DNA of 64,000 bases, from NCBI RefSeq assembly GCF_028767185.1, contig NZ_JARACK010000001.1, positions 372,001 to 436,000 on the forward strand, written 5' to 3'. The position numbers were made by a program, and so were the translations under genes. Origin of the DNA: Mangrovimonas aestuarii (GTDB lineage: Bacteria > Bacteroidota > Bacteroidia > Flavobacteriales > Flavobacteriaceae). Below the pieces are notes generated by a model. That model was not told the origin of the DNA. It saw only the letters and a program-made list of their open reading frames with translations, and ran no database searches. Shown here piece by piece: positions 1 to 64,000 of the stretch. The first letter of the stretch is position 1; every line of letters begins with the position of its first letter.

Positions 1-294
<294 letters not shown>

Positions 295-350
295 AAATTA
301 TAGAAGAGAAGATACACTATAGACATTAGACTAATTGTCTCTTTATAAAA

Positions 351-391
351 AGAAAAAACCCTTTGCATAATATGTGAAGGGTTTCTTTTTG
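351..391 (+). terminator. Rho-independent terminator after ahcY
   Basis: An 8-bp perfect stem, AAACCCTT (356-363) with AAGGGTTT (377-384), has a 13-nt loop and is followed by CTTTTT. Confidence 0.75.
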
Positions 392-422
392 GGCTAAAAT
401 TTCACTAAATTCCATAGAGGCT

Positions 423-893
423 ATGGAGTATTATGAAAAGAAAATAAAAGTTCCTCGTTTTAATGAGGAATCCGGATTTTATACTACAAAAAAACGCTCA
501 AGGATTATGAGTAAAATACGTAGTAAAAACACCAAACCCGAACTACGTTTTAGAAAAGCGCTTTGGAAAACTGGCATTCGCTATCGATTAAACAACAAAC
601 TTCCGGGCAAACCAGACATCTCCATTAAAAAGTACAAACTAGCCATTTTTATTGATGGAGAGTTTTGGCATGGCTACCAATGGAACGAAAGAAAAGAAAC
701 CATTAAGAGCAACAGGAAATTCTGGATTCCAAAAATAGAACGAAATATGCAACGCGACAGGGAAGTCAACTCAAAATTGGAAGAGATGGGCTATACTATT
801 TTCAGGTTCTGGAGCAAGGAAATCAACGAACAATTAGACAAGTGCCTCAACGATGTTTTAACCTATATCAAAAAAGGACAAGCATATTGGTAA
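423..893 (+). CDS. vsr: Very short patch repair (Vsr)-type endonuclease, zinc-site-less subgroup
   Basis: A 156-residue protein of the Vsr/PD-(D/E)XK-like fold. Vsr nicks DNA at T:G mismatches that arise by deamination of 5-methylcytosine. The family hallmarks are clear: RSRIMSKIRSKNTKPEL (about 25-41), PGKPDI with the catalytic Asp65, the FWHG segment with His83, and FWIPKIERNMQRD (100-112). By alignment to E. coli Vsr, all four zinc-site positions (Cys66, His71, Cys73, Cys117) are replaced here by Glu80, Tyr85, Trp87 and Lys132. No cytosine methyltransferase lies beside it, so it is an orphan in this window. The role could be mismatch repair or a restriction-like nuclease. Family membership is firm; the substrate is inferred. 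The start at the first ATG is not independently supported. Confidence 0.85.
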   Translation: MEYYEKKIKVPRFNEESGFYTTKKRSRIMSKIRSKNTKPELRFRKALWKTGIRYRLNNKLPGKPDISIKKYKLAIFIDGEFWHGYQWNERKETIKSNRKFWIPKIERNMQRDREVNSKLEEMGYTIFRFWSKEINEQLDKCLNDVLTYIKKGQAYW

Positions 894-900
894 AACAAAA

Positions 901-930
901 AAACCTCCCTGAAAAACAGGAAGGCTTTTT
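901..930. terminator. Shared terminator between vsr and rpmA
   Basis: CCTCCCTG (904-911) pairs with CAGGAAGG (917-924) with one mismatch and is followed by CTTTTT. A-rich sequence precedes it, so it may also serve the convergent rpmA transcript. Confidence 0.6.
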
Positions 931-952
931 ATATTTTAAAAGAAATTATTTC

Positions 953-1213
953 TTAAGCTTCGAAAGGAATAATAGAAACGTAAGATTTGTTATTTCTTTT
1001 CTTTTCAAACTTCACAATACCATCAACCTTAGCATGTAAAGTGTGGTCTTTACCAGCGTATACATTCTCACCAGGATTGTGAGCTGTACCACGTTGTCTT
1101 ACGATAATGTTACCAGCAATTGCAGCTTGTCCACCAAAAATCTTAACCCCTAGGCGTTTCGATTCTGATTCTCTACCGTTTTTCGAACTTCCGACTCCTT
1201 TTTTATGTGCCAT
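953..1213 (-). CDS. rpmA: 50S ribosomal protein L27
   Basis: An 86-residue L27. It begins [16 protein letters not shown], the flexible N-terminus that reaches the peptidyl-transferase centre, and has the family core with [10 protein letters not shown] and the AGKDHTLHA segment. There is no cleavable N-terminal extension like that of Firmicutes L27. It lies 26 bp downstream of rplU on the same strand, the usual L21-L27 operon order, and should be co-transcribed from the promoter at about 1770. Length and sequence are typical. Confidence 0.97.
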
Positions 1214-1239
1214 TGTATTTCGATTTTATTTTTTACTAA

Positions 1240-1722
1240 TTAACTTAAAGCTTCGATTAATTCTGCTTTCTTCATAGATGAATATCCAGAAATATCCTTA
1301 GCTTTTGCCATTTCTCTTAACTCAGCAACAGTTAACTTACTTAAATCTTGAGTGGCGTCTTCTTGTTTAGCAGCTGGCTTAGCTTCTGCTTTAGCAGCTT
1401 TTTTAGCTCCAGATGCTACGATGCTTTCAATTTGAATTTCAGTTAAGGCTTGACGGTGACCATTTTTCACACGGTATCCTTTACGTCTTTTCTTTTTGAA
1501 AACGATTACTTTATCACCTTTAAGGTGCTTTAAGACTTTAGCTCCAACTTGAGCTCCGTCTATAGCTGGGGCGCCTACAGTAATATTGTTACCTTCACCA
1601 ATCAAAAGAACATTGTCAAAAGAAATTGACTGCCCTTCTTCAGTAGCTAAACGGTGAACAAACACTTTTTGGTCTTTTTCAACTTTAAATTGTTGCCCTG
1701 CTATCTCTACAATTGCGTACAT
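1240..1722 (-). CDS. rplU: 50S ribosomal protein L21 with C-terminal Rho-N/SAP-like extension
   Basis: A 160-residue protein. Residues 1-103 are ordinary L21 ([20 protein letters not shown] at the start; [21 protein letters not shown] near 77-96), which binds 23S rRNA in the large subunit. The usual length is about 100 residues. Here an Ala/Lys-rich linker (about 106-122) leads to a 35-residue module (126-160) with [14 protein letters not shown] and [10 protein letters not shown]. This looks like the helix-extended-helix (Rho N-terminal/SAP) fold that binds nucleic acids. I believe such extensions recur in Bacteroidota L21. First gene of the L21-L27 operon. Confidence 0.95.
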
Positions 1723-1766
1723 AGCGTTACGTTATAATAATTAATAATTTGCTCAAAAAATGAGTG

Positions 1767-1797
1767 CAAATATACTGCTTATTAATTAATTTACAAA
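1767..1797 (-). promoter_or_regulatory. Flavobacterial promoter for rplU-rpmA
   Basis: Read on the minus strand: TTTG (1797-1794), 19 nt, then a perfect TATATTTG (1774-1767). This is the Bacteroidota -33/-7 consensus at canonical spacing. The predicted start is near 1760, giving a leader of about 40 nt. Confidence 0.75.
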
Positions 1798-1801
1798 CGA
1801 T

Positions 1802-2254
1802 TTAGTGATTTTGAACGATATTATTACTGTTTTTGAAGATTTGCATAAAAGTAAGAGTAAGAACTACTGTAGTCGCAAATCCCATAATAGCTACAACAAA
1901 TGAAACCAACCCAATACCCACATTATATTCTCCTTTAAACACAGACAAAAGTCTTAGTAAGAAACCCGGCTCTATTTCAGTAGCATAAAATGTAAAGAAA
2001 ACTGTAAATAGTATAGTTGCTACGAATCCTGTAAGTAACCCAACTCCAAACCCTTTGGCATAATCAAAATCAGGACCTAACTCAATTTTAGTGTACTTGA
2101 TTGCTTCATAAATACCAAAACCAGTTATTATAGCATTAAAAAGGCTGTAAATGGGATTGGTATGCGCGCCAAAAAGAGATAGTAACAAAAAAAAAGCAAT
2201 TAGACAGGCACAAATTACAAGTCCAAATCGTATAGGCAATGCTAGTTTTTTCAT
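1802..2254 (-). CDS. DUF4199-like four-helix membrane protein
   Basis: A 150-residue protein with four predicted membrane segments (about 8-28, 35-53, 70-92, 115-138) and the KYTKIELGPDFDYAKGFGVGLLTGFVATI region between helices 2 and 3. This layout fits the uncharacterised DUF4199 family of Bacteroidota; no function is known to me. I start at the ATG at 2254 (MKKLALPIRF) rather than the GTG two codons upstream, since ATG is the normal start here and gives a clean N-terminal helix. It is transcribed towards rplU but lies upstream of the rplU promoter, so it is probably a separate transcript. Confidence 0.65.
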   Translation of the reverse strand: MKKLALPIRFGLVICACLIAFFLLLSLFGAHTNPIYSLFNAIITGFGIYEAIKYTKIELGPDFDYAKGFGVGLLTGFVATILFTVFFTFYATEIEPGFLLRLLSVFKGEYNVGIGLVSFVVAIMGFATTVVLTLTFMQIFKNSNNIVQNH

Positions 2255-2441
2255 AATCACTGAGTTATTATTCTATTCTAAAGTTCGGGAAAAATTATTT
2301 ATTATATGGATTTTAGAGATATTTTTTCAAAATCCTTGGCATTACATTGAATTATCTCTCTTATTTTTTCACCTTTGTAACGTTTTATGCTTTTGGCATA
2401 CTAACCACATAAAATAAACTTAAATTAAACTACTTAAAAAA

Positions 2442-3761
2442 ATGAAAAAGAGTATATTCTCGTTAGCTTCCTTGCTATTTGTAGGCTTTATAGCCAATGC
2501 TCAGGAGGTTAAATTTGAAGAGTACGATTTGGATAACGGCATGCACGTTATCTTACACCAAGACAACTCGGCTCCAGTAGTGACCACATCGGTTATGTAC
2601 CATGTAGGAGCTAAAGATGAAGACCCTGAACGTACAGGATTTGCACACTTTTTTGAACACCTTTTATTTGAAGGAACTGAAAATATTGAACGTGGCGAAT
2701 GGTTCACTATCGTATCTTCTAACGGAGGAAGCAACAACGCCAACACTACAGACGATAGAACATATTACTATGAGGTATTCCCATCTAACAGTGTTGAATT
2801 AGGTCTATGGATGGAGTCCGAACGTTTAATGCACCCAATTATCAATCAAATTGGTGTCGATACACAAAACGAAGTTGTTAAGGAGGAAAAACGCTTACGT
2901 GTAGACAATCAACCTTACGGACGCTTCTTAGAGTATGTAAAAGAAAACATGTTCACCAAGCACCCTTACCGTTGGACTACAATTGGTGAAATGGAACACC
3001 TTGACGCTGCTACTTTGGAAGAGTTCCAAGCATTCAACAAAAAGTTCTATGTACCAAACAATGCAGTATTGGTTGTTGCTGGAGATATTGATGTTCCTTC
3101 GGTTAAGAACATGATTAATGATTATTTCGCCCCAATTCCAAGAGGAGAAGATATTACAAGAAACTTCACTAAGGAAGATCCAATTACTGAAAAAATAACA
3201 GCTACAGAATACGATTCTAACATTCAAATCCCAGCAATTGTTGCTGCTTACAGAACGCCATCTTTTACAAGTCGTGATGCCTATGTTTTGGATATGATTT
3301 CTTCTTACTTAAGTGATGGAAAAACTTCTAAGCTATACAAGCGCCTTGTTGACGACAAGAAAATGGCTTTACAAGCAGGAGCCTTTAATGTAAGCCAAGA
3401 AGATTATGGTATTTATGTATTGTACGGACTTCAAATGGGTGATAATTCTTTAGAAAGTATCCTTGCAGAAATGGATGATGAAATCTCAAAACTTCAAAAC
3501 GAACTAATATCAGAAAGAGATTACCAAAAACTTCAAAATAAATTTGAGAATCAATTTGTTAACTCAAACTCTAGTATTGAAGGCATTGCAAACTCTTTAG
3601 CAAGATACTACATGCTTTATGGTGACACAAACCTTATCAACAATGAGATTGATATTTACAGAAGCATTACAAAAGAAGAGATTCAAAAAGTAGCTAAAAA
3701 ATACTTAAATCCAAACCAACGTTTAGAGCTTAAGTATTTACCAAAAACAGATGAGCAATAA
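2442..3761 (+). CDS. M16 family zinc metallopeptidase, catalytic type, exported
   Basis: 439 residues. A signal peptide (about 1-20, ending IANAQ) sends it to the periplasm or cell surface. The inverted zinc motif HxxEH is intact as His69-Phe-Phe-Glu72-His73, with the third ligand in the NEVVKEEKR segment near Glu148. M16 enzymes of this size come as a catalytic subunit plus a partner that closes the chamber, and the next gene fits as that partner. Protein-tail features ('YVPNNAVLVVAGDID', Arg/Tyr pair in the second half) are also of the family. The two genes abut, so they likely form one operon and one complex. The substrate is unknown, probably peptides. Confidence 0.9.
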   Translation: MKKSIFSLASLLFVGFIANAQEVKFEEYDLDNGMHVILHQDNSAPVVTTSVMYHVGAKDEDPERTGFAHFFEHLLFEGTENIERGEWFTIVSSNGGSNNANTTDDRTYYYEVFPSNSVELGLWMESERLMHPIINQIGVDTQNEVVKEEKRLRVDNQPYGRFLEYVKENMFTKHPYRWTTIGEMEHLDAATLEEFQAFNKKFYVPNNAVLVVAGDIDVPSVKNMINDYFAPIPRGEDITRNFTKEDPITEKITATEYDSNIQIPAIVAAYRTPSFTSRDAYVLDMISSYLSDGKTSKLYKRLVDDKKMALQAGAFNVSQEDYGIYVLYGLQMGDNSLESILAEMDDEISKLQNELISERDYQKLQNKFENQFVNSNSSIEGIANSLARYYMLYGDTNLINNEIDIYRSITKEEIQKVAKKYLNPNQRLELKYLPKTDEQ

Positions 3762-3777
3762 AAAAAGACATCCATTT

Positions 3778-5853
3778 ATGAAAAACAGAATATCAGTTTT
3801 AATAGCCTTGTTTTTAATGTCGGTAGGCGTTAATGCTCAAATCGACAGATCAAAACAGCCCCAACCAGGTCCAGCTCCAGAAATCAACTTGGACGAACCT
3901 ACTCAATACGAATTAAAAAATGGAATGAAAATACTAGTGGTAGAAAACCATAAATTACCACGAGTTTCTTATTCCCTTACAATAGACAACAAACCAGCCC
4001 TTGAAGGCGACAAAGCTGGAGTTGCCAGCCTTTTGGGAAGTCTTTTGGGCAACGGAACAACTTCTATTAGCAAAGACGACTTTAATGAGGAAATCGATTT
4101 CCTAGGAGCAAGAATGGGATTTGGTTCTAGTGGAGGGTATGCAGGTTCTCTTTCTAAGTATGGAGAACGAATCCTCGAGCTTATGGCTGACGCTACAATC
4201 AATCCTCTATTCACACAAGAAGAATTCGATAAGGAAAAAGAAATGCTTATTGAAAGTCTTAAGTCGAACGAAAAGAGTGTTGACGCTATCGCAGGCCGTC
4301 TAGGGCTTGCGCTTTCTTATGGCACTCAACACCCTTACGGAGAGTTTATGACTGAGGAAACAGTTAACAACATCACTCTAGATGATGTGCGTGCTTTTTA
4401 TCAACAACGTTTTAACCCTAACAACGCTTATTTGGTTGTAGTAGGAGATGTTAAAGCAAAAAGCGTTAAAAAACTTGCTAAAAAGTATTTTGGAAAATGG
4501 AAAACAGATATCGATATCGATATGACCGTTCCTAAAGCAAATCCAAATGTTGCTAGTACACAAATAGATTTTATTGACATGCCAAATGCAGTACAATCTA
4601 ATGTTTCTCTTACTAACAACGTAGATTTGAAAATGTCAGACCCTGATTACCACGCAGTATTGATTGCTAATAAAATTTTAGGTGGTGGGTTTAACAGCTA
4701 CTTAAATATGAATCTACGTGAGGAACACGGCTACACCTACGGAGCACGCTCAGGTATTGGTGCAGATAAATACGCATCTCGTTTTACTGCCGGAGCTTCT
4801 GTAAGAAACATGGTTACTGATAGTGCCGTGGTACAAACTTTAAAGGAAATCAACCGTATTAAAAACGAACCTGTAACTGCCGAGGCCTTAGCTAACGCTA
4901 AAGCTAAATACGTTGGCGACTTTGTTCTAGCATTGGAGAAGCCACAGACTGTTGCTCGTTATGCTCTTAACATTGAATTAGAAGATCTTCCAGAAGATTT
5001 TTATTCTACTTACCTTGATAAAATCAACGCTGTGACTATTGAAGATGTTCAACGTGTTGCAAACAAATACTTCAAACCTGAAAATGCTCGCGTAATAGTT
5101 GTAGGTAAAGGAAGTGAAATATTGGACAACCTTATCAAGACTGGTATCCCTGTAAAATATTTCGATACTTATGCTAATCCAACTGAAAAACCAGTATTCA
5201 CTAAGCCTATCCCTGAAGGTGTTACAGCGTCAACTGTAATCAGCAAGTATGTTGAAGTTATTGGAGGTGAAACAAATCTTAACAAGGTAAACACTATCCT
5301 AAACAATGCTAATGTGACCATCGAAGGTGCTCCATTTAAACCTACAGCTACTATCAAATCTATGGCTCCAAATAAGAGCGCAATGGAAATGAACATTGAG
5401 GGTATGGGAACCATTATGAAACAAAAGTTTGATGGTACTTCTGGATACACAGAACAACAAGGGATGAAACATCCTATGAGCGATGATGAAGTAGCATCTA
5501 AAAAAGCTGAAAAAGGCCTATTCCCAGAGCTTTATTATGAAAATTCCAACTTAACTCTTGAAAGTATTACTGCTGTTGAAGGGACAGATGCTTACAAAGT
5601 AAAGTTAACCCAAGGAGAAAATACTTCATACAGATACTACGATATCAATACTGGTTTATTGATAAGAACAGAAGTAACTAAAGAAGTACAAGGTCAAAGT
5701 ATTACCTCTACTGAAGATTTTTCAGATTACAAGGAAGTTGCTGGTATTAAAATACCATATACTCAAAAAGTAACTGCTGGACCTCAAATTATTACTATTA
5801 GTTCTACTGAAGTAAAAGTAAACGAAGGCGTAAGCGAATCAGATTTCCAATAA
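3778..5853 (+). CDS. M16 family partner subunit (HxxEH lost) with extra C-terminal domain
   Basis: 691 residues. I start at the ATG at 3778 because it gives a clean signal peptide (MKNRISVLIALFLMSVGVNA); an upstream ATG at 3751 overlaps the previous stop and adds nine charged residues. Two M16 halves are present, but where HxxEH should be (about 81-92) the sequence reads GVASLLGSLLGNGT, so it cannot bind zinc in the normal way. The glycine-rich loop and NLREEHGYTYGARSG (C-terminal half) are conserved. Residues about 445-691 form an additional beta-rich domain resembling LolA-like lipoprotein-sorting folds, following ISKYVEVIGG. It is probably the non-catalytic partner of the preceding peptidase. 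Confidence 0.85.
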   Translation: MKNRISVLIALFLMSVGVNAQIDRSKQPQPGPAPEINLDEPTQYELKNGMKILVVENHKLPRVSYSLTIDNKPALEGDKAGVASLLGSLLGNGTTSISKDDFNEEIDFLGARMGFGSSGGYAGSLSKYGERILELMADATINPLFTQEEFDKEKEMLIESLKSNEKSVDAIAGRLGLALSYGTQHPYGEFMTEETVNNITLDDVRAFYQQRFNPNNAYLVVVGDVKAKSVKKLAKKYFGKWKTDIDIDMTVPKANPNVASTQIDFIDMPNAVQSNVSLTNNVDLKMSDPDYHAVLIANKILGGGFNSYLNMNLREEHGYTYGARSGIGADKYASRFTAGASVRNMVTDSAVVQTLKEINRIKNEPVTAEALANAKAKYVGDFVLALEKPQTVARYALNIELEDLPEDFYSTYLDKINAVTIEDVQRVANKYFKPENARVIVVGKGSEILDNLIKTGIPVKYFDTYANPTEKPVFTKPIPEGVTASTVISKYVEVIGGETNLNKVNTILNNANVTIEGAPFKPTATIKSMAPNKSAMEMNIEGMGTIMKQKFDGTSGYTEQQGMKHPMSDDEVASKKAEKGLFPELYYENSNLTLESITAVEGTDAYKVKLTQGENTSYRYYDINTGLLIRTEVTKEVQGQSITSTEDFSDYKEVAGIKIPYTQKVTAGPQIITISSTEVKVNEGVSESDFQ

Positions 5854-5872
5854 TCACTTCCTTATATTCATA

Positions 5873-5906
5873 AAAAAAAACCGAAGCGCTTGCTTCGGTT
5901 TTTTTT
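5873..5906. terminator. Bidirectional terminator between the M16 operon and the DMT transporter
   Basis: CCGAAGC (5881-5887) and GCTTCGG (5892-5898) form a 7-bp stem with a 4-nt loop. It is flanked by nine A upstream and nine T downstream, so it can end both convergent transcripts. Confidence 0.85.
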
Positions 5907-6783
5907 ATTTGTTACGCTTATGCGATAAGTATACCCCGGCAAGAATTACCAAACTCGCCAAGCCTTGCATTGCACTGAACGACTCTCCATCAACAACACC
6001 CCACATCAAAGCTACTATTGGAATTACATAGGTAACAGAAGATGCAAATACTGGTGTAGAAACCTGAACTAGTTTATTATATAAAACCTTAGCTGTAGCC
6101 GTACCAAAAAGTGCCAAAATTGTAAGATACCCCAAAGACACTCTCAACTCAGGGTCACTAAAATCTGCTTCAGCCAAAAAATCTGTGGACAGTAAAGCTA
6201 CTACTGCAGGGATAACAATAACCGCATAATTTCCTGCTGCTATGGTTAATGGTTTCACATCTTGAAGATACCTCTTAATTATATTCACATTAGCAGCATA
6301 CATAAGAGCTGCAACGATAACAAAACCTGCAAATAAATAATTCTGACTAGGATTGAGATCTGCTCCTGCTAAAATAAGAGCTACTGTTCCTAAGAAGCCC
6401 ACTATAACTCCTAAAACTTGTCGCCTCGTGGATTGAATATTAAATAAAGAAGCCCCAAGAATAATAGTACACAAAGGAACTAGTGAATTCAAGATAGAAG
6501 CAACAGTACTGTCAATCTGTGTTTGCGCAAATGCAAAACAAAATGCAGGAAAAAAGGATCCAAAAAAACCCGATAAGGCAATCCACTTCCATTGCCTAAG
6601 CTCAACATTTTTTAATGTCTTCCCTCCAATTAACAATAAAAACACACCAGTAATAATAGTACGTAAAGCCCCTAACTGAACAGGGGATAAGCCCAAAAGC
6701 GACTTTTTAATTAGAATAAAGGAAGTCCCCCAAATTAGGGAAAGAACAAAAAGATAGCCCCATTTAGCATTTATCTTATCCAT
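5905..6783 (-). CDS. DMT superfamily (EamA) transporter
   Basis: A 292-residue integral membrane protein with about ten membrane helices in two EamA repeats (about 8-138 and 150-286). The first repeat opens with SLIWGTSFILIKKSL, and the ALRTIITGVFLLLIG and LNSLVPLCTIILGASLF segments are typical of RhaT/EamA drug/metabolite exporters. It sits alone between the M16 operon (convergent, shared terminator) and a divergently transcribed lipoprotein. The substrate cannot be told from sequence; export of amino acids or metabolites is common in the family. Confidence 0.85.
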   Translation of the reverse strand: MDKINAKWGYLFVLSLIWGTSFILIKKSLLGLSPVQLGALRTIITGVFLLLIGGKTLKNVELRQWKWIALSGFFGSFFPAFCFAFAQTQIDSTVASILNSLVPLCTIILGASLFNIQSTRRQVLGVIVGFLGTVALILAGADLNPSQNYLFAGFVIVAALMYAANVNIIKRYLQDVKPLTIAAGNYAVIVIPAVVALLSTDFLAEADFSDPELRVSLGYLTILALFGTATAKVLYNKLVQVSTPVFASSVTYVIPIVALMWGVVDGESFSAMQGLASLVILAGVYLSHKRNK

Positions 6784-6845
6784 CAGGTTTCATTTTTTAG
6801 GCCGCAAAAATCTACTTTTTAACTCAATAAACAGCAATAATTATT

Positions 6846-6853
6846 TAGTTTTG
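6846..6853 (+). promoter_or_regulatory. -7 box for the metal-binding lipoprotein
   Basis: TAGTTTTG matches TAnnTTTG. The gene starts 67 nt downstream. No clear TTG is seen about 19 nt upstream. Confidence 0.45.
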
Positions 6854-6920
6854 TAACCCATTATCTTTTAAAAGATTAGAAAATAAAATTATTAACATTA
6901 TCGAACATAACCCATTAACA

Positions 6921-7457
6921 ATGAAAAAAATAAAAACATTATTTGCTCTTCTTGCTATTATAGCTATTTCAATCTCTTGTAAAAACAACAATCAGCCAGA
7001 AATAAAAACAGTAGAAGTTGAAACTACTTCAAAAGCAGTTTCAGAAAACACTTTAGATCCAAATGCTACCTATGCAAAAGCCGAATTCACCATCGATGGA
7101 ATGACATGTGCTGTAGGTTGTGCTATGAGCATCGAAAAGAAACTATCTAAAATGGATGGCGTGAAATCTGCTAAAGTGGATTTTGACAAAAAACTTGCAA
7201 TGGTAGAATTTGATGAAGCAAAAGTAAATCCAACTTCATTAACTGAAACCGTAAAAAAGGTTGGTGATCTATATGTTGTTAAAGATATAAAAACAGTTGA
7301 CAGCTTCTCAGTTGAAAAAATATGTAAGCCAGGGTGCACTAAGCCATGTTGTGCTGATAAAGCTGAAAATACTTCAGTAGAAAACGAAAATGCAAAAACC
7401 ATGGCCTGTGAAGCCGACTGCAAAAAAGCTTGCTGTACTAACAAAGCAAAAGCTTAA
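6921..7457 (+). CDS. HMA-domain lipoprotein with two CX3CX3CC motifs
   Basis: 178 residues. A lipoprotein signal ends SISC, with Cys20 as the lipid anchor. A heavy-metal-associated (HMA) domain spans about 52-122. Its metal loop reads GMTCAVGC (Cys63, Cys67), CX3C rather than the usual CX2C. The tail has two copies of CX3CX3CC (Cys135/139/143/144 and Cys163/167/171/172) separated by an acidic linker. The protein probably binds copper or another soft metal at the cell envelope. It has no transporter neighbour and is followed by its own terminator, so it is monocistronic. The metal and the partner are unknown. Confidence 0.85.
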   Translation: MKKIKTLFALLAIIAISISCKNNNQPEIKTVEVETTSKAVSENTLDPNATYAKAEFTIDGMTCAVGCAMSIEKKLSKMDGVKSAKVDFDKKLAMVEFDEAKVNPTSLTETVKKVGDLYVVKDIKTVDSFSVEKICKPGCTKPCCADKAENTSVENENAKTMACEADCKKACCTNKAKA

Positions 7458-7478
7458 CACATCCCTTTACGGGAAGTT

Positions 7479-7508
7479 AAAGTCCTTTGTTATCAAAGGA
7501 CTTTTTTT
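7479..7508 (+). terminator. Terminator after the HMA lipoprotein
   Basis: AGTCCTTTG (7481-7489) pairs with CAAAGGACT (7494-7502) around a TTAT loop, followed by seven T. Confidence 0.9.
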
Positions 7509-7545
7509 ATGCTCAATTTCTACTTTTTCAATTTAAGATAATACG

Positions 7546-7553
7546 TATATTTG
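7546..7553 (+). promoter_or_regulatory. -7 box for pyrH-frr
   Basis: TATATTTG is a perfect TAnnTTTG box. Its final TTG is in frame with pyrH and could be misread as a start; the true ATG is 18 nt further on. Confidence 0.7.
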
Positions 7554-7571
7554 CTAAACTTTTTACAAGCA

Positions 7572-8279
7572 ATGAAATACAACAGAATTTTACTAAAACT
7601 CTCCGGAGAAGCCCTAATGGGGAGTAGGCAATACGGCATTGATCCTGAGCGATTAGCAGAGTATGCTCAAGATATTAAATCAATTACAGATAAAGGTGTG
7701 GAAGTAGCTATCGTGATTGGTGGTGGAAATATTTTCCGCGGTGTATCGGGAGCTAGCAATGGAATGGATCGTGTTCAAGGTGACCATATGGGAATGTTAG
7801 CAACTGTAATTAACGGTTTAGCTTTACAAAGCGCCCTTGAAGATGCTGGCGTACCTACTCGTCTTCAAACAGCAATAAAAATCAATGAAGTTGCAGAACC
7901 TTTTATTAGAAGAAAAGCGATGCGACATATGGAAAAAGGTCGTGTTGTCATTTTTGGAGGAGGAACTGGGAATCCTTATTTTACAACAGATTCGGCAGCT
8001 GTATTAAGAGCTATCGAAATTGAAGCCGATGTGATTTTAAAAGGAACCCGTGTAGATGGAATTTATACTGCTGACCCAGAAAAGGATGATAACGCCGTTA
8101 AATTTGACCAAATTTCCTTCGACGATGTATTAAGAAAAGGGCTTAAGGTAATGGATACTACTGCCTTTACATTAAGCCAGGAAAACAATTTGCCTATTAT
8201 AGTTTTCGATATGAACAAAAAAGGAAACTTACTTAAAGTTGTTTCTGGTGAAAACATTGGAACAGAAGTAAATATATAA
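7572..8279 (+). CDS. pyrH: UMP kinase
   Basis: 235 residues. UMP kinase phosphorylates UMP to UDP with ATP, in cytosolic pyrimidine nucleotide synthesis. It belongs to the amino-acid kinase fold: LKLSGEAL at the N-terminus binds phosphate, IGGGNIFRG (about 50-58) is the glycine-rich loop, and [13 protein letters not shown] is the characteristic PyrH segment. The start is the ATG at 7572; the frame extends seven codons upstream only to a TTG inside the promoter box. The gene lies 33 bp before frr, the usual bacterial pairing, so the two are likely co-transcribed. Confidence 0.97.
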
Positions 8280-8312
8280 TTTTATAACTTAGCTGTTTGT
8301 AAATCATTAATT

Positions 8313-8870
8313 ATGACTGACGATATACAATTTATATTAGATACCGCTAAAGAAGCTATGGAAAGCGCTATTTCGCACTTAGAAAAGCAATTGGCAAACA
8401 TTAGAGCAGGAAAGGCAAGCCCAGCTATGTTGGGTAGCGTAACCGTAGATTACTATGGTTCTCAAACACCTCTTAGCCAAGTAGCCAACATCAATACTCC
8501 AGACGGAAGAACTATTTCTGTTCAGCCATGGGAAAAAAACATGCTTCAAGAAATAGAAAAGGGTATTATGGTCGCTAATATTGGTTTTAACCCTATGAAT
8601 AATGGGGAAACCATCATTATTAACGTGCCGCCTTTAACAGAAGAACGCCGTAGAGAACTTGCCAAACAAGCCAAAGCAGAGTCTGAAGATGCCAAGGTTG
8701 GAGTTCGTAATGCACGTAAAGATGCTAATAACGATATTAAAAAACTTGACGACATTTCTGAGGATGTTCAAAAGAATACCGAAGTAGATGTTCAAAGTTT
8801 AACAGATTCCTATATAAAGAAAATTGACGAAATTTTCACCAATAAGGAAAAAGAGATAATGACAGTATAA
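8313..8870 (+). CDS. frr: Ribosome recycling factor
   Basis: 185 residues, the normal length. RRF with EF-G splits the post-termination ribosome. Recognised by LANIRAGKASPAML (with the rRNA-contacting Arg), the VQPWEKNMLQEIEKGI region, and PPLTEERRRELAKQAK followed by the long helical segment to the C-terminus (three-helix bundle plus small beta domain). It is the second gene of the pyrH-frr pair and ends in a strong terminator. Confidence 0.97.
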   Translation: MTDDIQFILDTAKEAMESAISHLEKQLANIRAGKASPAMLGSVTVDYYGSQTPLSQVANINTPDGRTISVQPWEKNMLQEIEKGIMVANIGFNPMNNGETIIINVPPLTEERRRELAKQAKAESEDAKVGVRNARKDANNDIKKLDDISEDVQKNTEVDVQSLTDSYIKKIDEIFTNKEKEIMTV

Positions 8871-8897
8871 AAAAAGCGGCTTCAGGCCGCTTTTTTA
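8869..8897 (+). terminator. Terminator after frr
   Basis: AAAAAGCGGC (8871-8880) pairs with GCCGCTTTTT (8886-8895) around a 5-nt loop, with T-rich sequence beyond. Confidence 0.9.
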
Positions 8898-9004
8898 TTA
8901 TACCTGTTTTTAACATATACCTTATCTACTTTAATTTTCCTTTCAACAAACTTTTACTCTCTGTATTATAAAGCAATTCATTTAGGGAATAGATAGGTTT
9001 TTTC

Positions 9005-9012
9005 TACCTTTG
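9005..9012 (+). promoter_or_regulatory. -7 box for the RND exporter gene
   Basis: TACCTTTG matches TAnnTTTG and lies 18 nt before the ATG at 9031. Confidence 0.6.
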
Positions 9013-9030
9013 CCAATCTTTTAAAAGGCT

Positions 9031-11433
9031 ATGCTTAAATTATTCACAACACGATTTTGGGATGTTGTCGCAAGGCTAATACTGCGCAACAAAATAGCAA
9101 TATTAATCTCATTAGTAGCGATTACCGTTTTACTCAGTACGCAATGGAAATATATGCGTTTCACCTACACGGAAGCCAATCTATTGCCAGACGACCATGA
9201 AGTAAACTTGGTTTATAACGATTTCCTAAAAACCTTTGGAGAAGAAGGTAACTTAATTGTTTTAGGAGTTAAAGATTCAACTGTATTCACAATTGAAAAC
9301 TTCAATGCCTGGAATGACCTTTCCGACTCGTTCAAAGCTTATGATGAAGTAGATGCTGTAGTCTCAATAAAAGACCTAAAAAAATTAGTCAAAGACACTG
9401 ATGCAGAAAAATTCAAACTAGAACCTTTTATTCAAGACTCCATCCATTCTATGGAGCAACTTGAAAATTTGGAGAATCAGTTATTTGAGCAATACCCTTT
9501 TTATGACAATTTCCTTTATAACAAGCAAACCAAAACCATAAGAACAGCTATATACCTTAAAAAGGATATTGTAAATACACCGGCAAGAAAAGACTTTATT
9601 CTAAACACCTTAAAAGATAAAATAAATTCTTTTGAAACTAATACAGGCTTGGATGTTAGAGTTTCGGGTATGCCATATATCCGTACGCTTAACTCTCAGA
9701 ACATTGTTGATGAAATTGGAATGTTCATCGGCGCTGCTTTGTTGGTAACCTCACTGATTTTCTTTTTCTTTTTCCGTTCTTTTAGGGCTACATTTATCTC
9801 ATTGATTGTGGTTTGTGTGGGTGTAATGTGGACTTTCGGAATTCTTGGGTTGTTAAAATACGAGATTACTGTTCTTACTGCTCTTATACCTCCTCTCATT
9901 ATTGTAATAGGGATTCCTAACTGTATTTTCCTAATCAATAAATACCAGCACGAAGTAAAATCTCACGGCAACAAAGTAAAGTCACTACAACGTGTTATTA
10001 CCAAGATCGGAAATGCCACATTGATGACCAACATAACTACTGCCTCTGGGTTTGCAACCTTCATACTTACTGAAAGCAAATTGTTAAAGGAATTTGGTAT
10101 CGTGGCATCATTGAGTATTATTGCAATCTTTATCCTCTGCTTACTTATCATTCCTATTATTTACACGTTTTTACCTTACCCTAAAGAACGACATTTAGAA
10201 CACTTGAACAGACGCTGGATTGGAGGCTTCTCAAACTGGATGGAGCGCATGGTAAAACACAAACGTATAACTATTTACATTTGTTCGGTTGCCACGTTAG
10301 CGTTAAGCATAATAGGTATCTATCAAATAAAAGTATCGGGAAGTCTTATTGAGGACATGCCGAAAAAAACGGAGTTTTTTAAAGACATACGTTTCTTCGA
10401 GAAAGAATTTAATGGTATTATGCCTTTGGAAATAATGATTGACACAAAACGTAAAAAAGGTGTTATGAATCTTTCCAACATAAAACGGATGAATGAACTC
10501 GAAGAGTTAATAACGGAAATCCCAGAATTATCTCGTCCAATCTCTGTTGTAAGCCTTGTTAAATATTCTAAACAGGCTTTTTATAACGGTAATCCTAAAT
10601 ACTACCAGTTACCAACTTCACAGGAAAAAAACTTTATCCTGTCCTATGCTAAAAACTCAACCTCGGGCAATGATTTATTAACGAGTTTTGTTGATAGTAC
10701 AGCACAGTATGCCCGTATCACTACTTTCATGAAAGATATTGGCACAGACAGAATGGAACGTATCGAAGAACAACTACAGGCCAAGATAGATAAGATTTTC
10801 CCTAAGGAAAAATACAATGTTATTATTACAGGAAAGGCCTTAGTGTTCCAAAAGGGGACTAACTATCTGGTTAAAAACCTAGCTATTTCTTTATCATTGG
10901 CCATTTTATTAATCTCATTATTCATGGCCTACATGTTTAGGTCATTCAAAATGATTATTGTTTCACTTATTCCTAACCTACTTCCTCTGTTGATTACTGC
11001 AGGGTTAATGGGATATTTGGGAGTCCCAATTAAACCATCAACAATTTTGGTGTTTAGTATTGCCTTTGGTATATCTGTAGATGACACCATTCACTTTTTG
11101 GCTAAGTACAGACAGGAATTACAAGCTAACCACTGGAAAATTAAACCTTCGGTTTATGGAGCATTGAGAGAAACGGGGGTTAGTATGTTCTATACATCTA
11201 TCGTATTATTCTTTGGTTTCTCTGTATTTACAATCTCGAGTTTTGGAGGTACAGTAGCTTTAGGTGCACTGGTATCTGCAACGCTATTATTTGCTATGCT
11301 ATCTAATCTTCTTTTATTACCATCATTGTTGTTGTCATTAGAACGCAGTATAGCCAATAAGGAAGTTTTGAAAAAACCATCTATCAACATTATTCCTGAA
11401 GATGGTGAGGAAACAGATGAAAATCAACAATAA
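9031..11433 (+). CDS. RND superfamily exporter, MMPL/hydrophobe type
   Basis: 800 residues in the two-repeat layout of the MMPL/SSD branch of RND proteins. A helix near 22-42, a large periplasmic loop, then a cluster of five helices (about 233-380); the same plan repeats with a helix near 410, a second loop, and five helices from about 615 to 765. Acidic residues for proton relay are visible in the second repeat (GISVDDTIHFLAKYRQE). It is shorter than AcrB-type pumps and has no adaptor or outer-membrane gene beside it. In this branch the cargo is usually lipid, hopanoid or pigment; the cargo here is unknown. The C-terminal tail is acidic and cytoplasmic. Monocistronic by position. Confidence 0.85.
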   Translation: MLKLFTTRFWDVVARLILRNKIAILISLVAITVLLSTQWKYMRFTYTEANLLPDDHEVNLVYNDFLKTFGEEGNLIVLGVKDSTVFTIENFNAWNDLSDSFKAYDEVDAVVSIKDLKKLVKDTDAEKFKLEPFIQDSIHSMEQLENLENQLFEQYPFYDNFLYNKQTKTIRTAIYLKKDIVNTPARKDFILNTLKDKINSFETNTGLDVRVSGMPYIRTLNSQNIVDEIGMFIGAALLVTSLIFFFFFRSFRATFISLIVVCVGVMWTFGILGLLKYEITVLTALIPPLIIVIGIPNCIFLINKYQHEVKSHGNKVKSLQRVITKIGNATLMTNITTASGFATFILTESKLLKEFGIVASLSIIAIFILCLLIIPIIYTFLPYPKERHLEHLNRRWIGGFSNWMERMVKHKRITIYICSVATLALSIIGIYQIKVSGSLIEDMPKKTEFFKDIRFFEKEFNGIMPLEIMIDTKRKKGVMNLSNIKRMNELEELITEIPELSRPISVVSLVKYSKQAFYNGNPKYYQLPTSQEKNFILSYAKNSTSGNDLLTSFVDSTAQYARITTFMKDIGTDRMERIEEQLQAKIDKIFPKEKYNVIITGKALVFQKGTNYLVKNLAISLSLAILLISLFMAYMFRSFKMIIVSLIPNLLPLLITAGLMGYLGVPIKPSTILVFSIAFGISVDDTIHFLAKYRQELQANHWKIKPSVYGALRETGVSMFYTSIVLFFGFSVFTISSFGGTVALGALVSATLLFAMLSNLLLLPSLLLSLERSIANKEVLKKPSINIIPEDGEETDENQQ

Positions 11434-11460
11434 CACAATTTTTAAGATTATATAAACAAT

Positions 11461-11468
11461 TATCTTTG
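11461..11468 (+). promoter_or_regulatory. -7 box for asnS
   Basis: TATCTTTG matches TAnnTTTG and lies 21 nt before the asnS ATG. Confidence 0.65.
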
Positions 11469-11489
11469 CAGTTTAAAATTTGATTTAAA

Positions 11490-12923
11490 ATGAAGTTAAG
11501 TACAGTTGGAGAATTATTATCTCAAGATATAAGCATTCACGATGTAGAAGTAAAGGGTTGGGTAAGAACGTTTAGAGCTAATCGCTTTATCGCTTTGAAT
11601 GATGGTTCGACTATCAACAACATTCAATGTGTTGTCGATTTTGAAAATACAGACGAAAACACTCTTAAGCGAATTACCACTGGTGCTGCTGTTCATTTAA
11701 AAGGAGAATTGGTCGAGAGCCAAGGAAAAGGTCAAAATGTAGAAGTACAAGTAAAAGAAATTCAAATTCTAGGAGATTCAGACCCTGAGACCTACCCTAT
11801 TCAGCCTAAAAAACACTCATTAGAGTTTTTACGTGAAAATGCACACTTACGAACCAGAACCAACACGTTTTCTGCTGTCATGCGATTACGTTCGGCTTTG
11901 TCATTTGCGATCCACAGTTATTTCAACAAAAATGGTTTCTACTATATGCACACTCCTATCATTACTGGAAGTGATGCTGAAGGTGCCGGTGAAATGTTCC
12001 GCGTTAGTGCTTTAGATCCTAAGACTCCACCTTTGACAGAAGATGGACAGATAGATTACAGTAAAGATTTCTTTGGAAAGGAAACCAATCTTACTGTATC
12101 TGGTCAGTTGGAAGCAGAGACTTATGCTATGTCTCTTGGAAAAGTATATACTTTCGGCCCTACTTTTAGAGCTGAAAATTCTAATACTTCAAGACATCTA
12201 GCTGAATTCTGGATGATTGAACCAGAAGTTGCCTTTATGGATCTTGCCGGAAACATGGATTTGGCAGAAGACTTCATGAAATATGTCCTTAACTATGTTT
12301 TGGAAAACAACAAAGAGGATTTGGAGTTCCTTGAAAGCCGATTGATTGATGAAGATAAAAAGAAACCTCAGGCTGAGCGCAGTGAAATGACCTTGACGGA
12401 AAAACTTAGGTTTGTTGTTGACAACAACTTTAAACGTGTAAGCTATACAGAGGCTATTGATATTCTTAGAAACTCCAAACCGAACAAAAAGAAAAAGTTC
12501 AATTACATTATTGAAGAATGGGGTGCAGATCTTCAAAGTGAACACGAGCGTTACTTGGTTGAAAAACATTTTAACTGTCCGGTAATTCTTTTTGATTACC
12601 CAGCTAACATTAAAGCCTTTTACATGCGTCTTAATGAGGATGGCAAAACCGTTCGTGCAATGGACATCCTTTTCCCTGGAATTGGTGAAATAGTTGGAGG
12701 GTCCCAACGTGAGGAGCGTTTAGATGTATTAAAAGAAAAAATGGCAGCCCTAGGTATTGAAGAAGAAGAACTTTGGTGGTACCTAGACCTTCGTAAATAT
12801 GGTAGCGCTGTACACTCTGGTTTCGGATTAGGGTTCGAGCGTTTGGTAATGTTCGTTACAGGTATGGGCAACATTAGAGATGTTATTCCATTCCCTAGAA
12901 CACCTCAAAGTGCAGAGTTCTAA
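11490..12923 (+). CDS. asnS: Asparaginyl-tRNA synthetase
   Basis: 477 residues. A class IIb synthetase that charges tRNA-Asn with asparagine. An OB-fold anticodon-binding domain (about 15-100, VKGWVRTFRANRFIALNDGS) is followed by the catalytic core with motif 2 (GPTFRAENSNTSRHLAEFWMIEPE) and motif 3 near the C-terminus (GFGLGFERLVMFVTGMGNIRDV). The FRAENSNTSRH sequence is typical of AsnRS rather than AspRS (compare aspS at 35 kb). Internal residues about 285-330 are the variable charged insertion seen in the family. Monocistronic, with its own promoter box and terminator. Confidence 0.96.
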   Translation: MKLSTVGELLSQDISIHDVEVKGWVRTFRANRFIALNDGSTINNIQCVVDFENTDENTLKRITTGAAVHLKGELVESQGKGQNVEVQVKEIQILGDSDPETYPIQPKKHSLEFLRENAHLRTRTNTFSAVMRLRSALSFAIHSYFNKNGFYYMHTPIITGSDAEGAGEMFRVSALDPKTPPLTEDGQIDYSKDFFGKETNLTVSGQLEAETYAMSLGKVYTFGPTFRAENSNTSRHLAEFWMIEPEVAFMDLAGNMDLAEDFMKYVLNYVLENNKEDLEFLESRLIDEDKKKPQAERSEMTLTEKLRFVVDNNFKRVSYTEAIDILRNSKPNKKKKFNYIIEEWGADLQSEHERYLVEKHFNCPVILFDYPANIKAFYMRLNEDGKTVRAMDILFPGIGEIVGGSQREERLDVLKEKMAALGIEEEELWWYLDLRKYGSAVHSGFGLGFERLVMFVTGMGNIRDVIPFPRTPQSAEF

Positions 12924-12943
12924 AAAGTATAATAAACCCACGA

Positions 12944-12988
12944 TACAAAACAATCTAGATACCCTTTATCTAGATTGTTTTTTTTATT
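12944..12988 (+). terminator. Terminator after asnS
   Basis: A 13-bp perfect stem (12948-12960 with 12968-12980, core CAATCTAGAT) with a 7-nt loop, then a long T run. Confidence 0.92.
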
Positions 12989-13012
12989 TTTATACTCATC
13001 CAAAACCGCTAT

Positions 13013-14470
13013 ATGCTTAAGCAACAGTTACAGTTTAAACTATCGCAAAAATTGTCTCCGCAACAGATTCAATTAATGAAATTGATTCAGTTGCCAACAC
13101 TTGCTTTTGAACAACGCTTAAAACAGGAACTTGAAGAAAACCCAGCTTTAGAGGGTGGTAAAGAAGAAACTAATGACGAGTTCGACGATTTTGATAATTC
13201 GATTGATGATTTTGAAGGAGCTGAAAGCATTGAAGCAGAAGACATCAATGTTGATGAATATCTAAGCGATGATGAGATTCCTGACTACCGCACTCAAACT
13301 AGTAATTATAGCCCGGATGATGAAGAGAAAAATATTCCTTACGCTGCCGGCACATCATTTACTCAGCACCTCTTAAATCAGCTTAATACATTTATATTAA
13401 GCGATGAAGAACGTGATATAGCCGAATTTTTGGTCGGTAGTGTAGACGATAGTGGATATATACGTCGTGACATTATTGATATCATGGACGATTTGGCCTT
13501 TACTCAAAACATATACACTTCAGAGGATAAAATAGAAGAGGTTCTTAAAACAGTTCAAGAACTGGATCCTGCAGGCGTCGCTGCAAGAAACCTCCAAGAA
13601 TGTTTGAGTATTCAATTACACAGGAAGGATAAAACACAACCCATTAATCTGGCCTGCCAAATTATAGATGAAGCTTTTGAACAATTTACCAAAAAGCACT
13701 ACCAAAAGTTAATGCAGAAGTTCGATGTGAATGAGGAAGAACTTAAGAGTGCTATTGAAGAGATTGAGCGCCTCAATCCTAAACCTGGTGGTTCTTATTC
13801 TGGCAACAATAGAATAGTAGAACATGTTATCCCTGATTTTGCCATTAAAATAGTTGATGGAGAACTTGAATTAACTCTTAACGGCAGAAATGCACCGGAA
13901 CTTCATGTGTCCCGAGAGTACAACAATATGCTAAAAGGATACAAAGAAGCTAAAGAGAAATCTAAATCCCAAAAAGATGCCGTTCAATTCATAAAACAAA
14001 AACTGGATGCTGCCAAATGGTTTATTGAAGCCATAAAACAACGTCAGCAAACACTTTACGTGACCATGAACGCCATTATGGAACATCAGAAGGAATATTT
14101 CCTTACAGGTGATGAACGCCTCCTAAAACCGATGATATTAAAGGATATAGCCGACGCTATAGATATGGATGTATCAACAGTATCACGAGTTGCAAACAGT
14201 AAGTATGTTGACACACCTTATGGCACTAAATTGATCAAGGAACTTTTCTCTGAAGCCATGAAGAATGATCAAGGAGAAGACGTTTCCACAAGGGAGATTA
14301 AGACTATTTTACAAACGGTTATAGATGAAGAAGACAAGAAAAAACCTTTAACCGATGATGCATTATCAAAAATTTTAAAGGGTAAAGGTTATCCAATAGC
14401 AAGACGTACAGTGGCCAAATATAGAGAACAACTAGATATTCCAGTTGCTCGATTACGTAAAAAAATTTGA
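13013..14470 (+). CDS. rpoN: RNA polymerase sigma-54 factor
   Basis: 485 residues. Sigma-54 directs RNA polymerase to -24/-12 promoters and needs AAA+ activators. Region I is Gln/Leu-rich (KLSQKLSPQQIQLMKLIQLP, 8-27), region II is acidic (about 48-105), the core-binding region follows, and the C-terminal RpoN box ARRTVAKYR sits at 463-471. All parts are present, so it should be functional. No sigma-54 activator is encoded in the window. The stop codon overlaps the start of the next gene (TGATG), implying translational coupling. Confidence 0.96.
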   Translation: MLKQQLQFKLSQKLSPQQIQLMKLIQLPTLAFEQRLKQELEENPALEGGKEETNDEFDDFDNSIDDFEGAESIEAEDINVDEYLSDDEIPDYRTQTSNYSPDDEEKNIPYAAGTSFTQHLLNQLNTFILSDEERDIAEFLVGSVDDSGYIRRDIIDIMDDLAFTQNIYTSEDKIEEVLKTVQELDPAGVAARNLQECLSIQLHRKDKTQPINLACQIIDEAFEQFTKKHYQKLMQKFDVNEEELKSAIEEIERLNPKPGGSYSGNNRIVEHVIPDFAIKIVDGELELTLNGRNAPELHVSREYNNMLKGYKEAKEKSKSQKDAVQFIKQKLDAAKWFIEAIKQRQQTLYVTMNAIMEHQKEYFLTGDERLLKPMILKDIADAIDMDVSTVSRVANSKYVDTPYGTKLIKELFSEAMKNDQGEDVSTREIKTILQTVIDEEDKKKPLTDDALSKILKGKGYPIARRTVAKYREQLDIPVARLRKKI

Positions 14471-15075
14471 TGCATCAGATCCAGAAAGCAATATCGTTTG
14501 TATTCCATCCCATAATAATGCCGCTGGTTGGTGTGGTATTCTATTTTTCGAAGTCTCCAAGGTATTTACCTTTTCCAATAATACAGTCTAAAGTTATATC
14601 TGTATTTTTATTAACTTTTCTCTTACCTGTACTTCTTTATTTTTTACTTAAAACCATAGGGAAAGCAGAATCAATTTATTTAAAACGAACCAAAGAAAGG
14701 GTTTTACCATTATTACTTAATTGTGCAATAATCCTACTTATTTTGCGTCGTGTTTTACCCCCAAACGAAATTATAGAACTCTATTATTTTTTTGTTGGTA
14801 TTTTACTTTCCAGTCTAGCTTGTTTGGTTCTTGCTATGTTCAATTTTAAGGCAAGTATTCACATGATTGCCGTCTCTGGTATATTAATGTTTTTTATGGC
14901 TCTAAGCATCCACTTCAGTATTAATATCAACGGATCTTTGGCGTTGATATTCATTATTTGTGGAGCTGTTGCTAGCTCTAGATTACACCTGAATGCTCAC
15001 ACAGTAAAAGAACTAGTAGTAGGATTTTTAGTTGGTTTTTTACCTCAATTGATTATGATAAACTATTGGCTATAA
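14470..15075 (+). CDS. PAP2-like membrane protein coupled to rpoN
   Basis: 201 residues with about six membrane helices. The start is the ATG at 14470 that overlaps the rpoN stop by one base. Weak PAP2 (lipid phosphate phosphatase) landmarks appear in the right order: KRTKERVLP (72-80) resembling KX6RP, His131 where PSGH would be, and SRLHLNAHTVKE (170-181) resembling SRX5HX3D with Glu for Asp. The first two motifs are incomplete, so catalysis is uncertain. It converges on, and overlaps by 6 bp, the PorT-like gene on the minus strand. Plausible role: membrane lipid phosphate metabolism; this is inference. Confidence 0.6.
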   Translation: MHQIQKAISFVFHPIIMPLVGVVFYFSKSPRYLPFPIIQSKVISVFLLTFLLPVLLYFLLKTIGKAESIYLKRTKERVLPLLLNCAIILLILRRVLPPNEIIELYYFFVGILLSSLACLVLAMFNFKASIHMIAVSGILMFFMALSIHFSININGSLALIFIICGAVASSRLHLNAHTVKELVVGFLVGFLPQLIMINYWL

Positions 15076-15777
15076 AATATAAAAAATAAGTCCAATTTGG
15101 ATATTACTCATTTCTAAAACACTTCCATCCCTAAGCTTGGTACTGTCTTCAAAAAGTGGATTAAGCCCATAATAAATATGAAGATTAACAGCTCCATAAA
15201 GAGCACTTAAAGTGGCTCCATAGCGCAGTTTATTGAATTCATTAATATCACTATACTTTATGGTACCTAAATCGCCTTTGAATTTAGAACGATTAGCAAA
15301 AGTATAGCCTAGTTTAAAGCCTCCATAAATTCTCCAAAACTTATGCTTTTCTGCTGTGGAAGTGCGCCATCTAAATTCAAGTGGAATTTCTACTTGATGA
15401 ATCATTAAGCGGTTGACCGAATAATTAACATCAAGATCTGTTATAGGGTTAAAAATAGTTTTGCCATTATCATCAGAATAAATCGCTAGATTATTGTTAA
15501 ATGAATTATAGGAATAGCCAACCCCTAAACCTATAGAAACATTACGTCTCTTATTTATTGGCATATCACGAATAAAACCAGCCATAATCCCTACAGAAAA
15601 ACCACTTTGAGAAATTCCATCTGGTTTTTCGGTAAGCAATCCATAAGTAAATCCAAAATAAAATTGATCTTCCCTGTAAAGGCTATCTAATTCTATCTTG
15701 GTATCAAGATTATTCTCTTGAGCATTAGCACAAGGGATCAGCAGAACACAAAAAATTAAAGCAAAAATGTACCGCAT
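15070..15777 (-). CDS. PorT-family outer-membrane beta-barrel protein
   Basis: 235 residues: signal peptide (about 1-20, ending CANAQ), then alternating aromatic and polar strands typical of an eight-stranded barrel, closing with IQIGLIFYIL, an outer-membrane C-terminal strand. The YREDQFYFGFTYGL opening resembles the PorT/SprT barrel of the type IX secretion system, but small flavobacterial barrels look alike, so this is tentative. It lies about 100 bp downstream of the ExbB/ExbD operon on the same strand, with a terminator-like hairpin between. I start at the ATG at 15777, not the TTG two codons earlier. Confidence 0.6.
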   Translation of the reverse strand: MRYIFALIFCVLLIPCANAQENNLDTKIELDSLYREDQFYFGFTYGLLTEKPDGISQSGFSVGIMAGFIRDMPINKRRNVSIGLGVGYSYNSFNNNLAIYSDDNGKTIFNPITDLDVNYSVNRLMIHQVEIPLEFRWRTSTAEKHKFWRIYGGFKLGYTFANRSKFKGDLGTIKYSDINEFNKLRYGATLSALYGAVNLHIYYGLNPLFEDSTKLRDGSVLEMSNIQIGLIFYIL

Positions 15778-15815
15778 AAACAAATATCATTAAACAATGA
15801 TAGCAAATTATTACG

Positions 15816-15854
15816 TTAAAAAGAAAGGCGCTTTGATTAACACAAAACGCCTTT
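15816..15854 (-). terminator. Hairpin after the ExbB/ExbD operon
   Basis: AAAGGCG (15824-15830) pairs with CGCCTTT (15848-15854) and TTTG with CAAA inside it. On the minus strand it is followed by TCTTTTT. Confidence 0.6.
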
Positions 15855-15879
15855 ACTGAATATAAAATTAAGAGTAAAA

Positions 15880-16365
15880 TTAATTGTTTAGAGCTTGTAA
15901 AGCATTGCCCTTGTTAGTAGTATAATTAATTTTTAGGGCATTAACCTTACGCAACTCTTGTTTGATATCAGTAATTAACCCCATATTACAATCACGATCC
16001 ACTTTTAGTGCTGTTGTTAAATACGGAACTAATTCTTCTCTTTTAGCTGCTCGTTCAGCTGCTATAAAGGCAGCAATATCCTTAACGTCTGCAAACTTAT
16101 CGTTTAATTGGATTCTAGCTTCCTTACCGTATTTATCCAGATATCTAGAGCTTGGTTTTCCAGCGTAGATATACATAACCAAGTCTTTTTTATCTAATTT
16201 TTCAACTTGATCGGCAGTTGGTAAACTATTCTCAATCATAAGCGTGTTTTCTCTCATAACAGTCGCCACCATGAAAAAGAATAACAGCATAAATACAATA
16301 TCTGGTAACGATGCTGTAGATATAGCTGGTAAGTCGCCTCCTTTTTTCTTTTTAAATTTAGACAT
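15880..16365 (-). CDS. ExbD/TolR family biopolymer transport protein (second copy)
   Basis: 161 residues: short basic cytoplasmic start (MSKFKKKKGG), one membrane helix (about 19-41) with an Asp just at its beginning (TASLPDIVFMLLFFFMV, Asp22, the proton-channel aspartate of ExbD/TolR/MotB), and a periplasmic domain. Last gene of the four-gene motor operon, 14 bp after the first ExbD. With two different ExbD paralogues the motor may have a mixed dimer shaft. It uses the proton gradient to energise outer-membrane processes such as TonB transport. Confidence 0.88.
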   Translation of the reverse strand: MSKFKKKKGGDLPAISTASLPDIVFMLLFFFMVATVMRENTLMIENSLPTADQVEKLDKKDLVMYIYAGKPSSRYLDKYGKEARIQLNDKFADVKDIAAFIAAERAAKREELVPYLTTALKVDRDCNMGLITDIKQELRKVNALKINYTTNKGNALQALNN

Positions 16366-16379
16366 AGTTAAAATTTTAT

Positions 16380-17018
16380 CTAATTTGACTGTTTAGGCTC
16401 TGCTTCAGAAAATTTCTGTGGAATTAAAGTTTTAATTCGTTCAAGCTTTTCTTTCAATTTATCCTTTTGAGCAGAAGATGTTCTGGGGTCATTATACTTA
16501 GCCTCAGCCTCTACAAAACTCATATTGTCTCCTGGAAAAGCTCTCTGATATTCTCTATTTCTCAGCTGATTATAAGCTGCAATAATTTCATTTTGAACTG
16601 CAATATAAATTTTATATTTAGTAGCCCGATCATTTTGTAATGAAATAATAGCTTTTTCAAAATTAACAGAAGATTTTGGATTTTTCTTCCCCTGACAGTA
16701 TTGACAAGCATCATTTCCTGTCCCTGCCCCATTATCTAAGAAGTCAACGGCAGCTTGACGTAAATCCTTAATCTCAATCACTCTTTCTTCTCCACCGGTT
16801 TTTAGAAATAGTTCATTATTTCTGTTAACCATTAACTGAAAAATGTTTCTTTCCTTAATGATTGGAGGGTTCTCTTGATTTTCCTCCATTGGTGGCAACT
16901 TACGGTTTAATCCAGAATCGGTTTCTATAGTCGTAGTTACTAGAAAGAATATTAATAATAAGAAGGCAATGTCAGCCATTGAGCCCGCATTCACTTCTGG
17001 TGCCGCACGTTTTGCCAT
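16380..17018 (-). CDS. ExbD/TolR family biopolymer transport protein (first copy, long periplasmic domain)
   Basis: 212 residues. One helix (about 14-32) with the conserved Asp16 (AGSMADIAFLLLIFFLVTTT). The periplasmic part is longer than in classic ExbD (about 140 residues) and includes an inserted segment with a CQYC pair (near 102-105) and a charged, helical C-terminal region (about 165-212). The CxxC could form a disulfide. It follows the 145-residue membrane protein with a 1-bp gap, so the operon is tightly packed. Function as in ExbD: stator/shaft of a proton-driven motor. Confidence 0.88.
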   Translation of the reverse strand: MAKRAAPEVNAGSMADIAFLLLIFFLVTTTIETDSGLNRKLPPMEENQENPPIIKERNIFQLMVNRNNELFLKTGGEERVIEIKDLRQAAVDFLDNGAGTGNDACQYCQGKKNPKSSVNFEKAIISLQNDRATKYKIYIAVQNEIIAAYNQLRNREYQRAFPGDNMSFVEAEAKYNDPRTSSAQKDKLKEKLERIKTLIPQKFSEAEPKQSN

Positions 17019-17019
17019 A

Positions 17020-17457
17020 TTACTTCAACATTTTTTTAATTCCTGTAAACAGCATTGCTCCACCTGCTATGGCAGCTAAACAATAAAACATATAAAGTCC
17101 AGCACCGACCCATCTTGAGCCGTTGGCAGAAAGTGCATCCCCATCTCTTAAAGGTGTTACTTCTCCTTTAGCAAACCCAAAATAGCATATTATTAATAGT
17201 AATAGAAATGCTCCAACTCCCATTAATGTACTTTTAAGTGATGCTGTATTCGTTAGTAAGTTCTTCAAGGTGAAGATCAAAACAAAAAACAGAGCAATGG
17301 CGAATATCACATATGCAATGTACATCAATGGATTTACAATACTATCGCCTCCTTGCTCAATGGCGCTATCTCCTGCTCCTATAATTCTAATAAGAAATAT
17401 AATAGAGATCACACCTACAGCAGCTGCTACATAAGTTATTATTTTTTGTAAGTTCAT
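17020..17457 (-). CDS. Four-helix membrane protein inside the ExbB/ExbD operon
   Basis: 145 residues with four membrane helices (about 5-25, 45-65, 78-98, 115-138). I do not recognise a family. It sits between ExbB and the first ExbD with short gaps on both sides (25 bp and 1 bp), so it is co-translated with the motor and is probably an accessory subunit. Short polar loops and a lack of charged residues in the helices argue against an ion channel of its own. Conservation of this gene in the same slot across Flavobacteriaceae would be the key evidence. Confidence 0.7.
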   Translation of the reverse strand: MNLQKIITYVAAAVGVISIIFLIRIIGAGDSAIEQGGDSIVNPLMYIAYVIFAIALFFVLIFTLKNLLTNTASLKSTLMGVGAFLLLLIICYFGFAKGEVTPLRDGDALSANGSRWVGAGLYMFYCLAAIAGGAMLFTGIKKMLK

Positions 17458-17482
17458 AAAATACTTTTTTTAAAGTGGATTA

Positions 17483-18259
17483 TTACTTCTTGCTTCTGAT
17501 CAACAAGTCCATTAAGTTAATCGATGCATCTTCCATATCGTTAACGATACTATCGATTTTAGCAATAATGTAGTTGTAGAAAATTTGAAGAATAATAGCA
17601 ACGATCAAACCGAATACGGTTGTTAATAACGCTACTTTAATACCTCCTGCCACAAGTGATGGTTGCATGTCTCCAGCTGCCTCAATCTTATCGAAGGCTT
17701 GAATCATACCAATTACCGTACCCATGAATCCAAGCATCGGAGCTAGAGCGATAAATAATGAAATCCAAGAAACGTTCTTTTCTAACTGACCCATTTGTAC
17801 ACCTCCGTAAGCCACAACAGCTTTTTCTACAGCGTCAAGCCCTTCGTCAGTTCTATCTAAACCTTGATAAAAGATAGAAGCAACAGGTCCCTTAGTGTTT
17901 CTACAAACCTCTTTAGCAGCTTCTACACCTCCAGAATGAAGAGCGTCTTCTACATTTTGAGTAAGTTTTTTAGTGTTAGTGGTAGAAAGGTTCAAAAAGA
18001 TAATTCTCTCAATAGCAATCGCTAAACCAAGAATTAAACATAACAAAACGATTCCCATGAATCCTGGCCCACCTTCTATAAAACGCTTTTTTAACTCTTG
18101 GTGGAAAGATTTTGATTCAGCAGGAGATGCATCATCGGCGGCATCATCTTGAATGGAAGTAACTACTGTAGTTGCAACAGTGGTTGCAGTAGTAGTAGCA
18201 TTTACAGTTCCGATTGCCATAAAGCATAGAATGGCTAGGATAGAAAATAATCTTTTCAT
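17483..18259 (-). CDS. ExbB/TolQ/MotA family proton channel protein
   Basis: 258 residues. An N-terminal signal-like helix (about 1-21) is followed by a Thr/Ala-rich stretch and an acidic linker, then the ExbB core: a helix near 68-90, the cytoplasmic region, and the family-defining pair of helices at about 160-185 (SWISLFIALAPMLGFMGTVIGMIQAF) and 205-230. It forms the pentameric proton channel around the ExbD dimer and powers TonB-dependent import or a related envelope function. First gene of the operon ExbB-membrane protein-ExbD-ExbD. The longer N-terminus with a signal-like helix is common in Bacteroidota ExbB. Confidence 0.92.
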   Translation of the reverse strand: MKRLFSILAILCFMAIGTVNATTTATTVATTVVTSIQDDAADDASPAESKSFHQELKKRFIEGGPGFMGIVLLCLILGLAIAIERIIFLNLSTTNTKKLTQNVEDALHSGGVEAAKEVCRNTKGPVASIFYQGLDRTDEGLDAVEKAVVAYGGVQMGQLEKNVSWISLFIALAPMLGFMGTVIGMIQAFDKIEAAGDMQPSLVAGGIKVALLTTVFGLIVAIILQIFYNYIIAKIDSIVNDMEDASINLMDLLIRSKK

Positions 18260-18330
18260 TGTTCTTGATCTTAATTTTATTAGTTAAAGTGTTAAAGATA
18301 TAAAAAAAAGTAACTAAAATAAAAAATAAG

Positions 18331-18418
18331 CAGAGAGGAAGGGATTCGAACCCTCGATACGCGGTTAGCGTATACACACTTTCCAGGCGTGCGCCTTCGA
18401 CCGCTCGGCCACCTCTCT
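18331..18418 (-). tRNA. tRNA-Ser (anticodon GGA)
   Basis: On the minus strand the 88-nt gene has acceptor stem AGAGAGG/CCTCTCT with discriminator G, D-arm TGGCCGAGCGG, anticodon loop CTGGAAA giving GGA, a long variable arm (GTGTGTATACGC region), and T-arm GGGTTCGAATCCC. CCA is not encoded. It lies about 70 bp upstream of the ExbB gene on the same strand. Confidence 0.95.
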
Positions 18419-18497
18419 GTATGTTAATTTTATCCTTTAATTACGGCGGGTCAAATAACGAAAAAAACTTTACACTGTAAAATTTTACAGGTTAATT

Positions 18498-19541
18498 TTA
18501 GGTCATTTCTCCCCGTAGTGAAGTTTGATAAATTGTCTTGAACGTTCTGTTGGAAATATTCTGGCCCAAGATATACATTAATTTACAAACTGCAGCTTCT
18601 GTAGTGATGTCCTTACCTGAAATAACGCCCATTTTGCGTAGTTGTTCACTTGTTTCATACTGTCCCATGATGACACTTCCTCCTGAACATTGAGTTACAT
18701 TAACGATATAAATACCTCTGGCTGTGGTTTTTTTAAGAAGTTCCAGAAACCACTCTGCTGTAGTTGTATTTCCAGCTCCATAAGTTTCCATAACAACACC
18801 TTTTAGTCCGAGAGTGTTAAAAATACTTTCTAACAATTCTTTTCTTATGCCTGGAAACAACTTAACTATAGCAACATTATTATCCAGCTTTTTATGAACC
18901 AAAAGCTTTTTCCGAGCATTTGGCTTGAACAACTTCTGAAATTCGACCTTTAAGTGTACGCCAGATTCCGCCAAAGCAGGGTAATTTAATGAAGCAAATG
19001 CCTCAAAATGTTCTGCATTAATTTTAGTTGTGCGGTTTCCTCGGTACAGTTTATACTCAAAGTACAAACAAACTTCTTTTATAACGGGTTTGTTATAGCG
19101 TTTTAAAGATGCTATTTGAATTGAAGTAATAAGATTCTCCTTAGCATCGGTTCGCAAATCCCCTATTGGCAATTGTGACCCAGTCAGAATAACCGGTTTT
19201 GCCAAGTTTTCCAGCATAAAACTTAAAGCTGATGCCGTATAGCTCATGGTATCACTACCGTGCAACACGACAAACCCATCAAACTCATTGTAATTGTCTT
19301 CAATTACCTCTGCAATTTGCACCCAATATTCCGGGCTCATGTTACTGGAATCAATTGGTTCATCAAAAGACATGGTCTCTACGTTACAATCCAATAACTT
19401 CAATTCTGGAATACGCTTAAGGAGATTGTTAAAATCGAAAGCTCTAAGCGAACCGGTTTCAAAGTCCTTAATCATACCAATGGTACCTCCTGTATATATA
19501 AGGAGTATTCTTGGTTTTGTTTCAGGCATTGGTGGTGTCAT
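18498..19541 (-). CDS. ansA: Type I (cytoplasmic) L-asparaginase
   Basis: 347 residues, no signal peptide. Hydrolyses L-asparagine to aspartate and ammonia. Both catalytic Thr regions are present: YTGGTIGM (Thr17, Thr20) and HGSDTMSYTASAL (Asp97, Thr98), with the conserved Lys in RTDAKEN. The sequence and cytoplasmic location fit AnsA rather than the periplasmic AnsB. Its ATG overlaps the tatD stop (ATGA), so the two are translationally coupled. The leftmost M is used; a second M four residues later (MPETKPRILLIYTGG) is also possible. Confidence 0.92.
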   Translation of the reverse strand: MTPPMPETKPRILLIYTGGTIGMIKDFETGSLRAFDFNNLLKRIPELKLLDCNVETMSFDEPIDSSNMSPEYWVQIAEVIEDNYNEFDGFVVLHGSDTMSYTASALSFMLENLAKPVILTGSQLPIGDLRTDAKENLITSIQIASLKRYNKPVIKEVCLYFEYKLYRGNRTTKINAEHFEAFASLNYPALAESGVHLKVEFQKLFKPNARKKLLVHKKLDNNVAIVKLFPGIRKELLESIFNTLGLKGVVMETYGAGNTTTAEWFLELLKKTTARGIYIVNVTQCSGGSVIMGQYETSEQLRKMGVISGKDITTEAAVCKLMYILGQNISNRTFKTIYQTSLRGEMT

Positions 19542-20305
19542 ATTCCAAAAACGTCTTTTGAATTTTGAGTTGTAATAGCGGCAATCTCTTGTACCGATTT
19601 ACCATAAATAAAGGCTAACTTCTCTAGTACATTAATTATATAAGCACTTTCATTTCGCTTTCCTCGATATGGAGTTGGCGCAAGGTAAGGGGAATCGGTT
19701 TCCAAAACAATATGAGATAGCTCTATTTGTTCTAAAAATTTGTCAATTTTACCATTTTTAAAGGTAGCCACTCCACCTATTCCCAATTTCATATTTAGAT
19801 TGATAGCCTGATGAGCTTGCTCCAATGTACCTGTGAAGCAATGAAAAATCCCATAAAGATTATCTGATTTTTCCTCTTCCAAAATCTCAAAAATTTCATC
19901 AAACGATTCTCGGCAATGAATCACTATTGGCAAACTATGCTTCTTTGCCAAGTTTATTTGATATCGAAAAGCTTCCTGTTGGATTCCCAAAGTAGATTTA
20001 TCCCAATACAGATCAATCCCAATTTCCCCTACGGCGTAAAAAGATCTTGAAGCCAGCATCTCTTCAACATGTGACAACTCCTCTTTATAGTTTTCTTTTA
20101 CATGCGTTGGGTGTAACCCCATCATCAAAAACATTTGATCTGGATAGCTCTTTTCTAAATCCAACATTGACTGTGTGTAAGTAGAGTCGATAGCAGGGAT
20201 AAAAAAACGTTTCACACCAAGCTCGTTGGCTCTTTTAATCATAGCGTCACGGTCTTCTTCAAAAGCTTCACTATATAAATGAGTGTGGGTATCGGTAATA
20301 ATCAT
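19538..20305 (-). CDS. tatD: TatD family metal-dependent DNase
   Basis: 255 residues, TIM barrel. The metal-binding HxH is at His7/His9 (DTHTHLYSE), with Glu in AVGEIGID (about 90), His in IHCRE (about 128), His in GIFHCF, and Asp in LETDSPYLAP (about 203). TatD proteins are 3'-5' exonucleases and deoxyribonucleases in DNA repair and degradation. First gene of a two-gene operon with ansA. Its -7 box ends only 4 nt before the ATG, so the mRNA probably has almost no leader. Confidence 0.93.
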   Translation of the reverse strand: MIITDTHTHLYSEAFEEDRDAMIKRANELGVKRFFIPAIDSTYTQSMLDLEKSYPDQMFLMMGLHPTHVKENYKEELSHVEEMLASRSFYAVGEIGIDLYWDKSTLGIQQEAFRYQINLAKKHSLPIVIHCRESFDEIFEILEEEKSDNLYGIFHCFTGTLEQAHQAINLNMKLGIGGVATFKNGKIDKFLEQIELSHIVLETDSPYLAPTPYRGKRNESAYIINVLEKLAFIYGKSVQEIAAITTQNSKDVFGI

Positions 20306-20309
20306 AGCG

Positions 20310-20317
20310 CAAAAATA
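20310..20317 (-). promoter_or_regulatory. -7 box for tatD-ansA (near-leaderless)
   Basis: Minus strand TATTTTTG, ending 4 nt before the tatD ATG at 20305. It is back to back with the plus-strand box at 20334. Confidence 0.6.
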
Positions 20318-20333
20318 ATTGATTTTACATGAT

Positions 20334-20341
20334 TATATTTG
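20334..20341 (+). promoter_or_regulatory. -7 box for the aspartic protease gene
   Basis: TATATTTG is a perfect match to TAnnTTTG and lies 19 nt before the ATG at 20361. Confidence 0.65.
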
Positions 20342-20360
20342 CACAACCATAATTAATTGA

Positions 20361-20813
20361 ATGCAAGCACTACAAGAATTCCTTTTAGAAAAAGGATATA
20401 CCAAAATAAAACTACGATTAAGTAAGACCAACCACTTTGAGATAAAAGCATCTATAAATGGTGTTAAGGGGTTGTTTATTCTCGATACGGGCGCATCGAG
20501 CTCCTGCGTAGGACTCGACACAGTTGATCTTTTCAAACTGAAAGTAAAAGATTCCCACATAAAAGCTGCTGGTGCTGGCGCTATTGATATGGACACCCAA
20601 ATTTCCAAGAAGAACAAAGTGCGTATAGGAAAGTGGAAAAAAGACAATGTTGCCCTCATTCTTTTTAACCTTATCCATGTGAATACAGCCCTTACCAATC
20701 ATGATTCAAAGCCTGTTGATGGAATAATTGGGGCCGATATCCTAAAAAAAGGTAAAGCCGTAATAGATTACGAGAAACGATACCTTTACTTGAAACTACC
20801 CGAGAATAAATAA
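20361..20813 (+). CDS. Retropepsin-like (clan AA) aspartic protease
   Basis: 150 residues. The active-site motif LDTGASSS (Asp42-Thr43-Gly44) lies in a pepsin-like beta fold, and the second hydrophobic turn is DGIIGADILKKGKAVIDY near 121-138. One such domain is present, so the active form must be a dimer, as in retropepsins. No signal peptide, so probably cytosolic. It starts 18 bp upstream of the response regulator and is on the same strand, but the latter has its own -7-like box. The substrate is unknown. Confidence 0.85.
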   Translation: MQALQEFLLEKGYTKIKLRLSKTNHFEIKASINGVKGLFILDTGASSSCVGLDTVDLFKLKVKDSHIKAAGAGAIDMDTQISKKNKVRIGKWKKDNVALILFNLIHVNTALTNHDSKPVDGIIGADILKKGKAVIDYEKRYLYLKLPENK

Positions 20814-20831
20814 TTTTCTTACTTTTAAGTC

Positions 20832-21458
20832 ATGGGTGCATCTATAGTTATCGCGGACGACCATCCTTTAATGCTTCGAGGGATGATGGATTTTCTAACA
20901 TCTAAGGGATATAACATTATTGGCAGTGCCGAAGACGGCAAAACAGCCTATAACCTAATTGTAAAATTAAAACCAGATATTGCTCTTCTTGATATAAGGA
21001 TGCCTTTTAGAACTGGTTTAGAGGTTGCTGAAGAATGTCAGAAAAACAAATTAAGTACAAAAATAATACTTATAACATTTGATAAAGAAGACAATCTTTA
21101 TGATAAGGCTCTAGAGGTTGGTGTTTTTGGCTATATCCTAAAAGATTTTGCGGTTGAAGAAATTGAATCGTGTATTACTAGCGCCCTAAACAACAAACCT
21201 TACTTTAGTGAGGAGATTGCAGAATATTTAAATCACAATAACCGTTCATTAAAGGAACTCGAAGTTTTGACAAAAACTGAAAAGAAGGTTGTATCCCTTA
21301 TATCTGAAAACCTGAATAGTCAACAAATAGCCGATCAATTACTCATATCGAAACGCACAGTTGAAAAGCATAGAAGTAATATTGTTAACAAACTTAATTT
21401 AGAAAAATCAACAAGCGCTTTAAGTGTTTGGGCAAAAGTGAACAAAGAACATTTATAA
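20832..21458 (+). CDS. Orphan NarL/LuxR-type response regulator
   Basis: 208 residues. Receiver domain (4-120) with Asp9/Asp10, phospho-acceptor Asp54 (ALLDIRMP), Thr82 and Lys104, all the residues needed for phosphorylation. The GerE/LuxR-type DNA-binding domain (about 143-205) has TKTEKKVVSLISENLNSQQIADQL and the recognition helix SKRTVEKHRSNI. No histidine kinase gene is in the window. TACTTTTA (20820-20827) ends 4 nt before the ATG, a -7-like box giving a very short leader. The gene is followed directly by two RNA units each preceded by an identical palindrome, which makes it the obvious candidate to bind them; that link is inference. Confidence 0.92.
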   Translation: MGASIVIADDHPLMLRGMMDFLTSKGYNIIGSAEDGKTAYNLIVKLKPDIALLDIRMPFRTGLEVAEECQKNKLSTKIILITFDKEDNLYDKALEVGVFGYILKDFAVEEIESCITSALNNKPYFSEEIAEYLNHNNRSLKELEVLTKTEKKVVSLISENLNSQQIADQLLISKRTVEKHRSNIVNKLNLEKSTSALSVWAKVNKEHL

Positions 21459-21478
21459 AATACGTATAAACACGTATT
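21459..21478. promoter_or_regulatory. Palindrome, copy 1 (candidate response-regulator site)
   Basis: AATACGT (21459-21465) and ACGTATT (21472-21478) form a perfect inverted repeat with a 6-nt spacer; outer A/T bases extend it. It ends 21 nt before the -7-like box at 21500. The 20-bp core is identical to copy 2 at 21741. Confidence 0.7.
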
Positions 21479-21499
21479 TTTTTTATTGTTTGTTTTACA

Positions 21500-21575
21500 T
21501 ACCTTTACAATGCTATTAATCGGTTCTTAGGGAGAATTGTTAAAGGCTCTGGGTTACTTTAATCCAGAGCCTTTA
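21500..21575 (+). ncRNA. Candidate RNA unit 1 (UAGGG-loop hairpin plus strong stem)
   Basis: A -7-like box TACCTTTA (21500-21507) is followed by GCTATTAAT, then a 7-bp hairpin (21521-21527 with 21533-21539) with loop TAGGG. A second, perfect 12-bp hairpin follows (21541-21552 with 21564-21575, core GGCTCTGG). The transcript start is likely near 21512. The T run after the second stem is displaced (21589-21594), so termination is not certain. There is no ATG-started frame of any size. It closely matches unit 2 through the first hairpin. Confidence 0.6.
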
Positions 21576-21740
21576 TGACTTAAAAGACCTTTTTGTATTT
21601 CCTTCAAAAATCATTCTTCTTATTCACCCTTGCAGGATTTCACCTTTTATAGTTCATTAACATAATAATTTTAATTCTATCAATTTTCAGTTATCTACAT
21701 ATTGCTCTATAAATAACATCTAACATCAAGATTGAGTAAA

Positions 21741-21760
21741 AATACGTATAAACACGTATT
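21741..21760. promoter_or_regulatory. Palindrome, copy 2 (candidate response-regulator site)
   Basis: The same 20-bp core as copy 1, exactly 282 bp downstream, with the same 21-nt gap to the -7-like box at 21782. Confidence 0.7.
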
Positions 21761-21781
21761 TTTTTTTAGCAACAAACAGCA

Positions 21782-21856
21782 TACCTTTACAAAGCTATTA
21801 ATTAGTTCTTAGGGAGAATTATTTAGATTACTCTGCGTCGAGAGGCGCAGAGTTTT
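21782..21856 (+). ncRNA. Candidate RNA unit 2, paralogue of unit 1 (or leader of the small peptide gene)
   Basis: TACCTTTA (21782-21789), GCTATTAAT, a 7-bp hairpin (21803-21809 with 21815-21821) with loop TAGGG, then an 8-bp hairpin (21830-21837 with 21846-21853, ACTCTGCG) followed by TTTTC. The first hairpin differs from unit 1 at two stem positions with pairing kept. The second stem is different in sequence from that of unit 1. It could end a short RNA, or act as an attenuator before the 34-codon gene at 21898. Confidence 0.6.
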
Positions 21857-21897
21857 CATTTCTAAAAGCAGACTTAGTAGAAATTAAAATTATAGCT

Positions 21898-22002
21898 ATG
21901 AAAGAACAAACAAATCCTCACAGTAAGACATTATTAATAGGGCTGTTAGTTGTAATAATAGCTGTAATTGCAATAAATATAGCCGTCAATTTCGGAACTT
22001 AA
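21898..22002 (+). CDS. 34-residue single-helix membrane peptide
   Basis: ATG at 21898 to TAA at 22002. A polar N-terminus (MKEQTNPHSK) is followed by one strong hydrophobic helix (about 11-30, LLIGLLVVIIAVIAINIAV) and a short polar end. It lies 45 bp downstream of the second RNA unit, on the same strand, and is too short for most gene finders. The clean helix and its position downstream of a regulated promoter make it credible, but it has no recognisable homologue to me. Codon statistics are too few to judge. Confidence 0.5.
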   Translation: MKEQTNPHSKTLLIGLLVVIIAVIAINIAVNFGT

Positions 22003-22072
22003 TCCATTTAATACACCCTGATTTTAACCTACCTACCAGTTTTTCTTATTTTATTATTAGTTAGTTAGTACT
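22003..22072. other. Remaining non-coding sequence of the 21.46-22.13 kb gap
   Basis: The AT-rich bases between the peptide gene and the terminator show nothing I can name. Likewise 21576-21740, between the two RNA units, shows no frame, hairpin or promoter box that I can support. Confidence 0.5.
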
Positions 22073-22106
22073 AAAAAAGCGCATCCCCAATGAGATGCGC
22101 TTTTTT
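22073..22106. terminator. Bidirectional terminator before sucB
   Basis: A 13-bp stem, AAAAAAGCGCATC (22073-22085) with its complement (22094-22106), has an 8-nt loop. A and T tracts on the two sides let it work on both strands. Confidence 0.9.
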
Positions 22107-22129
22107 ATTTTACTTATATTGAGCGTTTT

Positions 22130-23353
22130 TTATAACTCTAAGGCTTTCTTGATATCATTATCCATTAAAAGTTCTGCTGGGTTTTCCAATGCTTCCTTAA
22201 CAGCTACAAGGAATCCAACGCTTTCTCTTCCGTCAATGATTCGGTGATCGTAAGATAACGCCACATACATAATAGGACGAATCTCCACTTTACCATTAAT
22301 GGCTACAGGACGCTCAACAATATTGTGCATTCCCAAAATACCACTTTGAGGAGGGTTAATAATAGGTGTAGACAACATACTGCCAAATACACCTCCATTA
22401 GAAATAGTAAAGGTACCTCCAGTCATTTCGTCTACAGTAATCTGTCCATCACGAGCACGTAAAGCCAAACGCTTAACTTCAGCCTCAACCCCTCTAAAGG
22501 TTAAATTTTCAGCATTTCTGATAACAGGAACCATAAGTCCTTTTGGCCCTGAAACCGCAATGCTGATATCACAGAAATCATAGCTAATCATTTCTTTACC
22601 ATCAATCATTGAGTTAACAGCCGGATAAAGCTTTAATGCTCTTACCACTGCCAATGTAAAGAAACTCATAAATCCAAGACCAACACCATGCTTAGCTTTA
22701 AATGCGTCTTTATATTCATTTCTCAATTCGAAAATTGGAGACATATCAACTTCGTTGAAAGTAGTCAACATAGCAGTTTCGTTCTTTGCAGAAACCAATC
22801 GCTCTGCCACTTTTCTACGTAACATAGACAATTTAGAACGAGATTCCCCACGACTACCACCAGTAGGAGTTCCCATAGATGGTACTGCCTTTACAGCATC
22901 ATCTTTAGTAACACGACCATCTTTACCTGTTCCTTTCACTTCTGTAGCGGCAATTCCTTTTTCTGCCAAAATCTTTTTGGCAGCAGGACTTGCAGAACCT
23001 GTAGCATAAGTATCAGCTTTAGCACTCTCTGTTGCAGGAGACGCCTCTACTTTAGCAGGTGCTTCCTCAACTTTAGGCGCTTCTGCTTTTGCTGGAGCAT
23101 CACCTTCTGGTTTAGCAGCGCTAGTATCGATTAAACATACAATTTCGCCTACCGCTACAGCATCACCCTCTTCCGCTTTCAAGGTAATTGTTCCACTAGC
23201 TTCCGCCGGAAGCTCAAGAGTAGCCTTATCACTGTCAACCTCAGCAATGGCTTGATCTTTTTCTACATAGTCACCATCTTGAACCAACCATTCGGCTATT
23301 TCAACTTCAGTGATGGATTCTCCTGGTGAAGGAACTTTCATTTCTAAAATCAT
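22130..23353 (-). CDS. sucB: Dihydrolipoyllysine-residue succinyltransferase (E2 of 2-oxoglutarate dehydrogenase)
   Basis: 407 residues. Transfers the succinyl group from E1 to CoA through a lipoyl arm, in the TCA cycle. Lipoyl domain 2-77 with lipoyl-Lys43 ([14 protein letters not shown]), an Ala/Pro/Glu-rich linker, the peripheral subunit-binding domain (about 118-155, [14 protein letters not shown]), then the catalytic domain with [10 protein letters not shown] (His370, Asp374) near the end. It starts 27 bp after the sucA stop, so sucA-sucB are one operon. Full length and intact. Confidence 0.96.
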
Positions 23354-23380
23354 CGTATTCTATATTTTAGTTTTATTCTT

Positions 23381-26140
23381 TTATCGTTGATTATTTTTTG
23401 TTTTATCGAAAACGAAGTCAATAACTTCTTGATGTCTGTTCTTAGAACGTACAGAGCTTCCTGCCGCTGGTGCACCATATGGACGACGCGATGCTACTCT
23501 AAACGTTTTAGCTTCATCAAGATGCATTAACATATGGCTGTAAGCCCCCATGTTTCTTGGCTCTTCCTGTGCCCAAACCACATCATCGGCTTGGCTGTAT
23601 TTTGCCATTACTTCTCTAATTTGATCCGCAGGCAATGGGAACAATTGCTCCACACGCACTAAAGCTACATCCTCGCGACCTAATGATTCTTTTGTCTCTA
23701 ACAAGTCGTAGTAGAACTTACCGGTAACGAATACCAAAGTTTTCACTTTAGACGCAACAGCTTCAGCGTCATCTATAAGCATTTGGAAACTTCCGTTTGC
23801 AAATTCATCAACACTTGAGATTACTCTAGGGTGACGCAACAAACTCTTAGGGGTAAATACGATTAATGGCTTTCTGTAACCCGCTTTCATTTGTCTTCTT
23901 AACAAATGATATATGTTTGCAGGCGTAGTACAATCGGCAACAAACATATTGTCTTTAGCACAAAGCTGTAAGTAACGCTCCATTCTTGCTGAAGAGTGCT
24001 CTGCTCCTTGACCTTCATAACCGTGAGGCAACAACATAACCAAACCATTTTGAAGTTTCCATTTATCCTCTGCGGAAGAAATGTACTGATCCAACATAAT
24101 CTGTGCACCGTTACTGAAATCACCAAACTGCGCTTCCCAAATAGTTAAAGCTTTAGGACTTGCCATAGCATAACCATAATCGAAACCTACAACACCATAC
24201 TCAGATAAAAGTGAGTTGTAGATATAGAAATTACCTTGGTTATCGCTTACATTGTCCAATAAGATTACTTCTTCCTCACTATCTTCTACCTTAACAACGG
24301 CATGACGGTGAGAGAATGTACCACGCTCAACATCCTGACCTGAAATCCTAACATCGTAACCTTCTTCAAGCAATGTTCCGTAAGCTAAGTGCTCGGCCAT
24401 AGCCCAGTCTAACTTATTTTCTTCGAACATGGTCTTTCTAGAAGTAACCAAACGCTCTATTTTACGGATGAACTTTTTATCTTTAGGTAAAGTTGAAACA
24501 ACATCGGCAATACGTTCAAGTTTATCTTTAGGATAAGTAGTGTCTATCGCCTGCATCATACCTTCTTCTGCAACGCTGTTAAAGTTTAACCACTCATCCT
24601 GCATAAACGGAGTAATTACCGTTTTAGTTTCTTTTCTTGAATCCTCTAACTCTTCTTCTAAAGTAGCCTTATATGCATTTTCTAAGTCTGACACAAAACC
24701 GTTATTAATAACACCTTGAGACATTAACTTTTCTGCATAAATATCTTTTGGATTCCTATGTTTTGAAATTGCTTTATAAAGTTTTGGCTGAGTAAAACGA
24801 GGCTCGTCTCCTTCGTTGTGACCATACTTTCTATACCCTAATAAATCGATGAATACGTCACGCTTAAATTGCATTCTAAAATCCAATGCAAATAGCATAG
24901 CGTGAACAACAGCTTCAGCATCATCAGCATTTACGTGAAGTACTGGTGACAAGGTTACTTTACCAATATCTGTACAGTACGTACTTGAACGTGCATCTAA
25001 GTAGTTAGTTGTAAATCCAATTTGGTTGTTTACAACAATATGAATGGTTCCGTTGGTTTTGTAACCATCCAACTTAGCCATTTGCACCACCTCGTAAACC
25101 AATCCCTGCCCAGCAATAGCAGCATCACCATGCACGACTATCGGAAGCACTTGAGATGGGTTTTCAACATATTTTTTGTCCTGTTTTGCTCTTGCAATAC
25201 CTTCTACTACCGCCCCTACAGTTTCAAGATGCGATGGGTTTGGAGCAATATTCAGGTTAATTTTATTTCCTGAGTTTGTATGACGATCACTAGTCCACCC
25301 TAAGTGGTACTTAACATCACCATCAAACACCTCTTCGTCGTAATCCTTACCGTCGAACTCGCTAAAAATAGCTTTAGCCGACTTTCCAAAGATATTTGTC
25401 AAGGTATTTAAACGCCCACGGTGAGCCATACCCATTACAAATTCCTTAACGCCGTACTCTGATGCTTTTTCAATAACCGCATCCAAAGCAGGAATTAAAG
25501 ATTCTCCACCTTCTAATGAAAATCGCTTCTGCCCTACATACTTTGTGTGAAGGAAGTTTTCAAAAGAAACTGCTTCACTAAGCTTTTTAAGGATATGCTT
25601 TTTCTGATCTGGAGAAAACTGAGGTTGGTTATCATTAACATTCAACCTTTTCTGAATCCACTCTATTTCTTGCGGATCCCTAATATACATATATTCAACA
25701 CCTATGGCGTCACAATAAATACTTTCCAAGTGCCTAATAATTTCTCTCAATGTCATAGGCTTTAAGCCTAGTACACTACCTGCTTCAAAAACAGTATCAA
25801 GATCAGCTTCTGTTAAACCGAAGTTTTCTACAGCCAAGGTTGGCGCATACTTTCTACGTTCACGAACTGGGTTTGTTTTTGTGAACAGATGACCGCGGGT
25901 TCTGTACGCATCGATTAACTTAACAACTTGAAATTCTTTGGTTAGACTTTCCGACACATGCTCGCAAGATAAATCACCAATGGCTTCACCATCTATTCCG
26001 TAGCTTTCACTACCGAAATCATAACCTTGAAAAAAGGCTCTCCAACTTGGTTCAATAGAATCGGGATTTTGCAAATATTGGTCGTACAACTCAGCAAAGT
26101 ACGCTGTATGGGCTGCGTTTAAAAAGGAATATTTATCCAT
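23381..26140 (-). CDS. sucA: 2-oxoglutarate dehydrogenase E1 component
   Basis: 919 residues. Thiamine-diphosphate-dependent decarboxylation of 2-oxoglutarate, the first step of the TCA-cycle complex. The N-terminal segment DKYSFLNAAHTAYFAELYDQYLQNP is the E1o-specific region that binds E2/E3. The AHRGRLN, HGDAAIAGQG and NNQIGFTTN blocks form the ThDP and substrate sites, and the C-terminal domain has EEPRNMGAYSHM. I start at the ATG at 26140 (MDKYSFL). The frame extends 14 codons upstream only to a TTG that is part of the -7 box at 26180-26187. Confidence 0.96.
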   Translation of the reverse strand: MDKYSFLNAAHTAYFAELYDQYLQNPDSIEPSWRAFFQGYDFGSESYGIDGEAIGDLSCEHVSESLTKEFQVVKLIDAYRTRGHLFTKTNPVRERRKYAPTLAVENFGLTEADLDTVFEAGSVLGLKPMTLREIIRHLESIYCDAIGVEYMYIRDPQEIEWIQKRLNVNDNQPQFSPDQKKHILKKLSEAVSFENFLHTKYVGQKRFSLEGGESLIPALDAVIEKASEYGVKEFVMGMAHRGRLNTLTNIFGKSAKAIFSEFDGKDYDEEVFDGDVKYHLGWTSDRHTNSGNKINLNIAPNPSHLETVGAVVEGIARAKQDKKYVENPSQVLPIVVHGDAAIAGQGLVYEVVQMAKLDGYKTNGTIHIVVNNQIGFTTNYLDARSSTYCTDIGKVTLSPVLHVNADDAEAVVHAMLFALDFRMQFKRDVFIDLLGYRKYGHNEGDEPRFTQPKLYKAISKHRNPKDIYAEKLMSQGVINNGFVSDLENAYKATLEEELEDSRKETKTVITPFMQDEWLNFNSVAEEGMMQAIDTTYPKDKLERIADVVSTLPKDKKFIRKIERLVTSRKTMFEENKLDWAMAEHLAYGTLLEEGYDVRISGQDVERGTFSHRHAVVKVEDSEEEVILLDNVSDNQGNFYIYNSLLSEYGVVGFDYGYAMASPKALTIWEAQFGDFSNGAQIMLDQYISSAEDKWKLQNGLVMLLPHGYEGQGAEHSSARMERYLQLCAKDNMFVADCTTPANIYHLLRRQMKAGYRKPLIVFTPKSLLRHPRVISSVDEFANGSFQMLIDDAEAVASKVKTLVFVTGKFYYDLLETKESLGREDVALVRVEQLFPLPADQIREVMAKYSQADDVVWAQEEPRNMGAYSHMLMHLDEAKTFRVASRRPYGAPAAGSSVRSKNRHQEVIDFVFDKTKNNQR

Positions 26141-26179
26141 TATTTTCTTTGAGACATTCTCGCTTTGACAAAATTTTTT

Positions 26180-26187
26180 CAAAAATA
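26180..26187 (-). promoter_or_regulatory. -7 box for sucA-sucB
   Basis: TATTTTTG on the minus strand, 39 nt before the sucA ATG. Its TTG is in frame with sucA and can be mistaken for the start codon. Confidence 0.6.
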
Positions 26188-26256
26188 CAACTTTTACGAA
26201 AAATAGGTATGCTTTTATTATATTTATAACATTCTTGTTTCACAATTTCTTAGATT

Positions 26257-26799
26257 ATGAAAAAGCCCAACCATTATCAATCAAAAAAGCACTGTACTCT
26301 AATCCTTTTATATTCATTTTTCATACTCTTAACCACATTCTGTTTTGGTCAAAATGACAAGTCTGATTTCTGGGAAAATGTTAGGTTTGGAGGAGGTTTA
26401 GGTTTGAGTTTCGGAGACGGTTTTTTCAGCGGAACATTAGCCCCTAGTGCCATTTACCAGATTAATGACCAATTTGCTGCTGGAGTCGGCCTTAGCGGAA
26501 CCTACAACAAGCAAAAGAATTATTACGAATCTTATGTTTTGGGAGGAAGTTTAATAGGGCTTTACAATCCAATACCTCAGCTACAAATATCTGCTGAACT
26601 TCAGGAATTACATGTAAATCGTGATTACGACAGCCGGACTATATTTACCGATGAAACCTATTGGTACCCTGCGCTTTTTTTAGGAGTAGGATACCGAACA
26701 AATAATGTTACTTTTGGAGTAATGTTCGATGTGCTTTACGATGAAGACAAAAGTATTTACGCCGAGCCATGGGCGCCGTTTGTTAGAGTATATTTTTAG
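26257..26799 (+). CDS. Small exported beta-barrel-like protein beside sucA
   Basis: 180 residues. A signal-like segment (about 12-31, ending CFGQ) and then beta-rich sequence with Gly/aromatic alternation (GGGLGLSFGDGFFSG) and a terminal PFVRVYF, which resembles the last strand of an outer-membrane barrel. I recall homologues sometimes labelled 'alpha-ketoglutarate decarboxylase' because they sit next to sucA; no enzyme motif is visible, so I do not adopt that name. It is divergent from sucA and convergent with the next gene, overlapping it by 4 bp. Confidence 0.6.
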   Translation: MKKPNHYQSKKHCTLILLYSFFILLTTFCFGQNDKSDFWENVRFGGGLGLSFGDGFFSGTLAPSAIYQINDQFAAGVGLSGTYNKQKNYYESYVLGGSLIGLYNPIPQLQISAELQELHVNRDYDSRTIFTDETYWYPALFLGVGYRTNNVTFGVMFDVLYDEDKSIYAEPWAPFVRVYF

Positions 26800-27143
26800 T
26801 ATTTGTGCTTATACCACACTTTTTGCCACTCCCTTCTCAAGATCAAAAATGAAACTTGAGCAGAAAGCCCAACCGTATCACTACCATCCAATTGCTTAAT
26901 TTGGGATTCTGATACATCTATTATATAAAGAAGGTTAAGGTATTCACCAAACTTATATTGAATAAGATTGAACACTACTTCGTGAAGTTGCTTCTTTAAC
27001 TCATCGGGAGAAATAGATTCACTAAACTCCAAGTCGATATTGGCAAGCAAAAAATCTTTATTAAGCTGAAAAACCAACTTTGAATAAAGATCAAGTTCAT
27101 TTGCCTGAACAACAAGCTCATTAAACGAACCCGGCAACTGCAT
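26796..27143 (-). CDS. Conserved hypothetical protein downstream of the prenyl synthase
   Basis: 115 residues, soluble, no signal peptide. Mixed helix and strand with several acidic residues; no motif that I recognise. Its ATG overlaps the prenyl synthase stop by one base (TAATG), so it is translationally coupled to that gene. The 3' end overlaps the convergent barrel gene by 4 bp. Function unknown. Confidence 0.65.
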   Translation of the reverse strand: MQLPGSFNELVVQANELDLYSKLVFQLNKDFLLANIDLEFSESISPDELKKQLHEVVFNLIQYKFGEYLNLLYIIDVSESQIKQLDGSDTVGLSAQVSFLILRREWQKVWYKHKY

Positions 27144-28117
27144 TATACCTCTCGATTCATTAATTGTTCACCAAACGCAATAAGCTTCGCTTTGTTCTCT
27201 GGCAAAATATCCAATGTTTCAAGTATAGAAAATGCTTTATTGGTATAATTTACAATCTCTTGCTTGGTAGCCTCGGCCGCCCCACTGTTCACAAAAAACT
27301 CTTTTACGCTCTCTATCTTTTCAGACTGGTCATCTGGTACCAAGCTGTACAAGTGTCTTAACTCATTAGATTCATCTTCACTGGAGAACTCCAAAGACTT
27401 TATATATAGATAAGTTTTCTTGTTTTCAATAATATCACCACCAACTTGTTTCCCAAACGCTTCCGGATCACCAAAGGCATCTAAATAATCATCCTGCAAC
27501 TGAAATGCTACACCTAAAAATTTGCCAAAATCGTAAATAGCCTGTTGGTCGTTTTCAGATGCTTGAGCTACAATAGCTCCCATTTTCATGGCAGCACCAA
27601 CCAAAACAGCCGTTTTATACTCAATCATTTTTAGATACTCTTCAACAGAAACATCATCTCTACTCTCGAAGTCCATATCGAACTGCTGCCCTTCACAAAC
27701 CTCCAAGGCTGTTTTACTGAAAAGCTGAGCCAACAACTTAAAGGTATTAGCTTCATAATTTTCAAACAGTTGATAAGCCATGATCAACATTGCATCACCA
27801 GATAGAATACCTGTATTAATATCCCACTTCTCATGCACGGTTTTTTTACCTCGACGCAACGGAGCATCATCCATAATATCGTCATGAATCAACGAAAAAT
27901 TATGAAACATCTCAATACTCAATGCCGCATTCATCGCTTTATTAAAGTCACAGTTAAAAACCTCTGCCGCCATTAAAGTCAACACTGGTCGCAATCGTTT
28001 CCCTCCAAGATGAAGAATGTATTCTACTGGTTCATAAAGCGACTTTGGAGTTCTGTCAATATTGAATTCTTGCAGATAATTAGCAAATGCTTTTTGGTAA
28101 TATGAAGTTGTTTGCAT
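27143..28117 (-). CDS. Polyprenyl diphosphate synthase (trans, all-E type)
   Basis: 324 residues. Condenses isopentenyl diphosphate units onto an allylic diphosphate; in the cytosol it feeds quinones, carotenoids or cell-wall carriers. The first Asp-rich motif is DDIMDD (Asp79, Asp80, Asp83) with downstream RRG, and the second is DDYLD near 205. GGKRLRP (38-44) binds the diphosphate. I start at the ATG at 28117. A tandem repeat (MQTTT then MQTTS) gives another ATG at 28132, but a -7 box (28137-28144) leaves no room for a leader there. Product chain length cannot be read from sequence. Confidence 0.9.
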   Translation of the reverse strand: MQTTSYYQKAFANYLQEFNIDRTPKSLYEPVEYILHLGGKRLRPVLTLMAAEVFNCDFNKAMNAALSIEMFHNFSLIHDDIMDDAPLRRGKKTVHEKWDINTGILSGDAMLIMAYQLFENYEANTFKLLAQLFSKTALEVCEGQQFDMDFESRDDVSVEEYLKMIEYKTAVLVGAAMKMGAIVAQASENDQQAIYDFGKFLGVAFQLQDDYLDAFGDPEAFGKQVGGDIIENKKTYLYIKSLEFSSEDESNELRHLYSLVPDDQSEKIESVKEFFVNSGAAEATKQEIVNYTNKAFSILETLDILPENKAKLIAFGEQLMNREV

Positions 28118-28136
28118 GGTTGTTGTTTGCATGCCG

Positions 28137-28144
28137 CAAAAATA
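28137..28144 (-). promoter_or_regulatory. -7 box for the prenyl synthase operon
   Basis: TATTTTTG on the minus strand, with a TTG 21 nt upstream (28168-28166). The predicted start near 28131 supports the ATG at 28117. Confidence 0.55.
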
Positions 28145-28202
28145 GTGCAAATCAATTTACAAACACAACCTACACAAACTAAATGTTAATATTTCCAAAA
28201 AA

Positions 28203-28246
28203 CGACGGAAACTTTTTTTGTTTTTAAAGTTTCCGTTGTAATTTTG
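28203..28246 (+). promoter_or_regulatory. TetR operator overlapping the promoter of the efflux operon
   Basis: A perfect 11-bp inverted repeat, ACGGAAACTTT (28205-28215) with AAAGTTTCCGT (28226-28236), has a 10-nt spacer. It spans the TTG (28218-28220) and stops just before a perfect TAATTTTG (28239-28246), 18 nt apart. A repressor bound here would block RNA polymerase. The tetR ATG is 8 nt after the -7 box. Confidence 0.8.
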
Positions 28247-28254
28247 CCGCGATT

Positions 28255-28878
28255 ATGAAAGAAAAGATATTACAACACGCATCTGAGATGTTTTTAACCT
28301 ACGGTTTTAAAAGCGTCACTATGGACGATATAGCCAACGGAATAGGCATCTCTAAAAAAACAATTTACCAACATTTCGATAACAAAACGAAATTGGTAGA
28401 AGCAACCACGAACTATATAATGGATAACATTTCATGTGGTATTGACCAGATATGTGAAATGGACAAAAATCCAATTGAAGAGATTTTTGAAATAAAAAAG
28501 TTCGTAGCTAACAACCTTAAAGACGAAAAATCGTCTCCTGCTCATCAACTTCAAAAGTATTACCCTAAGATCTTTAAAACGATTAAGGAAAAGCAGTTTG
28601 AAAAAATGAAGGAGTGCGTCATACATAACTTAAATCGTGGACTAGAAAAACAACTCTATAGAGATTCTATTCAAGTTGAGTTTATTTCAAGGTTGTACTT
28701 CAACAATATGATGGCTTTAAAAGACAATGATCTTTATCCACAGACTCAGTTTTCAATAAAATTTCTAATGGAGAATTATTTGGAGTACCACCTTCGTGGT
28801 ATTTGCACTCCAAAAGGACTTGAAACCTTAAACCAAATATTAATCAATAATAAATCAGAAGAAGAAAAAATCAGCTAA
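28255..28878 (+). CDS. TetR family transcriptional repressor
   Basis: 207 residues. The N-terminal TetR helix-turn-helix (about 4-50) contains MTMDDIANGIGISKKTIYQHFDNK-like sequence (GISKKTIYQHF at 31-41). The C-terminal ligand-binding part is diverged, as is normal. It is the first gene of a four-gene operon with tolC, adaptor and RND pump, and its promoter carries a near-perfect palindrome. It probably represses itself and the pump until a ligand binds. Its stop overlaps the tolC start (TAATG). The ligand is unknown. Confidence 0.92.
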   Translation: MKEKILQHASEMFLTYGFKSVTMDDIANGIGISKKTIYQHFDNKTKLVEATTNYIMDNISCGIDQICEMDKNPIEEIFEIKKFVANNLKDEKSSPAHQLQKYYPKIFKTIKEKQFEKMKECVIHNLNRGLEKQLYRDSIQVEFISRLYFNNMMALKDNDLYPQTQFSIKFLMENYLEYHLRGICTPKGLETLNQILINNKSEEEKIS

Positions 28879-30224
28879 TGAAAAAATCGCTAATTCGTGG
28901 ATTGTTTTTGTTGTTCGGAATAACAACTATGGCTCAGGATATTCCTGAAAAAATGAGCCTGCAGGAAGCAATAAACTTTGCTCTTGAAAATAACAGACAC
29001 GCAAAAAATGCATCTCTTGATATTGATGCTGCTGAAAAGCAAAAATGGGAGGTTACCGCCACAGGGCTACCTCAACTTAATGCCAATGTTGATTACCAAC
29101 ACTGGCTTAAACAACAAGTATCGTTAATTCCTGCTGAAGCTTTTGGAGGTGAACCAGGTGACTTTGAAGAAGTTGTATTCGGAACTAAGCACAATATGGC
29201 GGCTACAGCAACACTTTCTCAGTTAATTTTTGATGGTTCTTATATTGTTGGTTTGCAATCAGCAAAAGTGTTCTTGGAAATCTCCAAAAATGCTAAAGTA
29301 AAAACCGATTTAGACGTCCGTGAAACCGTTATCAATGCTTACGGTAACGTACTTCTAGCCGAAGAAACAGTGAATATTCTTGAGCGCAACATAAGTGTTG
29401 TTGATAAGAACCTTAAAGAAACCATTAAAATTTACGAAAACGGACTAGAGGAAGAAGAAAGTGTGGAGCAATTGGAGATTACACTTTCCGGTCTAAAAAG
29501 TAGTCTCAATAATTCGGAACGATTAAGGAAACTTGCTTACCAAATGCTAAACATAGCATTAGGTATAGATTATAATGAATCCATAACCCTAACCGATGAT
29601 CTGGAAATACTTTCAGAAAGAAATATGGATTTAACAATGATGCAAGACTCCGACGAAAATGTAGAAAACACTATTGAATATAGAATTGCATCCAATGAAA
29701 AAAGGTCTAAAGAATTATTGGTAAAACTTGCAAAAAGCAACGCCCTACCGAGTCTCAGTGCCTTTATTAATGGAGCATACAATGGTTTCAGTGATAACTT
29801 CTCCTTTTTGGATGGAGACCAACGTTGGTTCGGGTCTTCTCTTTTGGGTGTTAGTTTAAATATTCCAATTTTTAGCTCTTTGGGCAGAAGCGCTGCTACA
29901 CAACGCGCAAAAATTGATTTGGACAAAGCCGAAATACAACTAACAGAAGTTGAACAGCAGTTAAAACTCCAAATCGCCAATGCCAGAAGTGAATATCAAT
30001 TCGCTGTAGAAGATTACCAAAACAAAAAACTAAACCTTGAATTGGCAGAACGCATTGAGCTAAAAAACCAAACCAAATTTTTTGAGGGCATTGGCACTAG
30101 TTTCGATTTAAGGCAAGCGCAACTACAGCTTTATACCGCACAAAAAGACTATTTAGTTGCCATGTTGGATATCATCAACAAAAAAGCAGCTCTTGAAACA
30201 ATTTTAAATACAGTTAATTATTAA
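28878..30224 (+). CDS. TolC family outer-membrane efflux protein
   Basis: 448 residues. Signal peptide about 1-19 (ending TTMAQ). Two long helical-barrel repeats (about 22-225 and 250-440) with the characteristic EETVNILERNISVVDKNLKETI helix and the barrel strands around YQHWLKQQVSLIP and GAYNGFSDNFSFLDGD. It forms the exit channel for the RND pump encoded downstream. Coupled to tetR by a 1-bp overlap and followed by the adaptor gene 25 bp later. Confidence 0.9.
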   Translation: MKKSLIRGLFLLFGITTMAQDIPEKMSLQEAINFALENNRHAKNASLDIDAAEKQKWEVTATGLPQLNANVDYQHWLKQQVSLIPAEAFGGEPGDFEEVVFGTKHNMAATATLSQLIFDGSYIVGLQSAKVFLEISKNAKVKTDLDVRETVINAYGNVLLAEETVNILERNISVVDKNLKETIKIYENGLEEEESVEQLEITLSGLKSSLNNSERLRKLAYQMLNIALGIDYNESITLTDDLEILSERNMDLTMMQDSDENVENTIEYRIASNEKRSKELLVKLAKSNALPSLSAFINGAYNGFSDNFSFLDGDQRWFGSSLLGVSLNIPIFSSLGRSAATQRAKIDLDKAEIQLTEVEQQLKLQIANARSEYQFAVEDYQNKKLNLELAERIELKNQTKFFEGIGTSFDLRQAQLQLYTAQKDYLVAMLDIINKKAALETILNTVNY

Positions 30225-30249
30225 TCATACCGTAAAAAAAACCATATAA

Positions 30250-31419
30250 ATGAAAACTTTTTATTCCATCATATTAGCCTCTCTTCTACTCACTTCATGT
30301 GGTGAGGGAAAGAAAAAATCTATTGAAGAAATTATAGATGGAGGCGATTTGGCAAAAATTCGTGAAAAGAGAACAGAAATAGTTGCACAACAACAAGAGG
30401 TAGAAGCAAAACTTCAGCAACTTGATAAGGCTATTTCAGAGCTTGACACTATTAAAAGACTTCCTTTAGTAACAACCTTTAAGGCTAAACAAGAAACTTT
30501 CGATCACTTTTTGGAATTACAAGGAAACGTTACTACCAAACAAAACTTGGTAATACACCCAGAAATGGCGGGTATTCTTCAAAATGTATACGTAAAAGAA
30601 GGTGATTTTGTAAACAAAGGACAGTTATTAGCTAAAATAGACGACGGTGGCCTAAGCCAACAATTATCTCAATTGGAAATTCAAAAGGAGCTAGCTAAAA
30701 CTACTTTCGAGAGACAAGCCAGACTTTGGGAACAAAAAATAGGAAGTGAAATTCAGTACCTTCAGGCTAAATCCAGCTATGAAGCACAACAAAAAGCTGT
30801 TAAACAACTTAGAAGCCAATTGGACAAAACCGAAGTAAGAGCTCCTTTTTCTGGTGTAATTGATGATGTAATTACAGAACAAGGTAGTGTTGTGTCTCCA
30901 GGTCAGTCAGAACTCATACGTATTGTAAACTTGAGCAATATGTACATTGAAACAGATGTTCCAGAACGTCATATAAAAAATGTTATTCCTGGCAAGAAAG
31001 TAAAAGTAGAATTTCCTGTCTTAGGAGAATCTATAGATGCAACAATAAGACAAGCTGGTAACTACATCAATCCAGCAAACCGTACATTTAAAATAGAGGT
31101 TGCAGTGCCAAACAAGAACAAGGCTATCAAGCCTAACTTAACGGCCAAACTAAAAATTAACGACTACACTAACAATAAGGCGCTTTTAGTTCCTCAAAGT
31201 ATTATTTCAGAAAATGCAAATGGCGAGCAATACATCTACGTTGTGGATAGCTTAAATGGGGACAATGAAGGAGTTGCCAGAAAAATGATCGTAAAAACGG
31301 GACTGGTTCAAGGTGATGTAATCGAAATATTAAATGGCCTACATGACGGTATTGAAATTATTCAAGAAGGAGCTAGAAGTGTGAAGGATGGACAAACAGT
31401 AAAAATCATCAACTATTAA
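30250..31419 (+). CDS. RND efflux periplasmic adaptor (HlyD/MFP family) lipoprotein
   Basis: 389 residues. Lipoprotein signal with lipobox LLTSC and Cys17 as anchor. A short coiled coil (35-70, AQQQEVEAKLQQLDKAI) precedes the adaptor core: lipoyl half-motifs around HPEMAGILQNVYVKEGDFVNKGQ and VRAPFSGVIDDVITEQGSVV, an alpha-hairpin between them, then beta-barrel and membrane-proximal domains. It links the pump to the TolC channel. The lipid anchor fixes it to the inner membrane. Third gene of the operon, 9 bp before the pump gene. Confidence 0.92.
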   Translation: MKTFYSIILASLLLTSCGEGKKKSIEEIIDGGDLAKIREKRTEIVAQQQEVEAKLQQLDKAISELDTIKRLPLVTTFKAKQETFDHFLELQGNVTTKQNLVIHPEMAGILQNVYVKEGDFVNKGQLLAKIDDGGLSQQLSQLEIQKELAKTTFERQARLWEQKIGSEIQYLQAKSSYEAQQKAVKQLRSQLDKTEVRAPFSGVIDDVITEQGSVVSPGQSELIRIVNLSNMYIETDVPERHIKNVIPGKKVKVEFPVLGESIDATIRQAGNYINPANRTFKIEVAVPNKNKAIKPNLTAKLKINDYTNNKALLVPQSIISENANGEQYIYVVDSLNGDNEGVARKMIVKTGLVQGDVIEILNGLHDGIEIIQEGARSVKDGQTVKIINY

Positions 31420-31428
31420 TCCCTAAAC

Positions 31429-34400
31429 ATGAGCGATAAACAAAAACAAGTCGATAAGGAATTTGGCTTATCTACATGGGCCATCAACAACAAAACCACC
31501 ATTTATGTGATGATGGTTATGGTTTTGTTCCTAGGGGTTTCAGCATACTTTGCCATGCCTCGAGAGAACTTCCCAGAGATAAAGGAAACCAAAATATACA
31601 TTAGTTCACTTTTCCCAGGTAACACAGCCGAAGATATTGAAAAGTTAATAACAGACCCACTTGAGGATAAACTTAAGAACGTAAGCAATGTTGTGGAAAT
31701 CACATCAACGTCTCAGGAAGATTACTCTATGGTAATTGTAGAATTTGATGAGAATATTACTGTTGACCAAGCTAAACAAAAAGTAAAGGACGAAATAGAC
31801 TCCGAAACTTCAAGTGAAGATTGGCCTATCTTTAACAACGCTAAAGTGGAACCAACGGTATTCGACCTCAACCTTTCTGAGGAAATGCCTATTCTTAACA
31901 TTAACATATCTGGTGACTATCCAGTGGATAAACTAAAAGATTTTGGAGAATATCTTCAAGATGAAATAGAAGATCTTGCTGAAATAAAACAAGTAGACAT
32001 CCGTGGTGCTCAAGACAAAGAGGTTGAAGTTGCCGTAGACATTTACAAAATGATGGCGGCTCAGGTAAGTTTCGATGATGTTATTGGAGCAATTAACGGA
32101 GGTAACGTTACGATGTCTGCAGGTAATTTAATTACCAGTGGTCAACGTAGAACTATTAGGGTTTTAGGTGAAATTGAGAAGCCTGAGGAACTAAAAAACT
32201 TTGTAATCAAGTCTGAACATAACAATCCTATTTACCTAAAGGATATTGCCACGGTTACTTTCAAAGAAAAAGATCGCACCACTTATGCTCGCGAATTCGG
32301 TCATCGCGTTGTGATGCTAGACGTTAAAAAACGTGCTGGTAAAAACATGGTGGCTGCCGCAGAGCAAATTCAAGAAATCGTAGAGCATGCCAAAGAAAAT
32401 ATATTTCCAAAAGATCTAACTATTACAATTGCCAACGACCAATCTTCGGTTACAATTGGCCAAGTTGACGATTTAGTTAACAACATCATCTTTGGGGTAA
32501 TATTAGTGGTTACCGTATTAATGTTCTTTTTAGGATTTAAAAATGCGGTTTTCGTAGGGTTTGCCATCCCAATGTCCATGTTCATGTCGTTAATGTTGCT
32601 TAACTTATTTGGTTACACATTAAACACCATGATTCTCTTTGGACTGATTATGGGACTTGGTATGTTGGTAGACAACGGTATTGTTGTTGTTGAAAACGTT
32701 TACCGTTTAATGGATGAAGAAGGGATGAGTCGTGTTGAAGCTGCCAAGAAAGGTATTGGAGAGATCGCCTTTCCTATTATTATTTCAACTGCTACTACTG
32801 TAGCTGCTTTTATACCTTTGGGGTTATGGCCAGGAGTAATGGGGCAATTTATGATTATACTTCCTATTACACTTTCTACAGTACTGGGTTCTTCGTTATT
32901 CGTTGCAATTTTCTTTAACTCGGTGTTAGTGTCTCAATTCATGAGTACGGAAGATAAGGACATGCCTTTAAAACGAATAATTACCATCACCGTAATAATG
33001 GCAATCCTTGGTCTTTTGGTATTCATTTTTGGAGGCGAATACAGAGCGCTTGGAAGCTTAATGTTGTTCACAACTATTATGCTGTGGGTATACAGATTGG
33101 TTTTAAGGAAAATGGCTAACCATTTCCAAACAAAAGTCTTGACAAGACTTGAAAACTGGTACGAAGGAAGCCTTAAAAAGGCTCTTACTGGAAAACGACC
33201 TTATGCCATTGTAATAGGAACATTCGCTTTGCTAATTATCGCTTTCATGACTTTTGGCTGGTCACTAGGAACCCAAAGAACGAAAGTTGAATTTTTCCCA
33301 GACAACAAACCAAACCAGATTATTGTCTATATAGAATATCCTCAAGGTACTGACATTGAAAAAACAAATGCTATTACTAAGGAAATTGAGGAACGTGTCT
33401 ACAAGGTACTTGACGAAGACACTTATAAAGATGGCGATTACAACTTCATGGTAGAAAGTGCCGTTTCTCAAGTTGGAGAGGGTGCTGGTAATCCACAAAC
33501 TGATGGAGGCTCTACTGCAGAAATGCCACATAAAGCAAAAATCACTGCTTCCATGAGAGAGTACAAATACCGACGTGGAAAAGACAGTGAATTACTGAGA
33601 CAGAAAGTTCAAAAAGCATTGGCAGGTATTTACCCTGGAGTTTTAATATCTGTTGAAAAAGACCAAAATGGACCACCAGCAGGACCTCCTATTAACATAG
33701 AAATTGAAGGTGAAGACTATGTGGAATTAATCAATACAGCTGAGAAAATGCGAGATTATATAAACTCGAAAAGCATTCCAGGTATTGATGAGCTCAAAAT
33801 AGACGTAAACAAAGACAAGCCTAGCATGCAGGTTATTGTAGACCGTGAAAAGGCTGGAGAACTGGGCGTTAGTGCAGGGCAAGTTGGAAATCAACTACGC
33901 AACTCCATTTTTGGAGCCAAAGCAGGAATTTACAAGGAGTCTGGTGATGATTATGATATCTACGTTCGTTTCAATGAAGACTATCGTTATAGCCCAAGTG
34001 CAATCTTCAACCAAAAGATTACATTTAGAGATATGGCTTCGGGTAAAATCAAGGAAATCCCAGTATCAACCCTTACCGAACACTCTAACTCATCTGGGTT
34101 TAGCGCTATTAAGCACAAGGATGTAAAACGTGTAGTAACTGTTTACTCTGCTTTATCTCCTGGATTTACAGATGCTGGTGCTATTGTTGCTCAAATTCAA
34201 AATGAGATGGAAGAGTTCAATGACATGCCAAAGAATGTCAAAGTAGACTATACCGGTCAAATCGAAGAACAAAACAAACAAATGGCATTTTTGGTAGGTG
34301 CGTTTTTCACTGGACTAGGTTTAATATTCTTTATCCTGATCTTCCAATTCAACTCCATTTCCAAACCAGCGATTATAATGCTAGCAATATTCTTGAGCTT

Positions 34401-34911
34401 CATAGGTGTATTTGGAGGATTGGTTATTACTGCAAGACCTTTCGTTATTATGATGACTATGATGGGTATTATATCTCTAGCAGGTATTGTCGTAAACAAT
34501 GGTGTGGTACTTCTGGATTATGCTCAGCTTCTCATCGACAGAAAAAAAATTGAAATGGGACTTGGCGAAGACGAATATCTTACAAAATCTGAACTATTCG
34601 ACTGTATTGTAAAAGCCGGTAGAGCACGTTTACGACCTGTATTGTTAACTGCAATTACTACTATTTTGGGATTAGTACCGTTAGCTATAGGTTTCAACTT
34701 TAACTTCTTCACCTTATTTGATAAATTTAATGCTAACGTTTATTTTGGAGGTGACAACGTAATATTCTGGGGACCATTAGCATGGACCGTTATTTACGGA
34801 CTATTCATTGCAACATTCCTTACCTTAGTAGTAGTACCAGTACTATTCTTTTTGGTAACCCAATTTAAAATGTGGTTAAGAAGTAAAAAGGTTATTGATG
34901 TAGCAACCTAA
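31429..34911 (+). CDS. RND family multidrug efflux pump (AcrB-like)
   Basis: 1160 residues, longer than the usual 1030-1050. Twelve membrane helices in two groups; the first helix is near 20-40 and the second group closes with FLTLVVVPVLFFLV. The helix-4 proton relay is visible as GLGMLVDNGIVVVENV. Extra length comes partly from a cytoplasmic/helical stretch between the halves (about 500-600) and the long segment AHNFNFFTLFDKFNANV-like near 1085-1120. It exports drugs or small molecules using the proton gradient with the adjacent adaptor and TolC. The specificity is unknown. Confidence 0.93.
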   Translation: MSDKQKQVDKEFGLSTWAINNKTTIYVMMVMVLFLGVSAYFAMPRENFPEIKETKIYISSLFPGNTAEDIEKLITDPLEDKLKNVSNVVEITSTSQEDYSMVIVEFDENITVDQAKQKVKDEIDSETSSEDWPIFNNAKVEPTVFDLNLSEEMPILNINISGDYPVDKLKDFGEYLQDEIEDLAEIKQVDIRGAQDKEVEVAVDIYKMMAAQVSFDDVIGAINGGNVTMSAGNLITSGQRRTIRVLGEIEKPEELKNFVIKSEHNNPIYLKDIATVTFKEKDRTTYAREFGHRVVMLDVKKRAGKNMVAAAEQIQEIVEHAKENIFPKDLTITIANDQSSVTIGQVDDLVNNIIFGVILVVTVLMFFLGFKNAVFVGFAIPMSMFMSLMLLNLFGYTLNTMILFGLIMGLGMLVDNGIVVVENVYRLMDEEGMSRVEAAKKGIGEIAFPIIISTATTVAAFIPLGLWPGVMGQFMIILPITLSTVLGSSLFVAIFFNSVLVSQFMSTEDKDMPLKRIITITVIMAILGLLVFIFGGEYRALGSLMLFTTIMLWVYRLVLRKMANHFQTKVLTRLENWYEGSLKKALTGKRPYAIVIGTFALLIIAFMTFGWSLGTQRTKVEFFPDNKPNQIIVYIEYPQGTDIEKTNAITKEIEERVYKVLDEDTYKDGDYNFMVESAVSQVGEGAGNPQTDGGSTAEMPHKAKITASMREYKYRRGKDSELLRQKVQKALAGIYPGVLISVEKDQNGPPAGPPINIEIEGEDYVELINTAEKMRDYINSKSIPGIDELKIDVNKDKPSMQVIVDREKAGELGVSAGQVGNQLRNSIFGAKAGIYKESGDDYDIYVRFNEDYRYSPSAIFNQKITFRDMASGKIKEIPVSTLTEHSNSSGFSAIKHKDVKRVVTVYSALSPGFTDAGAIVAQIQNEMEEFNDMPKNVKVDYTGQIEEQNKQMAFLVGAFFTGLGLIFFILIFQFNSISKPAIIMLAIFLSFIGVFGGLVITARPFVIMMTMMGIISLAGIVVNNGVVLLDYAQLLIDRKKIEMGLGEDEYLTKSELFDCIVKAGRARLRPVLLTAITTILGLVPLAIGFNFNFFTLFDKFNANVYFGGDNVIFWGPLAWTVIYGLFIATFLTLVVVPVLFFLVTQFKMWLRSKKVIDVAT

Positions 34912-34928
34912 TCGAGATATTGAAATAC

Positions 34929-34962
34929 TAAAATCCGGAGCAGCAATGCTTCGGATTTTTTA
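34929..34962 (+). terminator. Terminator of the efflux operon
   Basis: AAAATCCGGAGCA and TGCTTCGGATTTT pair around GCAA with G-U pairs in the stem, followed by T-rich sequence. Confidence 0.8.
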
Positions 34963-34984
34963 TTTTATAATCATTTAACTTCAC

Positions 34985-34992
34985 TAAATTTG
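34985..34992 (+). promoter_or_regulatory. -7 box for aspS
   Basis: TAAATTTG matches TAnnTTTG; the ATG is 17 nt downstream. Confidence 0.65.
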
Positions 34993-35009
34993 CACTCTAA
35001 ATTTCAATT

Positions 35010-36764
35010 ATGTACAGAAGTCATACCTGTGGTGAATTAAGAGCATCACATATCAATACAGAAGTCACCCTATCTGGATGGGTTCAAAAGTCAAGAGATA
35101 AAGGATTTATGATTTGGGTAGATCTACGTGATCGTTACGGTATTACCCAACTAATTTTTGATGAGGAAAGAACCCCTAAAAACGTTTTTGAAACGGCAAA
35201 AACCCTTGGTCGTGAATTCGTAATTCAAATTACAGGAACTGTTATTGAGCGTGAATCAAAAAACAACAACATTCCTACCGGTGACATCGAAATATTGGTA
35301 ACTGACTTAAAAGTGCTTAACAGCGCAGAACTACCTCCATTCACCATTGAGGACAAAACCGATGGTGGCGAGGAATTGCGTATGCAATATCGCTACTTGG
35401 ATATTAGAAGAAATCCAGTTAAAAACAAATTAATCTTCCGCCATAAAGTTGCTCAAGAGGTACGTAACTACCTTTCTAAACAAGACTTCATTGAGGTAGA
35501 GACTCCATATTTAATAAAATCTACGCCAGAAGGTGCCCGCGACTTTGTAGTACCATCAAGAATGAACGAAGGTGAATTTTATGCTCTTCCACAGAGTCCA
35601 CAAACTTTTAAGCAATTGCTTATGGTTGGAGGCATGGATAAATACTTCCAGATTGTAAAGTGTTTTAGAGATGAAGATCTTCGTGCCGACAGGCAGCCAG
35701 AGTTTACTCAAATAGACTGTGAAATGGCTTTTGTTGAGCAAGAAGACATCTTAAACACATTCGAAGGCTTAACACGTCATCTATTAAAAGAGATTAACGG
35801 TGTTGAGATTGACACTTTCCCAAGAATGACTTATGATGATGCCATGCGCAAGTACGGTAACGACAAACCAGACATTCGTTTTGGAATGGAGTTTGGCGAG
35901 CTTAATGAAGTTGCTCAACACAAGAATTTTGGTGTTTTCAATAATGCCGAGTTGGTAGTTGGTATTGCCGTTCCTGGTGGAAACAGCTATACTCGTAAAG
36001 AAATAGACAAACTTATCGATTGGGTAAAGCGTCCACAAGTAGGTGCTTTAGGAATGGTTTATGTACGTTGTAATGAAGATGGCACTTATAAATCGTCTGT
36101 AGATAAATTCTACGACCAGGATGATTTAGCGAAATGGGCTGAAGCTACAAGTGCCAAGGCAGGAGACCTAATCTGTGTACTTTCTGGCGACAAAAATAAA
36201 GTAAGAGCACAACTTAGTGCATTACGTATGGAAATGGCAGAACGCTTAGGCTTGCGTAAAGCTGACGAATTCGCTCCACTCTGGGTTGTAGACTTTCCAT
36301 TATTGGAGTGGGATGAGGAAACTGAACGTTACCACGCTATGCACCACCCATTCACTTCTCCAAAACCTGGACAACTGGAACTTTTGGAAACCAACCCAGG
36401 TGCAGTTAAAGCCAATGCTTACGATTTAGTATTGAATGGTAACGAAATTGGAGGTGGTTCTATTCGTATTTTCGATAAAAAGACCCAAGCCTTAATGTTT
36501 GATTATTTAGGATTTACTCCTGAAGAAGCTAAAGCACAGTTCGGATTCCTTATGAATGCTTTTGAATACGGAGCACCTCCACATGGTGGAATTGCTTTTG
36601 GATTGGATAGATTGGTTGCTATTTTAGGTGGCCAGGAAACTATTCGTGATTTCATCGCATTCCCTAAAAACAATTCAGGTAGAGATGTTATGATAGACGC
36701 CCCTGCTCCTATCGACGATGAACAACTCAAAGAATTAAACTTAACACTTAACATTCAATCATAG
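35010..36764 (+). CDS. aspS: Aspartyl-tRNA synthetase
   Basis: 584 residues, bacterial AspRS size. OB-fold anticodon domain (about 5-105, [25 protein letters not shown]), catalytic core with motif 2 ([20 protein letters not shown]), the bacterial GAD insertion (about 285-405), and motif 3 ([28 protein letters not shown]). Both asnS and aspS are present in the window, so the indirect Asp-tRNA-Asn route is not required for asparagine. Monocistronic. Confidence 0.97.
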
Positions 36765-36768
36765 TTAT

Positions 36769-36796
36769 TAAATCCTGCTTTTTGCAGGATTTTTTA
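36769..36796 (+). terminator. Terminator after aspS
   Basis: AAATCCTGC (36770-36778) pairs with GCAGGATTT (36784-36792) around five T, followed by TTTT. Confidence 0.88.
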
Positions 36797-36809
36797 ATAG
36801 CTTTAAGTT

Positions 36810-38597
36810 ATGCCTGCACAACCTCTGCTTAAACGGTTTTTAATTTGGAGAGCAAAACATATCTCCCACCGCCAGTTTATTTACATACTTAGTGCACTAG
36901 TTGGGTTTACCTCTGGAATAGGTGCTGTTATGCTAAAAAACATCACCCACTATATTCAACATGCATTAGAGGGGCGTTTGGTACAATACTATCACCACGC
37001 ATTCTATTTTGTATTCCCTATCATAGGTTTTTTGTTGGTATATCTAATAATGAAATACGTTATTAGAAACTGGTTAAGTCACGGCATCCCCTCTACCTTG
37101 TTTGCTATAGCAAAACGCAAAGGTATTATGAAGCGGTACCAAATGGTTGGATCTATTCTCACAGCCCCGATAACCATTGGTTTTGGTGGATCTGTTGGAT
37201 TGGAGGGCCCTACGGTTGCAACCGGAGCTGCTATTAGTTCCAATATTGCCAGAATGTTTCACATGAACCAAAGGAGCAGAAACCTCTTGATTGGTTGTGC
37301 GGCTGCAGGTGCATTATCATCGATATTTAAAGCCCCTATTGCAGCTATAATTTTTGCTATTGAAGTATTTAGCTTGGACTTGACAATCGCTTCTATGGTG
37401 CCTTTATTGTTAGCATCCCTATCAGCCATATTTACCTCCTATTTCTTTTTTGGCGACGATATCCTACTACCCTTTAGAATTGAAGATAAATTCAACTTTA
37501 AGGATGTTCCTTTTTATGCCATACTGGGAGTTATAGCAGCCATAACATCCATCTATTTCACTGAAGTATATGAGCGTATCCAAAAGTTTTTCGACAAAAT
37601 AGAATCCAAGCTTAAACGCGTTGTTATAGGTGGGATTGCCATCGGGATTTTAATTTACTTCATTCCCCCTCTATATGGGGAAGGTTTCGATGTAATCAAC
37701 AATTTAATCATAGGTAATCCAGAAAAAGCGATACAAAACAACTTTTTTCAATTGGATGTTTCCAATATTTGGGTGGTAATAGGGCTTTTGGCTGGTTTGG
37801 TGTTTTTTAAAATCATAGCCAGCTCCCTCACTTTTGGCGCCGGTGGCGTAGGTGGAATTTTTGCTCCTACCCTCTTTATGGGAAGTATTATGGGGAATTG
37901 CTTTGCTAAAATTATCAACAACATTGGAATTGTAAATACGCCCGTTTCCGAAAGTAATTTTACACTAGTGGGTATGGCCGGCCTTATGGCTGGTGTGCTA
38001 CATGCACCACTAACGGCAATATTTCTCATTGCGGAAGTTACTGGAGGCTATGAATTGTTCATTCCACTTATGCTAACCGCTACCATTTCGTTCAGCATCA
38101 TGAAATACTTCCACCCCCACTCTGTTTATACCATGGAATTGGGCAGAAAAGGTGAACTTATCACTCACGATAAAGACCATGCCGTACTAACCTTAATGGA
38201 CATCAATAAAATTATTGAAACCAATTTCGCAAAGATCTCGACAGATATGACTCTAGGTGATATTGTTCATAAAGCTGTGGTAAAATCGAATCGAAATATC
38301 TTTCCGGTTATTGATAAAAAGAGCAATATTTTGCAAGGGATTATTCTTTTGGATGACATTAGACCCATTATGTTCGACCAAACACTTTACGACAACATAA
38401 AAGCCACCGATGTCATGCAAAAACCTCCTACTCTAATTTCCATTGAAAAGGATAAAATGACAGACGTAATGCAGAAATTCCAAAACAGTGGCGCTTGGAA
38501 TCTGCCTGTTATAAAAAACGGTGAGTACTATGGTTTTGTATCAAAATCAAAACTACTAACAGCTTACCGCAGACAACTTATAAATTTTACGACATAA
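36810..38597 (+). CDS. CLC family chloride channel/antiporter with C-terminal CBS pair
   Basis: 595 residues. The CLC core (about 25-440) has GSVGLEGPTVATGAA (the GxEGP selectivity segment) and FGAGGVGGIFAPTLFMG (the GxFxP segment). The glutamate gate is present as Glu in GLEGPT. Residues about 453-592 form two CBS domains (DKKSNILQGIILLDDIRP; YGFVSKSKLLTAYRR), which regulate by binding nucleotides. It may be a chloride/proton antiporter or a fluoride exporter-like protein; the EGP motif fits chloride. It stands on its own between aspS and the small membrane gene. Confidence 0.92.
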   Translation: MPAQPLLKRFLIWRAKHISHRQFIYILSALVGFTSGIGAVMLKNITHYIQHALEGRLVQYYHHAFYFVFPIIGFLLVYLIMKYVIRNWLSHGIPSTLFAIAKRKGIMKRYQMVGSILTAPITIGFGGSVGLEGPTVATGAAISSNIARMFHMNQRSRNLLIGCAAAGALSSIFKAPIAAIIFAIEVFSLDLTIASMVPLLLASLSAIFTSYFFFGDDILLPFRIEDKFNFKDVPFYAILGVIAAITSIYFTEVYERIQKFFDKIESKLKRVVIGGIAIGILIYFIPPLYGEGFDVINNLIIGNPEKAIQNNFFQLDVSNIWVVIGLLAGLVFFKIIASSLTFGAGGVGGIFAPTLFMGSIMGNCFAKIINNIGIVNTPVSESNFTLVGMAGLMAGVLHAPLTAIFLIAEVTGGYELFIPLMLTATISFSIMKYFHPHSVYTMELGRKGELITHDKDHAVLTLMDINKIIETNFAKISTDMTLGDIVHKAVVKSNRNIFPVIDKKSNILQGIILLDDIRPIMFDQTLYDNIKATDVMQKPPTLISIEKDKMTDVMQKFQNSGAWNLPVIKNGEYYGFVSKSKLLTAYRRQLINFTT

Positions 38598-38628
38598 CAG
38601 ATATGTTAAACAATAAGAGTTTTACACT

Positions 38629-38636
38629 TACTTTTG
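38629..38636 (+). promoter_or_regulatory. -7 box for the 79-residue membrane protein (near-leaderless)
   Basis: TACTTTTG matches TAnnTTTG and ends only 4 nt before the ATG. Confidence 0.5.
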
Positions 38637-38640
38637 CAAT

Positions 38641-38880
38641 ATGAAGTATATCATCTTAATATTATTCATTGCCTCAATAGCAAGCATCCTTACCGGTTTT
38701 ATTTTTGACTTAGAGTATTCCCAAAAACTAATTGGTTTTGGTGCCATAGGCTTATTTTTTATAGTGTTCCCGTTGTTCTCTTGGTACCGCTGGAAAGACA
38801 AAGACATCAAAGACTATATGCTTACCAAAGAAAATCTGGAAAAAATGCGTAAGCGTGAAGGGGATGATAGAAAGCTATAA
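38641..38880 (+). CDS. Small two-helix membrane protein
   Basis: 79 residues: two hydrophobic helices (about 2-22 and 29-47) then a basic/charged C-terminus (YRWKDKDIKDYMLTKENLEKMRKRE). No family I can name with confidence; conserved unknowns of this shape occur in Flavobacteriaceae. It is on the plus strand, its stop 3 bp from the convergent tadA. The promoter box lies 4 nt before the ATG, suggesting a leaderless mRNA. Confidence 0.65.
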   Translation: MKYIILILFIASIASILTGFIFDLEYSQKLIGFGAIGLFFIVFPLFSWYRWKDKDIKDYMLTKENLEKMRKREGDDRKL

Positions 38881-38883
38881 GAT

Positions 38884-39333
38884 TTAATTCAAATTCCGTC
38901 TTTCAATAAAAAAACGTTTAAGCAAAGTCGAAGCCTCTTCTTCTAAAATACCATGCTCAACTTTTGTCTTGGGATGCAGCTTTGTTCCCATAACACCACA
39001 GCCACGTTGTTCATCCTTTGCAGCATAAACAATTCTAGAAATCTGGCTCCAATACAAGGCTCCTGCACACATTTGGCAGGGCTCTAGAGTTACATATAGG
39101 GTGCAGTCTTTTAAATACTTACCGCCTAAAAAATTAGCAGCAGCAGTGATAGCTTGCATTTCAGCATGAGCAGTCACATCGTTTAGGGTTTCCGTTAAGT
39201 TATGAGCTCTAGCAATAATCCTATCGTTAACAACAATAACAGCACCAACAGGAATTTCACCTTTCTCAAAAGCCTTCTCGGCTTCCTGCATAGCACGACT
39301 CATAAAATAGGTATCGTCAAAAGGGTTTTGCAT
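38884..39333 (-). CDS. tadA: tRNA-specific adenosine deaminase
   Basis: 149 residues. Deaminates A34 of tRNA-Arg(ACG) to inosine. Zinc site and catalytic base: HAE (His56, Glu58) and PCQMC (Cys86, Cys89), with the typical MSRAMQEAEKAFEKGEIPVGAVIV start (about 11-34). Homologous guanine or cytosine deaminases share the fold, but the MQAI and YWSQISRIVYAAKD segments match TadA. Divergent from dxs. Confidence 0.93.
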   Translation of the reverse strand: MQNPFDDTYFMSRAMQEAEKAFEKGEIPVGAVIVVNDRIIARAHNLTETLNDVTAHAEMQAITAAANFLGGKYLKDCTLYVTLEPCQMCAGALYWSQISRIVYAAKDEQRGCGVMGTKLHPKTKVEHGILEEEASTLLKRFFIERRNLN

Positions 39334-39401
39334 AGAGCTACTATAGCTTTTAGGTATTTATAATATCATTGATACGGTATCAAAAATACGATTTCAACTC
39401 G

Positions 39402-39409
39402 TACATTTG
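39402..39409 (+). promoter_or_regulatory. -7 box for dxs (short leader)
   Basis: TACATTTG is 7 nt before the ATG at 39417, which fixes the dxs start and argues against the in-frame TTG at 39369. Confidence 0.6.
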
Positions 39410-39416
39410 TACACTT

Positions 39417-41207
39417 ATGGGCAATTTATTGGAACATATCAACACTCCTGAGGATTTAAGAAAACTTAAAGCTGAGGAATTACCTTTGGTCGCTAAGGAA
39501 TTGCGTCAATTCATTATCAATATTGTCGCTGCAAAAGAAGGGCATTTAGGAGCTAGCTTGGGAGTTATTGAACTTACCATTGCCCTACATTATGTTTTTA
39601 ACACCCCCAAAGACCAACTAATTTGGGACGTAGGTCACCAGGCCTACGGCCATAAGATTTTAACCGAACGTAAAGATCGATTCCATACCAATCGACAAAT
39701 AGGAGGCATTAGCGGTTTTCCAAAACGTTCGGAAAGTGTATACGACACTTTTGGCGTTGGACACTCCTCTACCTCTATTTCGGCAGCACTGGGAATGGCT
39801 ATTGCCTCTAAAATAAAAGGCGACTTTAACAAACATCATATTGCTGTAATTGGAGATGCCTCTATTGCCAGCGGTATGGCTTTTGAAGGCTTAAACCATG
39901 CTGGTGTAACCAATGCTAACATTCTTGTTATTCTTAACGATAATGCTATTGGTATCGATCCAAGTGTTGGCGCTCTTAAAATGTACTTAACCAACGTTAA
40001 GAAAGGGACTCAAAAACAAGATAATATATTTGAGGCCTTAAACTTTGATTACTCTGGACCTTTAGATGGACATGATCTTCATGCACTCATTAAAGAATTG
40101 GAAAGACTAAAATCGGTTAAGGGACCAAAATTATTACATGTTATTACCACCAAAGGCAAGGGGTTAAAACAAGCAGAGGAAGATCAGGTGAAATACCATG
40201 CTCCAGGAAAATTTAATGCAGAAACAGGAGAATTACTACCTAAACCTGATTTAGACCAACCACCAAAATATCAAGATGTTTTTGGGCACACCATCGTGGA
40301 GTTGGCAGAACAAAACCCCAGAATAGTTGGAATTACCCCTGCTATGCCCACAGGAAGTTCCTTAAAATATATGATGGAGGCCATTCCTGAACGCGCCTTC
40401 GATGTTGGTATTGCTGAACAGCATGCCGTAACATTGGCTGCTGGAATGGCTACACAAGGGTTAGTTTCTTATTGCAATATCTACTCTACCTTTTTACAAC
40501 GCGCCTACGACCAAGTGATTCATGATGTGGCGCTTCAAAAACTACCAGTTATTTTCTGTTTGGATCGCGCTGGTTTGGTTGGTGAAGACGGCGCAACCCA
40601 CCACGGTGTTTACGACTTGGCTTATTTACGCTGCATTCCTAATATGATAATTGCAGCGCCTTCAAATGCTATTGAACTCAGAAATATACTTTTCACGTCA
40701 CAATTAGGACTTGACAAACCAATAGCCATTAGATACCCAAGAGGTCGCGGCCATATTACTGAATGGAAAACGCCGTTCGAAAAAATAGAGCTCGGTAAAA
40801 GTCAACTTCTAAAACACGGAAAGGATATAGCTGTGTTGAGTTTGGGAACGACAGTCTATAATGCCACCAAAGCGATTGAACAACTCAATAAAAAAGAACA
40901 GGATTATGTTGCCCACTTTGATATGCGTTTTGTTAAGCCTTTGGATGAATCCCTACTTCACGACATATTTACAAGTTTCAGGCAAATTATCACAATTGAA
41001 GAGGGCACTGTTAAAGGTGGTTTTGGAAGTGCGATTCTAGAATTTGCTTCAGAAAACGAATACCAAGTTCCAATTAAAGTGCTTGGCATCCCCGATGAAT
41101 TCATTGATCACGGCAAAGTAGAGGAACTTCAAACCATTGCCCATATTGACGAAAAGTATATACTAAAAACAATTAACGAGACATTGCTAGCACTTTATTC
41201 CAAATAA
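39417..41207 (+). CDS. dxs: 1-deoxy-D-xylulose-5-phosphate synthase
   Basis: 596 residues (family usually near 620). Condenses pyruvate and glyceraldehyde-3-phosphate with ThDP, the first step of the MEP isoprenoid pathway. WDVGHQAYGHKILT (70-83), VIGDASIASGMAFEGLNHAG (ThDP Mg-binding GD...N) and GEDGATHHGVYDLAYLR in the middle domain are all intact. The first 16 codons of the longer frame precede a -7 box, so the ATG at 39417 (MGNLLEHIN) is the real start. The product can feed the polyprenyl synthase encoded at 27-28 kb. Confidence 0.95.
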   Translation: MGNLLEHINTPEDLRKLKAEELPLVAKELRQFIINIVAAKEGHLGASLGVIELTIALHYVFNTPKDQLIWDVGHQAYGHKILTERKDRFHTNRQIGGISGFPKRSESVYDTFGVGHSSTSISAALGMAIASKIKGDFNKHHIAVIGDASIASGMAFEGLNHAGVTNANILVILNDNAIGIDPSVGALKMYLTNVKKGTQKQDNIFEALNFDYSGPLDGHDLHALIKELERLKSVKGPKLLHVITTKGKGLKQAEEDQVKYHAPGKFNAETGELLPKPDLDQPPKYQDVFGHTIVELAEQNPRIVGITPAMPTGSSLKYMMEAIPERAFDVGIAEQHAVTLAAGMATQGLVSYCNIYSTFLQRAYDQVIHDVALQKLPVIFCLDRAGLVGEDGATHHGVYDLAYLRCIPNMIIAAPSNAIELRNILFTSQLGLDKPIAIRYPRGRGHITEWKTPFEKIELGKSQLLKHGKDIAVLSLGTTVYNATKAIEQLNKKEQDYVAHFDMRFVKPLDESLLHDIFTSFRQIITIEEGTVKGGFGSAILEFASENEYQVPIKVLGIPDEFIDHGKVEELQTIAHIDEKYILKTINETLLALYSK

Positions 41208-41347
41208 AAGCCAGCGACATCTACACAAGATTCATAAGGTGTAATCCCTACTGAAAAGATTAATAAGGCAAATAACAATAACAGCTAATATAGTCTTTCC
41301 TTACACAGGTACGTTCCTATTAAATAAGGGATAAAAAAACCACCTCT

Positions 41348-42688
41348 CTAAACTCCTATTCCGGTAATCTTTTTGTATTGTAGAATGGCATTACTATCAG
41401 ATAACAATGAAACATAATGACAAACATTAAGCAACCTCATATAAAGTGATGACTTATTAAAATCAATAGTTTTTGGCAATGTCTTCAATATCAATTTATC
41501 GTAATTGGAAGAAGTATTGTCATAATCATTATTCACAGCATTAATATAAGTCTGTAACAATTTCGAAATGACTTCATAGCCTGTAATTTCCTTTTCAATA
41601 ACTTCTTTTGACTGATATATGTTATCGACGCTTATTTTAATAATATCACTTATTTGGGCCTCAAAGCGACTTCTATCCAAAAGTGCCTTATCAAATTCTC
41701 CTTTGAGAATTGCTTCTTCATTCTTAACAAAAACCTCTACAGCTTCATTAATCAAGGTTCCTATTGCCAAAGCTCGAAGATAGCTCACTCGATCCTGTGC
41801 ATTATTGAGCTGATTATATTTTTTGGTATCAATGGTATCCCTCACAAGGTTAATAAGGTATTCTAGTGCAAATTCTTCTTGAATAAGCCCTAAGTTGATT
41901 CCATCTTCAAAATCGATAATGGTATAACAAATATCATCGGCAGCTTCAACCAAATAAGCCAAAGGATGACGATGACATTTTGTGTTTCCTTTGACTTGAT
42001 GTAACAATCCTAGCTCTTCCGCCACTTCATGGAAAGCTATGGTTTCCGATTGAAAGTATCCATACTTTTTATCTGAAATGTGCTTTGTTGGCTTTTTTGG
42101 CAGTGATGCTTTAGGATACTTTGTAAATGCTCCCAAGGTTGCATAACTCAGTCGTAGACCACCTTCTCGTCCGGAACGGGTTTGGGTCAGTATCTTAAAC
42201 CCGTTTGCATTACCCTCAAAATCGCACAGGTCCTGATATTCTTCTGCAGAAAGTTCCTCTTTGTACCGATTACCTTTTCCTGTTATAAAATATTCCCCTA
42301 TGGCTTTCTCTCCTGAATGACCAAAAGGAGGGTTCCCTATATCATGAGCCAAAGCGGCAGCGGCTACAATTGCTCCAAAATCGTTAGCCTGATAGCCATA
42401 AACATTTTGCAATGCAGGATATTTTTTAAGAATTCTTCTCCCTACTTGACGTCCCAAAGAGCGACCTACTACACTCACTTCCAAACTATGTGTGAGTCGA
42501 GTGTGAACAAAATCTGTTTTAGACATTGGGATAACTTGTGTCTTATCCTGAAGGCTTCTAAACTCCGATGAAAAAATGATCCGATCATAATCAACCTCAA
42601 AACCCAAACGAGTTTCATCCTGTTCTTTTCTCAATCTCTTATTAGTGTCGCCATAGCGTTTTAAAGACAAAAGTTGTTCCCAGTTCAT
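41348..42688 (-). CDS. dgt: Deoxyguanosinetriphosphate triphosphohydrolase (dGTPase)
   Basis: 446 residues. Hydrolyses dGTP to deoxyguanosine and triphosphate. HD-domain residues: His67 (TRLTHSLEV), His115-Asp116 (LAHDIGNPPFGHSG) and a later Asp in the EAADDICYTI helix (near 256). The N-terminal QDKTQVIP motif is typical of dGTPase. It is divergent from the TonB receptor gene, with 228 bp between them, most of which is the PHO-box array. Confidence 0.93.
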   Translation of the reverse strand: MNWEQLLSLKRYGDTNKRLRKEQDETRLGFEVDYDRIIFSSEFRSLQDKTQVIPMSKTDFVHTRLTHSLEVSVVGRSLGRQVGRRILKKYPALQNVYGYQANDFGAIVAAAALAHDIGNPPFGHSGEKAIGEYFITGKGNRYKEELSAEEYQDLCDFEGNANGFKILTQTRSGREGGLRLSYATLGAFTKYPKASLPKKPTKHISDKKYGYFQSETIAFHEVAEELGLLHQVKGNTKCHRHPLAYLVEAADDICYTIIDFEDGINLGLIQEEFALEYLINLVRDTIDTKKYNQLNNAQDRVSYLRALAIGTLINEAVEVFVKNEEAILKGEFDKALLDRSRFEAQISDIIKISVDNIYQSKEVIEKEITGYEVISKLLQTYINAVNNDYDNTSSNYDKLILKTLPKTIDFNKSSLYMRLLNVCHYVSLLSDSNAILQYKKITGIGV

Positions 42689-42814
42689 AGTATCAAAATT
42701 AAAGGCTGCAATATAGCCAATTCAACAACATTAGTAATTATGAATTTTAATTCAGATAAAACCTCTCCCAATGTTAACTTAACGTTTCCTATTAATTCAC
42801 AAATAGCCTGTAGA

Positions 42815-42891
42815 TAACATTGGCGTAACGTTTTTGTTACTAATGTTTAATTTACGGTTAACCCAAACTTTACAAAGCTGGAGTTCCTTTG
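42815..42891 (+). promoter_or_regulatory. PHO-box array and -7 box of the TonB receptor
   Basis: Six 7-mers at an exact 11-bp period: TAACATT (42815), TAACGTT (42826), TTACTAA (42837), TAATTTA (42848), TAACCCA (42859), TTACAAA (42870). The last starts 14 bp before TTCCTTTG (42884-42891), a -7 box without its TA. Only the first two and the fifth are close to the TAACATT consensus. Confidence 0.7.
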
Positions 42892-42916
42892 CGCCAAGAA
42901 AATTTCAATATAAGTA

Positions 42917-45688
42917 ATGAGACAAACAACCTTAATTTTAGCACTATTTGCAACCCTGTTATCTTATGCTCAAAGCAATACAGGTTCAATAGTAGGGAAG
43001 CTTACTGACAAGGAGTTCGATAATGAACCATTGGCTTTCGCAAATGTATTAATTAAAGGAACAACTAAAGGAACAACTTCAGATTTTGACGGACTTTATG
43101 CTTTCGAAGGTTTGGAGCCAGGATCCTACACATTGGTATTTAGCTTCGTTGGATACGAAACCCAAGAAGTAGAAGCAACCGTAGAACCAGGTAAAGTAAC
43201 CGAAGTTCATATAGTTATGGGGGCTAGTGCCGCTTCTTTGGATGAAGTTATTATTACTACAACAACAAAAAGAGAGAGTGAAACAGCATTATTGTTAGAG
43301 CAAAAAGAAGCAGTTACTATAAAACAAAGTATTGGAGCTCAGGAATTATCCAGAAAAGGGGTTAGTGATGCTGAAAGTGCCGTAACGAAAGTGTCTGGTG
43401 TATCTAAATCTCAAGGAAGCAAGAATGTATTTGTTAGAGGTTTGGGAGACCGTTACAATGCCACGTCTTTAAACGGCTTACCGCTACCTTCTGAAGACCC
43501 AGAATACAAAAACATTGCTTTAGACTTCTTTAGCTCAGACATTATTGAGTCTGTGGGGATTAATAAAGTTTTTGATGGTCAATTATACGGAAACGTTGGA
43601 GGTGCAGATATCGATATCGTTTCAAAAGAAATGACTGGAAAAAGTATTTTTGAATTAGGGCTGGGAACAGGCTACAATGGTAATGTATTAGGAGCTTCTT
43701 TCCTTTCGCCAGACGGTGCTAACAGATTAGGAACAGGTATAAGTGTAGATAACCCAATTTCTGATTTGACTCAATACACTTTTTCAGATGGCTTAGATCC
43801 TACAGGAAGAAACAATACAGCAAACTACTCAGGTACATTAACTGGCGGTAAACGTTTTGATATTGGTGAAAACGGGAACACTTTATCTGCTTTTGTAACC
43901 ATTAGTGGTTCAAACGATTATTTATACAAAGAGGGTTCAATAAACCAATTCAACAGTGCAGGTGACAACAGCACCTATATGGATTCTTCCATTAGTGAGT
44001 TTTCAACCAGTCAATTAGGGCTATTAAACCTTAAGTACCGATTTGGAGAGAACAACTCAATCGCTTTAAACAGTGGCGTTATTAGAAAAGTAACTCAAAG
44101 TGTTGGTGAATATTTTGGTGAAAGCTCGAGCGTGAGTGACGATGAAGGCATTCAGGATTATATCCGTCGTCAGCAAACCAATAAAAACAACTTATACGTT
44201 AATCAATTATTAACGTCATTCAAGTTAAGTGAGAAACTAAAACTAGACGTTGACGGTAGCTACAACTTTATTAAAAGTTACGAACCAGATAGAAGAACAA
44301 ACAGTTTTATCAAGAAAATAGAAGCTGGTGAGGATTTTTTCAGAGTAGCAGTTGGTAGTGCTGGATTAAACCACCGTTTCTACTCAAACCTTGACGAAAA
44401 TGACATCTCTGCCAAAGGTGCTTTAACTTATAAATTAAACACTAATGACGATGAAGAATCAAACAGTGCTATTACTGTTGGAGGAAATTACCGTAATACT
44501 CAGAGAGATTTTATTTTCCGTCAATATAATTTCAACTTTGGTCAACAAGAGATTGTAGACATTAACAATCTAGATGCATTATTCAATCAGGAGAACATTA
44601 ACAACGGAACCTTTGAAATGGTAACTGATAGAGGACGTGCTGACCTTCCAAATGCATTAGATCCGTTTTCTTATACTGGAGACCGTAGCCTATATGCAGG
44701 ATATGCCCAAGGTATCTTTGATTTGTCAACAAACCTGACTTTGAGCGCTGGTATACGTTTTGAAAATGTAAACCAAGAAGTAGCTTGGGACACATCCCTT
44801 TCAACTTCGGTAAACGACCCTACGACTCCTAATGCTCTGATAGAAGACTCTTTCTTATTGCCAAGTGCATCTGTAAAGTACAACTTTAACGAAAATAGCA
44901 TCATCAGATTAGCGGGTAGTAAAACTTACATCTTACCACAGTACAAAGAGGTTGCTCCGTTCCTATATCAGGATGTTAACTTTGCCAGTTTCGGTAACCC
45001 ATTTCTAAAATCGTCTGAGGTATACAATGCAGATATTAAGTACGATTACTTCTTTTCAAGCGGCGAACTTGTTTCTGTTACTGGATTCTACAAATCTGTT
45101 AAAGATCCTATTAACCGTGTAAGAGTAAACAGTGCTGCTAACGAGCTTTCTTATGTAAATGTAGGTGACGCTATGGTTGCTGGATTTGAACTTGAGTTCA
45201 GAAAAAACATCTTTAACAAGGAAATTAGCGATGATGAACTTTCTAAGATGATGTTCGGACTAAACTTCTCATACCTACATTCAAACCAAAAACTTATTGA
45301 TGTAGACAGTGATGAATTAACCGTTAGATTTACAAATGATGAAGACAAATTGGAAGGCGCTGCACCAATTCTGTGGAACGCAGACTTAACTTATAACATC
45401 AAGAAAAACGGTATAGACCTTACCTCATCTTTAGTTGGGAATTATTTCAGTGATAAAATTTACTCTTTGGGTACAGCTGGCAACTCAAACTTTGTAGAGC
45501 AGTCTAGAATAACATTGGATTTTATTAACAAGTTAAAACTTAGCGAACACTTTGGACTAAGCCTTAAACTTAAAAACTTATTGAATCCAGATTTCCAAAT
45601 CACACAAAAAGTGTTGGGTGAAGAATTGCCAGTATCAACATACAAAGCAGGTGTAACCGGAAGTCTTGGACTTACCTATAAATTTTAA
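42917..45688 (+). CDS. TonB-dependent outer-membrane receptor of the phosphate cluster
   Basis: 923 residues. Signal peptide about 1-19 (LLSYAQ), carboxypeptidase-regulatory-like domain (about 22-102, FANVLIKGTTKGTTSDFDGLY), plug domain (about 125-245, ELSRKGVSDAESAVTKVSGV, FVRGLGDRYNATSLNGLPLPS), then a 22-strand barrel ending in GVTGSLGLTYKF. No SusD-like partner follows; instead a beta-helix lipoprotein gene does. The PHO-box array upstream suggests uptake of a phosphorus compound under phosphate limitation; this is inference. Confidence 0.93.
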   Translation: MRQTTLILALFATLLSYAQSNTGSIVGKLTDKEFDNEPLAFANVLIKGTTKGTTSDFDGLYAFEGLEPGSYTLVFSFVGYETQEVEATVEPGKVTEVHIVMGASAASLDEVIITTTTKRESETALLLEQKEAVTIKQSIGAQELSRKGVSDAESAVTKVSGVSKSQGSKNVFVRGLGDRYNATSLNGLPLPSEDPEYKNIALDFFSSDIIESVGINKVFDGQLYGNVGGADIDIVSKEMTGKSIFELGLGTGYNGNVLGASFLSPDGANRLGTGISVDNPISDLTQYTFSDGLDPTGRNNTANYSGTLTGGKRFDIGENGNTLSAFVTISGSNDYLYKEGSINQFNSAGDNSTYMDSSISEFSTSQLGLLNLKYRFGENNSIALNSGVIRKVTQSVGEYFGESSSVSDDEGIQDYIRRQQTNKNNLYVNQLLTSFKLSEKLKLDVDGSYNFIKSYEPDRRTNSFIKKIEAGEDFFRVAVGSAGLNHRFYSNLDENDISAKGALTYKLNTNDDEESNSAITVGGNYRNTQRDFIFRQYNFNFGQQEIVDINNLDALFNQENINNGTFEMVTDRGRADLPNALDPFSYTGDRSLYAGYAQGIFDLSTNLTLSAGIRFENVNQEVAWDTSLSTSVNDPTTPNALIEDSFLLPSASVKYNFNENSIIRLAGSKTYILPQYKEVAPFLYQDVNFASFGNPFLKSSEVYNADIKYDYFFSSGELVSVTGFYKSVKDPINRVRVNSAANELSYVNVGDAMVAGFELEFRKNIFNKEISDDELSKMMFGLNFSYLHSNQKLIDVDSDELTVRFTNDEDKLEGAAPILWNADLTYNIKKNGIDLTSSLVGNYFSDKIYSLGTAGNSNFVEQSRITLDFINKLKLSEHFGLSLKLKNLLNPDFQITQKVLGEELPVSTYKAGVTGSLGLTYKF

Positions 45689-45710
45689 ATTAACATAGCA
45701 GAGGTTTTAT

Positions 45711-45765
45711 TAATAAACACTTAACACTAAGCTAATCACTAGAATACACACGCTTAGTTTATTTG
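45711..45765 (+). promoter_or_regulatory. PHO-box array and -7 box of the surface lipoprotein
   Basis: TAATAAA (45711), TAACACT (45722), TAATCAC (45733), and a degenerate unit at 45744, all 11 bp apart, with TTTATTTG (45758-45765) 14 bp after the last unit start. Weaker than the porin array. Confidence 0.55.
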
Positions 45766-45807
45766 CAAAGATTTAAAACTCAAAAAAGTAACAAAAACAA
45801 AAACACA

Positions 45808-47016
45808 ATGAAAAAACTATTTATCTCAATGTTGGCTTTAGCGGCGATTGCTACTTTCAACTCTTGTTCAAGCAGTGATGACAGCTCTAATAATGGAGAG
45901 CCTACAGGACAAAAAGATGGATTGATCAGCTCTCAAACTGATGAAGATTTAGATCCTGCTGCTTTGAAAGGTGATGTTGTAGCAAACGTAACACTTACTT
46001 CTGACCAAACTTGGATACTAACTGGACCTTTATCTGTTAAAGATGGTTTCACGCTAACTATCGAGCCAGGAACCAGTATTCTAGCTCAAGCTGGAGGTAC
46101 AAACGTATACGTAGTAGTAGAGCAAGGTGCTAAGATAAACGCTGCAGGTACAGCTTCTGCACCAATTACTTTTACTTCAAACGCTGCTAACCCAAGATCT
46201 GGTGACTGGGGAGGAATTCTTATCAATGGTTACGCTAAAATCTCTGGTGGAGGAACTGCTACAACAGAAGTACTTCCATTGGCTTATGGAGGGAATGACG
46301 ACTCGGACAACTCTGGTGTAATGAGTCACGTAGTTATCGAGTACACTGGTGCTCGTATTAACGGAGAAAAAGAGTTTAACGGTCTTACACTTTATGCTGT
46401 AGGTAGCCAAACTCAATTAAACAACATCGCTATCAAAGAAGGTGATGATGACGGAATCGAGTTCTTTGGAGGAACTGTATCTGTAGAAAACTTACTTGTA
46501 ATTGATTCTCGTGATGATTTATTCGACTTTACTCAAGGGTGGAAAGGAACTGCAAACTCTAACTGGTATGGTGTTCGTACTTTAGGTTTCACTTCTATCT
46601 CAGAAGATACTAGAGGTATTGAAGGTGACGGTAACTTAGACGGAAACTCTCCTTCTGATGAAGGACAGTCTAACCCAACTATCAACAACGTTACTATTCT
46701 TAACAACGGAATCATTGAATTCGCTGATCTAGTAAAAGTTCGTAGAGGCGCAAGTGCAACTATCACTAACCTTTACTTAGGTTTCAACCAAGACAACAAC
46801 GAAGATGCAGCCCCTAGCGCTAGCGATACTATCGACTTAACAGATAGTAAAGGTGATGCTTTAGCTTCTACTTCTATTACAGGTTCTGTTAATGCTACAA
46901 GTGGAGTAGATATCGAGGATATTAAAAACGAATCTGGAGCTTTAGTTACTTTAACTGATGGATCTACTCCTTCTGTAGACAAAAATATATTCTCTTGGAC
47001 TGGTTTATCTTTCTAA
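45808..47016 (+). CDS. Beta-helix-like surface lipoprotein paired with the TonB receptor
   Basis: 402 residues. Lipoprotein signal with Cys20 (TFNSC), a Ser/Asp-rich linker (SSSDDSSNNG), then repetitive short strands of parallel beta-helix type (SGDWGGILINGYAKISGG; HVVIEYTGARINGEKEFNGLTLYAVG). Similar flavobacterial proteins are sometimes misannotated as 'multidrug transporter'. It lies 119 bp after the TonB receptor. The SDDSSN tail after the Cys may serve as a surface-export signal. The start is the ATG at 45808; the TTG at 45763 is inside the -7 box. Likely a surface partner that captures substrate for the receptor. Confidence 0.85.
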   Translation: MKKLFISMLALAAIATFNSCSSSDDSSNNGEPTGQKDGLISSQTDEDLDPAALKGDVVANVTLTSDQTWILTGPLSVKDGFTLTIEPGTSILAQAGGTNVYVVVEQGAKINAAGTASAPITFTSNAANPRSGDWGGILINGYAKISGGGTATTEVLPLAYGGNDDSDNSGVMSHVVIEYTGARINGEKEFNGLTLYAVGSQTQLNNIAIKEGDDDGIEFFGGTVSVENLLVIDSRDDLFDFTQGWKGTANSNWYGVRTLGFTSISEDTRGIEGDGNLDGNSPSDEGQSNPTINNVTILNNGIIEFADLVKVRRGASATITNLYLGFNQDNNEDAAPSASDTIDLTDSKGDALASTSITGSVNATSGVDIEDIKNESGALVTLTDGSTPSVDKNIFSWTGLSF

Positions 47017-47046
47017 GCTAAACGCAAATAGAATATTTTTCATAAC

Positions 47047-47082
47047 AAAAAAACACCCTGAAATTTCAGGGTGTTTTTTTTA
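47047..47082. terminator. Terminator after the surface lipoprotein (also usable by the convergent gene)
   Basis: Perfect long stem around CACCCTGAAATTTCAGGGTG, with A-tracts upstream and T-tracts downstream. Confidence 0.92.
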
Positions 47083-47104
47083 TATAAAACTATCATCAAA
47101 CAAT

Positions 47105-47464
47105 CTATTCCCTCGTGGCGATTTGTGATGTTCTTGTCCATTCATTTACACTGGCTATAGTATTGCTTGTATAATCAACTTCTCTTAAAGTATCATCATT
47201 CCAAAAGAACCACTTACCAACCTTTCTCCCATCATCGTAATTAGCAACAGCTACTTTTTCCCCTTGAGTATTATAACTAATCCATTCTCCATCTAACTTA
47301 CCATCTAAGGTATAATGTCCAGTTTGACTCACCTCTCCATTATCGTGATAGTAAACTACTTCAATTTGCTTATTCTTATTATCTAATTTCAAATCTCTTT
47401 CCTGCTGTGCATAAGTACATACTCCAAACACAAACGCCACTAAAAACAATACATTCCTTTTCAT
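47105..47464 (-). CDS. MORN-repeat (YwqK-like) exported protein
   Basis: 119 residues. Signal peptide about 1-19 (ending CTYAQ). Residues about 37-95 carry short MORN-like (toxin-antitoxin YwqK family) repeats: HDNGEVSQTGHYTLDGKLDGEWISY, then GKWFFWND. Labels of the 'YwqK antitoxin' kind come from homology only; no toxin is adjacent. Promoter: a perfect TATATTTG on the minus strand (47502-47495) is 30 nt before the ATG. It is divergent from the candidate small RNA. Confidence 0.75.
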   Translation of the reverse strand: MKRNVLFLVAFVFGVCTYAQQERDLKLDNKNKQIEVVYYHDNGEVSQTGHYTLDGKLDGEWISYNTQGEKVAVANYDDGRKVGKWFFWNDDTLREVDYTSNTIASVNEWTRTSQIATRE

Positions 47465-47494
47465 AATACTCGGGGTTTTAATATGTTATACAAA

Positions 47495-47502
47495 CAAATA
47501 TA
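47495..47502 (-). promoter_or_regulatory. -7 box for the MORN-repeat gene
   Basis: TATATTTG on the minus strand is a perfect TAnnTTTG match. Confidence 0.55.
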
Positions 47503-47533
47503 ACCATTAGTTAACAATTAAGCAATACTTACG

Positions 47534-47551
47534 TAACATTAAATTAACATT
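47534..47551 (+). promoter_or_regulatory. Isolated pair of PHO-like repeats
   Basis: TAACATT (47534) and TAACATT (47545) are two perfect units, exactly 11 bp apart. No -7 box lies 14 bp downstream on the plus strand, so the target is unclear. The site may be read with the minus-strand MORN-repeat gene, or help the small RNA promoter. Confidence 0.5.
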
Positions 47552-47620
47552 GAAAACACAAAACACTGTTTAACAACTATTTAAACATTCGTTTTTAATA
47601 CAAATCTTTTAATATACAGT

Positions 47621-47664
47621 TAATATTCCCTTTAAGTTAAAGTTACTTAGAAGAAGCATATTTG
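47621..47664 (+). promoter_or_regulatory. PHO-box-like array and -7 box of the candidate small RNA
   Basis: TAATATT (47621), TTAAGTT (47632) and TTACTTA (47643) are in phase at 11 bp, the last starting 14 bp before CATATTTG (47657-47664). The units are degenerate; the shared spacing is the main support. Confidence 0.55.
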
Positions 47665-47668
47665 CTAA

Positions 47669-47772
47669 GGTTTACAAAACCACTAAGCAAAAGTATTTCA
47701 TATAATACATTAGTTTTTGTCGACTTAATTATATTGAAATCTAAGGCTACCCGTCCTGGGTAGCCTTCTTTA
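47669..47772 (+). ncRNA. Candidate phosphate-regulated small RNA
   Basis: Starting about 5 nt after the -7 box, a 5' hairpin (GGTTT 47669-47673, AAACC 47677-47681) is followed by an unstructured A/T-rich stretch, then a perfect 10-bp terminator stem (47743-47752 with 47758-47767) and CTTTATT. No ATG-started frame is present. The middle is complementary to the porin leader (47709-47722 with 47849-47862, 14 bp), the TonB receptor leader (47729-47740 with 42902-42913, 12 bp) and, with one bulged A, the PiT leader (47702-47713). Confidence 0.6.
47743..47772 (+). terminator. Terminator of the candidate small RNA
   Basis: AAGGCTACCC (47743-47752) and GGGTAGCCTT (47758-47767) form a perfect stem with loop GTCCT, followed by CTTTATT. 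Confidence 0.8.
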
Positions 47773-47800
47773 TTACATATTCTATTTGTTTCTATAAAGT

Positions 47801-47844
47801 TAACCGTCACGTAACATTAACTTAACATTAGATATAGTTCTTTG
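47801..47844 (+). promoter_or_regulatory. PHO-box array and -7 box of the OprP-like porin
   Basis: TAACCGT (47801), TAACATT (47812) and TAACATT (47823), exactly 11 bp apart; the last starts 14 bp before GTTCTTTG (47837-47844). This is the clearest array in the window. Confidence 0.8.
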
Positions 47845-47868
47845 CACCCGACAAAAACTAATACATTT

Positions 47869-49113
47869 ATGAAATTTCTACCATTATGCATCGCGCTATT
47901 TTTATACGCGGGTATTATGCACGCACAGGACATTCATTCTTCTGCTTTCGGGAAAGGTATCTTCAACATTACTGGTAAAGACAGTACTTGGACTATGAAA
48001 ATTGGTGCCAGAGTTCAAATATTGGCCTCAACTACTTCTTCTCTAAATAACGATGAAGAAGTTGGACTAGTAAACGAGGATCTTTTTTATGATTTCAATT
48101 CTAACTTCTTGATAAGACGTGCACGTTTAAAGTTTAACGGATATGCTTTAACCAAAAATTTAGAGTATAAACTAGAACTTGGCCTATCAAATAGAGATAT
48201 AGCTGGAGCAAATGCATTTACAGGAAATGCACCTCGTTACATTTTAGATGCTTACATGAAGTGGAAATTCTACAAAAACTTTCAACTTTGGTTTGGTCAG
48301 TTCAAACTGCCTGGGAATCGTGAACGTGTAATATCGTCTGGAAACCTTCAATTTGTTGATCGCTCTTTGGTTAACTCTAACTACAACTTAGATCGTGATG
48401 TAGGTATTCAACTGAGACACCATTTTACTTTAGGAAATCAATTTTTAATTCGTGAAATAATTGCTATTTCTCAAGGGGAAGGTAGAAACATTGTTTCTGG
48501 TAATATTGGCGGCTACGAATATACTGGTCGATTGGAATTCTTACCATTTGGAAAATTTACAGGAAAAGGTGATTATTCTTCAAGCGATCTTGAAAGAGAA
48601 CAGACTCCTAAACTAGCCCTAGGTGTAACCTACGATTTCAATAACGATGCTGTTCGTTCTAGAGGAAATCAAGGTTCATTTATGGTTTACGAAAACGAAA
48701 ATGGAGAACAGGAATTTTTCAAGAGCAACGTCTCTACGTTTATTGTGGACGCCATGTTTAAATACAAAGGATTTTCATTCATGGGAGAGTTTGCTAGTCG
48801 AAGTGCTAATGAAGATGCATTTTTCCTAAATGATACAGACGAAAGTCCGCTTTTTACAGTAAACACAGGAGACGGAGTTAATCTTCAAGCTGGTTATTTA
48901 TTCCCTAGTAACTGGGAAATTGCTGGACGTTTTACAACTGTTAATTCAGGGTTTAATGAACCAATCCTTGATTTTGATAATCAATATACTATTGGGTTCT
49001 CAAGATACATTGTTGGACACAAACTAAAAGTGCAATCTGACCTAACTTTTTTTTCAATTCAAAATGCTGATGACGAGTTAGCTTACAGATTACAATTCGA
49101 TATCCATTTTTAA
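47869..49113 (+). CDS. OprO/OprP-family phosphate-selective porin
   Basis: 414 residues. Signal peptide about 1-20 (GIMHAQ), then an outer-membrane barrel: GARVQILAS, NFLIRRARLKFNGYALTKNLEYKLELGLSN, LWFGQFKLPGNRERVISSGNLQFVDRS, and the closing LAYRLQFDIHF. The RRARLKF and GQFKLP motifs are those of the OprO/OprP family of phosphate and polyphosphate porins. It starts at the ATG at 47869; the TTG at 47842 is in the -7 box. It sits between the candidate small RNA and PiT, with PHO-like arrays on both sides. Confidence 0.88.
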   Translation: MKFLPLCIALFLYAGIMHAQDIHSSAFGKGIFNITGKDSTWTMKIGARVQILASTTSSLNNDEEVGLVNEDLFYDFNSNFLIRRARLKFNGYALTKNLEYKLELGLSNRDIAGANAFTGNAPRYILDAYMKWKFYKNFQLWFGQFKLPGNRERVISSGNLQFVDRSLVNSNYNLDRDVGIQLRHHFTLGNQFLIREIIAISQGEGRNIVSGNIGGYEYTGRLEFLPFGKFTGKGDYSSSDLEREQTPKLALGVTYDFNNDAVRSRGNQGSFMVYENENGEQEFFKSNVSTFIVDAMFKYKGFSFMGEFASRSANEDAFFLNDTDESPLFTVNTGDGVNLQAGYLFPSNWEIAGRFTTVNSGFNEPILDFDNQYTIGFSRYIVGHKLKVQSDLTFFSIQNADDELAYRLQFDIHF

Positions 49114-49124
49114 CTCAAAAATGA

Positions 49125-49168
49125 TAACATTGAGGTAACATAACACTCAAAAACACTATGGATATTTG
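49125..49168 (+). promoter_or_regulatory. PHO-box array and -7 box of the PiT gene
   Basis: TAACATT (49125) and TAACATA (49136) plus a degenerate unit (49147), all 11 bp apart, with GATATTTG (49161-49168) 14 bp after the last unit start. Confidence 0.65.
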
Positions 49169-49189
49169 CACAATATTTCTAATGTAATT

Positions 49190-51502
49190 ATGGAAAACAT
49201 TTATTTATTAATGATTGTTGCTCTTGCCATACTGGCAGTAGCAGATTTAGTAGTTGGAGTTAGCAACGATGCGGTTAACTTCTTAAACTCGGCGATAGGG
49301 TCTAAGGCTATCTCTTTTAAGACCATTATGATTGTTGCTAGTTTAGGGGTGGCAGTAGGTGCCGTATTCTCTAGCGGAATGATGGAGGTAGCACGAAAGG
49401 GAATCTTCAACCCCGGAGAGTTTATGTTCAATGAGATCATGATTATTTTCATGGCTGTAATGATTACAGATATACTCTTGTTGGATTTCTTTAATACTGT
49501 GGGGATGCCTACCTCAACAACAGTGTCTATAGTTTTTGAACTATTAGGTGCAGCTGTTGCAATGTCCTTAATAAAAATAGGTGCCGACGGAGGGAGTTTT
49601 GCAGATGTGGTAAACTATATCAACACTTCAAAAGCCACACAAATTATATTTGGGATATTACTCTCGGTAGTCGTCGCATTTACAGTGGGAGCTATTGTAC
49701 AGTGGATTTTTAGAGCGTGGCTTTCTTACGACTTTGAGAATAAAGCTAAATGGGTTGGACCTTTATTTGGAGGTATTGCTTTAACAGCTATTACGTATTT
49801 CATCTTTATGAAAGGATTGAAAGGTACTAATATGGCAAAAAACAACTTGGATATGCTGGGTGGTATTACCATTAAAGACTTCCTTGAAACACAAGTTTTG
49901 ACAATCGTGGCTGTTAGTTTGGTATTTTGGTCATTGATCTCTGCAGCATTAATTAGCATATTTAAACAGAATATTTACAAAGTAACAATTATTGTTGGAA
50001 CCTTTGGTCTTGCATTAGCTTTTGCTGGTAACGACTTAGTAAACTTTATTGGTGTCCCTATCGCTGCCTGGCAATCTTATGAGCAATGGGTAGCATCTGG
50101 CTCACCTGCAACAGGATTTGGAATGGGCGTTTTAGCAGAAAAAGTACCTACTCCAACATTATTCCTGTTAATTGCTGGAATGGTTATGGTGGCTACACTT
50201 TGGTTTTCAAGCAAGGCTAAAGCTGTAGTTAAAACATCTTTGGACCTTTCTAGCCAAGAAGACACTAAAGAACGCTTTCAACCAAACTTTTTATCACGTG
50301 GATTTGTGCGTTTAGCTATGGCAATGTCTCAAATGACATCATACGTAATGCCACAAAGCTGGCAGGATAAACTTGAAGTACAATTTACTAAACCAGCAGT
50401 GACTATCAAGAAAGAAAAAAATGGTGATGCTCCTGCATTCGATATGGTTCGTGCCTCTGTAAACCTGATGGTTGCCAGTGTTTTAATTTCGATAGCTACA
50501 TCTATGAAATTACCGTTATCTACAACTTATGTAACTTTCATGGTTGCAATGGGTACATCTTTAGCTGATCGTGCTTGGGGTGCAGAAAGTGCTGTTTATC
50601 GTGTAGCTGGTGTTCTTAACGTTATTGGAGGATGGTTTTTCACGGCTTTAATAGCTTTTGTATCGGCCGCTACGATAGCCTATTTAATTAATCTTCACGT
50701 ACCTTCTATGGTTGGTGTACTATTGCTTTTAGCTACCTTATTATTAGTAAGAAACTATATTGCACACAAAAAGAAGGGGAAAGAACAAGAGGCTGGAGAT
50801 AAACTTACAAAAGCAGAAAGCAGCTCTATTCAAGGTGTAATTCACGAAAGTGCCCATAACATTGCCAACGTAGTAAATAGAAGTAACAGAATTTACACTA
50901 ATGCTATTGAAGGCTTATCAAAACAAGATTTACCTGCCCTTAAGAAAAATAAAAGACAGGTTGTAAAATTATTGGATGAGATAGACGACTTACGTGATAA
51001 TATTTTCTATTTCATTAAAAACTTGGATGAATCAAGTTTAGGGGCATCTAACTTCTATATTAACATTCTTGGTTACCTTCAAGATATGGCACAGTCATTA
51101 GAATATATCTCTAAAGTGAGCCATAAGCACATCAACAACAATCACAAAAAACTTAAGTTCTCTCAAATTAAAGAACTTAAGGAAGTAGATGATGCTCTAG
51201 AAACCTTATTATTGGAAACAAAAGAAGCTTTTGACACAAGCACATTTGAGAAAATCGGGGATATTCTTAAAGACAGACAAAAGGTGTTCGATATGCTTTC
51301 TGATAAAATCCATAAGCAAGTAGAACGTACACGTAGTGATGAGTCGAGCCCTAAAAATACTACCCTGTATTTTGGGTTATTATTAGAAACAAAAGACTTC
51401 CTTACAGCTACTATGAATCTGTTAGACGAGTATAACAGTGCCCACGACAGTTCTGTAAAACCTGCAACTATTAAAGAAGAAACATCTAAAATAGAAGCTT
51501 AA
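49190..51502 (+). CDS. PiT inorganic phosphate transporter with C-terminal PhoU-like domain
   Basis: 770 residues. Two PiT repeats: VADLVVGVSNDAVNFLNSAIGSKA (about 14-37) and the second GNDLVNFIGVPIAAW (near 281-296), the two signature GANDxxN-like segments. Membrane helices fill about 1-365 and 430-525. Residues about 545-760 form a helical PhoU/DUF47-like domain (ESAHNIANVVNRSNRIYTNAIEGL). A phosphate importer fused to a regulator-like domain makes sense in a phosphate cluster. The start is the ATG at 49190; the TTG at 49166 lies in the -7 box. Confidence 0.92.
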   Translation: MENIYLLMIVALAILAVADLVVGVSNDAVNFLNSAIGSKAISFKTIMIVASLGVAVGAVFSSGMMEVARKGIFNPGEFMFNEIMIIFMAVMITDILLLDFFNTVGMPTSTTVSIVFELLGAAVAMSLIKIGADGGSFADVVNYINTSKATQIIFGILLSVVVAFTVGAIVQWIFRAWLSYDFENKAKWVGPLFGGIALTAITYFIFMKGLKGTNMAKNNLDMLGGITIKDFLETQVLTIVAVSLVFWSLISAALISIFKQNIYKVTIIVGTFGLALAFAGNDLVNFIGVPIAAWQSYEQWVASGSPATGFGMGVLAEKVPTPTLFLLIAGMVMVATLWFSSKAKAVVKTSLDLSSQEDTKERFQPNFLSRGFVRLAMAMSQMTSYVMPQSWQDKLEVQFTKPAVTIKKEKNGDAPAFDMVRASVNLMVASVLISIATSMKLPLSTTYVTFMVAMGTSLADRAWGAESAVYRVAGVLNVIGGWFFTALIAFVSAATIAYLINLHVPSMVGVLLLLATLLLVRNYIAHKKKGKEQEAGDKLTKAESSSIQGVIHESAHNIANVVNRSNRIYTNAIEGLSKQDLPALKKNKRQVVKLLDEIDDLRDNIFYFIKNLDESSLGASNFYINILGYLQDMAQSLEYISKVSHKHINNNHKKLKFSQIKELKEVDDALETLLLETKEAFDTSTFEKIGDILKDRQKVFDMLSDKIHKQVERTRSDESSPKNTTLYFGLLLETKDFLTATMNLLDEYNSAHDSSVKPATIKEETSKIEA

Positions 51503-51522
51503 TAGACTGACTACTATACTAT

Positions 51523-51552
51523 AAAAAAGCACCGCTAAGCGGTGCTTTTTTT
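51523..51552 (+). terminator. Terminator after the PiT gene
   Basis: AAAAAAGCACCGC (51523-51535) pairs with GCGGTGCTTTTTT (51539-51551) around TAA. Confidence 0.92.
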
Positions 51553-51845
51553 ATATGTGGCAATTAATAACATACTTAGGCAAGTATTATTTTTTTTAAA
51601 AAACGAAACTATTTTCATCTGTAAATTGAGTTGGTCTGTTTCCTTCTATCGCCATAGCAAATCGCATTTCATTGTCTCCAAAAAAGCCGATCAAACATAA
51701 AAGGGTATCACAAGTAGTGAAAAGAAGCTAAAGTCATATCTAACAAATGTTACTAAATATCAATAATCGAATACCCAATCCTTTTAAAAGTATTGTTTTT
51801 GACTTACTTTTAACCTCTATTAACATTAATTTTCTAACTAACCAC
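51553..51845. other. Non-coding gap before the T9SS lectin-like gene
   Basis: AT-rich DNA. A frame open from 51747 begins with an unlikely 33-residue leader before the signal peptide at 51846. There is no clear TAnnTTTG box or strong hairpin in the last 250 bp that I can support. Confidence 0.4.
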
Positions 51846-53834
51846 ATGAAACGCTTCACTATTCTTATAGTTTTTGTACTCTTTTGTACAAATACTTGGG
51901 CTCAATTACTTCCTTCTGTTTATGGAGATGCCGCATCTCTCGGAAACGATTGCTACCAAGTAACACCAGCCCTTAACTCTCAAGGCGGGTGGATTTATTA
52001 CAGTAATATTATTGACTTCTCATCTGATTTCTCTATCGTTTTTAATGGAAATTTTGGAAGTAACGACGCTAACGGTGCCGATGGGATGACTATGGTAATG
52101 ACATCAAGTTCAACGGCACAATTTGGTGATACAGGAGGGGGATTAGGTTATGATGGAATTAGCTCTTCAATGGCTGTAGAATTTGATACTTGGCAAAATG
52201 CTGAAAGAGGCGACCCCACTTACGACCACATTGCTCTGATATCTAACGGAAGTACCTTCCACACAGTAACATCGAATCTGGCAGGCCCTGTACAGGCTTC
52301 TTCTACGTCTGGAAATATTGAGGATGGTAATGATCATTTGATCACGATAATCTGGACAGCCGACACCCAAACTTTTAAAGTTCTTTTTGATTGCTCTGAA
52401 AGGATCACTTACACTGGTGATTTGGTCAACAATGTTTTTGGAGGAACATCGGATATTTATTTTGGATTTACAGGATCCACTGGTGGGTTTAACAACCTTC
52501 AGCAACTATGTTTTGAGTATGTATCCTTTGCAAATACCTTGGATATACAGGATCAACAAATCTGCGCAGGCGAATCGGTTACCACTATCGATGCAACTTA
52601 TCCTGAAGCCACCAGTTATGAATGGGTTCCAGATACAGGAGTAAGCAACCCTTTTATAGCGAATCCAACCTTCACTCCTTCCGAAGACACAACTTATACA
52701 GTTTATATTTTGGACAACTGTGGCATCCTTTTAACCCCTACTAGTTTCACTGTAACTGTTGATGAATTGGAGGTTGGTGAACCAACCGACTTAAACAACT
52801 GTGACATTGACGGTGATGGACTTGCTGAGTATGATTTAACACAAAACGATGCACTTATTATTAATGGACAACCTGATCTAATAATAGCCCACTATCCTAC
52901 AGAAACTAATGCCGAAAATGGAACCAATCCAATTTCAAACCCAGAAACTTACCAATCTGCTGGCGGAGAAATAATCTATGTAAAAGTTGAATCGAACACC
53001 TCTGGATGTTCGGCAATAACATCTTTCAACCTCATCTTAAATAATGGACCTACTGTAAACCAACCAAATGATTTAGAGGCTTGCGATGATAACAATGATG
53101 GTCTGGCTGGATACAATCTAACTTCAACTGAAACAGAAATTATTAATGGGCAAACAGGTCTTACTATTACATTCTATCAATCGCAACAAGACGCTCAGAA
53201 CAATACCAACTCCATTACAACACCTCAACAGTATTTAGCCGTACCAAATAGTGAATCAATTTATGTACGCATTGAAGATGCTAACGGCTGTACAAGCTTT
53301 GTTGAATTCTCTTTGAATTCTGGTGAAGAACCGGTATTTAATATCGCTCCTGAATATGAGGTTTGTAACGCGAACAATGGCTCTGTAGACTTAACAGTTA
53401 CTCCTGTTAATTTTAATGAAAGTGAAGTCAGTGTAACCTGGTATGACCAAGAAAACAATCTAATATCTGGTCAAGAAGAATTAACATTAACAGTTACTAC
53501 ATCTGGTGCGTATACTGTACAAGTTGAATTTAATGACACCAATTGTAGTTACTCCGAAGAAGTCTTGGTAGTAGAAAATTGCGATATTATCCCTCAAGTA
53601 ATTACTCCTAATGGTGATGATATAAATGATTATTTTGACCTAAGCACTTTCAATGTTCAGGATCTAAAAATTTATAACAGATACGGTACATTGGTATATT
53701 CTAAAAGCAACTATACCAATGAATGGTTTGGTCAGTCTGACGGAGGTGACGAACTACCTGTTGGAACCTATTTCTTTACTATAAACTACGGTAACAATGA
53801 GAAATATACCTCTTGGGTGTACATAACAAGATAA
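51846..53834 (+). CDS. Secreted L-type lectin-like protein with T9SS type B sorting domain
   Basis: 662 residues. Signal peptide 1-20 (NTWAQ). An L-type (legume-like) lectin domain (about 22-235) has GGWIYYSNIIDFSSDFSIVF and the NGADGMTMVM, SMAVEFDTWQN segments that bind calcium and sugar. A PKD/Ig-like part follows (about 240-320), then two repeats (DLNNCDIDGDGLAEYDL near 320-400 and DLEACDDNNDGLAGYNL near 405-490). The C-terminus (about 575-662, ITPNGDDINDYFDL ... YFFTINYGN) is a T9SS type B domain. It is exported to the surface or medium by type IX secretion. Ligand unknown, probably glycan. Confidence 0.88.
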   Translation: MKRFTILIVFVLFCTNTWAQLLPSVYGDAASLGNDCYQVTPALNSQGGWIYYSNIIDFSSDFSIVFNGNFGSNDANGADGMTMVMTSSSTAQFGDTGGGLGYDGISSSMAVEFDTWQNAERGDPTYDHIALISNGSTFHTVTSNLAGPVQASSTSGNIEDGNDHLITIIWTADTQTFKVLFDCSERITYTGDLVNNVFGGTSDIYFGFTGSTGGFNNLQQLCFEYVSFANTLDIQDQQICAGESVTTIDATYPEATSYEWVPDTGVSNPFIANPTFTPSEDTTYTVYILDNCGILLTPTSFTVTVDELEVGEPTDLNNCDIDGDGLAEYDLTQNDALIINGQPDLIIAHYPTETNAENGTNPISNPETYQSAGGEIIYVKVESNTSGCSAITSFNLILNNGPTVNQPNDLEACDDNNDGLAGYNLTSTETEIINGQTGLTITFYQSQQDAQNNTNSITTPQQYLAVPNSESIYVRIEDANGCTSFVEFSLNSGEEPVFNIAPEYEVCNANNGSVDLTVTPVNFNESEVSVTWYDQENNLISGQEELTLTVTTSGAYTVQVEFNDTNCSYSEEVLVVENCDIIPQVITPNGDDINDYFDLSTFNVQDLKIYNRYGTLVYSKSNYTNEWFGQSDGGDELPVGTYFFTINYGNNEKYTSWVYITR

Positions 53835-53865
53835 TTATCAAAACAATGCTAGATTAGCATGTAAA

Positions 53866-53895
53866 AAGAGCCCGAGCAACTGCTCGGGCTTTTTA
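53866..53895 (+). terminator. Terminator after the T9SS lectin-like gene
   Basis: AGCCCGAGCA (53869-53878) pairs with TGCTCGGGCT (53881-53890), followed by TTTT. Confidence 0.92.
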
Positions 53896-53980
53896 TTATG
53901 GATTGAATGGGATATATTTTATAGCATAATAGATTAATTCACACCTATAATCCCTCTTGATTATTTACATATTTATTAAC

Positions 53981-54014
53981 AAAAAAAAAGCCCCGATTAT
54001 CTCTGGGCTTTAAA
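53981..54014 (-). terminator. Terminator after glyS
   Basis: On the minus strand AAAGCCC and GGGCTTT pair around a 12-nt loop, followed by nine T. Confidence 0.8.
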
Positions 54015-54036
54015 GAATATTATCTAAAAGAGGTAA

Positions 54037-55578
54037 TTACATACGCATCAACCATTCTCTCATATCAACTTCTTTCTTTATAATATCACGTAACTCATCA
54101 ATCTTCACTCTCTTTTGCTCCATACTATCACGATGACGAATGGTTACAGCATTATCTTCAATTGTGTCATGATCAACGGTAATACAAAATGGTGTTCCTA
54201 CTGCATCTTGACGACGATAGCGTCTACCAACAGCATCTTTTTCATCATATACCACGTTAAAATCCCATTTAAGGTCATCGACAATTTTTTGTGCTATTTC
54301 TGGCAATCCATCCTTTTTTACTAAAGGTAAAATGGCTGCTTTGGTTGGTGCCAATACAGCTGGTAATTTTAGAACAGTACGTGTTGTATTATTATCTAGT
54401 TCTTCTTCTACCAATGAATTAGAGAATACCGCTAAGAACATACGATCCAACCCAATAGAAGTTTCTATCACGTAAGGTATATAACTCTTGTTCTCTTCGT
54501 GGTCAAAATACTGAAGTTTTTTTCCCGAGAACTTTTCATGCTGAGCCAAATCGAAATCTGTTCTGGAATGGACTCCTTCCAACTCCTTAAATCCAAATGG
54601 GAAACGGAACTCGATATCTGCAGCCATGTCTGCGTAATGCGCCAGCTTTTCATGATCATGGAAACGGTAGTTATCTTCACCCAATCCAAGTGACATATGC
54701 CATTTCATTCGGGTTTCTTTCCACTTTTGATACCATTTTTTTTGAGTCCCTGGCTTAACAAAAAATTGCATTTCCATTTGTTCGAACTCACGCTGACGGA
54801 AAATAAATTGTCTAGCAACAATTTCATTTCTGAAGGCCTTACCTATTTGCGCTATCCCAAAAGGAATCTTCATACGTCCAGTTTTTTGAACGTTTAGAAA
54901 GTTCACAAAAATTCCCTGAGCTGTTTCAGGTCTTAAGTAAAGATCCATAGCAGTATCTGCAGAGGCCCCCAACTTGGTTCCAAACATTAAGTTAAACTGC
55001 TTTACATCGGTCCAGTTCTTGCTACCGGAAATAGGACATACAATATTAAGCTCTTCTATAAGCGCCTTAACATCTTCTAAATCCTCATTTTCCAAAGACT
55101 GTCCCAAGCGTTTTAAAATAGCATCTCCTTCCTCTTTGTATTTTAAAACGCGTGGATTAGTGGCCAAAAACTGGGCTTTATCAAAAGTTTCTCCAAAACG
55201 CTTTTCGGCTTTCTTTACCTCCTTTTCTATTTTAGCATCAAGTTTACCTACGTAATCTTCCACCAAAACATCTGCACGGTAACGCTTTTTAGAATCTTTA
55301 TTATCAATCAACGGATCGTTGAAAGCATCAACGTGACCAGAAGCCTTCCAAGTTGTAGGATGCATGAAAATAGCCGAGTCTAGCCCAACAATATTATCGT
55401 GCATTTGCACCATGGCTTTCCACCAATAGTCGCGAATATTTCTTTTTAATTCTACCCCATTTTGGGCGTAATCGTATACAGCACTTAGGCCGTCGTAGAT
55501 TTCACTGCTCTGGAACACATAACCATACTCTTTGGCATGTGATATAACTTTTTTAAATTGATCGTCTTGATTTGCCAT
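54037..55578 (-). CDS. glyS: Glycyl-tRNA synthetase, dimeric alpha2 type
   Basis: 513 residues. Charges tRNA-Gly; the alpha2 form found in Bacteroidota, as against the alpha2beta2 form. Class II motifs: RPETAQGIFVNFLNVQ and GIAQIGKAFRNEIVARQFIFRQREFEQMEMQFF (motif 2), then ETSIGLDRMFLAVFSNS (motif 3), and the anticodon-binding domain after about residue 395 (LPAVLAPTKAAILPLVKKDGL). The minus-strand box TATTTTTG ends 4 nt before the ATG, so the mRNA seems nearly leaderless. Confidence 0.95.
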   Translation of the reverse strand: MANQDDQFKKVISHAKEYGYVFQSSEIYDGLSAVYDYAQNGVELKRNIRDYWWKAMVQMHDNIVGLDSAIFMHPTTWKASGHVDAFNDPLIDNKDSKKRYRADVLVEDYVGKLDAKIEKEVKKAEKRFGETFDKAQFLATNPRVLKYKEEGDAILKRLGQSLENEDLEDVKALIEELNIVCPISGSKNWTDVKQFNLMFGTKLGASADTAMDLYLRPETAQGIFVNFLNVQKTGRMKIPFGIAQIGKAFRNEIVARQFIFRQREFEQMEMQFFVKPGTQKKWYQKWKETRMKWHMSLGLGEDNYRFHDHEKLAHYADMAADIEFRFPFGFKELEGVHSRTDFDLAQHEKFSGKKLQYFDHEENKSYIPYVIETSIGLDRMFLAVFSNSLVEEELDNNTTRTVLKLPAVLAPTKAAILPLVKKDGLPEIAQKIVDDLKWDFNVVYDEKDAVGRRYRRQDAVGTPFCITVDHDTIEDNAVTIRHRDSMEQKRVKIDELRDIIKKEVDMREWLMRM

Positions 55579-55582
55579 GCTG

Positions 55583-55590
55583 CAAAAATA
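55583..55590 (-). promoter_or_regulatory. -7 box for glyS (near-leaderless)
   Basis: TATTTTTG on the minus strand ends 4 nt before the glyS ATG at 55578. Confidence 0.6.
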
Positions 55591-55620
55591 TAAAACCGCT
55601 CTAACTAACAGAACGGTTTC
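55589..55620 (-). terminator. Hairpin after the coiled-coil gene, abutting the glyS promoter
   Basis: AAACCGTTCT and AGAGCGGTTT (55593-55619 on the minus strand) pair with one mismatch, followed by TTTTATATTTTT. Confidence 0.6.
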
Positions 55621-55725
55621 CCTAAAATAATAATCCTTATGTATTTAAATTTAATCTACAAACCTCTTCAATCAATTAAACGAACCTACAAATCTTTTTA
55701 CTTATAATTGAAAAGCGCAAATTAA

Positions 55726-56574
55726 TTAGCGTAGTTCAAAAGTAGTACCCCCTAATTTATTTTCCCCATAAAACAAACTTACTCTGTAAGTTCCTTTAGA
55801 AAGCGACTCATTTATTGAAACCTTAGCTATAGTACAACCTAAGTCTTTAATTCTATAAGGAGCCAACTTGCTACTATAAATTAAACTGGAGTGACCAAAT
55901 CTCACCTCTCCTTTATCAGCAATAACATTATTTTTTGGTCCTAATATCTGGACATAAAAGTTTTCTTCATTACCATTTATAGCAGACGAATCCTCTAACG
56001 AAAAGCAAACAGATAATTGCTGAACATGCTTAACTCGTCTTGTGAATTCAAACTCTCCTTCCCCTTTGTACTTGAGCGCCTGAACTTCCAAAGATTTTAA
56101 CCGAACTTGCTTAAAGGGTTTAATAGGCTCTAAATCATTACTGATAGAACTTTTCTTTAAATCGTTGAGAACAGAGAGATAAACACTCAAGGAATCATTA
56201 GCTTTTTGAACCTTATTCAATGTACCCTTTAACGTTGAATGCTGAAGGTTTAATGCTTTCCATTTTTCTTTATACTCATCTGCTTTAACAACACTAGGGG
56301 TAATGGCTTCCAAAGAATCCATCACTCGTTTAATATCGTATTGTGTAAACTGGAGTTTATTAAGCAACAATTCATTCTCCATTTGCATCTCCTCATAATA
56401 TGCAATCATTTCGGACAACTCATGCTCGACCAACTCTTTCTCTTGCTTTATAAAGCTATATTCATTTTTTAACTCAGAATAACTAGAAAACACAACACTG
56501 CCAACCACAAGGCCTACTGCTATTAATGTTCCGGTAAATATTCTATAGTTAAAAAGCTTAGGGTTAACTATCAT
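55726..56574 (-). CDS. Membrane-anchored coiled-coil protein, unknown function
   Basis: 282 residues. One membrane helix near the N-terminus (about 12-30), then a long coiled coil (about 32-140, with heptads such as KQEKELVEHELSEMIAYYEEMQMENELLLNKLQ), and a beta-rich C-terminal domain (about 155-282) ending in NKLGGTTFELR. No catalytic motif that I recognise. Shape suggests a periplasmic scaffold protein anchored in the inner membrane. Followed on the same strand by a hairpin. Confidence 0.7.
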   Translation of the reverse strand: MIVNPKLFNYRIFTGTLIAVGLVVGSVVFSSYSELKNEYSFIKQEKELVEHELSEMIAYYEEMQMENELLLNKLQFTQYDIKRVMDSLEAITPSVVKADEYKEKWKALNLQHSTLKGTLNKVQKANDSLSVYLSVLNDLKKSSISNDLEPIKPFKQVRLKSLEVQALKYKGEGEFEFTRRVKHVQQLSVCFSLEDSSAINGNEENFYVQILGPKNNVIADKGEVRFGHSSLIYSSKLAPYRIKDLGCTIAKVSINESLSKGTYRVSLFYGENKLGGTTFELR

Positions 56575-56781
56575 ACCTTTTGGGTAATTTATGCTATCGT
56601 ACTAACGTTCAATCGACTAAAGCGAAAATAGATAATTAGACACTTGCCCGATTCTTTTTTCGATAAACGGGTAAAATAATTGTTAAACTTTAATGATAGT
56701 CAACATGTTACAAGTTTTTCTTATATTTATAGCTACCTCCCTATTACAAATAAGAACTCTGTCCACCTTAAAATTGTTATT

Positions 56782-57459
56782 TTGCTTAAGTCGGTTATTA
56801 ACATATTGTTTCCTAAGTGTTGCTTTTCCTGTTTGAGTGTTTTGAGCGATAACGAAAGTGTGCTATGCACTTCATGTCGTCACGGTCTTCCCATTACCAA
56901 CTTCCATTTAAACAATGATCATTCAGTAACAAAAGTATTTTATGGAAGAGTAAAAATTGAGCAAGCCACAGCACTTCTTAGGTTTGAAAAGAAAGGTATT
57001 ACTCAGCATCTAATTCATAGTTTAAAATATAAGGGATATGAAGAAATAGGAACATTTCTTGGTGATTGGCTTGGCAAAGAGCTTAGTAAAGTAGCATCCT
57101 ACCAAGACATTGATGCTGTAATTCCGGTACCCTTACACAAAAGAAAGCTTAGAACACGAGGTTTTAACCAAGTTGAAAAATTTGGACAATCTATTGCCCA
57201 AGCTCTAAGTACAGATTACTTAGACGATGTCTTATTAAAAGTATCCAACACTTCCTCACAAACTACTAAAGGAAGGCTAACAAGATGGCTTTCAAGCCAA
57301 GAAAACTTTCACACAAATAACAGCAATAACCTAAACGGTAAGCATATACTGTTGGTAGACGACATCATAACTACTGGCGCTACCCTTGAAAGCTGCATAA
57401 ACACGCTACAACAACATACTTCTGTGAAAATTAGTATCGCCACAATGGCAATCGCCTAG
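56782..57459 (+). CDS. comF: ComF family phosphoribosyltransferase-like protein
   Basis: 225 residues with the start at 56782. The N-terminus has Cys pairs (CCFSC, LCTSCR), a probable zinc site, then the type I PRPP-binding motif ILLVDDIITTGATLESC in the last third. IDAVIPVPLHKRKLRTRGFNQ is the ComF hallmark. ComF proteins take part in DNA uptake for natural transformation. The start is uncertain: the frame is open upstream to a TTG at 56680 but has no ATG. TTG at 56782 gives MLKSVINILFPKCC, like the family; TTG at 56806 is another possibility. Confidence 0.8.
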   Translation: MLKSVINILFPKCCFSCLSVLSDNESVLCTSCRHGLPITNFHLNNDHSVTKVFYGRVKIEQATALLRFEKKGITQHLIHSLKYKGYEEIGTFLGDWLGKELSKVASYQDIDAVIPVPLHKRKLRTRGFNQVEKFGQSIAQALSTDYLDDVLLKVSNTSSQTTKGRLTRWLSSQENFHTNNSNNLNGKHILLVDDIITTGATLESCINTLQQHTSVKISIATMAIA

Positions 57460-57541
57460 ACTTTTTCACCGTCCTTAAATGCGCAATTAAATTTACCGTA
57501 TCCCAAATAAGTTGTTTCTTTGTGCAAAACATTGGGCATTC

Positions 57542-59146
57542 ATGAAAAAGTTTTTTTCCAACATCCTTTTAACTGGAATTATTGGGTTAATCATTGTTAG
57601 CTGTGCCAATAGAGGCAATCCAGGCGGTGGCCCAAAAGACACTACCCCACCTACAATCACAAGGTCGACACCAGCAAACTATAGCACAAACTTTAAAGAC
57701 GATGAGATTAGAATTTACTTCGATGAATTCATCAAAATAAAAGATTTGCAAAAGCAACTTATTATTTCGCCCCCCATGAACACCCAACCAGAGATTACTC
57801 CTTTGGGAGGCGCAAGTAAATTCATAAGAATAAAAATTTTTGACACCTTACAACCCAATACAACCTATGCCTTTAATTTTGGCAACAGCATTGTGGATAA
57901 TAACGAAGAAAATCCATTTCCATATTACAAGTATGTATTTTCTACCGGTGATTATATTGATTCACTTTCAGTGAAAGGAAAAATATCGGACGCCCTATTG
58001 CATGAACCAGACGACTTTGTATCTGTTATGCTATATGAAGTAGACTCAACATACAACGACTCTGTGATTTACAAAAAAAAACCTCGTTATATTACCAATA
58101 CCCTTGATAGTACAACTACTTTTTCACTCGAAAATCTTAAAGTTGGAAAATACCTTTTGATTGCCGTTAAGGACAAGAATCAAGATTTTAAATTTCAACA
58201 GAAATCAGACAAAATAGGGTTTTACAGTTCCTACATATCTATACCATCTGACTCTATTTACAACATAAAACTATTTAAAGAAGACATAGACTTTTCTGCT
58301 AAAAAACCCCGTTTAATCTCTGGGGAGAAGATAGCTTTTGGTTATGAAGGTGATTATGAAAACATGACAATTGAACTCTTATCTCCTACACCTGAAGATT
58401 TCAAATATAAGATTACTAAAGAACCTCAAAAGGACTCCTTAAACTATTGGTATATACCACGCCTACAAACCGATTCGCTTCAATTTAAGGTAACAGGCCC
58501 TGCATTCGAAGAAATCTTCGACGTAAGAATTAGCGAGCAACCTCGCGATACCATGGTTATTAAAGCCAGTCCTAACGGTGCAATTAAATTTGAAGAAGAA
58601 TTCAAACTCACTTCAAACACCCCCTTCACTAAAATTGACAAGAGTAAAATCACCATAATGGACAAGGATTCTACGTTTGTGGAGTTTTCAACCAAACTGG
58701 ATACACTAATGAATAGTTTTAGCTTTCAGTTTGAAAAAACTGAATCCAACCAATATACACTTCAGGTCTTGCCCGTGGCCTTTACAGACTTATTTGAAAA
58801 CACTAACGACACCCTCCAATATAAACTACGCACAAAACAGTTTTCAGATTACGGTAATATCAGAGTGAAACTCAACGGTTTTGAATATCCTGTTATTATT
58901 CAACTAACAAACAATAAAGGTGATGTAAAAGCTGAGAAGTATAGCGAAAAACCTGAATGGGTTGATTTTATACACCTCGATCCAGGCACTTATTTCCTTA
59001 GGGTTATTTTAGACAGCAACAAAAATGGTAAATACGATTCAGGTAACTTCCTAAAACATCAACAACCAGAAGAGGTAATACATAATAAAGAAGCTCAAGA
59101 GCTTAATGCCAACTGGGATCAAATTATTGAATTTTCGAGAGGGTAA
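57542..59146 (+). CDS. Lipoprotein with N-terminal Ig-like domain
   Basis: 534 residues. Lipobox IIVSC with Cys21 as anchor. Residues about 33-150 form an Ig-like domain of the SbsA/Big_5 type (DTTPPTITRSTPANYSTNFKDDEIRIYFDEFI), then a large beta-rich region of unclear fold. Conserved in Bacteroidota; function unknown, presumably cell-surface. The start is the ATG at 57542 (MKKFFSNIL). The 3' end overlaps the convergent amidase gene by 23 bp. Confidence 0.8.
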   Translation: MKKFFSNILLTGIIGLIIVSCANRGNPGGGPKDTTPPTITRSTPANYSTNFKDDEIRIYFDEFIKIKDLQKQLIISPPMNTQPEITPLGGASKFIRIKIFDTLQPNTTYAFNFGNSIVDNNEENPFPYYKYVFSTGDYIDSLSVKGKISDALLHEPDDFVSVMLYEVDSTYNDSVIYKKKPRYITNTLDSTTTFSLENLKVGKYLLIAVKDKNQDFKFQQKSDKIGFYSSYISIPSDSIYNIKLFKEDIDFSAKKPRLISGEKIAFGYEGDYENMTIELLSPTPEDFKYKITKEPQKDSLNYWYIPRLQTDSLQFKVTGPAFEEIFDVRISEQPRDTMVIKASPNGAIKFEEEFKLTSNTPFTKIDKSKITIMDKDSTFVEFSTKLDTLMNSFSFQFEKTESNQYTLQVLPVAFTDLFENTNDTLQYKLRTKQFSDYGNIRVKLNGFEYPVIIQLTNNKGDVKAEKYSEKPEWVDFIHLDPGTYFLRVILDSNKNGKYDSGNFLKHQQPEEVIHNKEAQELNANWDQIIEFSRG

Positions 59147-59912
59147 AAGCATCTCTATCTTTTAAAAACCCTAGTTTGCTGCGATAGTTTTTAATTGGTT
59201 TGGCTGTTAAGGACACTACTTCTGCATAGGCTTTATTAGGCTCATTCATTTGGTCAATTCGCTTTCCTAAAACATCATAAGCAGCGGAGTGCCCATTATA
59301 ATTTACACCATTTCCGTCATAACCTACACGGTTTACGCCCAGACAATAACTCATATTTTCTATGGCACGTGCTTTTAATAGCACATCCCAAGCTTCAATA
59401 CGTCGTTGAGGCCAATTGGCCAGATAAAGCAACACATCGTAATTTTCATTATTTCTAGACCAAACTGGAAAACGAAGATCATAACAAATCAAAGGACATA
59501 TTTTCCATCCTTTGTAATCAACAATCAAACGGGAATTTCCCGCAGTAAATACTTTATCCTCCCCTGCTAAAGTAAAAGTGTGACGCTTATCGTAATGTTC
59601 AATCTTTTCCTCAGGATGAACAAAACAAAGTCGGTTATAATAATTTCCACTTTCCTTAACAATCAAACTCCCCACAACAGCAGCCTGTTGTCTTTTGGCT
59701 ATGTATTTCATCCACTCCATACTGTCTCCTTCCATTGTCTCAGCCAACACTTCGGCATTCATACTAAACCCCGTAGTAAACATCTCAGGCAACACAATAA
59801 CATCAATCTCTGGAAGGGATTCAATAACCTCTTCAAAATTTCGTCTATTCCATTCGGCATCCTGCCATACCAAATCCTGTTGCAACAAAGCCACTTGTAG
59901 TTCTTCCTTCAT
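59124..59912 (-). CDS. Carbon-nitrogen hydrolase (omega-amidase-like)
   Basis: 262 residues, nitrilase superfamily. The catalytic triad Glu43 (VLPEMFTTGFS), Lys109 (YDKRHTF) and Cys143 (PLICYDLRFPVW) is complete. The FTTGF and YDKRHTFTLAGE segments fit the YafV/Nit2 omega-amidase branch, which hydrolyses alpha-ketoglutaramate. I start at the ATG at 59912 (MKEELQVALLQQD). Its 3' end overlaps the Ig-like lipoprotein gene on the other strand. Exact substrate is inferred. Confidence 0.88.
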   Translation of the reverse strand: MKEELQVALLQQDLVWQDAEWNRRNFEEVIESLPEIDVIVLPEMFTTGFSMNAEVLAETMEGDSMEWMKYIAKRQQAAVVGSLIVKESGNYYNRLCFVHPEEKIEHYDKRHTFTLAGEDKVFTAGNSRLIVDYKGWKICPLICYDLRFPVWSRNNENYDVLLYLANWPQRRIEAWDVLLKARAIENMSYCLGVNRVGYDGNGVNYNGHSAAYDVLGKRIDQMNEPNKAYAEVVSLTAKPIKNYRSKLGFLKDRDAFTLSKIQ

Positions 59913-59965
59913 AACTAGAGTTTGGCTTAAATTAACAAAAAACAATGCATTTAAAAAGCCTTTTT

Positions 59966-59973
59966 TATCTTTA
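59966..59973 (+). promoter_or_regulatory. -7-like box of the S46 peptidase gene
   Basis: TATCTTTA (final G replaced by A) lies 19 nt before the ATG at 59993. Confidence 0.4.
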
Positions 59974-59992
59974 CAGCTCTAAAAAACTCACT

Positions 59993-62146
59993 ATGAAACT
60001 CATAAAAGTACTTATCTTTTTTATTGCCTTTCAGATTAATGCTCAGCAAGGAGGAATGTGGATTCCCTCGTTGCTTGAAGGTATGAACGAACAGGAAATC
60101 TCTGCTCTAGGGGGAAAACTTACAGCAGAAGACATATATGATGTAAATAATTCTAGCCTTAAGGACGCCATTGTTCACTTCAACGGAGGTTGTACTGCTG
60201 AAATTATCTCTCCTAAAGGATTACTATTAACCAATCACCACTGTGGTTTTGGTCAAATTCAATCGCATTCTTCATTAGAACATGACTATCTTAAAAATGG
60301 ATTTTGGGCAATGTCCTTAGAGGAAGAACTTCCCAACGAAGATCTTTATGTAGAATTTATTGTTCGCATTGAGGATGTTACCGATAAAGTTTTAGATGGG
60401 ATTACAGATGCTATGACTCCTCAGGAACAGCAATCGAAAATAGACAGTAACAGTAGCGCTGTACAAAAAACCACAGATAAAGAGGAATGGCAAGACACTA
60501 AAATAAAAGCTTTTTACAAAGGGAACCAATACTTTATGTTCGTTACAGAACGTTACGAGGACATCCGCTTGGTAGGAGCACCACCTAGCAGCATTGGCAA
60601 ATTTGGTAGCGATACCGACAACTGGGTTTGGCCTCGCCATACAGGAGATTTCTCTATGTTCCGTATATATGCAGACAAAAACAACCGCCCTGCAAAATAC
60701 TCAAATGATAATATCCCTTATATTCCAAAACACTACCTACCAGTATCGATTGATGGGGTCGAGCAAGACGACTTCACATTGGTATTCGGATTTCCAGGAC
60801 GTACCAATGAGTACCTTCCTGCTGAAGCAATGGAGCAGATAGTAGAAAAAGTAAACCCAACCAATATTGCCATTAGGGAAGCCGCCTTAAAGGTTATCGA
60901 TGTCAACATGAAGGCCGATGACCAAATCCGAATCCAATACGCTTCTAAACAAGCCAGAATTGCCAATGCCTGGAAAAAATGGATTGGTGAAAACCAAGGA
61001 ATCGAAAAGAGTAACGCCATTGCACAAAGGCGTGCTTTTGAGCAAGAGTTCATCAAGGAAATGAACGCTAAGGGACTTGGTACAAAATACGGACAACTAT
61101 TACCTGAATTTGAAAAACAGTATGCTGCTTTTGAAGCCACAAATGTTAAACGTAACAACTTTGTGGAAGTATTTATAAGAACCAATGAACTGATGCAGAT
61201 GATGTTCAGGTTGTCTCAAATGGAAATGGCAGCTGCAAAAAGCGATGAGGCTTTCGAAAATGCTCGACAAGCCAATGTCAGCAGCATTAAATCAACTTTA
61301 AAAGACTTTAACACTAATGTTGACAAAGGTGTATTCGAAGCTGTTATGCCATTATATACCAATAATGTTGACGCCTCTATTTACGATAAAACTGCCTTTA
61401 CTGATCTTGATACAGCATTGGAAGTATTAACCGGTAGCAAGGAGGATGTTTTAGAAAAACTAAATGCTGATGCAGCTTATATTTACGCTAAGCCTTTCAT
61501 CACAGAGTTTTATACGCAAATCAACCCAGAATATATGCGAATGAATGCGGACATTAACGACCTGCAAAAACGCTATATGAAAGCCCAAATGGAAGTACTG
61601 CCTAACAAGCGCTACTATCCAGATGCTAACAGCACATTACGTGTTACCTATGGTAAGGTTAAAGGTTACGAACCAAGGGACGCTGTAGTTTACGAACCTT
61701 CAACTTACTTGGAAGGCGTTATGGAAAAATATGTGCCTGGTGATTATGAATTTGATGTCCCTCAAAAGCTTCAAGATCTTTACAACACTAAAGATTATGG
61801 TATTTACGCCGATACAAATGGAAAATTGCCAGTTTGCTTTATTGGAACAAACCATACTACAGGAGGAAATTCAGGCAGCCCGACATTAGACGCTTATGGA
61901 AACCTTATTGGGTTGAATTTTGACCGTGTTTGGGAAGGTACTATGAGCGACATTAATTACGACCCTGAAATCTGTCGTAATATTATGGTTGACATTCGTT
62001 ATGTTCTTTTTATTGTGGATAAATATGCCGGAGCAACACATTTAATCAAAGAGATGAACTTAGTACACCCTAAACAGGAAGCTAATTCAAAAGAAAAAAA
62101 GAAGAAAAAGAAAAAACGTAAAAAGGAAAAGATTAAAATGAATTAA
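59993..62146 (+). CDS. dpp11: S46 family dipeptidyl-peptidase, DPP11-like (acidic P1 specificity)
   Basis: 717 residues. Signal peptide about 1-18 (FQINAQ). Chymotrypsin-like catalytic residues: His in LLTNHHCGFGQ (82/83), Asp in the HTGDFSMFR segment, and Ser627 in TGGNSGSPT. The specificity position, Gly in DPP7 and Arg673 in P. gingivalis DPP11, is Arg645 here (LNFDRVWEGTMSDI), 18 residues after Ser as in DPP11. It should remove N-terminal dipeptides with Asp/Glu in second place, in the periplasm. The C-terminus has an unusual run of lysines (last 18 residues). Starts at the ATG at 59993. Confidence 0.88.
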   Translation: MKLIKVLIFFIAFQINAQQGGMWIPSLLEGMNEQEISALGGKLTAEDIYDVNNSSLKDAIVHFNGGCTAEIISPKGLLLTNHHCGFGQIQSHSSLEHDYLKNGFWAMSLEEELPNEDLYVEFIVRIEDVTDKVLDGITDAMTPQEQQSKIDSNSSAVQKTTDKEEWQDTKIKAFYKGNQYFMFVTERYEDIRLVGAPPSSIGKFGSDTDNWVWPRHTGDFSMFRIYADKNNRPAKYSNDNIPYIPKHYLPVSIDGVEQDDFTLVFGFPGRTNEYLPAEAMEQIVEKVNPTNIAIREAALKVIDVNMKADDQIRIQYASKQARIANAWKKWIGENQGIEKSNAIAQRRAFEQEFIKEMNAKGLGTKYGQLLPEFEKQYAAFEATNVKRNNFVEVFIRTNELMQMMFRLSQMEMAAAKSDEAFENARQANVSSIKSTLKDFNTNVDKGVFEAVMPLYTNNVDASIYDKTAFTDLDTALEVLTGSKEDVLEKLNADAAYIYAKPFITEFYTQINPEYMRMNADINDLQKRYMKAQMEVLPNKRYYPDANSTLRVTYGKVKGYEPRDAVVYEPSTYLEGVMEKYVPGDYEFDVPQKLQDLYNTKDYGIYADTNGKLPVCFIGTNHTTGGNSGSPTLDAYGNLIGLNFDRVWEGTMSDINYDPEICRNIMVDIRYVLFIVDKYAGATHLIKEMNLVHPKQEANSKEKKKKKKKRKKEKIKMN

Positions 62147-62165
62147 TCTACTACTAAAGCCAAAC

Positions 62166-62256
62166 AAAAGGCTATTTACAAAGGGGAGTTATCGTCAATC
62201 TGAATCAAGTTTAGGTTGACGATAACATTTTTTTCACCCTTTCCAGATAGCCTTTT
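62166..62256. repeat. Nested three-stem inverted repeat between convergent genes
   Basis: Outer stem AAAAGGCTAT (62166-62175) with ATAGCCTTTT (62247-62256). Middle stem AAAGGG (62180-62185) with CCCTTT (62237-62242). Inner stem GTTATCGTCAA (62188-62198) with TTGACGATAAC (62216-62226), followed by ATTTTTTTTC. The inner part alone is a plus-strand terminator. Confidence 0.75.
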
Positions 62257-62340
62257 ATATTTATAACACCTTATTAGAAACAAATAAACCGCAAACTTCA
62301 GATAAGAAACCATCATTATCTTTTTTATTTTTTCAAAAAA

Positions 62341-64000
62341 TCAAATGATTAATCTTACCCCACCAAGGTCTTCAATATGGTATGGAAAATGATCACCAGG
62401 AGAACCAATAAACATAAAGTTTATGGGGATGTTCCACTCACGTGAGAGTTCTTCTATTAAATCTGGTCCAAACTCTCCTTCTAATTGTATGAATTCTATC
62501 TTGATTTCAGGATACTCCCTATCCAAGACATCAATATCCCTAGTCATATCCTTAGGAAGCTCCCTCCCTTTCCCTAAAACAGTAACAATTTTAAGCTTCC
62601 TGGTGTGTTCGTTATTCTTTATATAAAGCATGACTTTATTGAGGGTAGCTACATCGTCATCTTTGGTAAAAAACACAAATTCCTGATCGTTAATCTTGTC
62701 TATACTTTTAAGGATTGACCTATGCGCCTTAGACACAAAACGTTCTATAGGCCTGAATAGGTACCAGATAATATTGAGCAAAAGTTTCAGCAAGAAAATA
62801 CGGTTTAGCATAACCCCCACAATCAACATCGTAGGAATAAAGTACTCAAAAAACACTACCATATATTCAGGATTCATCACAGCATTTCCAATAATGGCCC
62901 CAACTACCATTGTAATAGCAACAAAAAGGGTGAGCCAATTGGAACGCTCAGGTCTCGGCAAATGCTTCCGTTTTAATTTTAGCAAAACATTACCAACACC
63001 AAAAAGTACCATAACCGATAAAAATGCAATTGTATAAACTCCTGCCAAAGCACCCAGTTCTGCGTTAGTTATCAGCAGAATTGAAGTACACAACAAAAAG
63101 AATACAACAGCAATAAAATAATTACTTCCTTTCTTGTTTCGCTTCAACAGAAAAGCAGGCAATATCCTATCCAAAGCCATACGCTCTGACAACCCAGAAA
63201 CACCTATAAAAGAGGTAAGTACCGCACCGCTCAACACTAAAGCTGCATCTATCGAAATTAGAATTGACAACCAATGTCCACCGGTCAAACCTCCCATATA
63301 GGAAAGTAAAGCCTCTTGATGTGTTTCAACATGGGCCATAGGAATAATAGATAGTGCCAAAAAGGCCATCAGCGGATTGAACACACTCACCACGATCCAC
63401 ATATTGCGAAGGGTTTTCCTAAAAACTCCTTTCTGCTGCTCCTCAACAAAATTAGCAGAACTTTCAAAGCCAGAAATCCCAAGCATAGCTGCACTAAACC
63501 CAAAAAACAATACCGTGGACACACTTCCTTTTTGAGGCAAAGCATAGTTTTCTTGCAAAACTTCAAAGCCATTACTAATTAAATACCATCCGCAAAATAG
63601 CGAAAGCAAAATCAAGGATGATAAATGAAATATAAAAATAACTGTAGCAACCTTTGAGGACTCACCAATACCCATAATTGTAACCCCCATAAATAACAAC
63701 AACAATAATATAGTTGCCATTATAACAGGCCAATCTACCCATAACTCATGGACATAGTTCATAGCTTCAGAAGCGGAAATTACCGCTGTTGCCATATACG
63801 ACAATATGGTAAGTGTAGCTGCTAGTGAAGCAACCGACTTGTTCGTTGTATTTAGCAAAGCATTATATGCTCCTCCATTTAAAGGCAAAGCTCCCACAAC
63901 CTCACCATATATTTTTCTGTACAGAAAAAGAACACCGGCAACAATCAATAATGAAACCCAAGCATATTGACCCGCATAAACTATGGTAAGCGCTGAAACA
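62341..64000 (-). CDS. APC superfamily amino-acid permease with C-terminal soluble domain (5' end outside window)
   Basis: Open to the window end; 552 residues visible. The first residues seen (YAGQYAWVSLLIVAGVLFLYRK) are already in the membrane part, so the N-terminus is missing. About nine more helices follow in the APC layout (GEVVGALPLNGGAYNALLNTTNKS; SAAMLGISGFESSANFVEEQ; SFIGVSGLSERMALDRILP). The last part (about 430-552) is a soluble cytoplasmic domain resembling a USP-like fold, with LKIVTVLGKGRELPKDM. Substrate unknown. The stop is 85 bp from the nested hairpin. Confidence 0.85.
   Translation of the reverse strand, partial: VSALTIVYAGQYAWVSLLIVAGVLFLYRKIYGEVVGALPLNGGAYNALLNTTNKSVASLAATLTILSYMATAVISASEAMNYVHELWVDWPVIMATILLLLLFMGVTIMGIGESSKVATVIFIFHLSSLILLSLFCGWYLISNGFEVLQENYALPQKGSVSTVLFFGFSAAMLGISGFESSANFVEEQQKGVFRKTLRNMWIVVSVFNPLMAFLALSIIPMAHVETHQEALLSYMGGLTGGHWLSILISIDAALVLSGAVLTSFIGVSGLSERMALDRILPAFLLKRNKKGSNYFIAVVFFLLCTSILLITNAELGALAGVYTIAFLSVMVLFGVGNVLLKLKRKHLPRPERSNWLTLFVAITMVVGAIIGNAVMNPEYMVVFFEYFIPTMLIVGVMLNRIFLLKLLLNIIWYLFRPIERFVSKAHRSILKSIDKINDQEFVFFTKDDDVATLNKVMLYIKNNEHTRKLKIVTVLGKGRELPKDMTRDIDVLDREYPEIKIEFIQLEGEFGPDLIEELSREWNIPINFMFIGSPGDHFPYHIEDLGGVRLII

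Follow-up and report, generated by a model that had tools for sequence, protein, structure and literature searches.

Organization of the sRNA locus

The features of the locus are listed in Table 1, with positions counted in the window (the whole 64-kb stretch of Mangrovimonas aestuarii DNA that was analysed). A candidate small RNA (sRNA) gene lies upstream of a porin O/P family gene, and a PiT-type phosphate transporter gene follows the porin. A TonB receptor gene and a gene for a protein without a Pfam match precede the sRNA, and many relatives have a TonB relative approximately 4–5.6 kb before the sRNA. The small gene that is divergent to the sRNA encodes a MORN-repeat-like secreted protein, and a gene similar to it stays beside the sRNA even when the porin is displaced (L370). 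A second perfect operator, in addition to the one assigned to the sRNA, sits between the divergent gene and the sRNA, with approximately 110 bp separating it from the sRNA -7 box downstream.

Table 1. Genes, promoter elements and RNA segments of the sRNA–porin locus
Feature	Position	Strand	Basis
TonB receptor and 417-aa protein without Pfam match	42917..47016		
Small MORN-repeat-like secreted protein gene	47105..47464	-	
Second perfect operator, TAACATTAAATTAACATT	47534..47551		
PHO-like operator of sRNA; half-sites spaced by ~11 bp (AATATA and AATATT, thereafter degenerate), lying around -50/-39/-28 relative to TTTG	47611..47649	+	family profile
-7 box of sRNA, CATATTTG	47657..47664	+	sequence; family consensus gATaTTTG; start inferred at ~47668-47671
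Small RNA gene, ~104 nt	47669..47772	+	conserved in relatives; fold z -5.0; transcript predicted
5' hairpin of sRNA, GGUUUACAAAACC; in relatives often UGUCUUAAGACA	47669..47681	+	folding, alignments
Long central hairpin; seed in loop, start-codon-complementary stretch on 5' strand	47692..47742	+	covariation
Block 2 of sRNA, AUUUCAUA, complements porin start codon region	47695..47702	+	co-variation with ATG-4..+12
Seed, AUUAGUUUUUGUCG, with apical loop UUUUGUCG	47709..47722	+	14-nt perfect complement of porin leader; compensatory change in G066/G286
Intrinsic terminator, AAGGCUACCC-GUCCU-GGGUAGCCUU, and U-rich tail	47743..47772	+	sequence, alignments; stem-loop 47743-47767
PHO-like operator of porin, TAACATTAACTTAACATT	47812..47829	+	promoter profiles
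-7 box of porin, GTTCTTTG	47837..47844	+	consensus of 168 porin promoters
Antiseed, CGACAAAAACTAAT, at predicted porin mRNA 5' end	47849..47862	+	family loci, promoter profile
Porin start region, UAUGAAAU, partner of block 2	47868..47875	+	duplex, co-variation
Porin O/P family gene, target (PF07396, E 9.7e-12)	47869..49113	+	Pfam
PiT-type phosphate transporter (PF01384); leader unsupported as target	49190..51502	+	Pfam

Structure of the sRNA

The sRNA gene has its own promoter and intrinsic terminator, and its -7 box, operator and terminator are all conserved. The original prediction described a -7 box upstream of an RNA of about 104 nt with a 5' hairpin, an unstructured middle and an intrinsic terminator. 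A -7-like box was confirmed, folding reproduced the 5' hairpin, and the terminator stem-loop with its U tract was found again. The middle, however, is not unstructured. Both folding and covariation gave a long hairpin, and the apical loop of this hairpin is the seed. The whole sRNA folded at -28.0 kcal/mol, compared with -14.7 ± 2.7 kcal/mol for shuffled sequences. In 70 distinct core sequences, 92.5% of the pair cells of the central hairpin were standard, and changes on both sides were observed in 13 of its 18 pairs. None of 500 shuffles matched any of these measures, and the signal was lost when the partner was slid.

No shared reading frame was seen across the aligned sRNA copies. A reading of the element on the minus strand was rejected: the U-rich tail is absent there, and a short frame starting with ATGAAATAC is not conserved. 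No family of Rfam release 15 matched the sRNA, and no gathering threshold was exceeded.

Distribution of the sRNA family

DNA comparison with 60 relatives detected the sRNA region in other genera. A covariance model was then used, which was made from the 58-nt core only and excluded the terminator. With this model, the sRNA was found in 84 of 299 Flavobacteriaceae genomes, belonging to 74 of 236 genera. A pattern scan of named genomes gave at least 118 sRNA stretches, and the matches listed included Algibacter, Maribacter, Lacinutrix, Aequorivita, Tenacibaculum, Arenibacter, Winogradskyella, Flagellimonas, Olleya and Polaribacter. The carriers are mostly marine flavobacteria and represent dozens of genera. 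Among the sampled genomes that have the porin, approximately half gave no covariance-model match. Outside the family, the 296 genomes of the order gave a single weak match (E 0.004) within an apparent coding sequence, and genus g146, which is frequent in the order sample, had no sRNA match among the matches listed.

Pairing with the porin leader

The mRNA of the porin is predicted to begin with the antiseed CGACAAAAACUAAU right after the -7 box. The antiseed begins a few bases past the TTTG of this box and should therefore form the 5' terminus of this mRNA. The original prediction of a 14-nt complement in this leader was exact (seed and antiseed, Table 1). The complement is also unique, since the sRNA has no other 13- or 14-nt perfect complement in the window, itself aside. 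The duplex of the sRNA and the porin leader had an energy of -25.2 kcal/mol, whereas shuffles gave -10.1 ± 2.6 kcal/mol, and 0 of 1000 shuffles were as good. A second complementary block, which had gone unnoticed earlier, pairs block 2 of the sRNA with the start region of the porin, over the start codon.

The same arrangement was seen in relatives. Of the 179 loci whose terminator is clear, 172 have the antiseed leader shortly downstream of the sRNA. Cognate porin pairs beat shuffled leaders in 98% of 161 loci, with a median z of -4.6.

Many of the loci were collected by the seed pattern, so that the sRNA side is ascertained and the seed is shared by construction. The leader side is free of this ascertainment, and so is the synteny set, in which porin orthologues were sought by protein and the upstream DNA was read where there was no model match. 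In the synteny set, the antiseed was present in all 32 loci with a recognised sRNA and absent in 26 of 34 loci without one (Fisher p=1e-11). The eight exceptions were inspected by eye. Three of them (L310, L318 and L328) have an sRNA with an imperfect terminator, the match in L356 is coding sequence, that in L355 is weak, genome G314 is 84% complete, and the sRNA is displaced in G123 and G101.

Co-evolution of the sRNA and the porin leader

Both pairing sides are kept in relatives, as the original prediction had asked to be checked, and they co-evolve. When leaders were redealt among loci, the mismatches rose from 89 to 111.2 ± 3.7, and 0 of 2000 redeals were as low. Leader variants within the core are often G-U compatible. 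The clearest case came from the synteny set and not from the seed pattern. Two genomes of one genus, G066 and G286, have the seed GUUUUAGUC and the leader GACUAAAAC, which is a double compensatory change in the middle of the core and probably a single event. Their cognate duplex had an energy of -22.7 kcal/mol, compared with -17.2 or -18.1 kcal/mol when one side was canonical. The pair has an unusual start codon of its own and matches across it as AUCAUUG/CAAUGAU.

Co-variation was also found outside the core. Cluster tests are given here because close relatives inflate the counts. In the flanks, the 5' strand of the sRNA paired better with its own porin in 26 of 31 clusters (p 1e-5), and this signal came from positions ATG-4..+12 of that porin (p 4e-6, again in 26 of 31 clusters). 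Reversed sRNA and reversed leader controls were not significant, and the spacer between the core and the ATG alone showed no co-variation.

The element resembles the leader and start of the porin in inverted form, and it might be read as an inverted repeat at the DNA level, either a protein site or a relic of recombination, with no RNA pairing. The compensatory seed change, the G-U compatible leader variants, the start-codon co-variation, and the conserved hairpin and U-rich terminator all speak against this reading, and we regard it as scarcely credible. On the alignments, the sRNA has a conserved seed that is complementary to the translation initiation region of the porin and co-evolves with it. 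The central part of the original prediction was borne out and is stronger than earlier claimed. Conservation and co-evolution strongly favour a real sRNA that has a PHO-like promoter and pairs beside the porin start. As judged from the sequences, the sRNA very probably controls porin production through direct base pairing.

The sRNA and the porin as separate transcripts

The sRNA is encoded apart from its target, and its own terminator precedes the porin promoter. Seed and antiseed share a strand, at a distance of 127 nt, and could pair in a read-through transcript. One reading is that a long porin transcript starts with the element, and that seed and antiseed form an intramolecular switch around the terminator. 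However, the antiseed lies downstream of the terminator and so cannot act as an antiterminator, and the porin's own operator and -7 box sit between them. In G123 and G101, the sRNA and the porin are 2.6–3.2 kb apart and the pairing is kept. A SulP-type transporter gene and a carbonic anhydrase gene, both read from translations only, lie between them on the opposite strand. Because the pairing is kept in these two genomes despite the intervening genes, the sRNA should act as a separate transcript. The sRNA also persists without the porin in G014, G143 and G129. The element is not always the 5' part of a porin transcript, and a cis-acting leader or riboswitch of the porin, which we consider very improbable, is largely refuted. 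Separability from the porin, like the gene family, the structure and the co-evolving pairing, was shown by the computations.

Behind the sRNA of G094 and G132 lies a non-orthologous porin that bears the same antiseed. The G132 porin has 23% identity to the porin of the window over 161 residues. In another genome (G163), two copies of the sRNA and porin leader were observed (L206 and L207), and in the L206 copy the porin-like frame ends soon after the signal peptide.

TonB, PiT and a wider regulon

The original prediction had named three targets, of which the porin pairing was conserved and the other two were not upheld. The PiT leader beat its shuffles (p<=0.05) in 5% of 91 loci, which is the chance level. 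Pairing with the TonB leader was weak or lineage-specific. In the window it had p ~0.025 before multiple testing and involves a different, non-seed part of the sRNA, and TonB leaders beat their shuffles in 15% of 33 loci. In the TonB leaders of L068, L128 and L151, the -7 box is soon followed by GATAAAAAC(T)-type sites, which resemble the antiseed with a G-U pair.

The porin could still be one of several targets, including TonB and PiT, or its leader could be a sponge for an sRNA whose main targets lie elsewhere. The GATAAAAAC-type sites lie at the same place in these three TonB leaders, and the three genomes without an adjoining porin orthologue (G014, L021; G143, L037; G129, L202) keep an sRNA with an intact seed, with PiT downstream in all three. 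Since the sRNA is retained there, another target may exist. On the other side stand the figures for PiT and TonB given above and a search of 14 genomes, in which the antiseed pattern was not enriched over the reversed control; a large regulon built on the antiseed motif was rejected for this reason. Among the antiseed copies of G000, only the porin copy falls in a leader. We think that a broader regulon is unlikely, and that the adjoining porin is the dedicated target.

Promoters and a plausible phosphate signal

The earlier claim of a shared promoter type was supported across relatives, in which 11-bp direct repeats lie upstream of the sRNA, porin, PiT and TonB genes. Self-similarity peaked at 11 bp in the promoters of all four, whose half-sites resemble TTAACATT. 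For the sRNA, the profile of 135 promoters gave an autocorrelation peak at lag 11, and in the window the third half-site of this operator does not follow the consensus. The sRNA and PiT promoters have a common GATATTTG -7 box and half-sites further upstream, and the porin and TonB promoters have a common weak -7 (TTCTTTG) and closer half-sites. A strict operator search in the window's own genome gave five matches, which was no excess over the control, and yielded no regulon.

An arrangement in 11-bp direct repeats is typical of PhoB operators. From the sequence of the operator, we infer that it is tied to PhoB itself. Phosphate limitation is a plausible signal in view of the neighbouring genes and the shared operator. 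In Flavobacterium johnsoniae, the TonB receptor gene of the PhoBR operon was strongly induced by phosphate depletion, and the OprP gene of the same operon was not (PMC8115612). The PstS-type phosphate-binding protein PF12849 (E<=1e-10) was found in none of 17 sRNA genomes (G000 and 16 others), and 13 of 14 control genomes were positive. Phosphate uptake in genomes without PF12849 may rest on the porin and PiT.

Proposed mechanism

Hfq (PF17209) was absent from 15 genomes, and the controls were positive. We consider it likely that the sRNA is a trans-acting, dedicated, antisense-type RNA which represses the adjoining porin, is under PHO-like control and acts independently of Hfq. Presumably it is transcribed from its own promoter and needs no protein partner. 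In the proposed course of binding, the 8-nt apical loop of the central hairpin would touch the porin mRNA right at its 5' terminus, on CGACAAAA, and the pairing would then spread to 14 bp. Once opened, the 5' strand of the hairpin would pair through its UUUCAU block with AUGAAA. As the leader and the start codon would be covered on an mRNA without a Shine-Dalgarno sequence, a block of translation initiation and mRNA decay are the most likely consequences.

Repression is the most likely sign because the pairing covers the 5' end and the AUG of the porin mRNA. The same duplex might act positively, if pairing at the 5' end shielded the porin mRNA from decay or removed an inhibitor and so aided expression in phosphate shortage. 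This would fit the start of the pairing at the predicted mRNA 5' end, and the sRNA and porin seem to be under the same regulator. However, the co-evolving second block over the start codon should exclude the ribosome, and the porin leader is A-rich with little to unfold. We judge positive action to be improbable and retain repression.

Because the sRNA and the porin share the operator type with 11-bp direct repeats, they probably form an incoherent feed-forward loop. Such a loop would cap or time porin synthesis, and PiT and the TonB receptor would stay induced. Somewhat short of even confidence, we put forward a fuller scheme. A family-wide sRNA for one porin, in genomes without detected Hfq or Pst binding protein (15 and 17 genomes, respectively), would hold a copy of its target's start in its hairpin, and binding would be a strand exchange from the sRNA stem to the mRNA start codon. 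With a PHO-type regulator, the incoherent loop would decouple the porin from PiT.

Few sRNA–target pairs are known in Bacteroidota, and we found none described at comparable depth (tens of genera with both partners comparable). The sRNA/porin pairs provide a naturally occurring set of compensatory mutants in which to study sRNA action without detected Hfq or Shine-Dalgarno, and they suggest that common marine bacteria control phosphate uptake at the post-transcriptional level.

Comparison with known sRNAs

MicF, MicC and MicA of enterobacteria are sRNAs linked to the porin system that cover the start region and thereby repress translation of the porin. They depend on Hfq and target the Shine-Dalgarno sequence or the nearby coding sequence. 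The present sRNA gene likewise lies beside a porin; it has no sequence relation to them, and no Hfq was found here. By analogy, the closest tested precedent for the mechanism is GibS of Bacteroides thetaiotaomicron, in which repression by pairing across the start codon was demonstrated (PMC7366714). Like the porin sRNA, GibS is an intergenic, intrinsically terminated Bacteroidota sRNA without Hfq, which pairs with the start codons of mRNAs lacking a Shine-Dalgarno sequence, and one of its target operons adjoins the sRNA gene (PMC7366714). GibS differs in its long unstructured 5' seed and sugar-linked expression, whereas here the seed is in a hairpin loop, the target is a porin, the operator is PHO-like, and conservation extends over many genera of a family. 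The porin sRNA has nothing in common with the entries of Rfam release 15. Rfp18 of Flavobacterium psychrophilum is likewise a structured, conserved flavobacterial sRNA, and it differs in its link to metalloprotease mRNAs and in its conservation within the genus Flavobacterium (PMC9723704).
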